Source of the DNA: Actinomycetes bacterium
GTDB taxonomy: Bacteria > Actinomycetota > Acidimicrobiia > Acidimicrobiales > Ilumatobacteraceae
Length of the DNA stretch: 53,428 bases
Assembly (NCBI GenBank): GCA_025351965.1
Contig: JANXUX010000184.1
Location: forward strand, 1 to 53,428
Reading direction: 5' to 3'
Shown here: positions 1 to 53,428 of the stretch, in pieces
How the letters are laid out: every line of letters begins with the position of its first letter
Position numbering within the stretch: position 1 is the stretch's first letter
Program-made: the position numbers and the translations under genes
Notes under the pieces: model-generated
Told to the model about the DNA's origin: nothing
What the model saw: the letters and a program-made list of their open reading frames with translations, nothing else
Databases searched by the model: none

Positions 1-2
1 CT

Positions 3-248
3 CGTCAGCGCGCCCGGGATCTCGAGCTCAGCGAGACCGACCTCGTGATCGCGCGGTCCGAACTCGACGCGCTGCGCGACGACCTCTACGTACTGGCCTG
101 CGCGGTCGACGACGCCAAGCGCGACCTGGCCGCGCCGGGAAAACGCACGGAGCGTGAACTGCACGAGACACTGGCGTGGCTGCTCGATGCGGCCGCACCG
201 CTGCACGACCGCGAGATCGCCCGGCCCGACGCTGCCTCGGGCTCCTGA
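3..248 (+). CDS. C-terminal fragment of an unknown, probably helical protein
   Basis: The frame is open from the first complete codon at base 3 to TGA at 246-248, so the start lies outside the window. Internal GTG and ATG codons are possible starts, but the open 5' end makes a truncated gene more likely. The 81 visible residues are charged and rich in Ala, Leu, Glu and Arg with heptad-like spacing (for example SELDALRDDLYVL), which suggests alpha helix or coiled coil. No domain is recognised and no function is assigned. The next gene is on the other strand, over 500 bases away. Confidence 0.5.
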   Translation, partial: RQRARDLELSETDLVIARSELDALRDDLYVLACAVDDAKRDLAAPGKRTERELHETLAWLLDAAAPLHDREIARPDAASGS

Positions 249-297
249 ACCCGATGAGACAACCTCGGACCTCTGTTCGGCCCGGTACCGGATGTAT

Positions 298-329
298 CCC
301 TGCTCTTTCGTCATGACGAAACAGCAGGG
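298..329. repeat. 32-bp near-perfect palindrome
   Basis: The left arm 298-313 (CCCTGCTCTTTCGTCA) and right arm 314-329 are reverse complements with one mismatch and no spacer. It lies 50 bases past the stop of the partial gene at the window start. No T-tract follows on either strand. It could be a factor-dependent terminator hairpin or a dimeric protein-binding site. Confidence 0.6.
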
Positions 330-403
330 ACTTCCACCTGGCCGTTGGTCCGGCGGCACCAATCGGTCGGCCGTTGCGACGATTCGCACCCGGCTCCGAT
401 CGG

Positions 404-474
404 GACGATTCGCGCCCTCGAGCGCGTGTTGTCCCGTCCAGCGAGACGAACCAACACTGAGGGCGCGAATCGTC
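404..474. repeat. 16-bp perfect inverted repeat with 39-bp spacer
   Basis: The arm GACGATTCGCGCCCTC at 404-419 is the exact reverse complement of 459-474. The 39-bp spacer has no obvious internal structure. No transposase or target duplication is visible, so an insertion sequence is not supported. The role is unknown. Confidence 0.6.
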
Positions 475-769
475 TCTGCCGACGACCGCCGGCCACCCGA
501 ACGTCGCTGCGTCTGCAGACCTCCACGCGCGCAGACTGCTGCGGCCGCACACCCCACGGTGTGGGGCGGCGAGACAGTTCGGCGTTGCCACCAGCGCTGC
601 AGTGCGTCGACCAGCGGCAACCACCGCCAGGTCGTCGGGCAACGCCCATAATCATCGTTATGTCAACCAACGCAGGCGACTGTCTCACTCTTTGACGGTA
701 GGCCGCCGACTTCAACCCGCTCCCCGCAGTACGCCACTCTTGATCCGGTGTCACCTCGACGAGACGCTG

Positions 770-1069
770 TCAACCACGATTGCGTCTCAGGCATCCGCAA
801 TCCTCGGTGCCTGCGTCGAACCCGTCGCTCTCGATCGCCTGTCGTATTGCGGCGGCCACGGGCAGCTTGTGGGTGCCGTCGCCGAGCGCCATGAACGAAC
901 TGCGGAACGGGACGCCGTTCATGGTGCCAGCAACCTTGACCAGCCCGCGGGTTCCAAAGATGGTTGCGGAGTCGGGTAGCTGCACACAGGTCCAGGTGTC
1001 GCCTTCGCGAACTCGGCCCAGCGTCGCAATAAACATGATGTCGACGGGTCCCATCTCAGGTTTGAGCAT
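770..1069 (-). CDS. DUF1905 family protein
   Basis: This 99-residue protein matches the small DUF1905 beta-barrel family: an early W-T-C-V-Q-L-P segment, [12 protein letters not shown] near the middle, then [10 protein letters not shown] with a following A-A-A-I-R-Q-A. The ATG at 1069 is chosen because AGGAGG lies six bases upstream; an upstream in-frame ATG lacks a site. The biochemical role of the family is unknown to me. The last 15 or so residues (after the glycine-rich turn) are Cys/Arg-rich and do not follow the usual family ending, so the 3' end may have drifted or frameshifted. The gene is alone on its strand. Confidence 0.75.
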
Positions 1070-1395
1070 TGCTCCTCCTTCGTAGCGAGGACTTTTCGGT
1101 GTTCGCAAGGCCATCACAGTGGCGTCAGTGGTTGAGACGACGATCAGTCCGCAAAGTGATCGGAACGAGATCCGACAATCACACTCCCCTCGCCCGTCAT
1201 CCGCGCCAGGCTCGGTAGCGGTTCCAGCACTGGGTTCAACTCCACGGCCTCCTCAAACGGTGCTTCGCACTGTGTGCGGCAAAGGCCATGCCCGCGCTGA
1301 CGGCGATCGAGCGCATTTCGGTGATTGGATTGTTGTCTCCTCGGTAGTGCGCCCGGCACCCGACACCCGTTGGAGGACGTTCCAACGAACCTCGT
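1070..1395. other. Non-coding interval, nothing recognised
   Basis: Apart from the AGGAGG ribosome binding site just left of base 1080 for the DUF1905 gene, no gene, RNA or clear repeat is seen. Open frames on both strands lack family resemblance. It should contain the promoter of the DUF1905 gene, but no convincing -10/-35 pair stands out. Confidence 0.4.
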
Positions 1396-1429
1396 GTGAC
1401 GGCTGTGACGGCGTCGTCACAGGCGTCAC
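1396..1429 (-). terminator. Hairpin after bioY, probable terminator
   Basis: Two 15-base arms (1396-1410 and 1415-1429) are reverse complements with one mismatch around a GCGT loop. The hairpin begins ten bases past the bioY stop. There is no U-tract, as is common in high-GC actinobacteria, so termination is inferred from position and stability. Confidence 0.6.
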
Positions 1430-1438
1430 GACATCGGG

Positions 1439-2089
1439 TCAGTCCTTGTGCTCGTTGCGACCGGTCGCAAACTTCCAGGCCAGCGGGGTCAGCGCGCCGG
1501 CGAGGCAGAGCTTGATGCCGTCACCGATGAGGAACGGGTTGACGCCGTAGGCCATCGCGTTCGCATCACCATTGGCGACCGGGATGTTCAGCTCGTGGGC
1601 CAGCCACAGCGCGCCGAAAACGTAGATGATGCAAGTACCGGCGAGCATCGCCGGGATCGACGTGGCGATGTTACGGTCCTGACCTCGCTCGGCGAGGTAG
1701 CCGACGAGTGCAGCGGCGAGAACGAAGCCGAGCAGGTAACCAGCGGTCGTACCCGTTGCGGCGTTCCAGCCCTTACTGATGCTCGTGCCGGTCTTGTCGT
1801 TGGCGTACCAGGCAACGGGCATCACGATGCCGACGGCCCAGTAGACGAGTTGGCTGAGCCCGCCACGGCGCCAACCGAGCGCAGTGCCCGAGAGCAGCAC
1901 GCCGAGTGTCTGGCCGGTGATCGGTACGGGAGTGAAGCTGAGGTTGATGCGCACCTGGGCGAGCAGCGCGGTGAAGATCGCGAATCCGACGACGAGAACA
2001 GCGTCACGGACGATTCGCATCGTGCGGTCGGTGGTCTGCGGGAGCAGATCGGCGAGGGTGCGGCGGGGGGTGACGAACGTCGAGGTCAT
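1439..2089 (-). CDS. bioY: Biotin transporter BioY (ECF S component)
   Basis: BioY is the membrane substrate-binding subunit that captures biotin for an energy-coupling-factor transporter. The protein is about 216 residues with five to six hydrophobic segments. The family signature T-P-V-P-I-T-G-Q-T-L-G-V-L-L is followed by G-W-R-R-G-G-L-S-Q-L-V-Y. The C-terminal half has G-Y-L-L-G-F and G-D-G-I-K-L-C-L-A. I chose the ATG at 2089, which has a weak GAAGG upstream; another ATG at 2122 would add eleven residues. No bioM/bioN-like ECF ATPase or T component is in the window, so it probably shares a common module or works alone. A strong hairpin follows the stop. Confidence 0.9.
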   Translation of the reverse strand: MTSTFVTPRRTLADLLPQTTDRTMRIVRDAVLVVGFAIFTALLAQVRINLSFTPVPITGQTLGVLLSGTALGWRRGGLSQLVYWAVGIVMPVAWYANDKTGTSISKGWNAATGTTAGYLLGFVLAAALVGYLAERGQDRNIATSIPAMLAGTCIIYVFGALWLAHELNIPVANGDANAMAYGVNPFLIGDGIKLCLAGALTPLAWKFATGRNEHKD

Positions 2090-2205
2090 GTGGTGCAAAG
2101 CCTTCGTGCGGTGGCGGGACATCGAGAACGTAGCGGCCGACGCCGACGCCAGCCCAACTGGCGGGTCCGGACCAGACGAGTGTGGCGGTGCGTACGATCG
2201 TGGTC

Positions 2206-2463
2206 ATGGCCGCCGCGACTCCCTCCCCCACGCCGAACCCCGATGCGATGAAGTTCACCCTCGACACGAGGCTGCCCGCCTCGATCAACTTTGCGAACTC
2301 TGCGGCAGCCGCCGCTCACCCGTTCGCGGCCGAGGTCTTCGAGGCCGAGGGTGTGGCTGCGATCTTCGGTGTCAACGACTTCGTCACCATCACACGCGTG
2401 CCCGGCTCCGACTGGGGCCCGATCACGACTGCTGTCGTGCGGGCCGCTGCAGTCCATCTCTGA
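2206..2463 (+). CDS. NifU/Nfu N-terminal domain protein
   Basis: This 85-residue protein is a stand-alone scaffold Nfu N-terminal domain. Diagnostic features are the opening P-T-P-N-P-D-A-M-K-F-T-L, a central segment H-P-F-A-A-E-V-F-E-A-E-G-V, and the end V-N-D-F-V-T-I-T followed by D-W-G-P-I. In Nfu proteins this domain precedes a CxxC iron-sulfur scaffold domain; no such Cys pair is present here, so direct cluster binding is not supported. The ATG at 2206 matches the family start; an in-frame GTG at 2182 is an alternative. The gene converges on the DNA ligase with 24 bases between stops. Confidence 0.8.
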   Translation: MAAATPSPTPNPDAMKFTLDTRLPASINFANSAAAAAHPFAAEVFEAEGVAAIFGVNDFVTITRVPGSDWGPITTAVVRAAAVHL

Positions 2464-2487
2464 ACCGGACGGCTGTCACGGGGCAGG

Positions 2488-3982
2488 TCAGAGCATCGAC
2501 TGGACGCGCTCGATGCTGTCGGCTTCGGCCGCGGTCTTGTCCGGGCGGTAGCGCTTGACCCGCGCGAACCGCAGGGCCACACCACCCGGATAACGCGACG
2601 AGCGCTGGACGCCGTCTACGGCGATCTCGACGACGAGCTCGGGACGGATGTGCAGGATGTGTCCCTCGGTCCCGATGCCGATCTTCTGGAACGTCTCGGT
2701 CTGCCAGCGCAGCAGCTCGTCGGTCATCCCCTTGAACGTCTTGCCGACCATCACGAACGACTCGTCGTGCCCCCGCGCCGAGGTGGAGGTTGCTCAACCA
2801 CCCGGTCCGGCGCCCATGACCCCACTCGGCGGCGAGGACGACGAGGTCGAGCGTGTGCACCGGCTTGACCTTGCGCCACGTCGCACCCCGCCGCCCGGCC
2901 TGATAGGTGGAACCGAGCGCCTTCACCATCACGCCCTCGTGGCCGGCAGCGATCGCCGCGGCCGCGAACCGCTCCCCCGCCTCGGGATCGACGGTGTCGA
3001 GCGTGGGCAGCAGGAGGCGAGGCGGAACCAACTCGGCCAACGCCGCCTTGCGCTCGTGCAGCGCAAGATCGATCAGCGACTGGCCGTCGGCCTGGAGCGC
3101 GTCGAAGAAGAACGGCCGCAGATGGGTCCCGGCGTTCATCGTGTCCTGGAACTTGAGCGGGTTGCCGTCCTCGTCCAGTCCGAGCGACTCGCCGTCGAGC
3201 ACGAACTCCGTCGCGCTCAGGTCGAGCGCGGCGCGTACGATCTCCGGGACCCGTGCGCTGATCTCGTGGAGGCTGCGGGTGAAGACGCGCACGTCGTCAC
3301 CACTGCGGTGTACCTGGATGCGCGCCCCGTCGAGCTTCCATTCGACGCTGGCCGGTCCGGTCTCGGCGAGTGCCTCTGTGACCGACGCAGCGGTCGAGGC
3401 CAGCATCGGTTGCACGCCGACGAGCGGCGTCAGACCGATCGCCTCGAGGTCGGCGCCGGTCAGGGCCAGCCGTGCGGTCTCGCCCAGATCGCCGGTGAGC
3501 ATCGCGGCTCGGCGGACCGCATCGAGCGGCCTCCCGCTCGCCTTGGCGACGGCGTCGATGACCACGCCCTCGTTCGCGCCTTGGCGCATCTCACCGGTGA
3601 GGACTCGGTGGAGGAACCGTTGCTCGGCTTCGGTGGCGGACACGAACAACGCGCCGACCTGCGCCGCTCGTTCGCGCTGCGAGCCCGGCCCGGACAGCGC
3701 TGCCAGCGACGTCAGGGCGCGATCGACGTCCGGCACGGCCAACGTCGACTCGGTCGCCGGACTCGCTCGGACATCGGCGGTTGCCGCCAAGGCCGACCAC
3801 CCGATGCCCAGGCGCCCCTGCCGAGGCGCGCCGAGCAGGAGCCCGACCGTGGTTTCGATCTCGCCGTCACCGCGATCTGGGCCGGCGATTCGACAGAACA
3901 GCTCGGCGAGAACGGCGACCTTCTCCGAACGCTTCGGCGTGGTGGTGACTCGGCTGGACGCCTCGACGACGTCGGAGAGCAT
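2488..3982 (-). pseudogene. ATP-dependent DNA ligase, interrupted by a one-base frameshift
   Basis: The product would be an ATP-dependent DNA ligase of the actinobacterial LigB type, about 497 residues. It has an N-terminal helical DNA-binding domain (starting M-L-S-D-V-V), an adenylation domain with K-L-D-G-A-R at residues 216-221 (the Lys is AMP-acceptor) and E-G-V-M-V-K later, and a C-terminal OB-fold. The frame breaks at a run of five C at 2770-2774 (G run on the coding strand). The first frame reads L-S-N-L-H-L-G-A, and the other frame resumes with [15 protein letters not shown]. Removing one base joins the halves (1495 minus 1 is divisible by three). It may be a homopolymer sequencing error or a real mutation. 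The start at 3982 fits the family; an in-frame ATG at 3985 precedes it. Confidence 0.85.
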
Positions 3983-3992
3983 CATCGCTGGA

Positions 3993-4892
3993 TCATCTCG
4001 AGTTGGTCGCTGTTGCGTGGGCAGGACCACTTCGCTCGGTCTCGACGGTGGCGCCTGCACGCTCATCGGGATCCTTGCTCGGATCGTCGTCGAGTGCTCG
4101 AGCATCAGAGCGGGAGCGAGCGACCGCCAGCCGGATTCCGTGCTGGATCGCCCAGGCCAGAACGAGGATCATCGCGGCCACGACGCCGTCGAGCCACCAG
4201 TGGTTGGCGGTGATCGTGACGGACGCGATCGTGAAGAACGGGTGCAGCAGGGCAAGCCATCGCCACCGACTCGTGCTGATGACCACGACGGCGACGCCGA
4301 CGAGCACCGACCAGCCGACGTGCAGCGACGGCATCGCGGCCAGCTCATTCGACACGCCACTGCCACCTCGGCCGTAGACCGACAGGTGGTACTTCAGCCC
4401 GGCATCGACGAAGCCGAGATCGGGGAGGAACCGCGGCGGTGCCATCGGGACCAATGCCTGGATGGTCAGGCAGCCGGCGATCGTCAGCGCAAACGTCGTC
4501 CGCACGCTGGAATAGCGGTCGCGGTGGCGCCAGAACAGCCAGATCAGCAACGCCCCGGCGGCGGGCACGTGCACGCCGCCGTAATAGATGTTGAGGAACT
4601 GCATGATCGGCTTGTTGTCGATGAAGACCTTCTGCAGCGAGACCTCGCTGGGCATGTGCAGATCCTGCTCCAGATCCCACAGGCGACGGGCGTTCTGGGT
4701 CGCGCCGACCGTCTTGGTGATTGCCAGCTGGCGGATGTACTGCCATGTGCCGTAGAGCAGCATGACGACAGCCAGTTCACGCCCGGTGGCGACGCTGATC
4801 CGCGCAGCTCGGTTGTCGACCCGCCACAGGGCGACCACGAGCACGATGAGCACCGCCGCGATCTCGAATGCGTACTCGTACGGCAGCCACAT
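3993..4892 (-). CDS. PAP2-superfamily membrane phosphatase, inositolphosphotransferase-like
   Basis: This 299-residue integral membrane protein has about six hydrophobic segments and carries PAP2_3-type motifs. P-P-R-F-L-P-D-L-G-F-V-D follows a loop, then A-A-M-P-S-L-H-V-G-W-S supplies a catalytic His, and N-H-W-W-L-D-G-V supplies the second His and Asp of the phosphatase triad. Members act on lipid phosphates or transfer phosphoinositol head groups; the exact substrate cannot be read from sequence. The C-terminal 50 residues are charged and probably cytoplasmic. It lies ten bases upstream of the ligase on the same strand and may be co-transcribed. Confidence 0.8.
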   Translation of the reverse strand: MWLPYEYAFEIAAVLIVLVVALWRVDNRAARISVATGRELAVVMLLYGTWQYIRQLAITKTVGATQNARRLWDLEQDLHMPSEVSLQKVFIDNKPIMQFLNIYYGGVHVPAAGALLIWLFWRHRDRYSSVRTTFALTIAGCLTIQALVPMAPPRFLPDLGFVDAGLKYHLSVYGRGGSGVSNELAAMPSLHVGWSVLVGVAVVVISTSRWRWLALLHPFFTIASVTITANHWWLDGVVAAMILVLAWAIQHGIRLAVARSRSDARALDDDPSKDPDERAGATVETERSGPAHATATNSR

Positions 4893-4925
4893 GCGCTGGC
4901 GATGGTACTGCCGGGGAGGACCGGC

Positions 4926-5363
4926 TCAGTCTCGCTTGGCGCCGCGATCGAGCGTCAGCGATGCCGAGTTCATGCAGTACCGCTGACCGCTCGGCGCGGG
5001 CCCGTCGTTGAACACGTGACCGAGGTGTCCACCGCACGCCCGACACACGACCTCGGTCCGGGTCATGAACATGCTCCGGTCCGACACGAGCGTCACGGCC
5101 TCGCGGGTCACCGGATCGGTGAAGCTCGGCCAGCCGGTGCCGGACTCGAATTTGGTGTCGGCGTCGAACAGCTCGGCGCGGCACCCTGCGCAGCGGTAGA
5201 TGCCGTCGTCATGGCAGTCGAAGTACTCGCCGGAGAAGGCTCGCTCGGTGCCGGCTTTGCGCAGCACCGAGTACTGGGCCGGCGTCAGATCCCTGCGCCA
5301 TTCCTCGTCACTCTTGACGACGGTCGGCCCCGGAATCGTGCTCTCGGGACGATTGCGTTTCAT
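4926..5363 (-). CDS. msrB: Peptide-methionine (R)-S-oxide reductase MsrB
   Basis: MsrB reduces methionine-R-sulfoxide in proteins using thioredoxin. The 145-residue product has two zinc-binding CxxC pairs (C-A-G-C and C-R-A-C), the motif S-G-T-G-W-P-S-F in the centre, G-H-V-F-N-D-G-P before the active site, and R-Y-C-M-N-S-A-S-L with the catalytic Cys. Length and motifs are complete. The gene follows the PAP2 gene's strand and ends 33 bases before that gene begins. No MsrA is in the window. No strong Shine-Dalgarno precedes the ATG, but the start matches the family. Confidence 0.95.
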   Translation of the reverse strand: MKRNRPESTIPGPTVVKSDEEWRRDLTPAQYSVLRKAGTERAFSGEYFDCHDDGIYRCAGCRAELFDADTKFESGTGWPSFTDPVTREAVTLVSDRSMFMTRTEVVCRACGGHLGHVFNDGPAPSGQRYCMNSASLTLDRGAKRD

Positions 5364-5378
5364 GGCGTGTCTGTGACC

Positions 5379-5404
5379 CCTCGTGCGATGTTTGTTACAC
5401 GAGG
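5379..5404 (-). repeat. Short inverted repeat between ABC permease and msrB
   Basis: CCTCGTG at 5379-5385 pairs with CACGAGG at 5398-5404 across a 12-base loop. It lies between the permease stop and the msrB start on the minus strand. It could be a weak terminator or operator; the evidence is only its symmetry and position. Confidence 0.35.
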
Positions 5405-5442
5405 AGTTCGATACCGATCACTCGTCCGGATGACCCCGTCGG

Positions 5443-6300
5443 TCAGGCATCCCGGCGGCTGAGCATGACCATCGCAACCAGGTACGACGCGACGATCCAG
5501 GCGAGGAAGACGAAGATGCCCTGGGTGGGCGTGAGCAGGTCCGGGTCGTAGCGCACCGAGAACATCGCCTGGCCGGCGTTGAACGGGGCCAGCCGACCGA
5601 TGCGCACGTCCCAGGGTTCGGGAAAGGCCTGGGCGATCAGGGGCAGGATCAGCACGATCCCGAACAGCGCCGCGATGGCGCCCGGTGTGCGTCTCACGAT
5701 CGTTCCGAGGGCGAGCCCGAACAGCGCGATGAGCGTGAGATACAACCCGGCGCCGAGGACGGCACGCAGGACTCCTGTCGCGCTGAGACTGGTCCCGAGA
5801 CCGTCGCGGTCGAGCACGGCCTGGCCGACGAAGAAGGCGACGAAGACCGACACCATCCCGACCACGAGGCTGACCATCCCGAGCACGATCGTCTTCGCGG
5901 CCAGGAACACGGTGCGGTTGGGCACTGCGGCGAGCGACGTGCGGATCATCCCGGTTGTGTACTCGGAGCTCATCACGAGCACGCCGAGCACGCCCACGGC
6001 GAGCTGGGCGAGGACCACGCCGTTGAGCGAGCGTGCCGTTGGATCGAAGAGCAGACTGCGGATGCTGTCGCCGCGACGCTCGCGCCGATTCAGGTAGGCC
6101 CAGCAGAACAGGGTGCCGAGTCCGATGGTGAAGGCCGAGGTCAGGATCAGCGCCCAGACCGTCGAGCGGACCGACCGCAGCTTCGTCCACTCCGACACGA
6201 GCGCGGCGCGCAGCGCCGACTGCGTTGGCACGGCGTGGTTGGTGACGGCGAGCCGCTCGGTTCGGGCGGGCGTGGTGTGGGCGGTGTCGGCGATGCTCAT
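5443..6300 (-). CDS. ABC-2 type transporter permease
   Basis: This 285-residue protein has six predicted membrane segments. A short cytoplasmic start ends in L-V-S-E-W-T-K-L-R-S-V-R-S-T, the typical opening of ABC-2 permeases that lie beside a DrrA/CcmA-like ATPase. A large loop with Y-T-T-G-M-I-R-T-S-L is the usual second conserved element. Its ATG overlaps the ATPase stop by four bases (ATGA), so the two genes are translationally coupled and form one exporter. The substrate is unknown; drug, lipid or antibiotic export are all possible. The ATG at 6300 follows directly from the overlap. Confidence 0.85.
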   Translation of the reverse strand: MSIADTAHTTPARTERLAVTNHAVPTQSALRAALVSEWTKLRSVRSTVWALILTSAFTIGLGTLFCWAYLNRRERRGDSIRSLLFDPTARSLNGVVLAQLAVGVLGVLVMSSEYTTGMIRTSLAAVPNRTVFLAAKTIVLGMVSLVVGMVSVFVAFFVGQAVLDRDGLGTSLSATGVLRAVLGAGLYLTLIALFGLALGTIVRRTPGAIAALFGIVLILPLIAQAFPEPWDVRIGRLAPFNAGQAMFSVRYDPDLLTPTQGIFVFLAWIVASYLVAMVMLSRRDA

Positions 6301-7220
6301 GCTGCTTGTCCGTTCTGACTGCCGAGCATGCCGTGGTACTCGACGCTGTCTCCGGTGAGGCCGAAGAACACCTCTTCCAACGTGGCTCGTTGCTCGGTGA
6401 GTCCGTAGATCGCGATACCGGCGCCGAGCGCGAGATCACCGATCTCGATCGGCTTGAGGCCGCGGACCTGCTGGCTGTCGTCGACCTTCTGCACGGTCGC
6501 ACCGGCGTCGGTCAGGATCGCCGCCAGTGCAGCCGGGTTCGACGACTGCACGGCGATCCAGTGCTCGCCCTGGGAGGTGAACTCGTCCACGGTTGCGTCG
6601 GCGATGAGCTTGCCCCTGCCGACGACGATCAACCGGTCCGCCGTCATCGCCATCTCGGTCATCAGATGGCTGGACACGAACACCGTGCGGCCCTCCGACG
6701 CCAGCTGGCGCAGCAGGGTTCGAATCCACACGATTCCTTCCGGGTCGAGGCCGTTGACCGGCTCGTCGAACATCAGTACCGCCGGATCACCGAGCAGCGC
6801 GCCGGCGATGCCGAGCCGCTGGCCCATGCCGAGCGAGAACGTACCGGCTCGCTTGCGGGCGACGTCGGCGAGGCCGACCTGCTCCAGCACGGTGGTGACT
6901 CGCCGGCGGCCGATGCCGTTGCTCTGCGCCAGGCACAGCAGGTGGTCGAACGCACGCCGGCCTCCATGGAGCGCCTTGGCGTCGAGGAGAGCACCGATCT
7001 CGTGCAGCGGGAACCTGTGATCGCGGTAGGACTTCCCGTCGACCAGTGCCGTCCCCCTGGTCGGGGCGTCGAGTCCGAGGATCATCCGCATCGTCGTCGT
7101 CTTGCCGGCACCGTTCGGTCCGAGGAAACCGGTCACGCATCCGGGTGTGATGTCGAACGTCAGATCGTCGACCGCCAGCGTGTCGCCGTACCGCTTCGTG
7201 AGCCCCTGCAATTCGATCAT
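6297..7220 (-). CDS. ABC transporter ATP-binding protein (DrrA/CcmA type)
   Basis: This ATPase of about 307 residues powers the adjacent permease. It opens M-I-E-L-Q-G-L-T-K-R-Y-G-D, followed by Walker A G-P-N-G-A-G-K-T-T-T, signature F-S-L-G-M-G-Q-R-L-G, Walker B V-L-M-F-D-E-P-V-N-G-L-D-P-E-G and H-loop S-S-H-L-M. The C-terminal 90 residues form the extra domain common in DrrA-like exporters. I chose ATG 7220 because it matches the family start; an in-frame ATG at 7244 would add eight residues, and neither has a good ribosome binding site. Confidence 0.9.
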   Translation of the reverse strand: MIELQGLTKRYGDTLAVDDLTFDITPGCVTGFLGPNGAGKTTTMRMILGLDAPTRGTALVDGKSYRDHRFPLHEIGALLDAKALHGGRRAFDHLLCLAQSNGIGRRRVTTVLEQVGLADVARKRAGTFSLGMGQRLGIAGALLGDPAVLMFDEPVNGLDPEGIVWIRTLLRQLASEGRTVFVSSHLMTEMAMTADRLIVVGRGKLIADATVDEFTSQGEHWIAVQSSNPAALAAILTDAGATVQKVDDSQQVRGLKPIEIGDLALGAGIAIYGLTEQRATLEEVFFGLTGDSVEYHGMLGSQNGQAA

Positions 7221-7288
7221 GCGCTGAGTCAACACCGTCGACATGTGAGCCTGGTAAGAGCCGCCCGTGGAACGGATCGGACGCTGGC

Positions 7289-7813
7289 TCAGCCCTGCTG
7301 GGCGTCGACCTGCTGAGCGCCGACCTGTTGGGCGTAGTCCAGGCCGCAGCTCTGATCGAGACCGAGCACCTGCATGAACCGTCCGAACGCGACGTACTTG
7401 CCGATGACCAGCGTCAACTCGACGATGTCGCCGGGGGTGAAGTGCGCGCCGAGTCGGGCGATGAAGGCGTCATCGATGTTCGCGGAGTCGAGGCTGAACC
7501 GCTCGGCGTATTCGATCGCGACCTTCTCGGTGTCGCTGAGATCGGTGCTGGTCGCGTAGGACTCGACCTGATCCAGCAACGCCTCGGTGATTCCGGCGGC
7601 GACGGCTGCGGGCGTACGCCACGCGAGGCAGACGGTGCAGGCATTGATCTGGGCGACCCGCATCCGCACCAGCTCGTGCACTCGCGGATCGAGCGTGCTT
7701 GCCGCGACTGCCGCATCCATGGCCCCGACGGCCTTGGCCAGTTCGGGACGCACCGTCGACAAGGCGTTGATGATGTCGAGTGTGCTGGTCTCGGGAAGTG
7801 CGATGCGTGCCAT
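7289..7813 (-). CDS. AhpD-like carboxymuconolactone decarboxylase family protein
   Basis: This 174-residue all-helical protein belongs to the CMD/AhpD superfamily, whose members act as thiol peroxidases or decarboxylases. It has the helix H-E-L-V-R-M-R-V-A-Q-I-N followed by A-C-T-V-C-L-A-W-R-T, the redox CxxC with its usual surroundings. Later come D-T-E-K-V-A-I-E-Y-A-E and the helix V-E-L-T-L-V-I-G-K-Y-V-A-F-G-R. The ATG at 7813 gives the normal start; the frame extends upstream without family similarity. The C-terminus carries an unusual pentapeptide repeat (AQQVG, AQQVD, AQQG) encoded by a tandem 15-bp repeat. Confidence 0.85.
   Translation of the reverse strand: MARIALPETSTLDIINALSTVRPELAKAVGAMDAAVAASTLDPRVHELVRMRVAQINACTVCLAWRTPAAVAAGITEALLDQVESYATSTDLSDTEKVAIEYAERFSLDSANIDDAFIARLGAHFTPGDIVELTLVIGKYVAFGRFMQVLGLDQSCGLDYAQQVGAQQVDAQQG
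7294..7338. repeat. Three tandem 15-bp repeats inside the AhpD-like gene
   Basis: Units at 7294-7308, 7309-7323 and 7324-7338 are variants of CCTGCTGGGCGTCGA. They encode a Gln-rich pentapeptide tail and sit at the very 3' end of the gene. Copy number may vary between strains. Confidence 0.7.
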
Positions 7814-7939
7814 GGCGCCGATGGTACGCCGTCGCCCGGATCGATCCGGTAGCGGTCCGGGAGACCTGGTCGGTGAGGAGGTCACCGGATCACGAGGCCC
7901 TGTCACCGATGACCCAGGCCGCGTGTCACACTGAGCTTC

Positions 7940-9523
7940 ATGGGGATGAACATCAGTAGGCGCGATCTGATCCGTTGGTCAGCGCTCGGCGCCGGCGTCG
8001 GACCGATGCTGGCCGTATTGAACGCGTGCTCGGGCTCCGCCGGTAGTGCGACCGGGGCGGCTCCGACGCTGGCGCTCCCGACGACGTCGCTCGCCCCCAC
8101 GTCGACCCTTGCGACGTCGTCGGCCTCGTCGCCGTCGGTTGCGGTGACCTCGACCTCACCCGCGCCGCTCACCACCGCTGCGGTCGACCCGAGCCGCCCG
8201 TGGTGGATGCAGGGCAACTACGCGCCGATCGGCAACGAGACCGACACGATCGAACTCACGGTCATTGGATCGCTGCCGCCGGAGCTCTCTGGGATGTACG
8301 TGCGCAACGGATCGAACCCCTCATCGGGTGACTCGCCGCACTGGTTCTTCGGTGACGGGATGGTGCACGGCGTTCGGCTGTCGGGCGGCAAGGCGGTCGG
8401 TTACCGCAACCGATATGTGAGAACGAGCCTCTACGAGGCGCACGCCGGATTCGGCGAGGGACCTCCTGGGGGCGCGGCGAACCAGTCCAACGTGTCCGCG
8501 ATCTGGCACGGCGGACGTCTGCTCACGAGCGGTGAGGTCGGCCTGCCATACGAATTGGACCCCACCGACCTGTCGACGGTCGGTGCTCACGACTTCGCCG
8601 GCAAGCTGGGCACAGCCTTCACGGCGCACCCGAAGATCGATCCTGTGACCGGCCGGATGCACTTCTTCGGCTACGGCTTCACCCCACCGTTCCTCACCTA
8701 CCACATCGCCGAAGCGGACGGGTCGCTCGTCCACAGCGAGGTCGTCGAGACGCCACGGAGCACGATGATCCACGACTTCGCGATCACCGAATCCGACGCG
8801 ATCTTCTGGGATCTTCCGGTCACGTTCGATCTCGACGCTGCCGTTGCGTACATCGCCGACCCGACATCCGCGGCGTTCCCCTACCGCTGGTCTCCAGAGG
8901 TCGGGGCGCGCGTCGGGGTGATGCCACTGACAGGCGGTGCGGCAGCGATCCAGTGGTTCGATCTCGACCCGTGCTTCGTGTTCCACGGCGTCAATGCCTT
9001 CCGTCGCGGCGACGAAGTGGTCGCCGACGTCTGTCGGCTCTCCTCGATGTTCTCCCCCGGCGATCTGCTCGGCGGCGATGCATCCCATCGGCGATGGACC
9101 TTCAACACTGCGACGGGCGCCGTCACCGACGACGTGCTCGCTGTCGACGACCCCGGCGACCTGCCCGGCCGGGACCCCCGACGCGTCGGTCGCGAACACC
9201 GCTACGGCTACCTCGTCAGCACCCGGGACAACCCGGACACGGTCGAGTTCGGTGGTCTCATCAAGCACGACTACACCGACAACAGCCGCCAGATCTGGGA
9301 CCCCGGCCCCAGCCGGCATGCCGGCGAGTGGCTCTTCGTGCCGGCAGGCAGTGACCTCGCCGATGATGCCGGGTACCTGCTCACCTATGTGCACGACGAA
9401 GCGACCGGCATCAGCGAGTTGGTCGTCATCGATGCGAGCGCGGTCGAGCGCGGTCCGGTTGCCTCGGTCGCGCTCCCCCAACGTGTGCCGTACGGCTTTC
9501 ACGCGACGTGGATCCCCGGCTGA
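7940..9523 (+). CDS. Carotenoid oxygenase, Tat-exported lipoprotein
   Basis: This 527-residue protein belongs to the carotenoid/stilbene cleavage oxygenase family, iron(II) enzymes that split polyene double bonds. The four iron-binding His are visible in H-P-K-I-D-P, M-I-H-D-F-A-I-T, F-H-G-V-N-A-F and the C-terminal G-F-H-A-T-W-I-P-G. The family opening Y-V-R-N-G-S-N-P and H-W-F-F-G-D-G-M-V-H-G are also present. The N-terminus S-R-R-D-L-I-R-W-S is a twin-arginine signal and ends in a lipobox L-N-A-C, followed by a Ser/Thr/Ala/Pro linker of about 45 residues. It should therefore be exported folded and lipid-anchored outside the membrane, unusual for this mostly cytoplasmic family. A reductase follows 34 bases downstream. 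Confidence 0.9.
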   Translation: MGMNISRRDLIRWSALGAGVGPMLAVLNACSGSAGSATGAAPTLALPTTSLAPTSTLATSSASSPSVAVTSTSPAPLTTAAVDPSRPWWMQGNYAPIGNETDTIELTVIGSLPPELSGMYVRNGSNPSSGDSPHWFFGDGMVHGVRLSGGKAVGYRNRYVRTSLYEAHAGFGEGPPGGAANQSNVSAIWHGGRLLTSGEVGLPYELDPTDLSTVGAHDFAGKLGTAFTAHPKIDPVTGRMHFFGYGFTPPFLTYHIAEADGSLVHSEVVETPRSTMIHDFAITESDAIFWDLPVTFDLDAAVAYIADPTSAAFPYRWSPEVGARVGVMPLTGGAAAIQWFDLDPCFVFHGVNAFRRGDEVVADVCRLSSMFSPGDLLGGDASHRRWTFNTATGAVTDDVLAVDDPGDLPGRDPRRVGREHRYGYLVSTRDNPDTVEFGGLIKHDYTDNSRQIWDPGPSRHAGEWLFVPAGSDLADDAGYLLTYVHDEATGISELVVIDASAVERGPVASVALPQRVPYGFHATWIPG

Positions 9524-9557
9524 GGTGTCCTCGAGTCGTCGAGGTCGTGCGCAGCTG

Positions 9558-10325
9558 ATGGCCGCTCCGATCGAATCACCGCACACCGCATTGGTCCTGG
9601 GTGGCAACAGCGACATCGCCCACGCCGCGCTCGCCCGCCTTGCGGTGGACGGCCTCTGCCGCGTCGTGCTCGCCGTCCGCGACCCGGACGCGCTGCAGGC
9701 CCGTCTCGCCCGCTCACCACTGCCCATCGACGAGGTGACGGTCGAGGCATGGGACGCGCTCGATGCCGCTGCGCACCGACCCCTCGTGGAGCGAGCGGCC
9801 GAGACGCTCGGCGGAATCGACCTCGTGCTCTGCGCCGTCGGCAGCCTCGGTCACGGTGCAGGGATCGGAGCGAGGGGCCAGACCGTCGCCGACCTCATCG
9901 CCGCGAACTTCTCCGGACCCGCTGCGGCGCTGACCGAGGTCGCCCACCATCTGGTGCGACGCGGGTACGGGACGATCGTGGTGATCTCGTCAATCGCAGG
10001 TGTTCGGGCGCGTCGTTCGAACTACATCTACGGTTCGGCCAAGGCCGGACTCGACGCATTCGCCCAGGGCCTCGGCGACGCGGTGGCAGGCGATGGCGTT
10101 CGCGTCCACGTCGTGCGCCCGGGGTTCGTGACCAGCAAGATGACCGCCGGTCTGGCGCCGGCACCGTTTGCCACCGACACCGCAACGGTCGCCGAGTGCA
10201 TCGCCGGCGTGGTGCGCTGTGGCTCGAGCCGCATCATCCACGTCCCGGCGCCGCTCGGGCCGTTGTTCGGGCTGCTCCGCGCGATGCCTCGTCCGGTCTG
10301 GCGGCGCATCGCTGGCGATCGCTGA
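9558..10325 (+). CDS. SDR oxidoreductase resembling DprE2
   Basis: This 255-residue short-chain dehydrogenase has the nucleotide motif L-G-G-N-S-D-I-A near the start, catalytic S-S-I-A-G and Y-I-Y-G-S-A-K-A-G, then V-H-V-V-R-P-G-F-V-T-S-K-M. From memory of the mycobacterial protein, the pattern R-R-x-N-(Y/F)-x-Y-G-S-x-K-A-G-L-D and the C-terminal tail ending M-P-R-P-V-W-R-R are typical of DprE2, which completes epimerisation of decaprenylphosphoryl-ribose to -arabinose. No DprE1 oxidase or arabinosyltransferase is present here, so the substrate is an inference. The ATG at 9558 matches the family start. Confidence 0.75.
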   Translation: MAAPIESPHTALVLGGNSDIAHAALARLAVDGLCRVVLAVRDPDALQARLARSPLPIDEVTVEAWDALDAAAHRPLVERAAETLGGIDLVLCAVGSLGHGAGIGARGQTVADLIAANFSGPAAALTEVAHHLVRRGYGTIVVISSIAGVRARRSNYIYGSAKAGLDAFAQGLGDAVAGDGVRVHVVRPGFVTSKMTAGLAPAPFATDTATVAECIAGVVRCGSSRIIHVPAPLGPLFGLLRAMPRPVWRRIAGDR

Positions 10326-10395
10326 ACCTGTCCTGGCGATGAGTCGGAAAATTGTCAAGACTTCCTCTTGAGTCGACGAGTCGGTGTGCCGATGA

Positions 10396-10638
10396 ATGGA
10401 CATGGGTGCCACCTCGCCGTTCGATCTGCTCTCGATCACAGTCGCTATCGGCATCGCCTACGCGGCGATCGCCTGGCGGTTCTACGTCGTGCCGGCGCAA
10501 CGTCGCCGGTCCGTCGTCGTCGAGCAGCGTCATCAGAGCGTGACCCGCGGCGCAACGGCGCGACCGGTCAGTGCAACGCAGCCGCTGAACGCCCGCGCGC
10601 ACCTCACCCTCGTCCACAGCAGTTCGAACCGGCGCTGA
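10396..10638 (+). CDS. Small single-pass membrane protein, hypothetical
   Basis: This 80-residue frame has one hydrophobic helix near residues 10-32 (L-L-S-I-T-V-A-I-G-I-A-Y-A-A-I), followed by a basic stretch (Q-R-R-R-S) and a polar tail. The profile is that of a small membrane-anchored protein with a cytoplasmic C-terminus. No family is recognised and the ribosome binding site is weak. It lies 70 bases after the DprE2-like gene and converges on the serine hydrolase with ten bases between stops. It may be a real small protein. Confidence 0.45.
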   Translation: MDMGATSPFDLLSITVAIGIAYAAIAWRFYVVPAQRRRSVVVEQRHQSVTRGATARPVSATQPLNARAHLTLVHSSSNRR

Positions 10639-10648
10639 GCGCGCACGC

Positions 10649-11758
10649 TCAGTCCGGGGTGCCGCAGGATCCGGCATGGCTGGCGATCGAGGTCGTCCGA
10701 CGCGCCTCGCGCAGGAAGTTCTCGTCCAGTCCGTTGGTGCAGTAGCCGAAGCTGAGTCCCGACACGGGATCACCCCAGGCGATCTGCCCCTTGGCACCGT
10801 TGTGCCCCACGGTCAGCGGTGACACCGTGTGACCCATGCCGCGCAGGCTCGTCTTCCCGTCGGCGCCGGCCTGGACGAGACCGAGGGTGCGGTTGGCAGG
10901 CAGCCCCGTGAGGCGATCGGGCAGGCGGTTGCGGACATGGCCCTTGACGTCGTCGAGCACGCTCGGGTTCCACATGTCACCGGGGTTGTGCAACACGGCC
11001 TGGTAGTAGAGGGCGAGGTCGGCGGCGCGCATGACACCACCGCCGCCGGGCATACCGACCCGTTGGACATCGGGATCGTTGAAGCCCATCAGCGCCGCAG
11101 TGGTCACTTCGCCGAGCGCCAGTTCGCGGATGCCGAGCGCTGCCTCCAGCTCGTCAGGCGTCGCCGGCTCGCCGACCACGATCAGCTCAGCCGCACGGTG
11201 CGCCACGTTGCCGAGCACCCGCTCGAGGCCGGCAGGTGTGGTGACCCGCTCCTCGATCACATCACGGAAGTCCTGGCCCGTGACCCGGTCGATGATCTCG
11301 GCCAGCACCCAGTGCGCGGCCGAGGGGTGGTACTCGAACGTCGAACCGGGCTCCCAGTTCAAGCGCCACTTCTCGAAAGCCGCGACGCGTGTCTCGCTGC
11401 GGTCACCATCCAGCACCGACAGCGGCGCCATCGGGAAACCGGATGTGTGCAGCATGACCTGCTCGAGTGTGATCACGTCCTTACCGTTCGTCCCGAACTC
11501 CGGGATGTACTCCACGACGTGCTTGGACACGTCGATCAGGCCGTCACCGATGAGCGCCCAGATTGCGCCGGCGACGAACGCCTTGGTCGCCGAGTAGACG
11601 ACGTAACGGGTGTCGTTGGTCGCGTCGCCGAAGGTCTCGAACGCGACGAGTTCGCCACGGTGAGCAATGGCCACCTGCGCAGACGGCAACAGCCCCGAGT
11701 CCACCTCGCGGTGCGCCCGTTCCAGCAGCCTCGTGACCGCATCCTGATCGATCCCCAT
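10649..11758 (-). CDS. Serine hydrolase, class C beta-lactamase / EstB esterase family
   Basis: This 369-residue protein carries the penicillin-binding fold. The nucleophile motif is S-A-T-K (SxxK) after T-R-Y-V-V-Y; the second motif region reads E-Y-H-P-S-A-A-H-W, giving the Tyr of a YxN-like site without the usual Asn; and H-N-G-A-K-G replaces the KTG triad. This combination is typical of EstB-like esterases rather than true beta-lactamases. There is no signal peptide, so it should be cytoplasmic. It is divergent from the LLM oxidoreductase with about 95 bases between starts, which must hold both promoters. Confidence 0.85.
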   Translation of the reverse strand: MGIDQDAVTRLLERAHREVDSGLLPSAQVAIAHRGELVAFETFGDATNDTRYVVYSATKAFVAGAIWALIGDGLIDVSKHVVEYIPEFGTNGKDVITLEQVMLHTSGFPMAPLSVLDGDRSETRVAAFEKWRLNWEPGSTFEYHPSAAHWVLAEIIDRVTGQDFRDVIEERVTTPAGLERVLGNVAHRAAELIVVGEPATPDELEAALGIRELALGEVTTAALMGFNDPDVQRVGMPGGGGVMRAADLALYYQAVLHNPGDMWNPSVLDDVKGHVRNRLPDRLTGLPANRTLGLVQAGADGKTSLRGMGHTVSPLTVGHNGAKGQIAWGDPVSGLSFGYCTNGLDENFLREARRTTSIASHAGSCGTPD

Positions 11759-11853
11759 CGTCGAACCCCCCTCGCTGATGTGCGTTGCATGTCTAGCCGG
11801 AAAGCCGACGTGGTGCGCACGCAGGCCGTGGGGTCGCTGCCAGACTCGACCCT

Positions 11854-12633
11854 GTGATCCTCGACGTGCAGTTCAACTCCGCGACCACCCCGTGGCCTGA
11901 GATGCGCGACGCCGTGCTGGCCGCCGAGGCCGCTGGCTACGGCGTCGCATGGGTCGTCGACCATGTCGCCGGCCAGGTCATGGGCGGGAACTCGATGTTG
12001 GAGTGCTGCACGCTCGTCGGTGCCCTCGCGGCCACGACGTCCACGATCGGCATCGGCACGCTCGTCGCGAATGTGTGGAACCGTCCGCTCGGGGTGCTCG
12101 CAGCCGCCGCAGCGACCGCACAGCAGATCGCTGGCGGACGATTCTGGCTCGGCGTCGGCGCCGGAGCCTCCCCCACGTCTGCGTACGGCGCCGAGCACGC
12201 CGCGCTCGGCATCGAGCTGAGCGACTCGATGGCGGTCCGCCAACACCGGGTCATCGAGTTCCTCGAGCTGGCCCGGACGATGTGGACGACTGGTCAGCTC
12301 AACGGTGTGAGCGGATTCCCGCAGGTCACCGACCGAATCCCGATCGTGATCGGCGTCAACAGCCTGGCGCTCGCGCGCATCGCCGCCACCGCGCTCGATG
12401 GCACCGTCGACGGCATCAACGTCCGATCCAACCATCCCCGTCTTGAGGCGATCATCGACGCCGCCCGTGAGGCACAACCGACAGGTCGCGCGCCCCTGGT
12501 CATCACGACATGGGCGCGCACGAGCGAAGCGATCCGAGATCCCGATTCCGAGCAACGCGCCGACTTCGCCCGGATCGGGATCGATCGACTGATCGTGGTG
12601 CAGTTCGAGCGCCCCGACCTCATGCTGCTCTGA
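11854..12633 (+). CDS. LLM-class flavin/F420-dependent oxidoreductase
   Basis: This 259-residue protein has the luciferase-like TIM-barrel pattern: an opening beta strand I-L-D-V-Q-F-N, A-A-E-A-A-G-Y-G-V-A-W-V-V-D, then T-S-T-I-G-I-G-T-L-V and G-G-R-F-W-L-G-V-G-A-G. It is shorter than the usual 300-350 residues and lacks part of the C-terminal barrel region, but no frameshift is evident. The start is a GTG at 11854. Whether it uses F420 or FMN cannot be told from these motifs. Confidence 0.8.
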   Translation: MILDVQFNSATTPWPEMRDAVLAAEAAGYGVAWVVDHVAGQVMGGNSMLECCTLVGALAATTSTIGIGTLVANVWNRPLGVLAAAAATAQQIAGGRFWLGVGAGASPTSAYGAEHAALGIELSDSMAVRQHRVIEFLELARTMWTTGQLNGVSGFPQVTDRIPIVIGVNSLALARIAATALDGTVDGINVRSNHPRLEAIIDAAREAQPTGRAPLVITTWARTSEAIRDPDSEQRADFARIGIDRLIVVQFERPDLMLL

Positions 12634-12657
12634 TCGGCCTGTGTGGCCTCGGAATGC

Positions 12658-13035
12658 TCAGCGAGCGCCGAGCAGGTCGACCACGAAGACGAGGGTCTCA
12701 TTGGCCTTGATGACACCACCGGCACCCTGTGCGCCGTAGCCGAGGTGCGGCGGGATCGTGAGCCGGCGACGACCGCCGAGCTTCATCCCGACGACGCCCT
12801 GGTCCCAACCGCCGATGACCTGTCCGGCACCGAGCTTGAACTGGAACGTGCCGCTGCGGTCCCAGCTGGCATCGAACTGCTTGCCGGTGCTCCACGCGAC
12901 GCCGACGTAGTGGACGTCGACGGCCATGCCCTTGGCGGCTTCGTGACCGTCGCCGACGATCAGGTCCTCGATGACCAACTCGGTCGGTGCGTCGCCCTCG
13001 GGAATGGTCACTTCTGGCTTGGTGGCTTCACTCAT
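12658..13035 (-). CDS. FKBP-type peptidyl-prolyl cis-trans isomerase
   Basis: This 125-residue single FKBP domain accelerates prolyl isomerisation during folding. Landmarks are V-D-V-H-Y-V-G, F-D-A-S-W-D-R, F-K-L-G-A-G-Q-V-I-G-G-W-D-Q-G-V, L-G-G-R-R-R-L-T-I-P, G-Y-G-A-Q-G and the last strand L-V-F-V-V-D-L-L. The usual active-site Phe, Asp, Val, Ile, Trp and Tyr positions are all represented. There is no signal peptide, so it is cytoplasmic. ATG 13035 is preferred over an upstream in-frame ATG at 13044. Confidence 0.92.
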   Translation of the reverse strand: MSEATKPEVTIPEGDAPTELVIEDLIVGDGHEAAKGMAVDVHYVGVAWSTGKQFDASWDRSGTFQFKLGAGQVIGGWDQGVVGMKLGGRRRLTIPPHLGYGAQGAGGVIKANETLVFVVDLLGAR

Positions 13036-13081
13036 GGCCGACACGATATCGGCGCGCTCGTGGTGCGAGCCGGTCGACCAG

Positions 13082-13492
13082 CTACTGCGGTAGTGGTGCG
13101 ACGTACGTGCCCTGCGCGGCGGCGACGGGCTTGTCCGGGTCGTCCGTCCAGGCGACGACGCTGCCGATCAGCGAGCGACGTCCGGCGTGGTGGAGCTCCG
13201 CGCGGGCGCGTAGGACCTCGCCGCGGGCCGGGCGCATGAACCGGATCGACATCTCGCTTGTCAACACCATCGGCACGATGCCCATCACCGTGAAGCATGC
13301 GTAGTAGAGCGCAGCGTCGCAGATGCCGAACACCGTCGGCCCGCTGATGATCCCGCCTGGGCGCAGGTTGGTGGCCGATGTCTCCATCTTCGCCACCGCC
13401 CAACGATCGCCCACGGCCTCGCAGCGATTGCTGTTCCCGCCGAACTCACTGCGCAGGAACTCGTTGATCTCCTCCGGCGTGACACGACTCAT
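13082..13492 (-). CDS. PaaI-type hotdog-fold thioesterase
   Basis: This 136-residue protein fits the PaaI/YbgC acyl-CoA thioesterase group. It contains N-L-R-P-G-G-I-I-S-G-P-T-V-F, the central hotdog helix that carries catalytic residues, then a long helix A-L-Y-Y-A-C-F and strands around S-I-R-F-M-R-P-A. The C-terminal strands (A-Q-G-T-Y-V-A-P-L) close the fold. The acyl substrate is unknown. The ATG at 13492 (M-S-R-V-T) is chosen; one at 13501 would add three residues. The gene is divergent from the PLP enzyme with 59 bases between them. Confidence 0.8.
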   Translation of the reverse strand: MSRVTPEEINEFLRSEFGGNSNRCEAVGDRWAVAKMETSATNLRPGGIISGPTVFGICDAALYYACFTVMGIVPMVLTSEMSIRFMRPARGEVLRARAELHHAGRRSLIGSVVAWTDDPDKPVAAAQGTYVAPLPQ

Positions 13493-13551
13493 CGGGGTCA
13501 CGTTACGGCCGGGCGCACCACCGGCTCGGATCGGCGCCTACTGTCTCGGGC

Positions 13552-14805
13552 ATGGCGCTGCGCACGACCGGACTGTCCCACGACGAGACGCTGCAGGCGC
13601 TCGACGACCTCAAGGCTCACGATGTCCGCTGGCGCGAGGGCCGCGCGTTCACCCTGACGTACCACGGCGGCGACGACGTGGTGGCGCTCGCCGAGCAGGC
13701 GTATCAACGGTTCAGCACCGAGAACGCGCTGAACACCGAAGCGTTCCCCAGCCTGCGCACGATCCAGGCCGAGGTCGTCGACATCGCCCTCGGCTGGCTC
13801 GATGGGCCACCCGGGTCGGCGGGCTTCATGACGTCCGGCGGCACCGAGAGCATCCTCCTCGCTGTGAAGGGCTCGCGCGAGCGCGGGCGCAAGGAACGCA
13901 ACATCACGACGCCGAACATTGTTCTGCCGACGAGCGCCCACGCAGCGTTCGAAAAGGGCTGCTACTACTTCGGCGTGGAGAGCCGGCGCATTTCGGTGCG
14001 TGACGACTGGCGCGCCGATCCGGACGCGATGGCCGACGCGGTCGACGACAACACGGTGTTGATCGTCGGGTCTGCGCCGCAGTACCCGCAGGGTGTCATC
14101 GACCCGATCGAGGCCATCGCCGCGATCGCGCTGGACCGTGGCATCTCCTGCCACGTCGACGCCTGCATGGGTGGCGTGATCCTGCCGTACCTCGCCCGCC
14201 TCGGTCACGCCGTGCCGCCGTGGAACTTCGCGGTCGACGGGGTGACAAGCATGTCCGTCGACCTCCACAAGTTCGGCTACACCGCCAAGGGCGCCTCCGT
14301 CATCGCCTACCGCACCAAGCAGCTGCGCGCCTACCAGACCTACGTCACCGACAACTGGCTCGGCGGCGTCTACGGATCGTCCGGCATCCTCGGCACGAAG
14401 TCCGGCGGCTCGATGGGTGCGGCCTGGGCGGTGATGAACTACCTCGGCGACGAGGGTTACCTGCGCCTCGCCGCATCCGCCCGTCGTGCCGCCGAGGAGC
14501 TCGTCGCCGGCGTGCAGGCCCGCAAGATGCTCTCGCTGCGCGCCCTGCCGGACACCTGCCTGGTCACGTTCGGCGCCGCCGAGGACTCGGGCCTCGACGT
14601 GTTCGCGGTCGCCGATGCGCTGTGGCGCCGCGGCTGGTTCGTCGACAAGCAGGGCCCGCCCGCGTCGCTCCACCTCACCGTCAACGCCGTCCACGACGGC
14701 AAGATCCCGGCGTTCCTCGCCGACCTGGACGCGTCCATCGCCGAAGTCATCGCGTCGGCGGCCGCCGACCCGGCGACGATGGGCAGCTACGGCACCGTCG
14801 AGTAG
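13552..14805 (+). CDS. PLP-dependent decarboxylase, sphingosine-1-phosphate-lyase-like
   Basis: This 417-residue fold-type I PLP enzyme belongs to the group II decarboxylase superfamily. The phosphate-binding region is M-T-S-G-G-T-E-S-I-L-L-A, the ring-stacking and Asp region H-V-D-A-C-M-G-G, and the PLP Lys lies in S-V-D-L-H-K-F-G-Y-T-A-K-G. That last motif and the later Y-G-S-S-G-I-L-G-T-K-S-G-G resemble sphingosine-1-phosphate lyase and its bacterial relatives more than glutamate decarboxylase. Known relatives split phosphorylated long-chain bases or decarboxylate amino acids; the substrate here is not known. It ends about 200 bases before kbl. Confidence 0.8.
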   Translation: MALRTTGLSHDETLQALDDLKAHDVRWREGRAFTLTYHGGDDVVALAEQAYQRFSTENALNTEAFPSLRTIQAEVVDIALGWLDGPPGSAGFMTSGGTESILLAVKGSRERGRKERNITTPNIVLPTSAHAAFEKGCYYFGVESRRISVRDDWRADPDAMADAVDDNTVLIVGSAPQYPQGVIDPIEAIAAIALDRGISCHVDACMGGVILPYLARLGHAVPPWNFAVDGVTSMSVDLHKFGYTAKGASVIAYRTKQLRAYQTYVTDNWLGGVYGSSGILGTKSGGSMGAAWAVMNYLGDEGYLRLAASARRAAEELVAGVQARKMLSLRALPDTCLVTFGAAEDSGLDVFAVADALWRRGWFVDKQGPPASLHLTVNAVHDGKIPAFLADLDASIAEVIASAAADPATMGSYGTVE

Positions 14806-14820
14806 ACCTCGCCAGAAACC

Positions 14821-14880
14821 GACTGGGTGTGCGATCGGCCGCTGCTCGCTCCGAATTGAAGACTGGGTGTGCGATCGGCC
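14821..14880. repeat. 20-bp direct repeat, two copies 40 bp apart
   Basis: GACTGGGTGTGCGATCGGCC occurs exactly at 14821-14840 and 14861-14880. The spacing of 40 bases is close to four helical turns. It lies between the PLP decarboxylase and kbl. It could be a tandem regulator-binding site for the kbl-tdh operon or a recent small duplication. Confidence 0.75.
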
Positions 14881-14892
14881 CGCAAGCGGGCC
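14877..14892 (+). terminator. Short GC hairpin upstream of kbl
   Basis: GGCCCGC at 14877-14883 pairs with GCGGGCC at 14886-14892 over a two-base centre. There is no T-tract. It may terminate the upstream PLP decarboxylase transcript or form part of the kbl leader. Confidence 0.4.
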
Positions 14893-15003
14893 GTGTGAGC
14901 ACCCACTTCGCCGGCGGTGCCGTTGCGACGGCGATCCGTTCTACGCTGCGTTCGTGGACGCCGGCTCAGGTCGGCACAGTCGTACCGGGAACAGGAGCAT
15001 CGA

Positions 15004-16218
15004 GTGGACAATGGGATCACTGCACGGCTCGATGATTCGTTGGCCGAACTCCGCACGAACGGGCTGTTCAAACATGAGCGGGTGCTGCAGGGACCGCAGG
15101 GCGCGCATGTGCAGATCGGCGATGGCGACGGCGACCTGATCAACCTCTGCGCGAACAACTACCTCGGCCTCGCCAACCATCCGGCCGTCGTCGAGGCCGC
15201 ACACGCTGCGGTCGACCGCTACGGATACGGGATGGCGTCGGTGCGGTTCATCTGCGGGACGCAGACACCGCACCGGGAGCTCGAAGCTCGGCTGAGCGAC
15301 TTCCTCGGGATGCAGGACACGATCCTGTTCCCGTCGTGCTTCGACGCCAACGGCGGCCTGTTCGAGACGCTGCTCGACGAGCAGGACGCCGTGATCTCGG
15401 ACTCGCTCAACCACGCCAGCATCATCGACGGCATCCGGCTGAGCAAGGCCAAGCGCCTCCGCTACGAGAACAACGACATGGCCGATCTCGAGCGGTGCCT
15501 GCAGGAATCCTCGGGGGCGAGATCGCGTCTGATCGCGACCGATGGTGTGTTCTCGATGGACGGAACCATCGCCGATCTCGCCGGGATCTGCGACCTCGCC
15601 GAGCGGTACGACGCAATGGTGATGGTCGACGACTCGCACGCGACCGGCTTCATGGGCGCGACCGGCCGGGGCACACACGAGCACTGCGGGGTCATGGGCC
15701 GCGTCGACATCCTCACCGGCACGCTCGGCAAAGCCCTCGGCGGCGCAAGCGGCGGCTATGTGTCGGCGAGCGCCAGTGTCGTCGGCTGGCTGCGTCAGCG
15801 GGCCCGGCCCTACCTGTTCTCGAACAGCGTCCCGCCGATCGTTGCCGCTGTCACCCTGCGCGTGCTCGAGCTCATCGCCGAGGATCCGTCTCTCCGCAGC
15901 GCCGTCCATGGCAACGCACGGCAATTCCGTGCCGGGCTCACAACGGCTGGTTTCACGATGCCCGACGGTGAGCACCCGATCATCCCGGTGATGTTCGGCG
16001 ACGCGGCGCTCGCCTCACGGATGGCCGATGCACTCCTGCACCGAGGCATCTACGTGATCGGCTTCTCGTACCCGGTCGTCCCGATGGGCGCAGCCCGGAT
16101 TCGCACCCAGATGTCGGCAGCGCTCACCGCCGCAGATCTCGACGCGGCGATCGCCGCCTTCACCGAGGTGGGCACGGATCTCGGCGTGATCGGCGCGATC
16201 GGAGCACGTAGCGGATGA
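15004..16218 (+). CDS. kbl: Glycine C-acetyltransferase (2-amino-3-ketobutyrate CoA ligase)
   Basis: Kbl uses PLP and CoA to cleave 2-amino-3-ketobutyrate to glycine and acetyl-CoA, the second step of threonine catabolism. The 404-residue protein shows [19 protein letters not shown], the PLP aspartate segment [10 protein letters not shown], and [12 protein letters not shown] with the PLP lysine. The GTG at 15004 is chosen because AGGAG lies six bases upstream. Its stop overlaps the tdh start (ATGA), so the pair is an operon. It stands upstream of a glycine riboswitch and gcvP, matching a route from threonine through glycine to one-carbon units. Confidence 0.95.
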
Positions 16219-17246
16219 AGGCACTCATCAAGGAACGGGCCGAACCGGGCATCTGGATGGGCGACCTCCCGGAGCCGACCATTGGGCCGAACGACGTCCT
16301 GATCAAGATCCGCAAGACCGCGATCTGCGGGACCGACATGCACATCTTCAACTGGGACGCATGGGCGCAACGTTCGATCACGGTGCCGATGGCCGTTGGC
16401 CACGAGTACTGCGGCACGATCGTCGAGATCGGCAGCGAGGTGCGTGGATTCGAGGTCGGTGACCGCGTTTCCGGCGAAGGCCACATCACGTGCGGGCACT
16501 GCCGCAACTGCCGCGCCGGCCGACGCCACCTCTGCCGCAACACCGTCGGTGTCGGTGTGAACCGTCAGGGTTGCTTCGCCGAATACCTCAGCCTGCCCGC
16601 CGTGAACGCGTTCAAGCTGCCCGACTCGATCGGCGACGACGTCGCGTCGATCCTCGACCCGTTGGGTAACGCCGTGCACACAGCGCTGGCGTTCGACATG
16701 GTCGGCGAGGATGTGCTCATCGCCGGCGCCGGCCCGATCGGCATCATGGCGGTCGCGGTCGCGCGATTCGTCGGTGCGCGCCACGTCGTCATCACCGACG
16801 TCAACGACTACCGCCTGTCACTCGCCGCGCAGATGGGCGCGACGCGCACGGTCAACGTCATGTCCCAGACCCTCGACGAGACGATGGCGGACCTCGGGAT
16901 GCAGGAGGGCTTCGACGTCGGCTTGGAGATGAGCGGCAACCCGAGCGCGCTGCGCGAGATGCTGCGCACGATGCACCACGGCGGCAGCATCGCGATGCTG
17001 GGCATCCCGCCCGACGAGACGGCCATCGACTGGACACAAGTCATCTTCAAAGGCCTGTCGATCAAGGGCATCTACGGCCGGGAGATGTTCGAGACCTGGT
17101 ACAAGATGGCGAGCCTGCTCCAGAGCGGCCTCGACGTCTCCCCCGTCATCACCCATCACCTCGGCATCGGCGACTACCTCGAGGGGTTCGAGACGATGGG
17201 CTCGGGCCGCTCCGGCAAGGTGATCCTCGACTGGTCCACGCTCTGA
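16215..17246 (+). CDS. tdh: L-threonine 3-dehydrogenase
   Basis: Tdh oxidises L-threonine to 2-amino-3-ketobutyrate with NAD+, feeding Kbl. The 343-residue medium-chain zinc dehydrogenase has catalytic zinc ligands in A-I-C-G-T-D and V-G-H-E-Y-C-G, the structural zinc Cys cluster C-G-H-C-R-N-C (plus a fourth Cys eight residues on), and the Rossmann motif [19 protein letters not shown] and the late [11 protein letters not shown] are characteristic of Tdh rather than other alcohol dehydrogenases. The ATG overlaps the kbl stop by four bases. Confidence 0.95.
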
Positions 17247-17268
17247 CGCGTTGTGCTACACCCTGGCC

Positions 17269-18429
17269 ATGGACCCGCTCCGCTTCGGCATCTTCCTCCC
17301 GCCCATGCACCGTACCGGTGTCAACCCGACGCTCGCCCTGCAGCGCGACCTGGAGCTGATCGAGCACCTCGACCGGCTCGGCTTCGACGAAGCGTGGATC
17401 GGCGAGCACCATTCCGGTGGCTCGGAGCTGATCGCCAGTCCCGAGGTGTTCATCGCCGCAGCGGCCGAGCGCACGACTCGGATCAAGCTCGGCACCGGCG
17501 TCAACTCGTTGCCGTACCACCACCCGTTCATCCTCGCCGACCGCATCGTGATGCTCGACCACCTGACGCGCGGGCGGATGATGTTCGGGGCTGGCCCCGG
17601 TCAGCTGACGAGTGACGCGGCGATGCTCGGCATCGACCCGATGCAACAGCGGCCGCGCATGGAGCAGGCCTTCGACGTGATCATGCGTCTGTTCCGCGGC
17701 GAGACCGTCACCGAGCACACCGATTGGTTCGTGTGCAACGAGGCGGTCTTGCAGATGAAGCCGTACAGCGACTTCGACATCGTCGTTGCGTCGTCGGTGT
17801 CCCCCGCTGGCTCGAAGCTGGCCGGACGGTACGGCACCGGGCTCCTGTCGATCGCGGCCACCGAGCCGGCGGCCTTCCAGGTCATCGACTACAACTACAC
17901 CGTCTGGCAGGAAGAGGCCGAACTCCACGGGCACATTGCGCCGCGTCACACGTGGCGGATGATGGGCCCGATGCACATCGCCGAGACGCTGGAGCAGGCC
18001 AAGGCCAACTGCCGCTACGGGCTGCAGTGGGTGTTCGACTACATCGCCCACATCATCCCGACCGGCGACCCGAGTGCACCCCCGCCGCCCAGTGATCTCG
18101 ACGATTTCGTCGACTACGTGAACGAGACCGGGCGGATGGTGATCGGTACGCCCGAGATGGCCATCGCCCAGATCGAGCGCCTGCAGGAGAAGTCCGGTGG
18201 CTTCGGCACCTACCTGTTCCTCGGCGCCGACCTCGCCGATGTCGGGCCGACCAAGCGCAGCTACGAATTGTTCGCCGAACAGGTCATGCCGCATTTCACC
18301 GGGCAGCTCGCTCCGGTGCAGACGAGCTACGACCTGATCCGCAACGCCGGTTCACGGTGGGTCGACTCCACCCTCGGCGCCCAGCTCACCGCCATTGCCG
18401 ACTACGAGGCCGAACGCTCGTCGCGCTGA
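17269..18429 (+). CDS. LLM-class flavin-dependent oxidoreductase (bacterial luciferase-like)
   Basis: This 386-residue luciferase-like monooxygenase follows tdh by 22 bases and may be in the same transcript. It opens L-R-F-G-I-F-L-P-P-M-H and has G-F-D-E-A-W-I-G-E-H-H, a loop typical of FMN-using luciferase-like proteins, then I-K-L-G-T-G-V-N-S-L-P-Y-H-H-P and G-R-M-M-F-G-A-G-P-G. Substrate is unknown; related proteins act on alkanes, limonene or sulfonates. The ATG at 17269 matches the family start. Its stop is about 90 bases before the glycine riboswitch, so there may be read-through into the riboswitch leader. Confidence 0.85.
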   Translation: MDPLRFGIFLPPMHRTGVNPTLALQRDLELIEHLDRLGFDEAWIGEHHSGGSELIASPEVFIAAAAERTTRIKLGTGVNSLPYHHPFILADRIVMLDHLTRGRMMFGAGPGQLTSDAAMLGIDPMQQRPRMEQAFDVIMRLFRGETVTEHTDWFVCNEAVLQMKPYSDFDIVVASSVSPAGSKLAGRYGTGLLSIAATEPAAFQVIDYNYTVWQEEAELHGHIAPRHTWRMMGPMHIAETLEQAKANCRYGLQWVFDYIAHIIPTGDPSAPPPPSDLDDFVDYVNETGRMVIGTPEMAIAQIERLQEKSGGFGTYLFLGADLADVGPTKRSYELFAEQVMPHFTGQLAPVQTSYDLIRNAGSRWVDSTLGAQLTAIADYEAERSSR

Positions 18430-18518
18430 CCCGGTCCGGCGGCTGCGGCAATCAACCGGGATGCGGGAAAGTCTGCCGAGGTCCTCGGAGTGTGGTTAGC
18501 GTGAGCATCGCCGCTACA

Positions 18519-18732
18519 CCCACGCGGGAGAGTCTTGGTCGACAACGTCGTCGGCCGGGCGCCGAAGGAGCAACCACCCCGGAACCTCTCAGGCACCATG
18601 GACCGTGTGGGCAGGCAACGCTGGAAAGCAGGTGCGTGCACCTCGCCGAAGGGGAAAACCGTGGTGTGCGCTGACCCAGCGGACGCACCGGTGAAGCTCT
18701 CAGGCTCCGTGACAGCGGGGGTATCGATCCCC
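18519..18732 (+). promoter_or_regulatory. Tandem glycine riboswitch upstream of gcvP
   Basis: Two glycine aptamers lie head to tail. The first runs about 18519-18611: P1 pairs CCCAC (18519-18523) with GTGGG (18607-18611), and it contains GCGGGAGAG, CGCCGAAGGAGCAA and CTCTCAGGCACC. The second runs about 18619-18717: P1 pairs CGCTG with CAGCG (18713-18717), with CGCCGAAGGGGAAA and CTCTCAGGCTCC. These are the conserved core blocks of the class. A GGGG/CCCC stem with a TATCGAT loop follows at 18717-18732. No U-tract follows, so control is more likely at translation. Glycine binding is expected to turn on gcvP. Confidence 0.95.
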
Positions 18733-18742
18733 TGACGCGTCC

Positions 18743-18748
18743 CGGAGC
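18743..18748 (+). promoter_or_regulatory. gcvP ribosome binding site that can pair with aptamer 2
   Basis: CGGAGC at 18743-18748 includes the Shine-Dalgarno GGAG four bases before the ATG. It is exactly complementary to GCTCCG at 18704-18709 inside the conserved 3' part of the second aptamer. When glycine folds that segment into the aptamer the ribosome site should be free. The switch mechanism is inferred, not shown. Confidence 0.55.
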
Positions 18749-18751
18749 ACC

Positions 18752-21610
<2,859 letters not shown>

Positions 21611-21630
21611 GGCTGGGTTACCCTGGCCCG

Positions 21631-22386
21631 ATGAGCGACACCACTCCCCCTGCCGACGGCCTGCCTGGGATCGGCGACCTGTTCGCGATGCTCGGTCTCG
21701 GCAACCCGCTGGCCTCGGTCGGCAAGAGCGTCGAACAGTTCAAGCGCGGCGTGAACGACTTCCTCGTCGCGGTCGAGACGTTCAACGAGACGATGCAGAC
21801 CATCAACGGGGTCGCTGCCCGGGTGAGCAGCCTGCTCGACGATGTCGAGGCACCGATCCGCGCCGCCGTACCGCCGCTGACCCGGACCATCACGACAGCT
21901 GACGCACTGATCCAGCAGATCAGCGGACCGATCGAACAGGTCGCGCCGGGCATCGCCCGCCTCGCCGACACGCTCTCGTCGCCGGTGTTGACGGCGTTGC
22001 CCAACGAGCTCGGTCAGTTCCTCGAGACCATCAGCGATCTCGGCCGTCGACTCCAGCCGCTGTCGCAGATGGCCGAGAGCGCCGGCGGCCTCTTCGGCGG
22101 ATTCACCAATCCCCTCGCGTCGATGTTCGGTGGTGGCCGCTCGACTGGCGCCGCAGCACCCACGGCGGTCCCCATGCCGCCCGCCCCGCCGCCAGTTCCG
22201 GCTGCAAACGCCGAGGCCGCCGCGAAGAATGCAGCCCCACGCAAGCCCGCTGCTTCGAAGCAGACGGCTGCACCGACAGGCGCCGCGAAAGCCGCCGCGA
22301 AGGGCGCCGCGCCGAAACAGGGGTCGACATCGAAGGGCGCCGCACCGAGGAAGATCGCCCCGAAACCGCGAGTCAAGCGCGCCTGA
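21631..22386 (+). CDS. Hypothetical protein with helical core and histone-H1-like tail
   Basis: This 251-residue protein is not recognised. Residues 1-160 are amphipathic helix with heptad-like patterns (for example V-E-Q-F-K-R-G-V-N-D-F-L-V-A-V-E-T-F), resembling phasin-like or apolipoprotein-like coiled coils. The final 80 residues are almost only Ala, Lys, Pro and Thr (A-A-K-A-A-A-K-G-A-A-P-K), like actinobacterial H1-type or phasin tails that bind nucleic acid or polymer. No signal peptide is seen. It follows gcvP after 20 bases and may be co-transcribed. ATG 21631 is the best start. Confidence 0.65.
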   Translation: MSDTTPPADGLPGIGDLFAMLGLGNPLASVGKSVEQFKRGVNDFLVAVETFNETMQTINGVAARVSSLLDDVEAPIRAAVPPLTRTITTADALIQQISGPIEQVAPGIARLADTLSSPVLTALPNELGQFLETISDLGRRLQPLSQMAESAGGLFGGFTNPLASMFGGGRSTGAAAPTAVPMPPAPPPVPAANAEAAAKNAAPRKPAASKQTAAPTGAAKAAAKGAAPKQGSTSKGAAPRKIAPKPRVKRA

Positions 22387-22403
22387 GCCGTTCCCTCGGT
22401 GGA

Positions 22404-22514
22404 ACCCTGTTGGATTCGCCTCCTCAGGGGCGGCGAATGCGTCAGCGTTGCCGGCCGATCCACGGACCCTGTTGGATTCGCCCCCTCAGGGGCGGCGAAT
22501 GCGTCAGGGTTGCC
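22404..22514. repeat. Two 49-bp hairpin repeats with 62-bp period
   Basis: Copies lie at 22404-22452 and 22466-22514 with only two differences. Each begins ACCCTGTTGGATTCGCC and contains a 7-bp stem ATTCGCC/GGCGAAT around a C/G-rich centre. They lie between convergent transcription units. They look like a REP-type repeat or a double bidirectional terminator. There is no transposase. Confidence 0.75.
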
Positions 22515-22538
22515 CGCAGACGCCGCAGACGCCACAGA

Positions 22539-22563
22539 CGCCGCCGCCGGCGCTGCGGCGGCG
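22539..22563 (-). terminator. 9-bp hairpin directly after the gcvT stop
   Basis: CGCCGCCGC at 22539-22547 pairs perfectly with 22555-22563 around a seven-base loop, immediately downstream of the gcvT stop on the minus strand. No U-tract. Just upstream are short CAGACGCC repeats. Terminator function is inferred from placement. Confidence 0.55.
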
Positions 22564-23631
22564 CTACTGCTTCTTGGCGACAAAGGGGGTCGCGACGACG
22601 TTGCCTTCCAGCATCGAACCGCGAACATCGATGGCGACGACCGTTCCGACCTCGGTCTTCGGAGGCAGGAACGCCAGCGCGATGCCGTGACCGAGCACGG
22701 GTGAGAAGTTGCCGCTCGTCAGTACGCCGACGACCTCGCCGTCGACGAGGACGTTGCAACCTTCTCGGGGCGGTCGGCGCCCGGACGTGGCGATGCCCGT
22801 CAGCAACCGGTCCACACCCCGGGCTTGTTCGACTTCGAGGGCGGCGCGTCCACGGAAATCGCCCTTGGTCCACGCCACGACCCAGCCGAGGCCGGCCTGC
22901 AAGGGCGTGATGCCTGCGCCGAGCTCATGACCGTGCAGCGGCAGTCCGGCCTCCAGGCGCAGCGTGTCGCGCGCCCCGAGGCCCGCTGGCACGATGCCGA
23001 CGCCGAGGAGTGCACGCCACAGCGCCGGCGCAGTGTCGGCGGGGACTGCGATCTCGACGCCGTCCTCGCCGGTGTAACCGGTCCCGGCCACGACGCACGG
23101 CGTACCGTTCCAGTCGAGCCTGGCGACGTGGAAGCGCTTCACCGCAGCAGCATCGGCGAAGATCTCCGCCAGTTGCCGGCGGGCCGTTGGACCCTGCACC
23201 GCGATGACGGCGCGGGCATGGGTTGTCTCCTGGCCGCCGATGGCGTTGCGAACGCGATCGGTGTTGGAGGCGTTCGGCATGACGTCGAACGTCTCCTCGT
23301 CCAGCCACCAGACGATGATGTCGTCGAGCACCGAACCGTCGGCCTCGTCGAGCAGATGGGTGTATTGGGCCCGGCCGGGTGCGACTTTGCCGAGGTCGTT
23401 CGTGAATGCCCACTGCAGCCGCTCGAGCGCGTCTGGTCCGGTGACCTGCACCGTGCCGAGATGGGAGACGTCGAAGGCGACCGCACCGCTGCGACACACC
23501 ATGTGCTCGTCCAGCGTGCCGCCCGGATACGACAGCGGCATGTCCCAGCCGCCGAACGGGACCATCTTGGCCCCCAGCACGCGGTGCTCGGCGTCGAGCG
23601 GCGAGACGTAGATCTCGTCGTCCACCGTCAC
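22564..23631 (-). CDS. gcvT: Glycine cleavage system aminomethyltransferase, T protein
   Basis: The T protein transfers the methylene group from the H-protein adduct to tetrahydrofolate, releasing ammonia. The 355-residue product has M-V-P-F-G-G-W-D-M-P-L-S-Y, F-D-V-S-H-L-G-T-V-Q-V-T-G, A-Q-Y-T-H-L-L-D-E, and the folate-site strand G-T-G-Y-T-G-E-D-G-V-E. The C-terminal barrel reads V-G-V-L-T-S-G-N-F-S-P-V-L. It starts with GTG at 23631 inside the merR stop (GTGA overlap), so it is coupled to the upstream regulator. It ends the gcvH-to-gcvT cluster, well separated from gcvP, and a strong hairpin follows. Confidence 0.95.
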   Translation of the reverse strand: MTVDDEIYVSPLDAEHRVLGAKMVPFGGWDMPLSYPGGTLDEHMVCRSGAVAFDVSHLGTVQVTGPDALERLQWAFTNDLGKVAPGRAQYTHLLDEADGSVLDDIIVWWLDEETFDVMPNASNTDRVRNAIGGQETTHARAVIAVQGPTARRQLAEIFADAAAVKRFHVARLDWNGTPCVVAGTGYTGEDGVEIAVPADTAPALWRALLGVGIVPAGLGARDTLRLEAGLPLHGHELGAGITPLQAGLGWVVAWTKGDFRGRAALEVEQARGVDRLLTGIATSGRRPPREGCNVLVDGEVVGVLTSGNFSPVLGHGIALAFLPPKTEVGTVVAIDVRGSMLEGNVVATPFVAKKQ

Positions 23632-24074
23632 ACCGCTGCGGAGACAGCGTCTCCAGGCGCAGCAACGGGCAGATCGAGTTGCTCGTCGATGTGGGCCTTG
23701 ACGGCGGCGACGGCGAGGACGTTCAGCACGCCTTGGCCCTTCTTGACGACATCGATCCACTGGTCACCCTCGCACAGCACCACGGAGCTGCCACTGATCA
23801 CGATGTGCGCCGACGCGATGTCGGTCTCGATGTGCTCGCGCAGATAGCTGAACACCTCGCGCACGGCCTCGAGCTTGATCCCGGCGTCGAGCAGATTCTT
23901 GATCACCCGCAGTTCGAGCAGGTCGCGGTATGAGTACTCGCGGCGGCTGCCGCTGCCGGCGGCGTCACCCAGCGACGGTCGGACCAGGCCGGTGCGCGTC
24001 CAGTAGTCGAGCTGGCGGTAGGTGATACCGACGATGCCGGCCGTCTTGGTCCCGCTGAAACCTGCGTCACTCAT
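23628..24074 (-). CDS. MerR-family regulator (Rv1830-like)
   Basis: This 148-residue protein has an N-terminal winged helix-turn-helix of MerR type: T-A-G-I-V-G-I-T-Y-R-Q-L-D-Y-W-T-R-T-G-L followed by S-R-R-E-Y-S-Y-R-D-L and the coupling helix. The C-terminal part lacks the Cys/His residues of metal sensors. It matches my memory of the second MerR gene of the mycobacterial gcvH-garA region, and gene order agrees. ATG 24074 has GGAGG five bases upstream. Its stop overlaps the gcvT start. A perfect 11-bp dyad lies 24 bases before the start and may be its operator, making autoregulation and control of gcvT plausible. Confidence 0.85.
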   Translation of the reverse strand: MSDAGFSGTKTAGIVGITYRQLDYWTRTGLVRPSLGDAAGSGSRREYSYRDLLELRVIKNLLDAGIKLEAVREVFSYLREHIETDIASAHIVISGSSVVLCEGDQWIDVVKKGQGVLNVLAVAAVKAHIDEQLDLPVAAPGDAVSAAV

Positions 24075-24097
24075 TGCTGCCTCCGTGCCCACCGATG

Positions 24098-24121
24098 ACA
24101 CGGGCGTAGTTACGCCCGTGT
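24098..24121. promoter_or_regulatory. Perfect 11-bp dyad upstream of merR-gcvT
   Basis: ACACGGGCGTA at 24098-24108 and TACGCCCGTGT at 24111-24121 are exact reverse complements separated by two bases. MerR proteins typically bind dyads in promoters, so an operator is plausible. A terminator for the nuclease gene is the main alternative. Confidence 0.6.
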
Positions 24122-24163
24122 GAGGGGGTCACGCTACGCTGCTGCGCGCGCGCCGTCAACGGG

Positions 24164-24655
24164 TCAGCTGGAGAAATCGTCCGGGTTGATGCTGTCGATG
24201 AAGTCGCGGAACTCATCGAGGATCGCGTCCTCTTCCGCATCGTCGTCGAGGACAGCGGCGACAGCGACGTCCTGGCCGACGGCGTCGAGCAGTTCCTCTG
24301 TGGCGAAGATGTCGGCGCCCGTGCGCACGGCCAGGGCCAGGGCATCCGACGGGCGGCTGGACACGGTGCGCGGCCCGGCCGGGGTCTGCAACGAGAGCTC
24401 GGCGTAGTAGGTGTGCTCGCGGATCTCGGTGATGAGCACCCGCTGGAGCGTGACGCCGACGGTGCCGAGCACCTCGACGAACAGATCGTGCGTCATCGGC
24501 CGTGGCGAGACCACACCCTCGAGTGCGAAGTGGATCGCCGACGCCTCGGGGGCGCCGATCATGATCGGCAGGACGCGCTTGCGACCCTCCTGCTCGCGCA
24601 GCACCAGGACAGGCGTGTTGTCGGGCACTTCGACCCGAACACCGACCAACTCCAT
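24164..24655 (-). CDS. Bifunctional nuclease family protein (DUF151)
   Basis: This 163-residue protein belongs to the bifunctional nuclease (BFN, DUF151) family, related to Rv1829. It has M-E-L-V-G-V-R-V-E, V-L-V-L-R-E-Q-E-G-R-K-R, L-P-I-M-I-G-A-P-E-A-S-A-I, R-P-M-T-H-D-L, T-Y-Y-A-E-L, and S-S-R-P-S-D-A-L-A-L-A-V-R, all typical of the family. The acidic tail ends S-I-N-P-D-D-F, also typical. Plant BFN homologues have RNase/DNase activity; the bacterial role is unclear. ATG 24655 is chosen, with GTG 24667 as an alternative. It sits between the two MerR genes, as in mycobacteria. Confidence 0.88.
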   Translation of the reverse strand: MELVGVRVEVPDNTPVLVLREQEGRKRVLPIMIGAPEASAIHFALEGVVSPRPMTHDLFVEVLGTVGVTLQRVLITEIREHTYYAELSLQTPAGPRTVSSRPSDALALAVRTGADIFATEELLDAVGQDVAVAAVLDDDAEEDAILDEFRDFIDSINPDDFSS

Positions 24656-24732
24656 CGCAACGTCCACGAGAGCGATGGTACCTGTCTGCCTGCGACGAGT
24701 GGTAGCCGCCGACACGGAAATCTCCGAAGGGC

Positions 24733-25932
24733 TCAGCCACCCTCGTAGTGGTGGCGCAGGATCGAGTCCAACAACGCGGTGCGCAGCAGTCCACCGAGGT
24801 CGCCCAGCTCGCTGAGCGTGGCCAACGCCGACTGACGCGCCTGCGGGTTGCGCTGACGCAGCAGCGGCATGATGCGCTGTTCGAAGAGCGCAGCCTCGCG
24901 ATCGGCGGCCTGGCGCCAGGTGCGCAAGTGGCGGGCGTCGATGCCATTGGCGAGGAAACGCGCTGCGACGGTCGCGATCGCGAGGGCTTCTGGAGCGTAC
25001 GTCGCATCGCGGCCGGCGCCCCGGCCGACGACGAGGCCGAACGACTCGAGTTCGGCCAGCTGCTCGTGGGTGATCCCCGCCGCACTGCAGAGCTCGTCGC
25101 GGTCATACGGCAGACCACGGTCTGCGCCATCGTCGCGCTTCGGAACCGTCGGTGCCGGCTCGGGGACCGGAGCCACGATGGCCGCGACCACTGGACCGGT
25201 GGCGACCTCGATCGGTAGCTCGATCAGTGCAGCGACGACGCCCGTCGATGCCGACCCTCGCCCCGCCGTACGCGGGCCCGACGACAACGTCTGCGGCACC
25301 GGCGGCTCGGGGCTGTCAGCGGCGGCTGCCGCAACGGCCGTCGGCTCGACGGCCGTCGACACGGGTCCGGAGCCGGGGAGCGAGACTGCGGCGGGCAGGG
25401 CCGGGATCATCGGCACCGCTGTAGTGACCGGTGATGATACCGAACGGGTGTCACCGGGGTTGATCGCCCGACCACCGGCCCACTCGGGGCCTCCATCTGT
25501 GCGACGGAAGACGCTGTCGCGCCCGGCGGCCTCCGGTGCGGCAACGGTGGCCGCCGCCGATGCGACCGAGCCGTTCGACCGGCGCGAGTCGGCCGCTACC
25601 GACGTCGCTGGCGAACCCTTCGTAGCCGTGTCGACGTTGCGGATGCCGCGCGGTGGGGTGCGTGCCCCGGTGTTGTCGCCCTGGATACCGCCGGACTCGA
25701 TCCGGTCACGGATCACCTTGAGCGGCAGGAAGTTCTCGCGCTGCTCGTGGAGGATCGCGCGCAGTAGGTCGACGTCGTTGTCATAGAACTTGCGGTAGCC
25801 GGATGGTGTCCGTTCCGGCTCGATCAGGCCCTGGCTCTCGAGGAACCGGATCTTGGAGATGGTGACGTCCGGGAAGTCCTCGAGCAGCAGACCGAGCACC
25901 TCGCCGATCGACAGGTATCGATGGTCGGGCAC
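24733..25932 (-). CDS. MerR-family regulator (Rv1828-like) with long disordered insert
   Basis: Residues 1-80 form a MerR DNA-binding domain: Y-L-S-I-G-E-V-L-G-L-L, P-D-V-T-I-S-K-I-R-F-L-E-S-Q-G-L-I and S-G-Y-R-K-F-Y. Residues 273-399 (D-R-D-E-L-C-S-A-A-G onward, with H-L-R-T-W-R-Q-A-A-D-R-E) match the C-terminal dimerisation part of Rv1828. Between them, residues 82-272 form a Pro/Ala/Ser/Thr-rich low-complexity segment of about 190 residues that mycobacterial relatives, at about 250 residues total, do not have. The reading frame is intact across it. The gene starts five bases after the FHA gene, so they are one operon. Confidence 0.88.
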   Translation of the reverse strand: MPDHRYLSIGEVLGLLLEDFPDVTISKIRFLESQGLIEPERTPSGYRKFYDNDVDLLRAILHEQRENFLPLKVIRDRIESGGIQGDNTGARTPPRGIRNVDTATKGSPATSVAADSRRSNGSVASAAATVAAPEAAGRDSVFRRTDGGPEWAGGRAINPGDTRSVSSPVTTAVPMIPALPAAVSLPGSGPVSTAVEPTAVAAAAADSPEPPVPQTLSSGPRTAGRGSASTGVVAALIELPIEVATGPVVAAIVAPVPEPAPTVPKRDDGADRGLPYDRDELCSAAGITHEQLAELESFGLVVGRGAGRDATYAPEALAIATVAARFLANGIDARHLRTWRQAADREAALFEQRIMPLLRQRNPQARQSALATLSELGDLGGLLRTALLDSILRHHYEGG

Positions 25933-25937
25933 TTCGG

Positions 25938-26420
25938 CTACTGAGCCCGCTCGAAGAAGACCAGCCGGAACTTGCCGACCTGCAGCTCGTCGCCTTGGCG
26001 AAGTGGCGCCTCGTCGATGCGCTGCTGGTTAACGTACGTTCCGTTCAGCGACCCGGAGTCACGGGCCACGTATCCGGTGGCTGTGCGTTCCACGTCGGCG
26101 TGCCGGCGCGAGACGGTGATGTCGTCGAGCATGATCTCGCTGTCGGGATGCCGGCCGAGGCGGGTCAGCGGATCGGAGAGCACGAAGGTCTCCCCCGCCT
26201 GTGAGCCGCTACGCACGATCAGTACGCCGCCCTCGCTGGGCAGCTGATTCAGGTCGACCTGGACGTCGTCGGCCGGGCCCGATGCGTCCAGCAGCGGATC
26301 CACTTTGGCGAGCGAGATCGTGTGGTCGGCTTGCAGATCGAGCGGGGAACCGCAGGCCGAGCAGAACAGCGACTCGGGCGGGTTGCGGTGGCCGCACTTG
26401 TTACAGAAGGTGTATGCCAC
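25938..26420 (-). CDS. FHA-domain protein with zinc ribbon, GarA/OdhI-like
   Basis: This 160-residue protein has an N-terminal zinc ribbon (C-N-K-C and C-S-A-C) and a C-terminal forkhead-associated domain: R-L-G-R-H-P-D-S, S-R-R-H-A-D-V, and L-N-G-T-Y-V-N. FHA domains bind phosphothreonine. In mycobacteria the orthologue GarA sits next to gcvH, is phosphorylated near its N-terminus by Ser/Thr kinases and restrains glutamate/2-oxoglutarate enzymes. Here a Thr in A-D-H-T-I-S-L might serve as the switch site, which is inferred only from position. It lies six bases after gcvH and before the MerR gene. Confidence 0.85.
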   Translation of the reverse strand: MAYTFCNKCGHRNPPESLFCSACGSPLDLQADHTISLAKVDPLLDASGPADDVQVDLNQLPSEGGVLIVRSGSQAGETFVLSDPLTRLGRHPDSEIMLDDITVSRRHADVERTATGYVARDSGSLNGTYVNQQRIDEAPLRQGDELQVGKFRLVFFERAQ

Positions 26421-26426
26421 GTCGCG

Positions 26427-26807
26427 CTATCCCTCGGTCAGGGCCCGGTACGCGACGGAGTCGAGCAACTGGTCCAACTCGGTCGGGCTCGACGGTTCGA
26501 TCACGCACAGCCAGCCCGCGCCGTACGGGTCGCTGTTGACGGCGGCCGGGTCGGCCGCCAAGGCCTCGTTGACGGCCGTGACGACGCCCGAGACCGGCGC
26601 GTAGATGTCGGACACCGACTTGGTGCTCTCGACCTCGCTGAAGCTGTCACCGGCCGAGATCGTGGTGCCGACGGACGGGACTTGGACGAACACGACATCG
26701 CCGAGCGCATCCTGGGCGTAATCGGTGATGCCGATCCTCACCGATCCGTCGACCCGTTGGATCCATTCGTGATCGGTGGAGTACAGCAGATCGTCGGGCA
26801 CGTTCAT
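26427..26807 (-). CDS. gcvH: Glycine cleavage system H protein
   Basis: The H protein carries aminomethyl groups between P, T and L proteins on a lipoyl arm. The 126-residue product has Y-S-T-D-H-E-W-I at the N-terminus, G-I-T-D-Y-A-Q-D-A-L-G-D-V-V-F-V, and E-S-T-K-S-V-S-D, in which the Lys is lipoylated. The C-terminus P-Y-G-A-G-W-L matches the family. The ATG at 26807 is chosen from the family start; upstream in-frame codons lack similarity. It is first in the minus-strand cluster that ends with gcvT. No riboswitch is visible in its leader. Confidence 0.95.
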   Translation of the reverse strand: MNVPDDLLYSTDHEWIQRVDGSVRIGITDYAQDALGDVVFVQVPSVGTTISAGDSFSEVESTKSVSDIYAPVSGVVTAVNEALAADPAAVNSDPYGAGWLCVIEPSSPTELDQLLDSVAYRALTEG

Positions 26808-26932
26808 GGGCACCACGGTAGCCAACTTGCGAGGCAGGTCGGAACAGGAACGATCAGAAGCCCGCAAAGACGTGAAGGTGTGGTAGAGGATGAGGCATCG
26901 GCCTTGTCCCTCGACACGCTGGCGCGACCCAA

Positions 26933-29416
26933 TCAGCGCAGCAATTGGCGGATCCGGCGCGAGTACTCCTGGGCCAGACGACGTGCTTCGAGGTCAGACG
27001 ATGCTTCGGCCCAGACGTGCGTCACAGGCTCCTCCGGGTCCGGAAGAGCCAGCACCCACCCATCGCCGTGCACGACCTTGACGCCGTCGACGAGCACGAC
27101 CTCGCGTCCGGCCATCTCGACCAGGCTGCGCATGACAAGACCCTTCTGCTCCCACGGGGTGATGACCTGCTCATGGGTGAGGTGCACCTTCGGCAATGCG
27201 TCGACCACCTCGGCCAGCGAACGATCATGCCGGGCGAGCAGGTCCATGACCTTCAACAGCGCGCCCGCCGCGTCGAACGCAGGGAGGAACCCGGGCAGGA
27301 TGTAGCCACCGGCACCGTCGGACGCAAAACCGACGGCCGGGTCGTTCGCGGCGGCCATCAGCGCAGCGATCGAGATCTTGGTCTGGATGACCTCGACGCC
27401 ATGGGCAGCCGCGATGGTCGTGGCTTGCTGAGTGATGCTCACCGGCAGTGCGATGGTGTCGCCGAGCAGGTGGTCACAGACGAGGTCGACGAAGGCCAGC
27501 AAGGCGTCGGTGTGGCTGAGCACCCGGCCCTCGTTGTCGATGAGTGTCAGCCGCTCGCCGTCAGCATCGAGGATCGCGCCGAGGTGTGCGCCGGACGCCT
27601 TGACCAGTCCGGCGACGCGTACGGCGGCGGCCTCGGCGTTGAAGTTCACCCGGGCCGACGTCGACACATACGGATTCACTGCGAGGACGTCGGCGCCGAG
27701 CTTGCCGAGCAGTGTGGGCATCACCAGCGAGGTCGCTCCGAAGCTGTAGTCGACGACGAGTTTGAACTTGTACTTGCGGATGGCTTCGGCCTCGACCGTG
27801 GCCTCGAGCGCGACCGTGTACTCCTCCAGCGCTCGCGGTGGGATGGCGATGTCGCCGACCTCCTCGGCGAGCACGCGGCGAAAGTCCTCGCGCTGGAACA
27901 GGCGCTCGATCTTGCGCTGCCCGTCCTCGCTGATGTCGGTGCCCTCGGTGTCGAAGAAGCGAACCATGATGCGCGACGGGTCGTCGTTGTGCAGGCGAAC
28001 GGTGAGTCCGGCGAGTACCCGGGGGGTGCGGGTCAGGAACCGGGTCACTGGCACGCTCGCGACCTCGAGGTCCAAGACGTCGACGCCTGCGGCGTTGAGG
28101 CCGGCCATCATCGCTCGTTTGAGCATGCGTGCCGCGCGGCTCGAGTCACGTGAGGTGACGACGGTGCTGCCCTTCTTCAACGACGTGCCGTGGGCCATCG
28201 CCAGCTTGACAGCGAGTTCCGGTGTGACGTCGACGTTGGCCAGCCCCGTCACGCCCTCACGGCCGAACAGACTGCGTGAACCCTTGCTCTCCCACACGAT
28301 GCTGGTGTTGACGACTGCGCCGTCCTCGACGGTCTTGAACGGGTAGACCTTGACATCGCCGGACAGGACCGCGCCACTACCGATGAAGACCGAGTCGCCG
28401 AGGACGACACCTTCGTCGATGCGCACGTTCGAGCGGATGCTGCAGGCCCGGCCGATGATCGCACCGCGCAGGCGGGCGCCGCTGCCGACGTACACGTTGT
28501 CGTGCACCACTGTCCGTTCGATGTGGACGTCTGCGAGGAGGCGGACGTTCGAGCCGAGCACCGTGTACTCGCCCAACATGCAACCCGCCTCGACCTTGCA
28601 GCCTGGTCCGATGACCGCCGGCCCGGTGATGACAGCGTCCGGGGAGACCTCGGCGCCCTCGCCCAGCCAGATGCCGTCGTTGACCCGGAAGCCAGGAATC
28701 TCGAGTTGGACCTTCTGGTCGAGGACATCCTTGTGCGAGCCGAGGTAGGCCTCGAGCGTGCCGACGTCTTCCCAGTAGCCCTCGGCGATGGCGCCGTACA
28801 GCGGGAGCCCCTCGGCGAGCAGCGCCGGGAAGACCTCGCTGCTGAAATCGACCGAGCGGCCCTCCGGGATGAACTCGAAGATCTTCGGCTCGAGCACGTA
28901 GATGCCGGTGTTGATGGTGTCGCTGAAGACCTGCCCCCACGTCGGCTTCTCGAGGAAGCGTTCGATGGTGCCGTCTTCGCGGGTGATGACGATCCCGAAG
29001 TCCAGCGGGTTCTCGACCGGTGTCAGGCCGATCGTCGCGACCGCGTTGTGCTCATCATGAAAACGAACGATGGCGCCGAGGTCGATGTCGGTCATCACGT
29101 CGCCGGAGATCACGAGGAAGCGTTCGTCGAGCAGGGCCCGGGCGTTGCCGACGCTGCCGGCGGTCCCGAGTGGCGTGGCCTCGTGGGCGTAGTGCATCTT
29201 CACGCCGAACTCGCTGCCGTCGCCGAAGTAGGTCTTGATCGCGTTGGCGAGGAAGGCAACGGTCACCACGATCTCGTCGAAGCCGTGGGTGCGGAGCAGG
29301 TTGATGACGTGCTCCATCATCGGCACGTTGGCGATCGGCAGCATCGGCTTGGGCGCGTTCGAGGTCAGCGGACGCAGGCGGGTGCCCTCGCCCCCGGCCA
29401 TGATCACGGCCTTCAC
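26933..29416 (-). CDS. ManC-type nucleotidyltransferase fused to a degenerate phosphomannomutase domain
   Basis: This 827-residue protein has an N-terminal nucleotidyltransferase (residues about 1-235): M-A-G-G-E-G-T-R-L-R-P-L-T, P-K-P-M-L-P-I. Residues about 250-370 form a left-handed beta-helix of hexapeptide repeats (A-V-I-T-G-P-A-V-I-G). The rest is a phosphomannomutase-like module. There the usual T-x-S-H-N-P phosphoserine loop is replaced by G-L-T-V-R-L-H-N-D-D-P-S, and the metal loop reads D-A-D-G-E-R instead of D-x-D-x-D-R. Known similar actinobacterial proteins are named GDP-mannose pyrophosphorylases. The start is GTG 29416 (V-K-A-V-I-M). Likely activity is mannose-1-phosphate nucleotidylation, with a non-catalytic mutase half. 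Confidence 0.85.
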   Translation of the reverse strand: MKAVIMAGGEGTRLRPLTSNAPKPMLPIANVPMMEHVINLLRTHGFDEIVVTVAFLANAIKTYFGDGSEFGVKMHYAHEATPLGTAGSVGNARALLDERFLVISGDVMTDIDLGAIVRFHDEHNAVATIGLTPVENPLDFGIVITREDGTIERFLEKPTWGQVFSDTINTGIYVLEPKIFEFIPEGRSVDFSSEVFPALLAEGLPLYGAIAEGYWEDVGTLEAYLGSHKDVLDQKVQLEIPGFRVNDGIWLGEGAEVSPDAVITGPAVIGPGCKVEAGCMLGEYTVLGSNVRLLADVHIERTVVHDNVYVGSGARLRGAIIGRACSIRSNVRIDEGVVLGDSVFIGSGAVLSGDVKVYPFKTVEDGAVVNTSIVWESKGSRSLFGREGVTGLANVDVTPELAVKLAMAHGTSLKKGSTVVTSRDSSRAARMLKRAMMAGLNAAGVDVLDLEVASVPVTRFLTRTPRVLAGLTVRLHNDDPSRIMVRFFDTEGTDISEDGQRKIERLFQREDFRRVLAEEVGDIAIPPRALEEYTVALEATVEAEAIRKYKFKLVVDYSFGATSLVMPTLLGKLGADVLAVNPYVSTSARVNFNAEAAAVRVAGLVKASGAHLGAILDADGERLTLIDNEGRVLSHTDALLAFVDLVCDHLLGDTIALPVSITQQATTIAAAHGVEVIQTKISIAALMAAANDPAVGFASDGAGGYILPGFLPAFDAAGALLKVMDLLARHDRSLAEVVDALPKVHLTHEQVITPWEQKGLVMRSLVEMAGREVVLVDGVKVVHGDGWVLALPDPEEPVTHVWAEASSDLEARRLAQEYSRRIRQLLR

Positions 29417-29456
29417 GACCCGGCTCGCTTCGTGCTGTGGTGGCTCTCGGTGGAGC

Positions 29457-30098
29457 TCATGTTCCGACCCCTTTGGTCGCTCGTTCGGTCCGGCCGTCGC
29501 GCAAATTCCTGCGCAGGACCGGGATGTAGGTGATGGCGGTGTAGTAACTGAGCATGATGCCGGGGATCCCGACGAGCCAGGCGGCGACATTGAACGGCAC
29601 GCGCAGCCACAGGTCCGACGACCCGACCAGCATCCCTGGGAGCGCGAACATGAGCAGGAACGTCGCCAACTTCCCCCAGTAGGTGACGTCGAATCGCTTC
29701 ATACCTGCGACGGTGGCGATCAGGACGGTCCCGCCGAACAGCGCTTCGCGTACGAGTACCAGGACGTAGAACCAGACCGGGCCGGCCTTGTCGACGATCA
29801 TCCCGCCGAGGGCGACGATGAACATCAAACGATCCGCCGTTGGATCGAGGACCTTGCCGAGATCGCTGATCTGGTTGTAGTGCCGGGCGATGTAGCCGTC
29901 GATCCAGTCCGTCGCGCCGAGGCCGCCGAGCAACCAGGCGGCGCCGGCGCGGTTGTCGCGCCCGAACAGCAGATAGAGGAACAGTGGGATGCACGCCAGA
30001 CGGACGAGCGACATCACGTTCGGCACGGTCAGGATGCGGCTCGTGTCGCCGACCGGTGGCGCGTCGACGGCCGCTGCTTCTGGTCGCGGCTTGGGCAT
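29457..30098 (-). CDS. CDP-alcohol phosphatidyltransferase (PgsA family)
   Basis: This 213-residue membrane protein has the complete CDP-alcohol phosphotransferase motif: D-W-I-D-G-Y-I-A-R followed by G-K-V-L-D-P-T-A-D-R, matching D-G-x2-A-R-x8-G-x3-D-x3-D. It has about five hydrophobic segments. The product joins CDP-diacylglycerol to glycerol-3-phosphate or another head group such as inositol phosphate; the motif alone does not tell. It lies 40 bases upstream of the ManC-like gene on the same strand. ATG 30098 matches the family start. Confidence 0.9.
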   Translation of the reverse strand: MPKPRPEAAAVDAPPVGDTSRILTVPNVMSLVRLACIPLFLYLLFGRDNRAGAAWLLGGLGATDWIDGYIARHYNQISDLGKVLDPTADRLMFIVALGGMIVDKAGPVWFYVLVLVREALFGGTVLIATVAGMKRFDVTYWGKLATFLLMFALPGMLVGSSDLWLRVPFNVAAWLVGIPGIMLSYYTAITYIPVLRRNLRDGRTERATKGVGT

Positions 30099-30153
30099 CA
30101 CGGGGTCAGCGTACAACCACCTAAGGTCTGGTCATGGGAACCCAAGAGCGCCG

Positions 30154-30555
30154 ATGACCACGATTTTCACTCGCATCATCGAAGGCGAGATCCCCGGCAC
30201 GTTCGTGCACCGTGACGATCTCTGCGTGGTGTTCATGTCGATCAATCCGATGGCCACCGGCCACGCCCTCGTGGTGCCGACCGAGGAGGTCGACCACTGG
30301 ATCGACTGCTCACCCGAACTCGCCGCGCACCTCTTCGCCGTCAGTCACCGGGTCGCCAAGGCCCAAGAGATCGCGTTCGGGTGCGAACGCGTCGGACTGA
30401 TCATCGCCGGATACGAGGTGCCGCATGCGCACATCCATCTCATCCCGACGCAGAGCATGAGTCAGCTCTCGTTCGCGAACGCCGCCACATCGGTCGACCT
30501 CGACGCGCTGACGGCTGCGGCCGCGAAGATATCTGTGGCGCTCGCCACGTTCTGA
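30154..30555 (+). CDS. HIT-family nucleotide hydrolase/transferase
   Basis: This 133-residue protein carries the histidine triad H-A-H-I-H-L-I near the C-terminal third and typical N-terminal I-F-T-R-I-I-E-G-E-I-P. A-T-G-H-A-L-V-V-P and H-W-I-D-C-S-P form the rest of the fold. HIT proteins hydrolyse nucleotide-phosphoramidates or dinucleoside polyphosphates. The ATG at 30154 is the family start; a short upstream in-frame open stretch is unrelated. It is divergent from pgsA-like gene with 55 bases between the starts. Confidence 0.92.
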   Translation: MTTIFTRIIEGEIPGTFVHRDDLCVVFMSINPMATGHALVVPTEEVDHWIDCSPELAAHLFAVSHRVAKAQEIAFGCERVGLIIAGYEVPHAHIHLIPTQSMSQLSFANAATSVDLDALTAAAAKISVALATF

Positions 30556-30568
30556 GCGTCAGACCGGA

Positions 30569-31462
30569 TCAGCCGGTGAGACCGGCATCGACGGCGAAAG
30601 CCTGGTGGTGCGCTGCGACGTCGTGTACGCGGACCATCGCGGCGCCGTGGTGCGCGGCGTAGAGGTGCGCAGCGACGCTGCCGACATCGCGGTCGGCCGC
30701 CGCATCGAGCCCGGCCAGCTGCTGGATGGTCCGCTTGCGCGATGCCCCGATCAGCACCGGGAAACGATCCGTGAGGGGCAGCGCTCGAAACAGGGCCAGG
30801 TTGTGGTCCAACGTCTTGCCGAAGCCGATCCCCGGATCGAGCATCACACTCGGCACACCAGCCACCAACGCGAGGCCTGCCTGCGCTGACATCCACCCGA
30901 CGACCTCGGCCACGACGTCGTCGTAGTGGGGATCGATCTGCATGTCGGCGGGGGTACCGCGCATGTGCATGACCACCACAGGAATTCCGGCCTCGGCGCA
31001 GATCGCGATCATCGCCGGGTCACGCAATCCGCCCACGTCGTTGACGATGTGCGCTCCGGCGGCGACTGCGGCAGCCGCGACCTCGGGCTTGCGGGTGTCC
31101 ACGCTGATCACCACCTCGCCGTCAGCGGCGATCTGCTCGATGACCGGCAGCGTACGCGCGAGCTCGACGTCGAGCGGGACCAGATCTGCGCCGGGACGCG
31201 TCGACTCGCCACCGATGTCGACGACGAACGCGCCATCGCTCACGAGCCGACGGGCGTGAGCGACCGCCGATTCGGTGGTCGCGTACAGGCCACCGTCGCT
31301 GAACGAGTCCGGCGTGGTGTTGACGACACCCATCAGCTCGCAGCCCTGCCAGGAGAGGATCCAGGTCCCGTCGTCGTGCCGGACGGCCCCCGGCACGGGT
31401 CGCCGCGACGACAACGACCAGGTCTGCCGCCACGGCGAGGGCGGGGTCTCGGAGGTCTGCAT
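30569..31462 (-). CDS. folP: Dihydropteroate synthase
   Basis: FolP condenses p-aminobenzoate with hydroxymethyldihydropterin diphosphate in folate synthesis, the cofactor used by GcvT. The 297-residue product contains M-G-V-V-N-T-T-P-D-S-F-S-D-G-G, D-I-G-G-E-S-T-R-P-G, V-S-V-D-T-R-K, V-M-H-M-R-G-T-P, D-P-G-I-G-F-G-K-T and I-G-A-S-R-K-R, all family motifs. An N-terminal stretch of 30 residues precedes the core. ATG 31462 is chosen; the frame continues upstream but opposite the methyltransferase gene. It converges on the HIT gene with 13 bases between stops. Confidence 0.93.
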   Translation of the reverse strand: MQTSETPPSPWRQTWSLSSRRPVPGAVRHDDGTWILSWQGCELMGVVNTTPDSFSDGGLYATTESAVAHARRLVSDGAFVVDIGGESTRPGADLVPLDVELARTLPVIEQIAADGEVVISVDTRKPEVAAAAVAAGAHIVNDVGGLRDPAMIAICAEAGIPVVVMHMRGTPADMQIDPHYDDVVAEVVGWMSAQAGLALVAGVPSVMLDPGIGFGKTLDHNLALFRALPLTDRFPVLIGASRKRTIQQLAGLDAAADRDVGSVAAHLYAAHHGAAMVRVHDVAAHHQAFAVDAGLTG

Positions 31463-31486
31463 CCGTCGGACGCTACTGTCGACGGC

Positions 31487-32371
31487 GTGCCTGCGAGATC
31501 GGTGAACCCGGGTTTTCGCTGTCCGAACTGTCGGGAACCGCTCATCGAGCACCCGTCGGAGTACGTGTGCGACACGGGCCACCACTTCGATCGGGCCAAG
31601 GAGGGGTACGTCAACCTCCTCCCCGGTGGGCGGCTGAAGGGTCGACCGGCGGGTGACGACGACGCCATGGTCCGCGCCCGACGGACCGTGTTCGATGCCG
31701 GGCTGTACCGCCCGATCATCGACGCAGTCGCCGACACGGCGCGGGAGCGCACGGTCGGAACGCCGACGCCGGCGATCCTCGACTGCGGCTGCGGGGAGGG
31801 CGCCTACCTCGCTCGTGCGTCCGCGGTCGCAGGCGGGTCCGGATGGGGTGTCGACATCTCCAAGGCCGCCGTCCGGACGGCTGCGCGACGCCACCGTGAT
31901 CTGCATCTGGCGGTGGCATCCTCCTACGCACTTCCGTTCGACGACGGCTTGTTCGATGTCGCGATCAGCGTGTTCTCGCCGCGGCCGTATGCCGAGATGG
32001 TGCGTGTCCTCGCCGACGGCGGATCGGCGATCGTGGTGCGGCCCGGTCCGGATCACCTTGCCGAGTTGAAGGCGCTCATCTACGCCGACCCCCGTCAGCA
32101 CCGCGATCCACAGGTCGCCGACGACCCCGACGACGCAGACAACGACGACGCCGAGGGATGGCCGTCGAAGCCGAGCGCGGTGCGCGTCGTCGGCTACACG
32201 CTCGACCTCGGCGATGCGGCGCTCCGCCTCGCTCTGCTGGAGATGACACCGTTCTGGTGGAGCGCAACCGCCGCCCATCGAGCCGCTGTCGCAGAGCGGG
32301 CGCGATCCGTCACCGTCGACATGCGCCTCGCGGTTTTCCGGTCTTCGGACGGCTCTGCCGACGACTTGTAG
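31487..32371 (+). CDS. RlmA-type 23S rRNA (guanine-N1) methyltransferase-like protein
   Basis: This 294-residue SAM methyltransferase has an N-terminal zinc-binding part F-R-C-P-N-C-R-E-P-L and V-C-D-T-G-H-H-F-D, followed by E-G-Y-V-N-L-L-P, the classic RlmA arrangement. The SAM motif is I-L-D-C-G-C-G-E-G-A-Y-L, then G-V-D-I-S-K-A-A-V-R and the post-motif S-V-F-S-P-R. RlmA enzymes methylate G745 or G748 of 23S rRNA; which one cannot be read here. The start is GTG 31487. It is divergent from folP with 24 bases between starts. Confidence 0.88.
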   Translation: MPARSVNPGFRCPNCREPLIEHPSEYVCDTGHHFDRAKEGYVNLLPGGRLKGRPAGDDDAMVRARRTVFDAGLYRPIIDAVADTARERTVGTPTPAILDCGCGEGAYLARASAVAGGSGWGVDISKAAVRTAARRHRDLHLAVASSYALPFDDGLFDVAISVFSPRPYAEMVRVLADGGSAIVVRPGPDHLAELKALIYADPRQHRDPQVADDPDDADNDDAEGWPSKPSAVRVVGYTLDLGDAALRLALLEMTPFWWSATAAHRAAVAERARSVTVDMRLAVFRSSDGSADDL

Positions 32372-32381
32372 GTTGTCGTCC

Positions 32382-32744
32382 ATGGCCATCGCCCAATTCT
32401 CCCTCGTCGCCTTCGACTGTCCGGATCCGCGGGCCCTCGCCGCGTTCTACGGCGCGATCATCGGGTGGGAAGTGGACCGCGACGATGGCGACTGGGTGAC
32501 GCTGCGCAGCAACGGTGGCGCAACACTCGCCTTCCAACTGGCGCCCGACCACGTCCCGCCGGTCTGGCCGAGCGCGGAGCATCCCCAGCAGGCCCACATC
32601 GACTTCGATGTCGATGACCTCGACGTGGCCGAGCGCGACGTGCTCGCTCTCGGGGCGGTGAAAGCCGAGGTCCAGCCGGGCGACGGGTTCACCGTGTTCC
32701 TCGATCCAGCCGGCCATCCCTTCTGCCTCGTCCTGCGCGACTGA
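32382..32744 (+). CDS. VOC-family (glyoxalase-like) protein
   Basis: This 120-residue single VOC fold has two beta-alpha-beta-beta-beta modules: D-C-P-D-P-R-A-L-A-A-F-Y at the start, H-I-D-F-D-V-D-D-L in the centre, and F-L-D-P-A-G-H-P-F-C-L at the end. Members act as glyoxalases, dioxygenases or resistance proteins; the substrate is unknown. ATG 32382 is a good start, ten bases after the methyltransferase stop. Confidence 0.82.
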   Translation: MAIAQFSLVAFDCPDPRALAAFYGAIIGWEVDRDDGDWVTLRSNGGATLAFQLAPDHVPPVWPSAEHPQQAHIDFDVDDLDVAERDVLALGAVKAEVQPGDGFTVFLDPAGHPFCLVLRD

Positions 32745-32768
32745 CACTCCACTCAGTAGCGTCCGGTC

Positions 32769-33557
32769 ATGCTCTTCCGGCTCGGTAACGTCGCCCTGGC
32801 CCTGCTGGTCTTCGTCATCGTCGGAGGCACGACGCTCGCCGGAATCCTCGTCGGGCGCCGTCTCCAGGCCCATCGCGACGAGGTCAAGGAGCCGATCGGC
32901 GCAGTACAGGCCGCGCTGCTCGGCTTCGTCGGGCTACTTCTCGCGTTCGGGCTCTCGATGGCAGTCGGCCGGTACGAGGGCCGACGCGACGCGATCGTCA
33001 CCGAGGCGAATGCGATCGGAACCGCCTATTTGCGCGCTCAGATGATCGCTGAGCCGGCGCGTTCGGAATCGGTCGATCTCCTCCGCTCCTACGCTGCCGA
33101 ACGCCTCCGTCTGGCCCATGTGGTGACCGACACCCGCACGTTCGACGAATCCGTCGCGAGCAGCGCGGACATGCAACGCGCGATGTGGAAAGTGGCCGGC
33201 CAAGCGCTCGACACAGCGCCACAGGACACGGCCCCGCGACTGTACGTCGAGAGCCTGAACTCGATGTTCGACGCCAGCGCCAGTCGCGAGGGAGCCTTCT
33301 TCGATCGCATCCCCGACACGGTCGTCGCGCTCCAGATCGGTGGCGCGGCGGTGTCGCTCGGGGTACTCGGCCTGTACCTCGCAACGCTCGGGCGACGAGT
33401 GATCGCTGCGTCCCTCGCCGCGGTGATGGTGTCGTTGATCCTGATGGTCGCGCTGGACCTCGATCGTCCGCAGCGTGGGTTCATCACCGTCCCCACCCGT
33501 GCGTTGACCTCGCTCGTCTCCTCGATGCAGCTCGATCCGGCGAGTCCCGCTCCCTGA
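32769..33557 (+). CDS. Bestrophin-like / DUF4239 membrane protein
   Basis: This 262-residue protein has four hydrophobic segments: two N-terminal (L-A-L-L-V-F-V-I-V and A-L-L-G-F-V-G-L-L-L-A-F) and two C-terminal around 195-240. Between them is a helical soluble region of about 120 residues. The fingerprint A-A-L-L-G-F-V-G-L-L-L-A-F-G-L-S plus R-x-D-A-I-V-x-E-A-N-A-I-G-T-A-Y-L-R matches DUF4239 proteins. No transport activity has been shown for this family as far as I know. Confidence 0.78.
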   Translation: MLFRLGNVALALLVFVIVGGTTLAGILVGRRLQAHRDEVKEPIGAVQAALLGFVGLLLAFGLSMAVGRYEGRRDAIVTEANAIGTAYLRAQMIAEPARSESVDLLRSYAAERLRLAHVVTDTRTFDESVASSADMQRAMWKVAGQALDTAPQDTAPRLYVESLNSMFDASASREGAFFDRIPDTVVALQIGGAAVSLGVLGLYLATLGRRVIAASLAAVMVSLILMVALDLDRPQRGFITVPTRALTSLVSSMQLDPASPAP

Positions 33558-33581
33558 CGAGGGCGGCGTTACGGTGGGGTC

Positions 33582-34091
33582 GTGGAGGATGACGCGCGCC
33601 TGGCCCTCGTGCCGATCGACAGCACGAACTGGCGCAGGGCGCTGATGGTGCGGGTCGCCGATGACCAGCTCCGGTTCGTGGCGGATCATCAGCCGGTGGC
33701 GCTGGTGAGCCTGGCCAAGTCCTACGTTCGACCTGGCGGGCTGGAGTGGACGCCGTTCGTGATCACCCACAACCGCGACGTCATCGGTCTCGTGACCCTT
33801 GCCCACCCGCCACAGCCGACTGAGTGCGAGCTGCTTCATTTCGTCATCGACGAGGACTGGCAGGGCCGCGGTCTCGGTCGAGCGGCGTTCTCGATGATCA
33901 TCGAGACGGTCCGGCGGATGCACCCCACGCTGGCGAGCATCGTGGTGACGGTCGATCCGGACAACGATGTGGGTGTGCACCTCTACACCCGCCTCGGGTT
34001 CGTGTCGACGGGCATGGAGCGAATGGGTGAGCCCGTGCTGCGCCTGGCACTCCTCGAAACATCAGTGAACCGAGACGACACCACCACCTGA
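33582..34091 (+). CDS. GNAT-family N-acetyltransferase
   Basis: This 169-residue protein has the GNAT acetyl-CoA loop Q-G-R-G-L-G-R-A-A-F, preceded by beta strand L-L-H-F-V-I-D and followed by V-T-V-D-P-D-N and the C-terminal Y-T-R-L-G-F-V-S-T-G. The acceptor substrate is unknown. GTG 33582 is used as start. A second short GNAT-type gene lies 13 bases downstream. Confidence 0.85.
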   Translation: MEDDARLALVPIDSTNWRRALMVRVADDQLRFVADHQPVALVSLAKSYVRPGGLEWTPFVITHNRDVIGLVTLAHPPQPTECELLHFVIDEDWQGRGLGRAAFSMIIETVRRMHPTLASIVVTVDPDNDVGVHLYTRLGFVSTGMERMGEPVLRLALLETSVNRDDTTT

Positions 34092-34104
34092 GAGGGCGCA
34101 CCGT

Positions 34105-34401
34105 ATGAGCGAAGAGATCACCCACGACCCGGCCCGGTCCCGCTACGACCTCGTCGTCGACGGCAGCCTCGGCGCCTACGCCGAGTACGAACTGGATGAC
34201 GATGTCATCGTGTTCACCCACACCGTGACCACCCCGACGATGCGTGGACGCGGACTCGCCGGCAAGGTCGTGCGCCACGCACTCGACGACGCCCGCGCCG
34301 ACGACCGGGTCGTCGTCGCCCAGTGTTGGTACGTTGCCCAGTACATCGACCAGCATCCCGAGTACGCGGATCTGCTCACGAAACGAGACACGCCATCATG
34401 A
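34105..34401 (+). CDS. Small GNAT-type protein (YjdJ-like)
   Basis: This 98-residue protein matches the short GNAT-like family: A-Y-A-E-Y-E-L-D-D-D-V-I-V-F-T-H-T-V, G-R-G-L-A-G-K-V-V-R-H-A-L, and the end W-Y-V-A-Q-Y-I-D-Q-H-P-E-Y. The acetyl-CoA loop is conserved. The thiolase start overlaps its stop by four bases (ATGA), so the genes are translationally coupled. Confidence 0.85.
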   Translation: MSEEITHDPARSRYDLVVDGSLGAYAEYELDDDVIVFTHTVTTPTMRGRGLAGKVVRHALDDARADDRVVVAQCWYVAQYIDQHPEYADLLTKRDTPS

Positions 34402-35627
34402 ACCGTGAAGCCTGGATCATCGACGCCGTCCGCTCACCACGCGGCAAGGGCAAGGACACCGGCTCGCTGCACGAAGTGCATCCGCAACGGATCCTCGCCC
34501 AGGTGCTGGAGGCGCTGCGCCTGCGCAACGGCTTCGACAGTGCCGACGTCGACGACGTCGTGATGGGGTGCGGATCCGGCAACGGGGATCACGCGATGGA
34601 CATCGCCCGGATGGCCGCACTCGATGCCGGCTGGTCGCTCGATGCCCCCGGCGTCACGCTGAACCGGTTCTGCGGATCGGGCCAGCAAGCGGTTAACTTC
34701 GCCGCGATGGGTGTGCTGTCGGGGTTCCAGGACCTCGTCGTCGGCGGTGGCGTGGAGTCCATGTCGCGCCCGGCCCCGATGCACGTCGACGGCTTCACGG
34801 CGAACAACCCTCACTTGCGCGACCGGTACGACATGGTCGCCCAGGGCATCTCCGCCGACCTGATCGCGACGGTCGAAGGGTTCAGCCGCGAGGAGTGCGA
34901 TGCACTCGCTGCGCAGAGCCAGGACCGGGCGCAGGTGGCCATCACCGAGGGGCGCTTCGACCGGTCACTCGTCCCGATCCACCATGACGACGGTCGTCTT
35001 GCGCTCGACCACGACGAGTTCCCCCGTCCGGGCACCACGGCCGACGACCTCGCCAAGCTCCAGCCCAGTTTCGCCAAGATGGGCGCGTACGTGAACAACG
35101 GGTCGGAGCTCACCATCGATGCAACCGCACTACTCGCCTACCCGCACGTCGACGCGATCCGCCATGTCCATCACGCCGGCAACTCATCGGGCGTCGTCGA
35201 CGGTGCGTCGGCGGTCCTGGTCGCATCGCCCGAGTATGCCCGAGCACACGGAATGACGCCCCGGGCGCGCATCATCATGACTGCAGTCGCCGGGACAGAA
35301 CCGGTGATCATGCTCACTGCGCCCGGTCCGGCAGCCAAACGCTGCGTGGACAAGGCCGGGATGACCTTCGACGACATCGATCTGTTCGAGGTCAACGAGG
35401 CCTTCGCTGCCGTCGTTCTGAAGTTCCTGAAGGACACCGGGGTCGACCGGAGCAAGGTCAACGTGAACGGGGGCGCAATGGCGCTCGGGCACCCGATCGG
35501 CGCGACCGGCGGCATGCTGATCGGGACGTTGCTCGACGAGCTCGAGCGGCGCGACCTGAGCACTGGGCTGGTCACGATGTGCACCGGCGGGGGCATGGGG
35601 ACAGCAACCATCATCGAGAGGATCTGA
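34398..35627 (+). CDS. Acetyl-CoA C-acyltransferase (thiolase)
   Basis: This 409-residue thiolase cleaves or forms 3-ketoacyl-CoA. Active residues are visible: nucleophile Cys in N-R-F-C-G-S-G-Q-Q-A, catalytic His in G-G-A-M-A-L-G-H-P-I-G-A-T, and the second Cys in M-C-T-G-G-G-M-G. It also has F-E-V-N-E-A-F-A. The chain is complete. Degradative versus biosynthetic role cannot be told; an acyl-CoA dehydrogenase is present at the far right, not adjacent. ATG 34398 overlaps the small GNAT stop. Confidence 0.93.
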   Translation: MNREAWIIDAVRSPRGKGKDTGSLHEVHPQRILAQVLEALRLRNGFDSADVDDVVMGCGSGNGDHAMDIARMAALDAGWSLDAPGVTLNRFCGSGQQAVNFAAMGVLSGFQDLVVGGGVESMSRPAPMHVDGFTANNPHLRDRYDMVAQGISADLIATVEGFSREECDALAAQSQDRAQVAITEGRFDRSLVPIHHDDGRLALDHDEFPRPGTTADDLAKLQPSFAKMGAYVNNGSELTIDATALLAYPHVDAIRHVHHAGNSSGVVDGASAVLVASPEYARAHGMTPRARIIMTAVAGTEPVIMLTAPGPAAKRCVDKAGMTFDDIDLFEVNEAFAAVVLKFLKDTGVDRSKVNVNGGAMALGHPIGATGGMLIGTLLDELERRDLSTGLVTMCTGGGMGTATIIERI

Positions 35628-35629
35628 CG

Positions 35630-35968
35630 ATGCCCGACCCGAGTGATGCCACGCTGCCCGACTCCGACGAGCCGACTCCCACCACCGTCACCGATGCAGT
35701 CGCGTACCTCCGTGCCGTGGGCTACACCGACGACGTCGAGCTGGAGGGCACGGTGCTGCGCTGCGGGCGCACCCGGATGTCCTACGCGCTCGACAACGTC
35801 GTCGTCGACCACACGTTCCGGTTCGAGGGCGACAGTGATCCCGGCGACGAGGCGATCGTGCTCGGGCTGCGCTACCCCGACACGGATGTGCGTGCGACGC
35901 TGGTCTCTGCGTTCGGGCCCGACGCAGACCCGGCGACGGCCGAATTCTTCCGCAAGCTCCGCCGATGA
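35630..35968 (+). CDS. Small conserved protein of the family mislabelled PRPP synthetase
   Basis: This 112-residue protein matches, from memory, a roughly 100-residue family sometimes labelled phosphoribosylpyrophosphate synthetase, although it has none of the PRPP synthetase motifs. Shared features are an N-terminal helix with L-R-A-V-G-Y-T-D-D, a strand H-T-F-R-F-E-G-D-S-D-P-G-D-E-A-I-V, and the end L-V-S-A-F-G-P-D-A-D. No function is known to me. It starts two bases after the thiolase stop with GAGAGG upstream, and its stop overlaps the DoxX-like start. Confidence 0.7.
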   Translation: MPDPSDATLPDSDEPTPTTVTDAVAYLRAVGYTDDVELEGTVLRCGRTRMSYALDNVVVDHTFRFEGDSDPGDEAIVLGLRYPDTDVRATLVSAFGPDADPATAEFFRKLRR

Positions 35969-36372
35969 GCGTGTTCGGTCCGGACTCACCGGTGCCTGCG
36001 CGGGTCCTGACCGGCATCCTCGCCTCTGCGGGCCTCGCCCACTTCGTCGCGCCGAAGACCTTCGACGACATCGTCCCGCACGCGCTCCCCGGCACGGCAC
36101 GGCTGTGGACCAACATTAGCGGAGTCGCTGAGCTCGCCATCGCGATCTGCGTGGCGGTCGCGCGCACCCGACGCGTCGGCGCGATCGCCGCGGCGACCCT
36201 GTTCGTGGCGGTGTTCCCGGCAAACATCCAGATGGCCATCGATTGGTCCGACAAGCCACTCGGAGAGCGCCTGGCCGCCTACGGCCGGCTGCCGCTGCAG
36301 ATCCCCCTGGTGCTGCTCGCTGTCGCAGTCGCACGCCGCGCCGGGCGAAGCGAGTTGCGTCTCAGGAGTTGA
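35965..36372 (+). CDS. DoxX-like small membrane protein
   Basis: This 135-residue protein has four predicted helices and a DoxX-like layout: G-L-A-H-F-V-A-P-K-T-F-D-D-I-V-P after helix one, G-V-A-E-L-A-I-A-I, then F-P-A-N-I-Q-M-A and R-L-P-L-Q-I-P-L-V in the last helices. DoxX proteins are linked to redox or membrane stress but lack a clear catalytic role. Its ATG overlaps the previous stop by four bases. Its 3' end overlaps the convergent peptidase gene by eleven bases. Confidence 0.78.
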   Translation: MSVFGPDSPVPARVLTGILASAGLAHFVAPKTFDDIVPHALPGTARLWTNISGVAELAIAICVAVARTRRVGAIAAATLFVAVFPANIQMAIDWSDKPLGERLAAYGRLPLQIPLVLLAVAVARRAGRSELRLRS

Positions 36373-38707
36373 ACTCGCGCGAGTCGTGGCGGCGCACCGG
36401 TGTGACCGGCACGAACCGCAGTGGGTCGGCGGGCGAGAATGTGCCCTGCAGATCGACGACCAGGTGCGTCGCCTCGGAGACGTAGACGCAGAACGAACCG
36501 TCAGGATCGAGCGGTACCACTGCGACGTTGGCGACGATCGTCGAGGTGCTCATGTTGCCGTTCGACTTCGTCTGCGGTCCAGCAGTCAGCGCAGAGCACT
36601 TGTCGGCGGTCGCGTAGCCGGCCTGCTTGGCGCCGGTGAGGGTGAGGTTGACGAGTGCGGCAGAGGCACCGACCGGGCCCTGGACCCGAACGATCGACTG
36701 GGCGGCAGCCGGCGTGCACGTGCTTGCAGCATCGCACTGGCGGGTGTCCAGCAGTCGCTGTGACGCCAGGGACGAGAAACCCCAGCCACCGGCTGCTGCC
36801 GGCGCGAAGTAGCCCTGCACGTCGACGGCCTTCTGGGTGGTGGCGCTCGTGTAGGTGCAGATCTGTGATCCGGAGTCGGTGCCGGTCGTCGGCACGACGG
36901 CCAGGTTGGCAACCGTGGAGCCGGCGTTGAAGTTCGTGTTCGACCGGGTCTGCGGTCCGGCGACGAGTGACGCGCAGGAGTCGGCGGTGACGTAGCCAGG
37001 ACCTGTCGGGCCGGTGATCGTCAGGTTGGCGAGCATCGCCACGGCGTTCGCCGGGACGGCGGTCGTGCCGAGCATGACTTCGGTGTTCGCGGCGACGGGG
37101 CCCTTCTTGCCGCACGTACCGCTGGAGAGGCAGAACGTCTGGGTGCGGGTGTCGATGACCCGCTGTGGTGCGACGGACGTGAGCAGGTTTCCACCGCCGG
37201 CTGCGGCGGATGCCGGGAGGAAAAAGCCCTGCACGTCGACGATCGTCTCGACCGGCTGCGATTGGTAGAGACAGAACCGGCCCGATGCGTCCACGGGAAC
37301 CACGGACAGGTTGGCCGAGGTGATGCCCGGTGTTGCGTTACCGTTCGAGGATGTGCGGTCGCCCGACTTCGCAGTGCACGGCTCGGCGGTCACATAGCCG
37401 GCTGACGTCGCCCCGGTCAGTGTGATGTTCACCACTGCCGCAGTTGCTCCCGCAGGCGCCTTGGTGTCGATCACGGTGCGCACCCCGGCGGAGGGCACCT
37501 CGTCGGGAGCCAGGCAGCGCTGGGTGACGGTCCCAGCGTCGTCAGCGACCGCCAGGCAGGTCTTGGTGTACGGCGCCTTCGGCGCCTCGACGACCACGGG
37601 CGCCCCGACGAAATTCGACGGTGCCGCACCACTGGCGTTGAACGCGGCAATCGCCTTGGCCTGGGCCGGCGTCCCGCGGAACTCGAAGTGCATGGTGTCG
37701 CGCAGCACGCTGGCCTTGACCTGCGTCGGCGAGGTGCAGCCGCCGTTCCACCCGTAGCCGCCCCAGTAGAGGCCCCACTTCTCGGCGGCCCGGACGAGCC
37801 ACAACGGGATGTCGGATTTCAGCGGTGTGGCACACGCACTGGCGCCATTGACACCGCGGTAGGTCAGCTCGGGATTGGCGGCGGTGTTGAGGTCGAGGGC
37901 GAGGCCGTAGGCGTGGTTCGACATCTGGCTGCGGGTCTGGCCATCACAGTCCTTACGGCTGTTCGAGGTGCAGCGGAAGGCATAGGTGCCGACGTCGGTG
38001 ATCGTGTAGCCACCGCTCACCATGTCACGAGCGAAACCCTCGAACAGGGGTAGTGCCTCAGGCAGCGAGCGCAGCTGCTTGGTGGCGATGCGGCCGATCG
38101 CCTTGGCATTGCCGACGAGCAGATTTTCCCACTCGACCAGCGCCGGCGAGCCGTTGTACGCCCACCCGAGCCACTTCCAGCCGGTCGGGGGGAACGTGCC
38201 GCCACCGGTCTCGAGGATGCCGAGCGCGCCGGCCGTCGCGGCATCGGCGATGCCGGTCTCGGGCAGGCTCTGGTCGACCTGGAAGCGCCGCACGATCGTC
38301 TCGGTCACCGCGCCGAACTGACCGTCGGGGGTGACGTTGTAGCCCGCTGTGACGAGCGCTTTCTGCATCGTCATGACGCGGGCCCCGGCGGCACCGAGCG
38401 CGAGGTCGGTCCACGGCACGCTGGTGGCATCGGTCGGCGTGGGGAACGGTGGCAGCGGCCAGCCACGCGTCTCGGGACGACCGTCGGGGCCATCGAGCAG
38501 ACAGTTCGCCACGTCGCCAGCGGTCATCGCCGTACTCGAGCAGAACTTGGGCATCGACGGCAGGCTCCATGGCGTGTTGTCGACGGCGGCGGCGGGAACC
38601 GGTCCGGCCGGCGTCGGCGCGGCTGTCGCATTGTCCGTGACCCACATCCCCGACCATCCCACAGCGCACGCCAATGCCAGGGCTAGGGTCCGCCGAAATC
38701 CCATCAT
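36362..38707 (-). CDS. Secreted protein: peptidoglycan-binding domain, M15 peptidase and three surface repeats
   Basis: This 781-residue protein begins with a signal peptide (R-R-T-L-A-L-A-L-A-C-A-V). Residues about 100-165 form a peptidoglycan-binding domain (G-A-A-G-A-R-V and F-G-A-V-T-E-T-I-V-R-R-F-Q). Residues about 210-355 are an M15/VanY-like D-Ala-D-Ala carboxypeptidase with zinc-site patterns S-N-H-A-Y-G-L-A-L-D-L-N and D-T-M-H-F-E-F. Residues about 395-775 hold three repeats, each with a V-I-D-T-R-like start, a G-Y-V-T-A-like strand and a V-V-D-V-Q-G-F-F-like end, a pattern I associate with exported Acidimicrobiia proteins. The probable role is cell-wall trimming at the surface. No sortase motif is seen. 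Confidence 0.85.
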   Translation of the reverse strand: MMGFRRTLALALACAVGWSGMWVTDNATAAPTPAGPVPAAAVDNTPWSLPSMPKFCSSTAMTAGDVANCLLDGPDGRPETRGWPLPPFPTPTDATSVPWTDLALGAAGARVMTMQKALVTAGYNVTPDGQFGAVTETIVRRFQVDQSLPETGIADAATAGALGILETGGGTFPPTGWKWLGWAYNGSPALVEWENLLVGNAKAIGRIATKQLRSLPEALPLFEGFARDMVSGGYTITDVGTYAFRCTSNSRKDCDGQTRSQMSNHAYGLALDLNTAANPELTYRGVNGASACATPLKSDIPLWLVRAAEKWGLYWGGYGWNGGCTSPTQVKASVLRDTMHFEFRGTPAQAKAIAAFNASGAAPSNFVGAPVVVEAPKAPYTKTCLAVADDAGTVTQRCLAPDEVPSAGVRTVIDTKAPAGATAAVVNITLTGATSAGYVTAEPCTAKSGDRTSSNGNATPGITSANLSVVPVDASGRFCLYQSQPVETIVDVQGFFLPASAAAGGGNLLTSVAPQRVIDTRTQTFCLSSGTCGKKGPVAANTEVMLGTTAVPANAVAMLANLTITGPTGPGYVTADSCASLVAGPQTRSNTNFNAGSTVANLAVVPTTGTDSGSQICTYTSATTQKAVDVQGYFAPAAAGGWGFSSLASQRLLDTRQCDAASTCTPAAAQSIVRVQGPVGASAALVNLTLTGAKQAGYATADKCSALTAGPQTKSNGNMSTSTIVANVAVVPLDPDGSFCVYVSEATHLVVDLQGTFSPADPLRFVPVTPVRRHDSREFNS

Positions 38708-38773
38708 CGGGAGAGTTCATCGGCACCTCAGGCCCGTGGCTTGAATTCGCGCGGCCCGTACCGCGCCCCCAGG

Positions 38774-40480
38774 TCACTCGGTGTAGCGACGGATCGTCGC
38801 CTTCTTGCCCTTCACGGTGGTGCTCTTCAGCGCATCGATCACCGAGTCGGCGGCCCACTCCGGCACGCCCACGATGGAGAAGTGCTCGGCCACCTTGATC
38901 GGCCCGATTTCGCGGCCGCTGAGGTTGGTCTCGTTCGCGATCGCACCGACGAGGTCACCGGCGCGTACGTTGTCCTTGCGTCCGACGCCGACGTAGATCC
39001 GGGCAGACTCGCCGTTCTCGCGCACGCGAGCTCCCGGTGCACGTGATGCGCCGGACGCGCTGCGCTCGGGCTTGCCGCGGTCGGCACCCTTGGACGCCGA
39101 TCGATCGGGCCGTTGCGATGCGTCCGGGATCTCCTTCTCGTCGACGACGGCGCCGCTCGCTTCGTGGCTCAGCTTGACCGCAGCGAGGGCGATCTGGCGG
39201 AGGTCGAACTGCTGGACGAGCGTGTCGATCACGTCGTCGTAGTTCTGCAGGTCATCGGCCTCGAGCGCGGCGCGCAGCGTGCCGAGGGTGATCTCGATCT
39301 GGCGAGCGCGCAGATCGGCGACCGACGGCACCTTCTCGATCGCGATCTTCTGCTTCGTCAAGCGTTCGATGTTCGACAGCAACCGCTGCTCGCGCGGCTC
39401 GGCGAGCGTGATCGCGACACCGGCGCGACCGGCGCGACCGACGCGGCCGATGCGGTGCACGTAGGACTCGGGGGCGGACGGGACGTCATAGTTGACGACG
39501 TGGGTGAGCTGATCGATGTCGAGGCCGCGAGCCGCGACATCGGTTGCGACGAGCAGCTCTGTCGTACCGGCACGCAGGCGGTTCATCACCCGGTCGCGAG
39601 ACTCCTGGCTGAGCCCACCGTGCAGCGCCTCGGCGCGGTAGCCGCGACCGTTGAGCGTCTCGGTGAGCTGATCCACCTCGGTTCGGGTGCGGCAGAACAC
39701 GATGGCTGCCGTGGGTGCCTCGACGTCGAGGATGCGGCCGAGTGCAGCGGCCTTGTGGTTGCGTTGCACGATGTACACGCTCTGGCGGACGAGCGCTTTG
39801 CCCGGCTTGACGTCGCCGAGGCCGATCTGGATCTTGACCGGATCCTTGAGGTGGCGCCTGGCGATCGCGTTGATGCGCGGCGGCAACGTGGCCGAGAACA
39901 GCACGGTCTGGCGGGCCTTCGGGGTGGCCTCGAGGATCGCCTCGATGTCCTCGGCGAAGCCCATGTCGAGCATCTCGTCGGCCTCGTCGAGCACGACGAT
40001 CTGGACCGCGTCGAGCGGCAGGGTCTTGCGCGCGATGTGATCGAGCGCACGTCCCGGGGTCGCGACCACCACGTGGACGCCGGCCGAGAGCGCTTGCAAC
40101 TGACGAAAGATCGGCTGGCCGCCGTAGATCGGGACCACCTTCGCGCCGAGGTCCTTGCCATATTTGTAGAGCGCTTCGGACACCTGCACCGCGAGCTCGC
40201 GGGTCGGCACGAGGATCAGCGCGACGGGTTCGATGCGCGCACCACGCTCGGGGATGCGCTGCAGGATCGGCAGCGCGAACGCGGCGGTCTTGCCCGTTCC
40301 GGTTGCGGCTTGGCCGATCAGGTCGCGGCCTGCGAGCAGCAGCGGAATGGTCTCGCGCTGGATCGGTGTGGGCTCCTCGTATCCGAGGCCGGCGAGCGCA
40401 CTCAGCAGTTCCGGCCGCAATCCGAGGTCGCCAAAGCCGGAATCGATGTCGTTCGTACCCTCGTCGTCCTGCATGTCCAC
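38774..40480 (-). CDS. DEAD-box ATP-dependent RNA helicase with DbpA-type C-terminal domain
   Basis: This 568-residue helicase carries Q motif P-T-P-I-Q-R-E, motif I A-T-G-T-G-K-T, Ia P-T-R-E-L, motif II D-E-A-D, III S-A-T, V A-R-G-L-D-I and VI H-R-I-G-R-V-G-R-A-G-R. A charged linker (about 455-490) leads to a C-terminal RNA-binding domain ending with V-K-G-K-K-A-T-I-R-R, as in DeaD/CsdA and DbpA. It should remodel structured RNA or ribosome precursors, often in the cold. Two in-frame ATGs (40480 and 40474) are possible starts. Confidence 0.93.
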   Translation of the reverse strand: MDMQDDEGTNDIDSGFGDLGLRPELLSALAGLGYEEPTPIQRETIPLLLAGRDLIGQAATGTGKTAAFALPILQRIPERGARIEPVALILVPTRELAVQVSEALYKYGKDLGAKVVPIYGGQPIFRQLQALSAGVHVVVATPGRALDHIARKTLPLDAVQIVVLDEADEMLDMGFAEDIEAILEATPKARQTVLFSATLPPRINAIARRHLKDPVKIQIGLGDVKPGKALVRQSVYIVQRNHKAAALGRILDVEAPTAAIVFCRTRTEVDQLTETLNGRGYRAEALHGGLSQESRDRVMNRLRAGTTELLVATDVAARGLDIDQLTHVVNYDVPSAPESYVHRIGRVGRAGRAGVAITLAEPREQRLLSNIERLTKQKIAIEKVPSVADLRARQIEITLGTLRAALEADDLQNYDDVIDTLVQQFDLRQIALAAVKLSHEASGAVVDEKEIPDASQRPDRSASKGADRGKPERSASGASRAPGARVRENGESARIYVGVGRKDNVRAGDLVGAIANETNLSGREIGPIKVAEHFSIVGVPEWAADSVIDALKSTTVKGKKATIRRYTE

Positions 40481-40529
40481 GTGAGCACGCTATTGCACCA
40501 GCGGTCCGTTTCGGGCGACGGCGCGGTCT

Positions 40530-42338
40530 TCACCAGGATCCGGAGCTACCGCCGCCGCCACCACCACCGACACTGCCGCCGGAGAAGCCGCCTCCGCCTC
40601 CGCCACCACCGGAGCTGCCCGAGCTCGAGGGCACGGTGTGGCTGGTGGCGAACGAGTGGGCCATGCTCGAGATCAGGAGCGGGTTCGCAGACACGTACTC
40701 GCTCGGCGGGACATTGCTGTGGGTGAGTGCCTTCTCCCAGGCGTCGGCCGCGCCGAGCGACACCGCCCACGCGCTGTACTCGCGCAGCAGACCTTGCTTC
40801 CACGCCCACTCGACATGCTGACCCTCGCTCGCAGCCAGGAACCGGCGGAACGATTCGGTCAGCAGCGCCAGCGCGGAGCCGGTCGCGCTGCGGACCGGCA
40901 GCAACGTCGCATAGCAGCAATAGGCGATGAAGCCGGGCACGATCGCGCCGAAGACGATGGCCAGCGGCAGCGAGCGGAACAGTCCGATGATCGCCGAGAC
41001 GACGGACCCACCGAGGAAGAACAGGACGATGACGAGGGCCACGATCCCCGCGACCCGTCCGCTCGCCGCGGCCAGTCCCGGCTTCGGGGCACGACGTTTC
41101 CACCATCCGCTGGCGTGGATGGCCGCACCCTGCTGGGCCTTGATCGCAGCCCATGCACCGGCGAAGTGCTGGTCGTAGGAACCGAGCGTCAGTTCGTCGC
41201 GCCCATGCAGGAACTGGTCCACGAGCGCAGAGTTCGAGGGATCGAGTTCGCTACGTCGCCGTCCGACGCCGATGACGAGCTGGCTGTCGCGCTGGGTGAG
41301 CGTGATTGCCTCGCGCGCCGCCAATGCGGAGAACCATGCCCCGACCGTCGTGTCGTCGATGCGCTCGTTGAGCAGCACCGCACCTTGCCACGGGTCGAGA
41401 CCCCGTGGCGGCGCGAACTCGGTCGTGGCCATCTCCTCCATCTCGGCGTCACTGACCAGCATCGTCGCAGCCGGCGCAGTCGCCGGCCCGGCGGCAGTGG
41501 GCGAAGGCAGCCGCCCGAACGCAGCCTCTGCCGCTCCGCCGCTGAACACCTCGTTGCGCCCCCGGCGTCTGGCGACGGTGTAGACGCCGAGACCGGCTGC
41601 CAGTCCGACGAGAACCATGACGAGTGCGAGTCGGCCGCGACCCGTCGAGCGGTAGCTGGGCAGATCCGGCTCGGGCGGCAGCACAGCCTGGGTGACGCCG
41701 GTGATGGCTCCACCGATGGTGATGCCCTCGCCGGCCCGCAGCGGCTCGAACAGGGCGCGGTAGGTACCGTCGCTCTCGGCCGTCAACGTGCAGCCTCTGA
41801 CGGCGCCACGCTTGCCGACGTTGCACTGGGGATCGGCGAGCGTCATCCCTGAAACGATGACCTCGAATCGCCCGGTCTCGAAATCTTCGCCTGCGTCGAT
41901 GATGTCGAGGGCGAGTTGTCTCTTGGAGATGAGCGCGTCCGGCAGCGTGTAGCTGAGCACGTACCGGTGCTGACCGTCGTACGTCGTGTCGGCGTCGCCG
42001 AGACGAATCCGTGTCGCAGCACCTGACTGGACGAATGTGTCCGCCACACTCACGGACGCGTCCGCGTTCGGCGATGAGGCGGTGATCTCAGTGGGTTCGC
42101 CGAAGTCGTTCGGGATGATCCGTTCGTAACCGTGACGGTCCTCGTCACCGAAGTCCTGGTCGACGACCTCGCGAATCCGCACGCCATCTGCGCCGGAGGG
42201 CACGATCGTGATCTGCCTCGCGTCGAAACGCTCGTCGTGGCGACCGCCACCGACGAAACCGGTGAGCGCGAGCAAGCCGCACACTGCGACCGCCAACAGC
42301 ACGACAACGTGTCTCCACATCCCCAACCGTCCGAGCAT
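40530..42338 (-). CDS. DUF2207 membrane protein with glycine-rich tail
   Basis: This 602-residue protein has a signal-like first helix, an extracytoplasmic beta-rich domain (about 30-220, with I-P-N-D-F-G-E-P), a transmembrane helix at about 230-255, a cytoplasmic region and two more membrane helices around 430-490. This is the DUF2207 layout. The C-terminus is a Gly/Ser run (G-G-G-G-G-G-G-F-S-G-G) ending in Trp, a common feature of the family. Function is unknown. It starts about 180 bases from the divergent GGDEF-EAL gene. Confidence 0.85.
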   Translation of the reverse strand: MLGRLGMWRHVVVLLAVAVCGLLALTGFVGGGRHDERFDARQITIVPSGADGVRIREVVDQDFGDEDRHGYERIIPNDFGEPTEITASSPNADASVSVADTFVQSGAATRIRLGDADTTYDGQHRYVLSYTLPDALISKRQLALDIIDAGEDFETGRFEVIVSGMTLADPQCNVGKRGAVRGCTLTAESDGTYRALFEPLRAGEGITIGGAITGVTQAVLPPEPDLPSYRSTGRGRLALVMVLVGLAAGLGVYTVARRRGRNEVFSGGAAEAAFGRLPSPTAAGPATAPAATMLVSDAEMEEMATTEFAPPRGLDPWQGAVLLNERIDDTTVGAWFSALAAREAITLTQRDSQLVIGVGRRRSELDPSNSALVDQFLHGRDELTLGSYDQHFAGAWAAIKAQQGAAIHASGWWKRRAPKPGLAAASGRVAGIVALVIVLFFLGGSVVSAIIGLFRSLPLAIVFGAIVPGFIAYCCYATLLPVRSATGSALALLTESFRRFLAASEGQHVEWAWKQGLLREYSAWAVSLGAADAWEKALTHSNVPPSEYVSANPLLISSMAHSFATSHTVPSSSGSSGGGGGGGGFSGGSVGGGGGGGSSGSW

Positions 42339-42519
42339 CCCGTCATTCTGCCCGGTCTGGGAGCACCGACTGTGAGCACGGGTCGGTCCGCCGTGCGACC
42401 CACCGCCCTCCGTTCACCATGTTGCCGGAATCTTGATTCGGGAATGCCTTCAGGTCTGGCGGTCGGCCGCCGAAGGATCTAGGAGACACGGACGTCGGCG
42501 GACACAGGGTGGAGGAATC

Positions 42520-44165
42520 GTGGTTTCGAACGTGGCAACCCCGCGTCGCACCGCATCGGGCGTGGTACTGGTGCAGCTGGCGATCACGGCTGTGTACGTC
42601 GCCCTGCCCGGCGCTGCGAACGATGCGCGACTCCTGTACGTGGCTGTCGGTCCGGTCGCGGCCTACTGCCTCCGCCCGATCGAGGCCCTCGCCCACGCCG
42701 TCCTGGTCGGGCTGCTGTTGGCGCTGGCGCTCGGGATCCACGGTGGCGAGAGAGACATCCTGGCGCAGATCTGGCTCACGACGATCGCCACCGTGCTGGC
42801 CGTGACCGGACTCGTCGCAGCCATCGCTGCATCCGTCCGGCGCCAGGTGCGCCAGATGGGTCACGACGCAACGCATGACCCGCTGACCGGGCTCGCCAAC
42901 CGGACGCTGCTGTCCTCGGCCACGACCACTGCGCTGGACCGACTCCACGCGACCGGACGTGGGCAGGTGTTCATGATCCTCATCGACCTCGACCGTTTCA
43001 AGCTGCTCAACGACACCCACGGCCACCACGCCGGAGATCAGCTGCTCACGTCGTTGTCACGTCGGCTGGTGCGCTGCGCGCCGGCGGGTTCGTTGGTCGG
43101 CCGGCTCGGCGGAGACGAGTTCGCGATCCTCGTCGACGACCCGAGCGGTCGCTTGGCGCCAACGATCGTCGCGGCCGAGATCGCGGGCGCCTGGGCCGAG
43201 CCGATCCCCCTCGATCGTGGTGCGGTGCGTACCAGCGGGTGTCTCGGAGTGGCCGTGGCGGCCGGAACCGACGACACGTCCGAGCTCCTCCGCCACGTCG
43301 ACGCGGCGATGTACCGGGCCAAGGCCGAGGGACGGAGCGGGATCTGCGTCTACGACATCGCCCAACAGGTCGGGATCGAACGACGGCTGGTCCTCGAACA
43401 GGCCCTGTTCGATGCGATCGGCAACGGCGAGCTCTCGATCGTGTTCCAGCCGATCGTCGATCTCGACAGCGGATGGGTGCACGCCGCCGAGGCCCTGGCG
43501 CGCTGGACGCACCCGGATCTCGGACCCGTCGACCCGGCCGAGTTCATCCCGATCGCCGAAACCTCGGGGATGATCGATCCGATCGGGCTCTGGATCGCCG
43601 ACGGAGCATTGCGCCAGGTCGCCCAGTGGCGGGCAACGGGCGTGGTCCACGCCGACTTCACCGTGCACGTGAACCTGTCCGGCAAGCAGCTCCACGGAGC
43701 GTTCGCCGAGCAGATCGGACGGCTCCTCGACCTGCACGGTCTGGAGCCGACGGCGTTGATGATGGAGCTCACCGAGTCGGTGCTGATGCGTGCGGGCGAC
43801 GCCGAGGCCGACGTGCTCTGGGCGCTCGACCAGTTGGGGGTCCCTCTCGCCCTGGACGACTTCGGGACCGGGTTCTCATCACTGTCGTACCTGCTCCAGG
43901 CGAATGTGCACACGGTCAAGATCGACCGCTCGTTCGTCAGCGGGATGTCGACGGACCCGACCCGCCAGGCAATCGTCGCGACCGTCGTCGGTCTGGCTCG
44001 CGCCTCGGGCTCCAGGTGATCGCGAAGGGCGTCGACACGGGACCCCAGATCGACCTGCTCATCGGTATGGGCTGTCACCGCGGCCAGGGCTTCCTGCTGT
44101 CCCAGCCGCTCGTGGCATCAGGCATGGTCGACTTCCTCGACGCTGCCGACAGCCGGCGCACGTAG
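42520..44165 (+). pseudogene. Membrane GGDEF-EAL protein, interrupted by a one-base frameshift
   Basis: The product would be about 548 residues: N-terminal membrane helices, a GGDEF domain (R-L-G-G-D-E-F) and an EAL domain (E-A-L-A-R-W, D-D-F-G-T-G, V-K-I-D-R-S-F). The first frame ends at a TGA just after G-L-A-R-A-S-G at about 44019. The other frame continues G-L-Q-V-I-A-K-G-V-D-T and M-G-C-H-R-G-Q-G-F-L to 44165. Adding one base near 44007-44011 restores one frame. The loop usually V-I-A-E-G-V-E here has Lys for the first Glu, which would impair phosphodiesterase activity even if the frame were intact. No RxxD inhibitory site precedes GGDEF. GTG 42520 follows GGAGG. Confidence 0.85.
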
Positions 44166-44212
44166 TACACCGATGCCAGCCGCGAAGTCCGCGGCGATGT
44201 CGGGGAGTCATC

Positions 44213-45232
44213 ATGGCGAAGTCGTTGAAGTTGGGGCTGGTGCTCGGGTACTGGGGCGCGGACAAACCCGAGGGGGTGATCGAGCGAGTCCAGGCGGCGG
44301 AGAGGCTCGGTTTCGACAGCGTCTGGGTCGCCGAGAGCTGGGGCAACGACGCGTTCACGTACGCCGCATGGATCGCATCGAACACGTCCACGATCAAGAT
44401 CGGTACGGGTGTCGTCCAGCTGTCGGCCCGCACGCCGACCGCAACTGCGATGGCCACCGTCACCATCGACCACATCTCCAACGGTCGCTTCATCCTCGGT
44501 CTCGGTGTCAGTGGCCCCCAGGTGATCGAGGGATGGTACGGACGGCCGTCGAACAAGCCGCTGGCGCGCACCCGTGAGTACATCGACATCATCCGCCTGG
44601 TGCTCGAGCGCAAGGCGCCGCTGGAGTACGACGGCGAGTTCTACCAGCATCCGTACCGGGGCGAGGGCAGCGCCGGGCTGGGCAAGCCGTTGAAGATCAT
44701 GACCCACCCGCTGCGCAGCGATGTGCCGATCTTCCTCGGTGCCGAGGGACCCAAGAACGTCGCCCAGACCGCTGAGATCGCCGACGGATGGCTGCCGCTG
44801 TACTACTCGCCGTATCGCCAGGACGTGTACGCGGATCAGCTCGTTGCGGCCAAGCCCGGTTTCGAAATCACTTCGCTGCTCAATTTCACGGTCACCGACG
44901 ACATCGCCGCCGGGTTGTTGCCGGTGAAGGGCAGCCTCGGCCTCTACATCGGCGGGATGGGTGCGAAGGGGCAGAACTACCACACCAAGTTGATGCAGCG
45001 GATGGGCTTCGCGGACGAGGCGCTGCATGTGCAGGACCTGTTTTTCGAGGGCAAGCGCAACGAGGCGATCTTGGCCGTCCCCGACCAGTTCGCCGACGAG
45101 ATCAGCCTGGTCGGACCGGCCGAGCGCATCCGCGAACGGCTCGAGGCATGGCGGGACAGTCCGGTGACGACATTGCTCGTCAGCGCACGGACTCCCGAAC
45201 AGCTCCGCCAGATCGCCGAGCTCGTGCTGTGA
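44213..45232 (+). CDS. LLM-class F420-dependent oxidoreductase
   Basis: This 339-residue protein resembles F420-dependent methylene-H4MPT reductase-like oxidoreductases: L-K-L-G-L-V-L-G-Y-W, A-E-R-L-G-F-D-S-V-W-V-A-E-S-W, I-K-I-G-T-G-V-V-Q, G-R-F-I-L-G-L-G-V-S-G-P-Q-V-I-E-G-W and the C-terminal F-L-G-A-E-G-P-K. The region G-S-G-P-Q is typical of F420 users. Substrate is unknown. A good ribosome site (GGGGAG) precedes ATG 44213. The SDR gene follows after about 100 bases. Confidence 0.88.
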   Translation: MAKSLKLGLVLGYWGADKPEGVIERVQAAERLGFDSVWVAESWGNDAFTYAAWIASNTSTIKIGTGVVQLSARTPTATAMATVTIDHISNGRFILGLGVSGPQVIEGWYGRPSNKPLARTREYIDIIRLVLERKAPLEYDGEFYQHPYRGEGSAGLGKPLKIMTHPLRSDVPIFLGAEGPKNVAQTAEIADGWLPLYYSPYRQDVYADQLVAAKPGFEITSLLNFTVTDDIAAGLLPVKGSLGLYIGGMGAKGQNYHTKLMQRMGFADEALHVQDLFFEGKRNEAILAVPDQFADEISLVGPAERIRERLEAWRDSPVTTLLVSARTPEQLRQIAELVL

Positions 45233-45336
45233 TCGGTGGCGTCCGGCGACGGTCCGGATCGGCCCTGGGCACTGCGTCATGCCAGCCTGGACAGACCCCG
45301 GCGAACCACCGCCCGGACACCATCGAGGAGATCTCC

Positions 45337-46152
45337 ATGAGCAACCCGTTCAGCTATGCCGGCAAGCGCGTCGTCATCACCGGTGCCGCAACCGGTGTCG
45401 GAGCCGCCCTGCTCGATCTGCTCGATGAGATCGGCGCACCCGAGGTGACGGTGCTCGACATCAAGGAGCCGACCGGCCCTCACGCGAAGTTCATCGCCTG
45501 CAATCTCTCCGAGCGCGGCGCCGTCGATGCAGCGGTCGCCGAGATCGAGGGGCCGGTCGATGTGTTGTTCAACAACGCCGGTGTGGCCTCCACGCAGGCG
45601 CCGCAGATCGTACTCGCCGTGAATTACCTCGCCCTGCGCCGCTTGTCGGAGGCCCTGCTCGACCGGATCCCGTCCGGTGGAGCGATCGTCAACACCGCCT
45701 CGATCGCCGGCGGCCAGTGGCAGTCGCATCTCAACGAGATCAACGAACTGCTCGATATCGGCGACTGGGACGAGTCACTCGAATGGATCGATGAGAAGCT
45801 CGCGGGTATCGGGTCTGACTCGTACTCGTTCTCCAAGGAAGTCGTGCGGGTGTGGGGCATGCGTCACAGCCGCAGGACCATCGCCGTCGGGGTGCGCACC
45901 AACTCGGTCTGCCCAGCACCGATCGACACGCCGCTGCTGGAAGATTTCAAGCAGACGATGGGTGCGAAGATCATCGACTGGAACGTCTCGCAGACAACCG
46001 GCACGATCATGACGGCTCGCGAGGTCGCGATGCCGCTGGCCTTCCTCGGCAGCGAGGCGGCGTCGTATGTGAACGGCACCGATCTCATCGCCGACGGCGG
46101 CTTCGGCGCAGCGATGACGACGGGCCAGGTCGACTTCTCCGGCCTCGCCTGA
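45337..46152 (+). CDS. Short-chain dehydrogenase, coniferyl-alcohol-dehydrogenase-like
   Basis: This 271-residue SDR has T-G-A-A-T-G-V-G for cofactor binding, N-N-A-G, the catalytic S-I-A-G and Y-S-F-S-K, and a C-terminal G-F-G-A. A long insert after the catalytic Ser (W-Q-S-H-L-N-E-I-N-E-L-L and following helix) is typical of the group named coniferyl-alcohol or 3-alpha-hydroxysteroid dehydrogenases. The true substrate is unknown. GAGGAG precedes ATG 45337. It is on the same strand as the LLM oxidoreductase. Confidence 0.85.
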   Translation: MSNPFSYAGKRVVITGAATGVGAALLDLLDEIGAPEVTVLDIKEPTGPHAKFIACNLSERGAVDAAVAEIEGPVDVLFNNAGVASTQAPQIVLAVNYLALRRLSEALLDRIPSGGAIVNTASIAGGQWQSHLNEINELLDIGDWDESLEWIDEKLAGIGSDSYSFSKEVVRVWGMRHSRRTIAVGVRTNSVCPAPIDTPLLEDFKQTMGAKIIDWNVSQTTGTIMTAREVAMPLAFLGSEAASYVNGTDLIADGGFGAAMTTGQVDFSGLA

Positions 46153-46159
46153 GGATCGA

Positions 46160-47650
46160 TCAGACGCGGTGTTCGTCGAGACGTTCGGCGGGTGCCTGTC
46201 CGGAGTCGGAGCCTCCGTGGGTCCAGTCGGGCTGCTTGGCGGCGAAAGTCTCGTCGATCGTGGCGATGCCGCCGGAGAGGGCCGTGAGCTCTGCGACGAG
46301 GTAGTGCGCAACGGGAGCGCTGTTGATCTGGGCCTGCTCGTGCAACGCCGCAGAGAACGTCTCGACGATGCTGCCGACGACCACCTGATGCTGGGTCGCG
46401 AGGCTGCACCGCGCACCGTCGGCCACTGTGGCGAGGCGCAATTCGATGGTGTGCAGGTCGGGGGCTCCGCCGCGCCCGTCGACGATCTCGGCGAGCATGT
46501 CGGAGATCCGCAGACCGTCCTGCTTGCAGGCCGTGCATTGCCCACAGGACTCCACGGCGAGGAAACGGGACACGCCCGCAGCGAGCGCTGCGGGATGAGT
46601 GGAATCGTCGACGACGATGAAGCTGGCCGAGCCGAGTCCGCTCCCCCGCTGACGCATCGCCTCGTAGCTGATCGGCAGGTCGAGCTCGTCCGGCGTCAGG
46701 ATCGCGTTGGACACGCCCATCAGCACGCACTGCAGCGAGCGATCGAGGCCGACGCCGCCGCTGGCCTCATCGATCACTCTCCGCAGGGGTGTGCCCATCG
46801 GGGCCTCGATCACCGATGGTTTGCGCACGGCGCCTGTGATGGTGCAGACGATCGTTCCGGGCGATTCGGCGGTGCCGACGGAACGGAACCACTCCGCGCC
46901 CTTGGCGATGATGGCCGCGACGTTGGCGATCGTCTCGACGTTGTTGACGAGTACGGGTGGCGGCTCGTTGTCGCTGGACTGCACTGCGAACTGGACATCA
47001 GCAGAGAGCCCGCTGCCGGACTCGACATCGTGGTCGCCGCGCACGACCTCCACCACACCGCGGCGCCATGGCGGCGCGATGCGCGGAAACGGTTGGCGGC
47101 CGTCGAGCACTTCCAAGAGTGCGGTCTCCTCGCCGAAGAGGTACTCCTCAGGGCCCTCGAAGACAGTGACCTCGATCGTGCCGACGTCTGGATCGTCGAG
47201 CCACCCGGCGGCGCGCACCTCGTCGATCGCGGAGTGCAGGCGGGTCACGACCTCACCGAAGCGGCGCTTGGTCGCGATCGTGATCGTGCGCGCCCCGACG
47301 ACGCGAGCGGCGATCAGAGCGCCCTCGAGCACGGCGTACGGGTTGGCGAGCAAGATCGCCCGATCCTTCCACGTCCCGGGCTCGCCCTCAGCGGCGTTGA
47401 CGACCATCGATGTGCTGAGATCCGCTGACTCGAACGACACGACCGTCCGCCACTTCGTGCCGGTCGGGAAACCCGCGCCGCCGCGGCCGCGTAGTCCGGA
47501 CGCCTCGAGCTCCTCGATCACGACCTCACGCTGGACCAGCCGGGCGTCGCGCAGGCCGTCGCCCCCACCGACTGCGCTGACATATTCGGCCAACGTCTCG
47601 TAGGGGACGGCGGGGAGCACGCGGCTCACGGGGAACGCAGCGATGGACAT
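46160..47650 (-). CDS. NuoF-like NADH-binding flavoprotein (orphan)
   Basis: This 496-residue protein has the NADH/FMN motif G-R-G-G-A-G-F-P-T-G-T-K-W, E-G-E-P-G-T-W-K-D-R, E-E-T-A-L-L-E and the 4Fe-4S ligands C-G-Q-C-T-A-C followed later by R-C-S-L. These are the features of NuoF/HoxF/FdsB subunits. No other nuo, hydrogenase or formate dehydrogenase gene is near, so its partner and acceptor are unknown. ATG 47650 has GAGG eight bases upstream. The HugZ-like frame overlaps its first 125 bases. Confidence 0.85.
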   Translation of the reverse strand: MSIAAFPVSRVLPAVPYETLAEYVSAVGGGDGLRDARLVQREVVIEELEASGLRGRGGAGFPTGTKWRTVVSFESADLSTSMVVNAAEGEPGTWKDRAILLANPYAVLEGALIAARVVGARTITIATKRRFGEVVTRLHSAIDEVRAAGWLDDPDVGTIEVTVFEGPEEYLFGEETALLEVLDGRQPFPRIAPPWRRGVVEVVRGDHDVESGSGLSADVQFAVQSSDNEPPPVLVNNVETIANVAAIIAKGAEWFRSVGTAESPGTIVCTITGAVRKPSVIEAPMGTPLRRVIDEASGGVGLDRSLQCVLMGVSNAILTPDELDLPISYEAMRQRGSGLGSASFIVVDDSTHPAALAAGVSRFLAVESCGQCTACKQDGLRISDMLAEIVDGRGGAPDLHTIELRLATVADGARCSLATQHQVVVGSIVETFSAALHEQAQINSAPVAHYLVAELTALSGGIATIDETFAAKQPDWTHGGSDSGQAPAERLDEHRV

Positions 47651-48446
47651 GTGACTGACCTCTGTTCCGGGCCCGAGACGGGCCCAGCATCCCGTTCCCT
47701 CGGCGATGCCGTTTCGAACGCGCATGGCGACCGTTCGGCGTGATCGCGATCATCTCGAAGCCGTACCGGTCGACGGCAGACATCGAGGCCGAGGTCGTGT
47801 CCGGGTGACCGGCGAGGTGACGGCAGAACAGGACCTGTGAGTCGGCGTGGTCCACGTTCATGTGCTCGATGATCCCGGCAGCTGAATCGACCAGCGGGTC
47901 CGGCTCGCTCGCCGCGTATGCGGCGGCGTCGACCCAGCTCATCCGGCCATACCCACCGACGTAGCGAATGCTCTCGACCTGCAGTACGTAGAAGACGAAA
48001 TCGCCGAAGTCGATGTAGTACGACGCGCTGGGGTTGGCCGCCAGGTAGCGGTCGCGTACAGCGGCCCTACCCTCGTCGTCGACGGCGAGCAGGGTGCCCA
48101 TCAGCGTCGCCCGTCCGGTGGCCAGCGGATCCGCGCCCTCGGGGACGGGTTCGGTGACGAGCAGGCTGGCGCGCGGATCACGGATCGCGTTCTGGGTGTG
48201 CTCGGCCATCAGGCTGACGAAGAAGATCGGATTGCCGCGCTCGTCGAGCGCGAAGCTGGCGACCGAGCCGTACGGATAGCCGGCCGGGTCAGCGGCCAAC
48301 GTGGAGAGCGCACCACGGCTGGCGCCGGCGACGAGGGTGCGGCAGCGCTCGGCGTGAGAGGGCTCGGGCGGCGGCGCACCAGCAGATCCGGGGGTGCCAC
48401 TGTCGTCGCCCGCGGGGACCTGATGCATGTTCGGACGTTCTGACAT
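47526..48446 (-). CDS. HugZ-like FMN-binding split-barrel protein with aberrant C-terminus
   Basis: The protein has a pyridoxamine-oxidase-like split barrel (R-G-A-L-S-T-L, F-F-V-S-L-M-A-E-H-T) and a DUF2470 domain (H-M-N-V-D-H-A-D-S, V-D-R-Y-G-F-E-M), the HugZ layout associated with heme degradation. After Y-G-F-E-M-I-A-I-T-P the sequence turns into Arg-rich residues unlike the family and runs 125 bases into the NuoF-like gene. A frameshift near 47735 is likely, but neither alternative frame restores a convincing family tail, so the true end is uncertain. The ATG at 48446 is preferred. Confidence 0.75.
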   Translation of the reverse strand: MSERPNMHQVPAGDDSGTPGSAGAPPPEPSHAERCRTLVAGASRGALSTLAADPAGYPYGSVASFALDERGNPIFFVSLMAEHTQNAIRDPRASLLVTEPVPEGADPLATGRATLMGTLLAVDDEGRAAVRDRYLAANPSASYYIDFGDFVFYVLQVESIRYVGGYGRMSWVDAAAYAASEPDPLVDSAAGIIEHMNVDHADSQVLFCRHLAGHPDTTSASMSAVDRYGFEMIAITPNGRHARSKRHRRGNGMLGPSRARNRGQSHVHRCVPREPRAPRRPLRDVGRICQRSRWGRRPARRPAGPA

Positions 48447-48519
48447 CACATCACGCTACGCGAGCAACGGCCCGCACCACCGATTTGCGAACACCGGATC
48501 GGTGCGCCAACCTGAACCG

Positions 48520-48996
48520 ATGGAGTCTCGACGATCCGGTGACGGGTTCATGCGCTGCGGAGACGGCCGGGTGCGCTGGGGTGTCTACGGAGCGGCCGGC
48601 GTGCTCTTCGTGATCCGTGAATCCGGCGCGCCGTTCGTGATGCTCCAGAAGCGGTCGGCGATGGCCCACGAGGGTGGTTCGTGGTCGTGTGCAGGCGGCG
48701 CGCTCGACGAGGGCGAGTCCCCCTACGACGGGGCGATACGCGAGGCATCAGAGGAGGTCGGCGACGTCCCGGCCGACCATGCGGTCCTCGGTGAGTACCT
48801 GTTCGCTCCCGCCCACGACTGGACCTACACCACCGTCGTCATCGAGGTCACCGACCGGTTCGGGTCGTCGATCAACTTCGAGACAGACGCCGTCGACTGG
48901 GTCCACGTCGACGAGGTCGACGATCGCTTCCTCCATGCCGGCTTCGCCGCAGCCTGGCCACACCTGCGCACGATCATCGAAACACCTGACACCTGA
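48520..48996 (+). CDS. NUDIX hydrolase
   Basis: This 158-residue protein has a complete Nudix box: G-G-A-L-D-E-G-E-S-P, then A-I-R-E-A-S-E-E-V-G, matching G-x5-E-x7-R-E-x2-E-E-x-G. The strand W-G-V-Y-G-A-A-G-V-L-F precedes it. Substrate is unknown; many family members clean up nucleoside diphosphate derivatives. ATG 48520 is the chosen start; another Met ten residues later is possible. It converges on the Hsp70-WD40 gene with 14 bases between stops. Confidence 0.88.
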   Translation: MESRRSGDGFMRCGDGRVRWGVYGAAGVLFVIRESGAPFVMLQKRSAMAHEGGSWSCAGGALDEGESPYDGAIREASEEVGDVPADHAVLGEYLFAPAHDWTYTTVVIEVTDRFGSSINFETDAVDWVHVDEVDDRFLHAGFAAAWPHLRTIIETPDT

Positions 48997-49010
48997 CATC
49001 AGCGATACGG

Positions 49011-51533
49011 TCAGCCCGCCCACACCCGGGCGACACCGTCCGCGCCGGACGTCACGATGCGCGTCCCCGACGGATCGAACTGGGCGGTGAACACCATCCC
49101 GGCGCCACCGTCGAGCGTTGCCAACAGCGGGTGGCCGGCGACGTCCCACACGGTCGCGGTCCCGTCGAGGCTCGCGGCGACGTAACGCGAGCCGTCCGGG
49201 TTGAACGCGACCCCGTACACGTCAGCGATGTGGGCCTTGTCGATGTCCATCGGGCTCCCGTCGTCGACGCGCCACAAGCGGACCGATCCGTCCATCCCGC
49301 CGGACAGGACGAGCGTTCCGTCCGGGCTGAAGACCGCCATCCAGACCTTGCCCATGTGACCGGACAGGGAGTGCAGCGGTGTTCCGGACGCGACGTCCCA
49401 GACGATGACCGTGCCGTCGTCGCCGGCGGACACGAGCAACGTGCCGTCGGGGCTGAACGCGACCGTCTGCACGTCGGCGGTGTGGCCCTGCAGCATGTAG
49501 ACGACATGGCCCGTGGTCGGGTCCCAGACCATCACCGTGTCGTCCTGCCCACCGGTTGCGACGAGCGTGCCGTCCGGGCTGAATACAGCCGAGTACACGG
49601 CCTCGCGGTGGCCGCTCAGCGTGGCGACCTGTCCGCCCGTGGCGGCGTCCCACACCCGCGCCGTGCCGTCTGCACTCGCCGTGACCACCCGCGACCCGTC
49701 GGTACTGAAACTCGCTTCGTAGACGACGTCGGTGTGGCCGTCGAGCACGGCTGTCCCGGCGCCGGTGGCCGTGTCCCAGACGCGCGCAGTGCGGTCTGCA
49801 CTCGCGGTGACGAGACGACGTGAATCCGGGCTGAATGCCACCGAGTAGACCTCGTCGGTGTGGCCCTCCAGCGTCGCCTGTAGGCCACCTGATGTTGCGT
49901 CGAACAACCTCGCCCGTCCGTCCAGACTTGCCGCCGCCACCATCGAACCGTCCGGACTGAACACCGCAGAGAGCGTCTGGTCTGTGGCCCCTGACAACGT
50001 CAGCAGCGCTGTCCCGACGGCAACGGTGGGGGCAGTCGACGCGACTGTTTCGACCGACGTAGGGCCCGCGCTCGAGTCGACCGGCTCGGTCGACCTCGAT
50101 CCGTTTCCGTCGGCGACGAACGCCGGATCGGTCGCGAGCGACGACGCCGGCGGACCGTCGAGCACCGTGGACGCCCCGGAGCCCGACGATGAGTCGTTGC
50201 GCCTCGCAAGGATCACGGCGCCGACGGCGGCGAGCACGATCACGACGAACAGTGCGAACGCGACGCGACCCCGTCGGCGGCGCGGCGAGACCGTGGCCGG
50301 CAGGTCGACCACGGTGGCGCTCGACCCGGCGGCTGGTGTCGCAAGCGTCTCGTGCGGCCATGCAGCGGCAGCTGGCCCACTCGGTGGTCCGAGCCGCACC
50401 GCTTCTGGCGCGGTCCCCGGGCTGGCGGGCTGGGTGGGCACATCGCCGACGGGCGGTTTCGGCGATGCCATGACGGCCCGGGCGGCGCCCAGCGCAACGG
50501 CTGCCTTCGGGTCACCGCGTCGGCTGATCGGCAGCGAGCCGAAGGCTGCGCCCACCATCGCTTCGACGATCGGGGATCGGCTCGCCCCTCCGACGAGTGA
50601 GATGGCAGCGAGGTCCGTCGGCTGCAGCCCGGCCTCGCCGATGCACCGCTCCAGGAGGGTGACTGTCTCGGCCACGTACGGGCGCACGATGTCGTCGAAC
50701 TCGACCCGGGTCAATCGCGTCTGGGACAGCCCGCTCGGCAGCGGCACGATCACATCGACGTAGGGGTGCAGCGAGAGCGACTCCTTGGCCCGGCGAGCCT
50801 CGTTGCGCAGCGTCGCACCGACCTGGCGCCAGACGGGCTCGTCGCCGGTCTCGATCGAGTCGCGGGCGACCGCAGGCAAACGGTCGAGGAGGTGTTCGAC
50901 CAGCAACTCGTCGAAGAGCTCGCCGCCGATGTGCTGATCACCGCTCGGGCGGCCGACGATCACGAACTGCCCGTCTCGCGCAGTGACGACCGCTGAGTCG
51001 AACGTACCCCCGCCGAGGTCGTAGACCGCGACGGACTGGCCCGTCGCGATGCCGACTTCACTCGCGTACGACAGTGCCGCGGCGACGGGCTCGGGCACGA
51101 GCTGCGGGTTCGCCAGCCCCGCCTTGGTAGCGGCCTCGACGAGCCGACCGAGGCGCTGCTGATTCCAGGTCGCCGGGTGACTGAGGCGCACCTCGCGCGG
51201 CGGTCCGCCCATCTGGCGCAGCACCTGTTCGTAGACGTCGCCAAGCAGGGCTGCGACGAGGGCGACGACCTGATGGGGGTGACCGCTGACGATGACCGGA
51301 GCCTGGTCGCCGAGACGGTTCTTGAGCGCACGCAGGGTGCCAGCCGGATGGGTCACGGACAGATCGTCGGCAGCGCGCCCGACGATCAGGTGGCCATCGG
51401 GATCGACGAGGACGACCGACGGGATGCGGCGCTCTCCCCCGATCTCGATGACCTCCGGGGCTCGTCCATCGACCTGCACGGCCGCGACGGTGTAGCTGGT
51501 CCCGAAATCGATGGCGAACACCCAGGAAGACAA
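49011..51533 (-). CDS. Hsp70-like ATPase fused through a membrane helix to an eight-repeat WD40 propeller
   Basis: This 840-residue protein has an Hsp70/DnaK-type ATPase at residues 1-356: I-D-F-G-T-S-Y-T (phosphate 1), Y-D-L-G-G-G-T-F-D (171-179), G-D-Q-H-I-G-G-E-L-F-D, and L-V-G-G-A-S-R-S-P (adenosine). No Hsp70 substrate-binding domain follows. A Pro/Ala linker leads to a basic patch (R-R-R-R-G-R) and one membrane helix at 424-443, then a Ser/Gly linker to eight WD40 repeats (507-840) with V-W-D or close variants at about 42-residue intervals. The basic patch suggests the ATPase is inside and the propeller outside. Related architectures are seen in actinobacteria; the function is unknown. 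Confidence 0.9.
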   Translation of the reverse strand: MSSWVFAIDFGTSYTVAAVQVDGRAPEVIEIGGERRIPSVVLVDPDGHLIVGRAADDLSVTHPAGTLRALKNRLGDQAPVIVSGHPHQVVALVAALLGDVYEQVLRQMGGPPREVRLSHPATWNQQRLGRLVEAATKAGLANPQLVPEPVAAALSYASEVGIATGQSVAVYDLGGGTFDSAVVTARDGQFVIVGRPSGDQHIGGELFDELLVEHLLDRLPAVARDSIETGDEPVWRQVGATLRNEARRAKESLSLHPYVDVIVPLPSGLSQTRLTRVEFDDIVRPYVAETVTLLERCIGEAGLQPTDLAAISLVGGASRSPIVEAMVGAAFGSLPISRRGDPKAAVALGAARAVMASPKPPVGDVPTQPASPGTAPEAVRLGPPSGPAAAAWPHETLATPAAGSSATVVDLPATVSPRRRRGRVAFALFVVIVLAAVGAVILARRNDSSSGSGASTVLDGPPASSLATDPAFVADGNGSRSTEPVDSSAGPTSVETVASTAPTVAVGTALLTLSGATDQTLSAVFSPDGSMVAAASLDGRARLFDATSGGLQATLEGHTDEVYSVAFSPDSRRLVTASADRTARVWDTATGAGTAVLDGHTDVVYEASFSTDGSRVVTASADGTARVWDAATGGQVATLSGHREAVYSAVFSPDGTLVATGGQDDTVMVWDPTTGHVVYMLQGHTADVQTVAFSPDGTLLVSAGDDGTVIVWDVASGTPLHSLSGHMGKVWMAVFSPDGTLVLSGGMDGSVRLWRVDDGSPMDIDKAHIADVYGVAFNPDGSRYVAASLDGTATVWDVAGHPLLATLDGGAGMVFTAQFDPSGTRIVTSGADGVARVWAG

Positions 51534-51663
51534 CGGCGACAGATTCCCCTGTGAGGACGAACCGCCGACCTTACCGCTCGTTCCCGACGCGCCCGGCGAC
51601 CCGATCGCCGGTTCCCGAGGGTCCGGCAGCCCACCCAGCAGTAGGCCGCTCTACACTGCCGGC

Positions 51664-52992
51664 ATGCCCGCTCCCGGAATGCACTCAGGTCTGCCGACCG
51701 ACCAAGCCCTCAACCTGGCGATGTCCGAGCACGCCGTCCCCCTGTTCGAGGCTGTGCGCACGTTCATCGCGACCGAGGTCGAGCCGATCACGGAGGAGTT
51801 CTACCGACTCGGCGAGGGTCGGGCCCTGCACTGGGGCTACGGCGAAGGCCAGCTCGAGCTGCTCGACTCGGTGAAGGCCAAGGCCAAGGCCAACGGGCTC
51901 TGGAACTTCTTCCTGCCCAACGCCGAGACCGGCGAGGGCCTCTCCAATCTCGACTACGCCTACATCGCCGTCGAATTGGGCAAGAACCCACTCGCATCCG
52001 AGTGCCTCAACTGCAGCGCGCCGGACACCGGCAACATGGAGGTGCTCGAGCGGGTCGGCACGCCGGAACAGAAGAAGCAGTGGCTCGAGCCGTTGCTCAG
52101 CGGCGAGATCCGCTCCGCCTTCGCGATGACCGAGCCCGACGTCGCATCGTCGGACGCCAAGAACATCCGCTGTAAGGCCGTGCTCGACGGCGACGAGTGG
52201 CTGATCAACGGCGAGAAGTACTACATCTCCGGCGCCGGCGACCCGCGCTGCAAGATCATGATCTGCATGGTCCAGACCAGCGAGGACGGCCCCGCCCACA
52301 AGCGGCAATCGCAGATCCTCGTGCCGATGGACACTCCTGGTGTCGAGATCGTCGGGGCGATGCAGGTCTTCGGCGAGGACGACGCACCGCACGGCCACAT
52401 GCACCTCCGCTTCACCGACGTCCGCGTGCCGAAGGAGAACATTCTCTGGGGCATCGGTCGCGGCTTCGAGATCTCCCAGGTCCGCCTCGGGCCGGGTCGG
52501 ATCCATCACTGCATGCGTTCGATCGGCGCTGCCGAGCGTGCACTCGAGCTGATGGTCCGCCGCGGCCTCAACCGCGAGGCGTTCGGCAAGCCGATCGCCC
52601 GCCTCGGCAAGAACACCGAGGTGATCGCCAAGGCGCGCATCGAGATCGAGGCGATGCGCCTGATGGTGCTGCGTGCTGCCAAGGCAATGGACGTCATGGG
52701 CAACGCCGAGGCCCGGGTCTGGGTGAGTGCCGTCAAGGCAATGGTGCCGATCCGCGTCTGCGAGATCATCGACGAGGCGATCCAGATCCACGGCGCCACC
52801 GGCGTGTCGCACTGGACACCACTGGCCCGGATGTACGCCAGCCAGCGAACGCTGCGCCTGGCCGACGGCCCCGACGAGGTGCACTGGCACGTCGTCGGCC
52901 GCGCCGAGCTGACCCGCTACGAGGACGATCACGCCCCCGCCGTCGGCCCGACGTCCGCCAGCAATGCCGGCATGTTCTCCGGTCCGTCCTGA
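51664..52992 (+). CDS. Acyl-CoA dehydrogenase
   Basis: This 442-residue flavoenzyme oxidises acyl-CoA to enoyl-CoA. It has F-A-M-T-E-P-D-V-A-S-S, W-L-I-N-G-E-K-Y-Y-I-S-G-A (FAD region), R-L-G-P-G-R-I-H-H, R-E-A-F-G-K-P-I and the C-terminal I-H-G-A-T-G-V. It looks closer to ACAD10/11-like enzymes, which often sit beside aminoglycoside-kinase-fold proteins, than to short-chain enzymes. A kinase-fold gene does follow immediately. ATG 51664 is used; a Met five residues later is an alternative. Confidence 0.92.
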   Translation: MPAPGMHSGLPTDQALNLAMSEHAVPLFEAVRTFIATEVEPITEEFYRLGEGRALHWGYGEGQLELLDSVKAKAKANGLWNFFLPNAETGEGLSNLDYAYIAVELGKNPLASECLNCSAPDTGNMEVLERVGTPEQKKQWLEPLLSGEIRSAFAMTEPDVASSDAKNIRCKAVLDGDEWLINGEKYYISGAGDPRCKIMICMVQTSEDGPAHKRQSQILVPMDTPGVEIVGAMQVFGEDDAPHGHMHLRFTDVRVPKENILWGIGRGFEISQVRLGPGRIHHCMRSIGAAERALELMVRRGLNREAFGKPIARLGKNTEVIAKARIEIEAMRLMVLRAAKAMDVMGNAEARVWVSAVKAMVPIRVCEIIDEAIQIHGATGVSHWTPLARMYASQRTLRLADGPDEVHWHVVGRAELTRYEDDHAPAVGPTSASNAGMFSGPS

Positions 52993-53005
52993 CCCGACGG
53001 CGTCG

Positions 53006-53428
53006 ATGCGCCCCATCGAACGATCGCTCGCCTCGGCCGCCGAATCGCTGACCGGGCACCAGGTCCAACAGCTGGATGTGGTCCGCGGCGGTGACTTCGC
53101 TGTGGCGTTCAGGGTCGTGCTCGACGACGGCACGAACCTGTTCGCGAAGACCCATCCGGATCCCCCGCCCGGATTCTTCACCACGGAATCGGCGGGCCTG
53201 GCCTGGCTGCGCAGCGCTGGTGCGGTTCCGGTTCCCGAGGTGCTCGTGGCATCTGACGGCTCCGCTGATTCGCCGGCGTTGTTGATCATGGAGTGGGTCC
53301 AAGAGGGCACCCAGGGTCCGGCGACCGAGGCGGATCTCGGCGTGCGCCTTTTTGACCGCAGCCGTCGCGGCGTCGTCCTCACCATTTATGGCGAGGCGCT
53401 GATCCGGCGCGGCAAGGCGGCGTTCGAC
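53006..53428 (+). CDS. Fructosamine-kinase-like start joined in frame to a LysR-type fragment
   Basis: From ATG 53006 the first 110 residues look like the fructosamine kinase / aminoglycoside phosphotransferase fold: V-V-R-G-G-D-F-A-V-A-F-R-V, F-A-K-T-H-P, E-S-A-G-L-A-W-L, L-L-I-M-E-W-V and A-T-E-A-D-L-G. From base 53342 to the window end the frame reads V-R-L-F-D-R-S-R-R-G-V and Y-G-E-A-L-I-R-R-G, which is the recognition and wing region of a LysR regulator, not a kinase. The last codons use TTT, ATT and TAT, rare elsewhere in the window. The gene is cut by the window end. An assembly join at a shared L-G motif is the likeliest reading. Confidence 0.8.
   Translation, partial: MRPIERSLASAAESLTGHQVQQLDVVRGGDFAVAFRVVLDDGTNLFAKTHPDPPPGFFTTESAGLAWLRSAGAVPVPEVLVASDGSADSPALLIMEWVQEGTQGPATEADLGVRLFDRSRRGVVLTIYGEALIRRGKAAFD

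Follow-up and report, generated by a model that had tools for sequence, protein, structure and literature searches.

A dispersed REP-like palindrome family with a recurrent 62-bp spacing at gene ends in Ilumatobacteraceae

Introduction

REPs are divided into the GTAG and CGTC superfamilies (PMC3733652). According to the available portion of that source, CGTC REPs have no dedicated transposase, form 8-9-bp stems that start with A-T pairs and enclose loops of 4-5 nt, and are found between convergent genes, close to both 3′ ends. The CGTC-tagged REPs (Di Nocera et al. 2013) include dRS3 of Neisseria as well as RPE-4 and RPE-6 of Rickettsia, and actinobacteria are not among the phyla given for them, nor is that word used, in the same portion (PMC3733652). 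REPs usually exceed 100 copies; in E. coli, a contribution to Rho-dependent termination has been reported for them, and binding of gyrase and IHF for BIMEs (PMC2817692, accessible sections).

The repeat described here, referred to as family A, was encountered in the actinobacterial family Ilumatobacteraceae. The window, i.e., the whole 53,428-nt stretch of DNA that was analyzed, is contig C360 of a 4.84-Mb draft genome (456 contigs, 93.5% complete).

The Window Pair

The palindromes and their neighbors in the window are the following:

21631..22386, plus strand: left convergent gene with an Ala/Lys-rich tail and no Pfam family at 1e-5 (codon-based gene caller)
22404..22448, no strand assigned: family A palindrome copy 1, dyad center 22426 by ungapped pairing, model score 66.1 bits
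22449..22465, no strand assigned: 17-bp linker, of which the length but not the sequence is kept between loci
22466..22510, no strand assigned: family A palindrome copy 2, dyad center 22488 by ungapped pairing, model score 68 bits
22564..23631, minus strand: right convergent gene gcvT (PF01571, PF08669)

The original prediction of a duplicated 49-bp hairpin unit between convergent genes is borne out by the sequence. The two 49-bp units (22404-22452 and 22466-22514) carry exactly two differences, start 62 bp apart, and each harbor the 7-bp stem ATTCGCC...GGCGAAT, and the pair ends 18 and 51 bp from the left and right genes. The units are 93% alike when compared over 55 bp and 0.94 alike over 47 bp, with the likeness extending slightly into the linker. 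Judged from the sequence, the pair is a recent tandem duplication of a 62-bp unit, which explains the likeness of the two copies but not the wider family. A 33-base unit pattern with up to three mismatches matches the 4.84-Mb genome only at the two window copies, with 0 matches for the control, so their likeness is beyond chance; further copies in the genome are more diverged than this pattern allows and were reached by BLASTN or a covariance model.

When folded alone as RNA, copy 2 is more stable than its shuffles (z of −2.56 on the plus and −2.18 on the minus strand) and copy 1 is no better than its shuffles (z of −0.93 and −1.01, respectively). Folded together, both copies reach a z of −3.09. 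Directly after copy 2, at 22514-22549, lie three 9-bp direct repeats (CCGCAGACG-like).

At gathering scores, the sole Rfam matches in the window are two glycine riboswitch aptamers, and thus no known RNA family was matched by the repeats. The aptamers are in tandem (RF00504, 18515-18723, plus strand, 60.5 and 46.9 bits), just upstream of a 952-aa ORF (18752-21610) that we take to be gcvP by its place and length.

Extent of the Family

BLASTN of the own genome returned diverged copies on other contigs, and a covariance model built from 12 copies identified at least 32 distinct palindromes at no fewer than 18 loci on 17 contigs (E < 0.01). Besides the window pair, at least 30 further palindromes are thus present at 17 or more other loci, in line with the suggested repeat family; the outcome that had been named as refuting it, an absence of further genome copies, did not occur. 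Owing to their near symmetry, many palindromes gave a match on each strand. The counts are lower bounds, since the model scored only the best first-look candidates per genome: 150 for the own genome, 100 in a 61-genome set, and 30 in a 200-genome set. When 418 kb of the own genome was scanned in full with the model, a single additional weak site appeared (E of 0.0009). The copies are dispersed, with flanks that are unrelated between loci. The family therefore has the attributes of REPs in the broad sense, being a dispersed extragenic palindromic repeat of many copies, although the number found so far in the own genome is below the more than 100 usual for REPs in the accessible sections of PMC2817692.

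Among 61 genomes (the own genome and 60 relatives), 10 contain a model match at 0.01. Strand matches at this threshold number at least 63 in the own genome, 31 or more in G004, and 28 or more in G005, the two of eight congeners that carry many copies. Seven other genomes have one or two matches each; these are weak, and none was taken as a member. Of these, the site in G024 shows no clear palindrome by eye, and that in G039, from another family of the order (L052, about 1495-1550), forms a near-perfect palindrome with a sequence of its own. The latter has the core GGATT-TCCGCC...GGCGGAGAATCC, stands directly after a TGA, and scores 9.6e-8 with the model. In the 200 genomes of the taxonomic family, only the own genome (G000), G004, and G005 pass 1e-5 among the best 30 first-look candidates per genome. 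A half-site pattern with up to three mismatches behaves similarly, with 21, 13, and 9 matches in the three carriers and 1 in total in the six other congeners; its backward control gave 0, 1, and 0 matches in the carriers and 1 in the other congeners.

No match to the repeats was found in a phage collection. In viral contigs, the long pattern had no match and the half pattern had one, which was taken as chance because it lies inside an ORF and has no model match. A plasmid origin was also discarded: one plasmid record matches query bases 128-174 only, to the right of the repeats. No such family in actinobacteria was found in the titles and abstracts of the open-access literature searched.

Genomic Context

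Genes were assigned with a simple codon-based caller; the genomes are mostly drafts, and several copies lie near contig ends. Both neighbors were called for 14 of the 18 loci found in the own genome, which comprise 11 convergent, 3 tandem, and 0 divergent junctions. The remaining four loci, at contig edges, have a plus-strand gene on the left or a minus-strand gene on the right. As background, 418 kb of the same genome contain 362 junctions, of which 69 are convergent (binomial P of 2.5e-6 for the 11 of 14); this sample is not random in that some contigs were chosen for holding copies. The preference is weaker in G004 and G005, in which 17 loci are divided into 8 convergent, 7 tandem, and 2 divergent junctions (P of 0.008). 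The palindromes of the own genome are frequently located no more than some tens of bases from both gene ends, and their place, mostly at the 3′ ends of convergent or tandem genes, is that of REPs in the broad sense. Thus, the REP-type likeness that had been proposed extends to the gene context.

A Pfam scan of 20 neighboring proteins assigned a family to 15 (e.g., thiolase, prolidase, GatB, and CoA ligase) and none to 5, with no transposase family among them.

Palindromes are also common at convergent junctions outside family A. Those scoring at least 14 of 21 occupy 16 of 29 convergent, 13 of 89 tandem, and 5 of 56 divergent junctions of the own genome. After subtraction of five clear family A junctions, the excess persists (11 of 24 convergent vs 17 of 144 others; Fisher P of 0.0002). 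GACG-(N)-ATTC was considered as a motif common to the other convergent junctions and is not claimed, as it occurs in 5 of 40. Two palindromes with alike arms (ACTGGGTG...CGGCCC) occur at tandem junctions (window 14805-15040 and L234 8642-8727) and perhaps represent another dispersed family.

A 20-base motif B (GAATCTCCACGTGACGAAAC) has 100 matches in G004 with up to three mismatches, vs 0 for the control, and 3 to 12 in the other eight genomes. It often forms facing arrays, the left one made up of plus-strand and the right one of minus-strand copies, and family A copies are enclosed by it at L090, L092, L094, L095, L096, and L104. At five G004 loci (L199, L200, L094, L096, and L198), the copy numbers on both arms are similar (6+6 in L094 and 4+4 in L200), and the spacing within arrays is about 55-63 bp except in L198, where it is about 157 bp. 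Further palindromic modules lie between motif B pairs (L213, L215, and L216; L092, L095, L104, and L203), one type being GCGTCCC...GGGACGATT and another GCCACA...TGTGG.

Spacing and Linker

Four of 69 copies were left out of the letter-by-letter set because of an even center or a contig edge, and 65 remained. With dyad centers placed by ungapped pairing, 23 of the 31 adjacent pairs show a center-to-center distance of exactly 62 bp, independent of the relative orientation of the copies. The other spacings are 63 (two pairs), 61.5, 53.5, 68, 97, 131, and 135 bp. Between loci, the likeness over the 15 central bases of the linker is 0.41, a slight excess over the 0.38 of shuffled sequences.

Tandem duplication plainly accounts for several rows (0.85-1.0 alike), and adjacent full-length copies can be as little as 0.60 alike; the mean likeness of copies between loci within one genome is 0.68. 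Likeness and spacing were compared for 30 pairs, 22 of them at 62 bp, the pair with a truncated copy being left out. The exact spacing occurs in 11 of 14 pairs of copies that are at most 0.75 alike and in 11 of 16 pairs of more similar copies. The linker length should drift before the likeness falls so far, an argument rather than a fitted model. A lattice of 31-bp half-sites is not claimed, since the centroid of the outer arms depends on where the border is set (15.4 to 17.5).

Inner Stem and Outer Arms

Covariation is confined to the inner stem; in the outer arms, which are conserved, pairing is no better than chance. Counted with one copy per locus over 36 loci (2 of the 65 copies dropped), the inner positions (d3-10) form 229.2 pairs against 196.6 ± 5.3 expected, and the outer positions (d11-23) form 300.7 against 302.4 ± 7.0. 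In the own genome alone, the corresponding values are 188 vs 170.1 (P of 0.0005) and 260 vs 269.3 (P of 0.93). An early count on 12 copies, in which inner and outer positions were not split, gave no covariation above shuffles. A further analysis, which likewise showed conserved outer arms that do not covary, dropped 3 of the 65 copies: one mis-centered, one a weak match inside a gene, and one an exact duplicate. At d16, where either half favors A or T, A/T clashes number 25 and matched A or T pairs 19; at d13, where G or C predominates, there are 26 clashes and 29 matches. The stem starts with ATT or ATC in 107 of 126 halves, with odd centers and a loop taken as 5.

If the function were that of a hairpin only, partner positions should covary along the arms. 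The outer arms are instead kept as sequence, twice and inverted, rather than as pairs, and thus look like symmetric duplex sites. The model itself rewards pairing along the whole stem and should have favored pairing of the outer arms too. Copy errors may perfect palindromes in the absence of selection and are a possible source of the inner covariation. No T-run was found on either strand, making a classical intrinsic (U-run) terminator unlikely: the T fraction at d24-35 is 0.04-0.19 against a background of 0.16, and 5 T in 8 bases occur in only 2 of 126 flanks.

Orthologous Junctions

Three junctions are orthologous by their genes. At L090 (G004) and L106 (G005), where the flanking proteins are 90-99% alike, the row, the linker (12 of 15 bases), and the 62-bp spacing are kept, while much of the sequence outside the row no longer aligns. 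At L077 (own genome) and L102 (G005), with flanking proteins 71-90% alike, the 62 bp is kept and the linker agrees at 4 of 15 bases, about chance. The L077 copies resemble each other more (0.87 alike) than they resemble their L102 counterparts (0.62-0.74), and one of the two may therefore have been remade or converted. L100 and L108 have a single copy in common.

The gcvT junction has no family A copy in the eight congeners, which indicates a high turnover. In G004 and G005, this junction instead holds a palindrome of similar size that is unrelated to family A. The replacing palindrome is ~47 bp long with the core TGTCATCG...CGATGACA (after 1731 of L190 in G005 and after 2556 of L191 in G004). 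A ranking of gcvT homologues, which included L118, sent 45 of 80 loci into the subsequent search. L118, from a record titled Bifidobacterium breve (MAG), encodes a gcvT 66% identical to that of the window and ranks beside uncultured Microthrix; its label looks wrong.

Comparison with Known Systems

Family A resembles CGTC REPs, as described in the available portion of PMC3733652, in its short stem with A-T and T-A as first pairs, its loop of 4-5 nt, the lack of a dedicated transposase, its proximity to both 3′ ends of convergent genes, and in that some spacers are alike in length and not in sequence. However, no CGTC adjoins the stem (0 of 107 half-flanks), CG-W-C being found one base further out on both sides. 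Relative to the same portion of that source, family A also differs in having long equal arms on both sides rather than one tag and a CCA tail, in holding one exact spacing, and in its host phylum, which is outside those given.

With GTAG REPs and REPINs, family A shares that it consists of extragenic palindromes, often paired, at 3′ ends. The tag GTAG is missing from the 12 most frequent flanking tetranucleotides, which together account for 97 of 107 half-flanks. The anticipated link to a RAYT transposase is not supported, as PF01797 (Y1_Tnp) at 0.01 has no match in any of the nine congeneric draft genomes and matches 6 of 14 controls.

Like BIMEs, family A forms regularly spaced palindromes, but unlike BIMEs with conserved linker motifs, its linker keeps length and not sequence. 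A symmetric hairpin near both gene ends is shared with bidirectional intrinsic terminators, from which family A is distinguished by the missing T-run, by outer arms that do not covary, and by related copies at many loci. In contrast to a CRISPR array, its short rows are dispersed at 18 or more loci, and adjacent full-length copies diverge widely. On the basis of these sequence features, we call family A a new variant of the REP kind that would belong to neither the GTAG nor the CGTC superfamily.

Functional Interpretation

The reading favored here, with roughly even confidence, is that of an orphan REP-like family acting as a two-way gene-end element. The unit would be a palindrome of ~45 bp, comprising a half-site of roughly AACCCTGWYGSATTC, a short stem with CCGG, a loop of ~5 nt, and the mirror image. 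Placed at gene 3′ ends, mostly between convergent genes, such palindromes would be retained for work on both gene ends: the element may help to end or slow transcription from both sides, or may fix the 3′ ends of both mRNAs. The outer arms would be bound as duplex DNA by a putative symmetric protein, and contact between neighboring complexes would set the 62 bp. We infer the gene-end function, the binding of the arms, and the contact-set spacing alike. Because palindromes are general at convergent junctions, and different ones occupy the same junction in relatives, a role for both gene ends is the likeliest. Set against this role are the missing T-run, the fold of copy 1, the 8 of 17 convergent loci in G004 and G005, the early count on 12 copies, the high turnover at gcvT, and the possible origin of the inner covariation in copy errors.

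It is possible, although rather unlikely, that family A is a duplex-DNA site only, with inverted half-sites for a dimeric DNA-binding protein in phased rows and nothing that acts as RNA. The binder could be a nucleoid protein, a gyrase-type enzyme, a recombinase, or another protein, and the convergent place would reflect supercoil management or mere tolerance. Conserved outer arms without covariation and an exact 62 bp regardless of linker sequence and relative orientation fit such a site; the covarying inner stem does not, and the protein search, which was for PF01797, found no candidate.

A spacing-coded DNA mark is an unlikely further reading: a sequence-specific dimeric protein of this lineage would bind the family A palindromes as symmetric sites at facing gene ends and would join neighboring sites only at 62 bp (~six helical turns), producing a barrier between converging transcription, and the other junction palindromes would do the same work.

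Family A could also be a selfish non-autonomous mobile repeat (REP, REPIN, or MITE) mobilized by a transposase either unknown or lost, for which convergent places would be the least harmful insertions and 62 bp the unit of old tandem duplications. This is quite unlikely. It would account for dispersed copies with unrelated flanks, the patchy distribution (3 of 200 family genomes among the best 30 first-look candidates per genome), the rows that are plain tandem duplications, and the copies inside inverted motif B pairs, which resemble terminal inverted repeats. However, neither a RAYT in the nine genomes nor a transposase family among the 20 flanking proteins was found, the spacing persists in pairs whose likeness does not exceed that of copies from separate loci, and rows are retained at orthologous junctions.

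Little credence is given to an element that works at the RNA level only, i.e., a bidirectional intrinsic terminator hairpin whose sequence was spread by chance. Its place at both gene ends, the generality of palindromes at convergent junctions, and the covarying inner stem are as expected for a terminator, yet the T-run is missing, covariation is lacking in the outer arms, where most of the conserved sequence lies, and terminators need no fixed 62-bp spacing. Finally, a simple local duplication with no wider meaning, although consistent with the likeness of the window copies and its slight extension into the linker, has practically no probability left and is refuted by the further palindromes at other loci and the 21 half-site matches vs 0 for the backward control.

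It is a long-standing question whether REPs act as parasites or as working parts. For family A, the absence of a RAYT among the genomes searched, the sharing of some orthologous gene ends between species, and an exact spacing despite linker change together argue for a working part. If the reading of the spacing as a set distance is true, a change of the spacing by half a helical turn should abolish the effect. The combination of a covarying stem with conserved arms that do not covary may also serve as a cheap test for RNA or cruciform function vs duplex-site function in other REP families.

Follow-up and report, generated by a model that had tools for sequence, protein, structure and literature searches.

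Gene architecture and genomic context

The window analyzed here is the whole 53,428-nucleotide stretch of actinomycete DNA. Near its end, the reverse strand encodes an 840-aa protein (49011..51533) in which an Hsp70-type head, a single transmembrane (TM) helix, and a WD40 domain follow one another. The gene opens with a TTG codon, 12 nt 5' of which a possible ribosome-binding site, AGGGG, can be read (51546..51550, reverse strand), and the open reading frame (ORF) and its translation have full matches in two other genomes (G004 and G005). All of the parts lie on the reverse strand. The nucleotide-binding domain (NBD; aa 1 to 355; 50469..51533) was delimited by its Pfam HSP70 match, DnaK NBD fold, and ATP-site residues. 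It is followed by a disordered Pro/Ala-rich cytosolic linker ending in RRRRGR (aa 359 to 416; 50286..50459; pLDDT of <50), the TM helix (aa ~417 to 444; 50202..50285; seen in hydropathy, in the structural model, and in Lys/Arg counts), a disordered Ser/Thr/Pro-rich outer linker (aa 445 to 504; 50022..50201; pLDDT of <50), and an eight-bladed WD40 propeller (aa 505 to 840; 49014..50021; defined by repeats, Pfam WD40, and matches to Tako8 and ODA16).

A chain of Hsp70 ATPase, one membrane helix, and WD40 propeller had been proposed from the letters of the DNA, and Pfam, the repeat count, and AlphaFold2 agree on it. The domain search suggested with that sequence-only reading returned HSP70 (PF00012) at 157 bits (gathering cut-off, 20.6) and WD40 at 257 bits (cut-off, 27). 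The AlphaFold2 model of the full chain has a mean pLDDT of 84.8; most of the head and of the propeller exceeds 90, and disorder is seen at about residues 359 to 419 and 444 to 503. The propeller consists of eight WD40 repeats that span aa 509 to 840 at a constant 42-residue spacing and is closed in the model, as the earlier assignment of eight blades had it; a seven-bladed propeller is excluded by the eight exact repeats. Its structural matches include Tako8, a designer protein with eight blades (TM-score on target, 0.94 to 0.96; rmsd, 1.4 to 1.6; VIA Z, 45 to 46) and ODA16 (Z, 50.5). A PADLOC match on the protein proved to be a WD40 cross-hit.

The same Hsp70-WD40 fusion, in one frame and with a 66% identical head, is found in G004 and G005 (L039 and L040), and named copies occur in the Acidimicrobiales/Ilumatobacteraceae metagenome-assembled genomes RYN_39 and RYN_42 (L105 and L106). 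In the L039/L040 orthologues, dN/dS is 0.09 for the head and 0.15 for the WD40 domain, i.e., both are under purifying selection. A spurious ORF or a fusion of frames is excluded by this selection together with the in-frame pairing of similar heads with WD40 in the two other genomes. Base composition agrees along the gene (GC/GC3 of 0.698/0.854 in the head and 0.695/0.866 in the WD40 domain; window GC, 0.677).

The flanking genes, assigned by Pfam, show no evident functional link: a divergent acyl-CoA dehydrogenase (51664..52992, forward strand; likely start, an ATG read at 51664) and a convergent NUDIX hydrolase (48427..48996, forward strand). Further neighbors are CREG-like/DUF2470, NuoF-like, and GGDEF-EAL proteins (Pfam) and an SDR and an LLM-type oxidoreductase (by reading). 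The neighbors of the window gene do not recur beside its Hsp70-WD40 counterparts in G004 and G005, and the gene looks like an orphan. No DnaJ or GrpE gene lies on the window contig, as had been noted of its surroundings; these genes are on other contigs, with the dnaK-grpE-dnaJ cluster of this genome on contig C451.

An Hsp70 head apparently released from J-protein control

Hsp70 is normally a folding machine driven by J proteins, and the roles of the DnaK ATP-site, J-contact, and linker residues considered here are established (Escherichia coli numbering, transferred by motif to the DnaK of the same genome). The HSP70 match of the window protein ends at profile position 369 of 599, which implies that only the NBD is present, and the modeled head folds like that of DnaK (VIA Z of about 42). 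Beyond aa 355 come disorder, the TM helix, and WD40, with neither an LLLD linker nor a substrate-binding domain (SBD). The ATP site is almost entirely preserved in the relatives: D8, T11, E171, G196, T199, S274, and G341 are kept in all 59 heads, K70 and K270 in 58, and D194 and D201 in 56. In the window protein, all of the examined residues are kept except T12 (Ser) and E267 (Arg), two changes common to all 10 members of its close clade. The core motifs are thus intact, as claimed from the sequence, and the loss of ATP-binding residues in most relatives, named at that time as a finding that would undercut a signaling role, is not what we see, since nearly all of the relatives keep them.

The J-domain contacts R167, N170, and T173 and the LLLD393 linker were kept in 15 of 15 DnaK controls. 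The window protein has Q, P, and V at the three contact positions, and the contacts and the linker are all lost across its close clade (n = 10). Among the other 49 heads, N170 and the linker Asp are lost, R167 is present in 4, and Thr is not one of the common residues at position 173. The curated NCBIfam cut-offs for DnaK/HscA are not reached by the window protein (147 bits versus 648, with the others also far below). An ordinary DnaK is excluded by these scores, the lost linker and J contacts, and the missing SBD. The description of the protein as far from a classic chaperone and without an SBD can be extended to the linker and the J contacts. From these losses we infer an ATPase free of J-protein drive and of SBD coupling; the head appears, by its residues, to be an ATPase that is no longer J-protein driven or tied to an SBD.

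The DnaK-like NBD fold and the full dnaK-grpE-dnaJ cluster in the genome would suit a membrane-tethered helper of DnaK, whose NBD would attach to DnaK or serve as an exchange factor in the manner of Hsp110 and so bring chaperone activity to the membrane. We consider such a helper improbable because the J-protein contacts are gone and because it leaves the swapping of ectodomains among relatives (see below) unexplained.

Membrane topology and disordered tethers

The TM helix has a mean hydropathy of 3.15 over 19 residues and is flanked by five Lys/Arg residues on the head side and two on the other. The same bias toward the head side is seen in 48 of 58 TM-bearing family members and the reverse in 5. 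Since no signal sequence can be read, the head is expected to be N-in, and the Lys/Arg excess, together with the mostly extracytoplasmic types of ectodomain in the family, many of which hold 2 or 4 Cys, predicts a C-out arrangement. An N-in, C-out single-pass protein with the propeller outside is thus strongly predicted. By the positive-inside rule and the ectodomain types of the relatives, the propeller is expected to face outward, as in the sequence-only reading, and a topology with the propeller inside, named there as a refuting result, is not what is predicted. WD40 domains are usually cytosolic, which counts against a receptor with its propeller outside.

The earlier idea that the head moves with ATP and passes this motion along the helix to the propeller, or that binding outside is transmitted inward in the same way, is favored by an intact ATP site and a single helix with head and sensor in one chain. 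The linkers, however, do not support this direct coupling. The model places ~60 disordered residues between head and helix and ~60 more between helix and propeller, through which no force would pass unless they fold or bind something, and the head-to-TM gap varies freely across the family (median, 74.5 residues), from <30 to >140. Such long tethers on both sides weaken the case for rigid or mechanical coupling across the membrane, and we regard direct coupling as distinctly unlikely.

A family with one head and many ectodomains

At least one non-DnaK Hsp70 head was found in 16 of the 61 genomes searched at the genus, family, and order levels. A TM helix follows 58 of 68 distinct non-DnaK heads and 0 of 15 DnaKs, frequencies that come from a head set collected by similarity to the window protein and are not unbiased. 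The survey of domain order across Actinomycetota and of gene neighbors proposed in the sequence-only reading recovered this head-TM layout with many swapped ectodomains. A paralogue in the same genome (G000:C294:21013-23166; L003, L037, and L124), whose neighborhood is apparently shared with G003 (L038), has a 67% identical head and a different ectodomain, the model of which (pLDDT, 88.6) best matches the extracellular domain of PknH in the PDB (4ESQ; Foldseek E, 3.3e-6; TM, 0.60), followed by TiME. All six strong matches to this PknH-like sensor in these genomes are on Hsp70-headed ORFs, and it is also carried by other members of the head clade of the window protein. Other heads bear FGE-sulfatase (sulfatase-modifying-factor), GH99, NHL, BON, and Septum_form domains above the Pfam cut-offs and, by reading, YVTN-like propellers. 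Three tandem TM-Hsp70 genes stand at L048:5511-13276; an FGE-sulfatase ectodomain is present in at least one of them, and a second is similar by reading.

The window protein combines the features that define the family, i.e., a non-DnaK head, the ATP residues, no SBD, one TM helix, and a variable C-terminal ectodomain. Judged from these comparisons, its propeller belongs to a wide set of interchangeable ectodomains, a point absent from the sequence-only reading, and the gene belongs to a larger, apparently undescribed Actinomycetota family that joins one ATPase head to many outside domains. The WD40 fusions themselves were found in only three genomes, all of one genus, and the clade of the three WD40-bearing heads is supported by only 57/54. 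The WD40 domain of the window protein is 38 to 40% identical to those of its relatives versus 41 to 45% to WD40s of unrelated proteins, including nSTAND1-linked ones.

Outer domains that include likely enzymes and binding domains would be at home in a surface adhesin or other envelope protein whose head would do no more than anchor the chain or aid export and whose ATPase would be vestigial in the output. That account is highly improbable, given the near-universal retention of the catalytic residues and a head that evolves more slowly than the ectodomain (dN/dS of 0.09 versus 0.15 to 0.21 and of 0.02 versus 0.12).

Gene partners of the relatives

Twelve related genomes have a Dynamin_N GTPase that scores as real (≥40 bits), and in 8 of them this GTPase is either joined in one chain to a non-DnaK Hsp70 head or encoded no more than 6 kb from one, a proximity expected by chance in about 0.3 to 3% per genome (G020, G022, G027, G052, G016, G019, G023, and G041; L047, L049, and L054). 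In L047, an Hsp70-Dynamin_N fusion and a protein kinase-Dynamin_N fusion (L047:9634-12618 and L047:12485-15430) stand side by side, adjoining a TM-Hsp70 gene. Nonomuraea gerenzanensis (NZ_LT559118, L121; 4138-10136) has a dynamin-like GTPase, a TM-Hsp70, and, by reading, a caspase-like gene in a row, and the GTPase matches the PADLOC LeoBC/LeoA models, which suggests a defense or cell-death setting. LuxR-family regulators are found near TM-Hsp70 genes in L045, L046, L051, and L054, and most of these regulators contain an AAA domain. A Rhodococcus rhodochrous plasmid (NZ_CP120357, L120; 7579-9206) carries a grpE of its own, immediately followed by a short Hsp70-family gene.

The dynamin proximity, the L047 fusion, and the GTPase adjoining the Nonomuraea TM-Hsp70 would fit a scaffold or anchor with no relay of a ligand signal. 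In such a protein, the outer domain would determine where the actin/Hsp70-fold heads cluster at the membrane or where they tether a cytosolic assembly, which in the relatives would be formed by dynamin-like GTPases. The best Dynamin_N score in the window genome is 22.6 bits, too low for a real dynamin, so the link is not directly transferable to the window gene, and no dynamin-like neighbor was seen in its close clade; for this protein we consider a pure scaffold fairly unlikely.

Similarity to known systems and a model

The closest parallels in layout are the mycobacterial receptor kinases PknD, with a six-bladed propeller sensor, and PknH, which, in the order and topology predicted for the window protein, place an N-terminal cytosolic ATP-using head before one TM helix and a C-terminal extracellular sensor and are thought to be activated by dimerization that brings the heads together (PMC3601408). 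The PknH sensor fold recurs on the paralogue of the window gene. The difference lies in the head, which is an Hsp70 NBD; Pkinase had no match in the window protein among the 25 Pfam families listed, and with no kinase domain, there is no phosphorylation output. PkwA of Thermomonospora curvata (PMC6113231) also sets a catalytic head before a C-terminal WD40 region, 37 to 38% identical to that of the window protein, and differs in having a kinase head and seven blades rather than eight. The nSTAND1-TM-WD40 proteins of Actinomycetes (L084, L085, L089, L090, and L092) share the order of NTPase head, TM, and WD40 with an unrelated STAND NTPase as the head, and the WD40 domains of L084 and L085 are among those most similar to that of the window protein. 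Thus, the head-then-propeller design is common to at least three Actinomycetota heads, namely, kinase, STAND NTPase, and Hsp70. The DnaK/Hsp70 chaperones share the NBD fold and ATP-site residues with the window head, which lacks their LLLD linker, SBD, and J contacts and belongs to a protein that spans the membrane. Actinobacterial HSP70 genes without a peptide-binding domain have been linked to GTPases in DO-GTPase/GAP1 conflict systems (PMC7159879); in the portion of that report available to us, they are parts of GAP1 operons, and no TM-ectodomain fusion is described. Unlike in those systems, no GTPase or GAP1 was found by Pfam and reading among the neighbors of the window gene.

We tentatively favor, at a little under an even chance, a single-pass modular receptor in which the propeller senses and the Hsp70 heads signal by proximity. 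This reading draws on the computed domain order, ATP site, lost J contacts and SBD, swappable ectodomains, and disordered tethers. The outside propeller would bind an envelope or environmental ligand or partner, and this binding would concentrate or retain copies of the protein locally. The heads on their tethers might then act by proximity, with the signal passed to cytosolic effectors through the ATP- or ADP-bound state of the heads and through their contacts with one another or with partners. Clustering of the heads, which we infer to be ligand driven, is favored over direct mechanical coupling by the long disordered linkers and the receptor kinase-like layout; by analogy, the protein may work like a receptor Ser/Thr kinase with an Hsp70 head rather than like a J-protein-driven folding chaperone. 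A wider and still more tentative possibility is an Actinomycetota receptor class with a J-independent Hsp70 head and interchangeable extracellular sensors, parallel to the receptor Ser/Thr kinases and in part working with dynamin-like GTPases. If true, the Hsp70 cycle would have been redeployed in transmembrane signaling, with the ATPase kept and the substrate-binding and J-protein parts dropped. The parts are already known; the literature searched, which took in few subscription journals, yielded no description of their union in a modular receptor family or of bacterial transmembrane Hsp70 receptors. Topology, ATPase activity, and knockout phenotypes are testable in culturable bacteria, since TM-Hsp70s, with four cysteines in the ectodomain, are encoded by Amycolatopsis isolates, e.g., Amycolatopsis rubida and Amycolatopsis orientalis.
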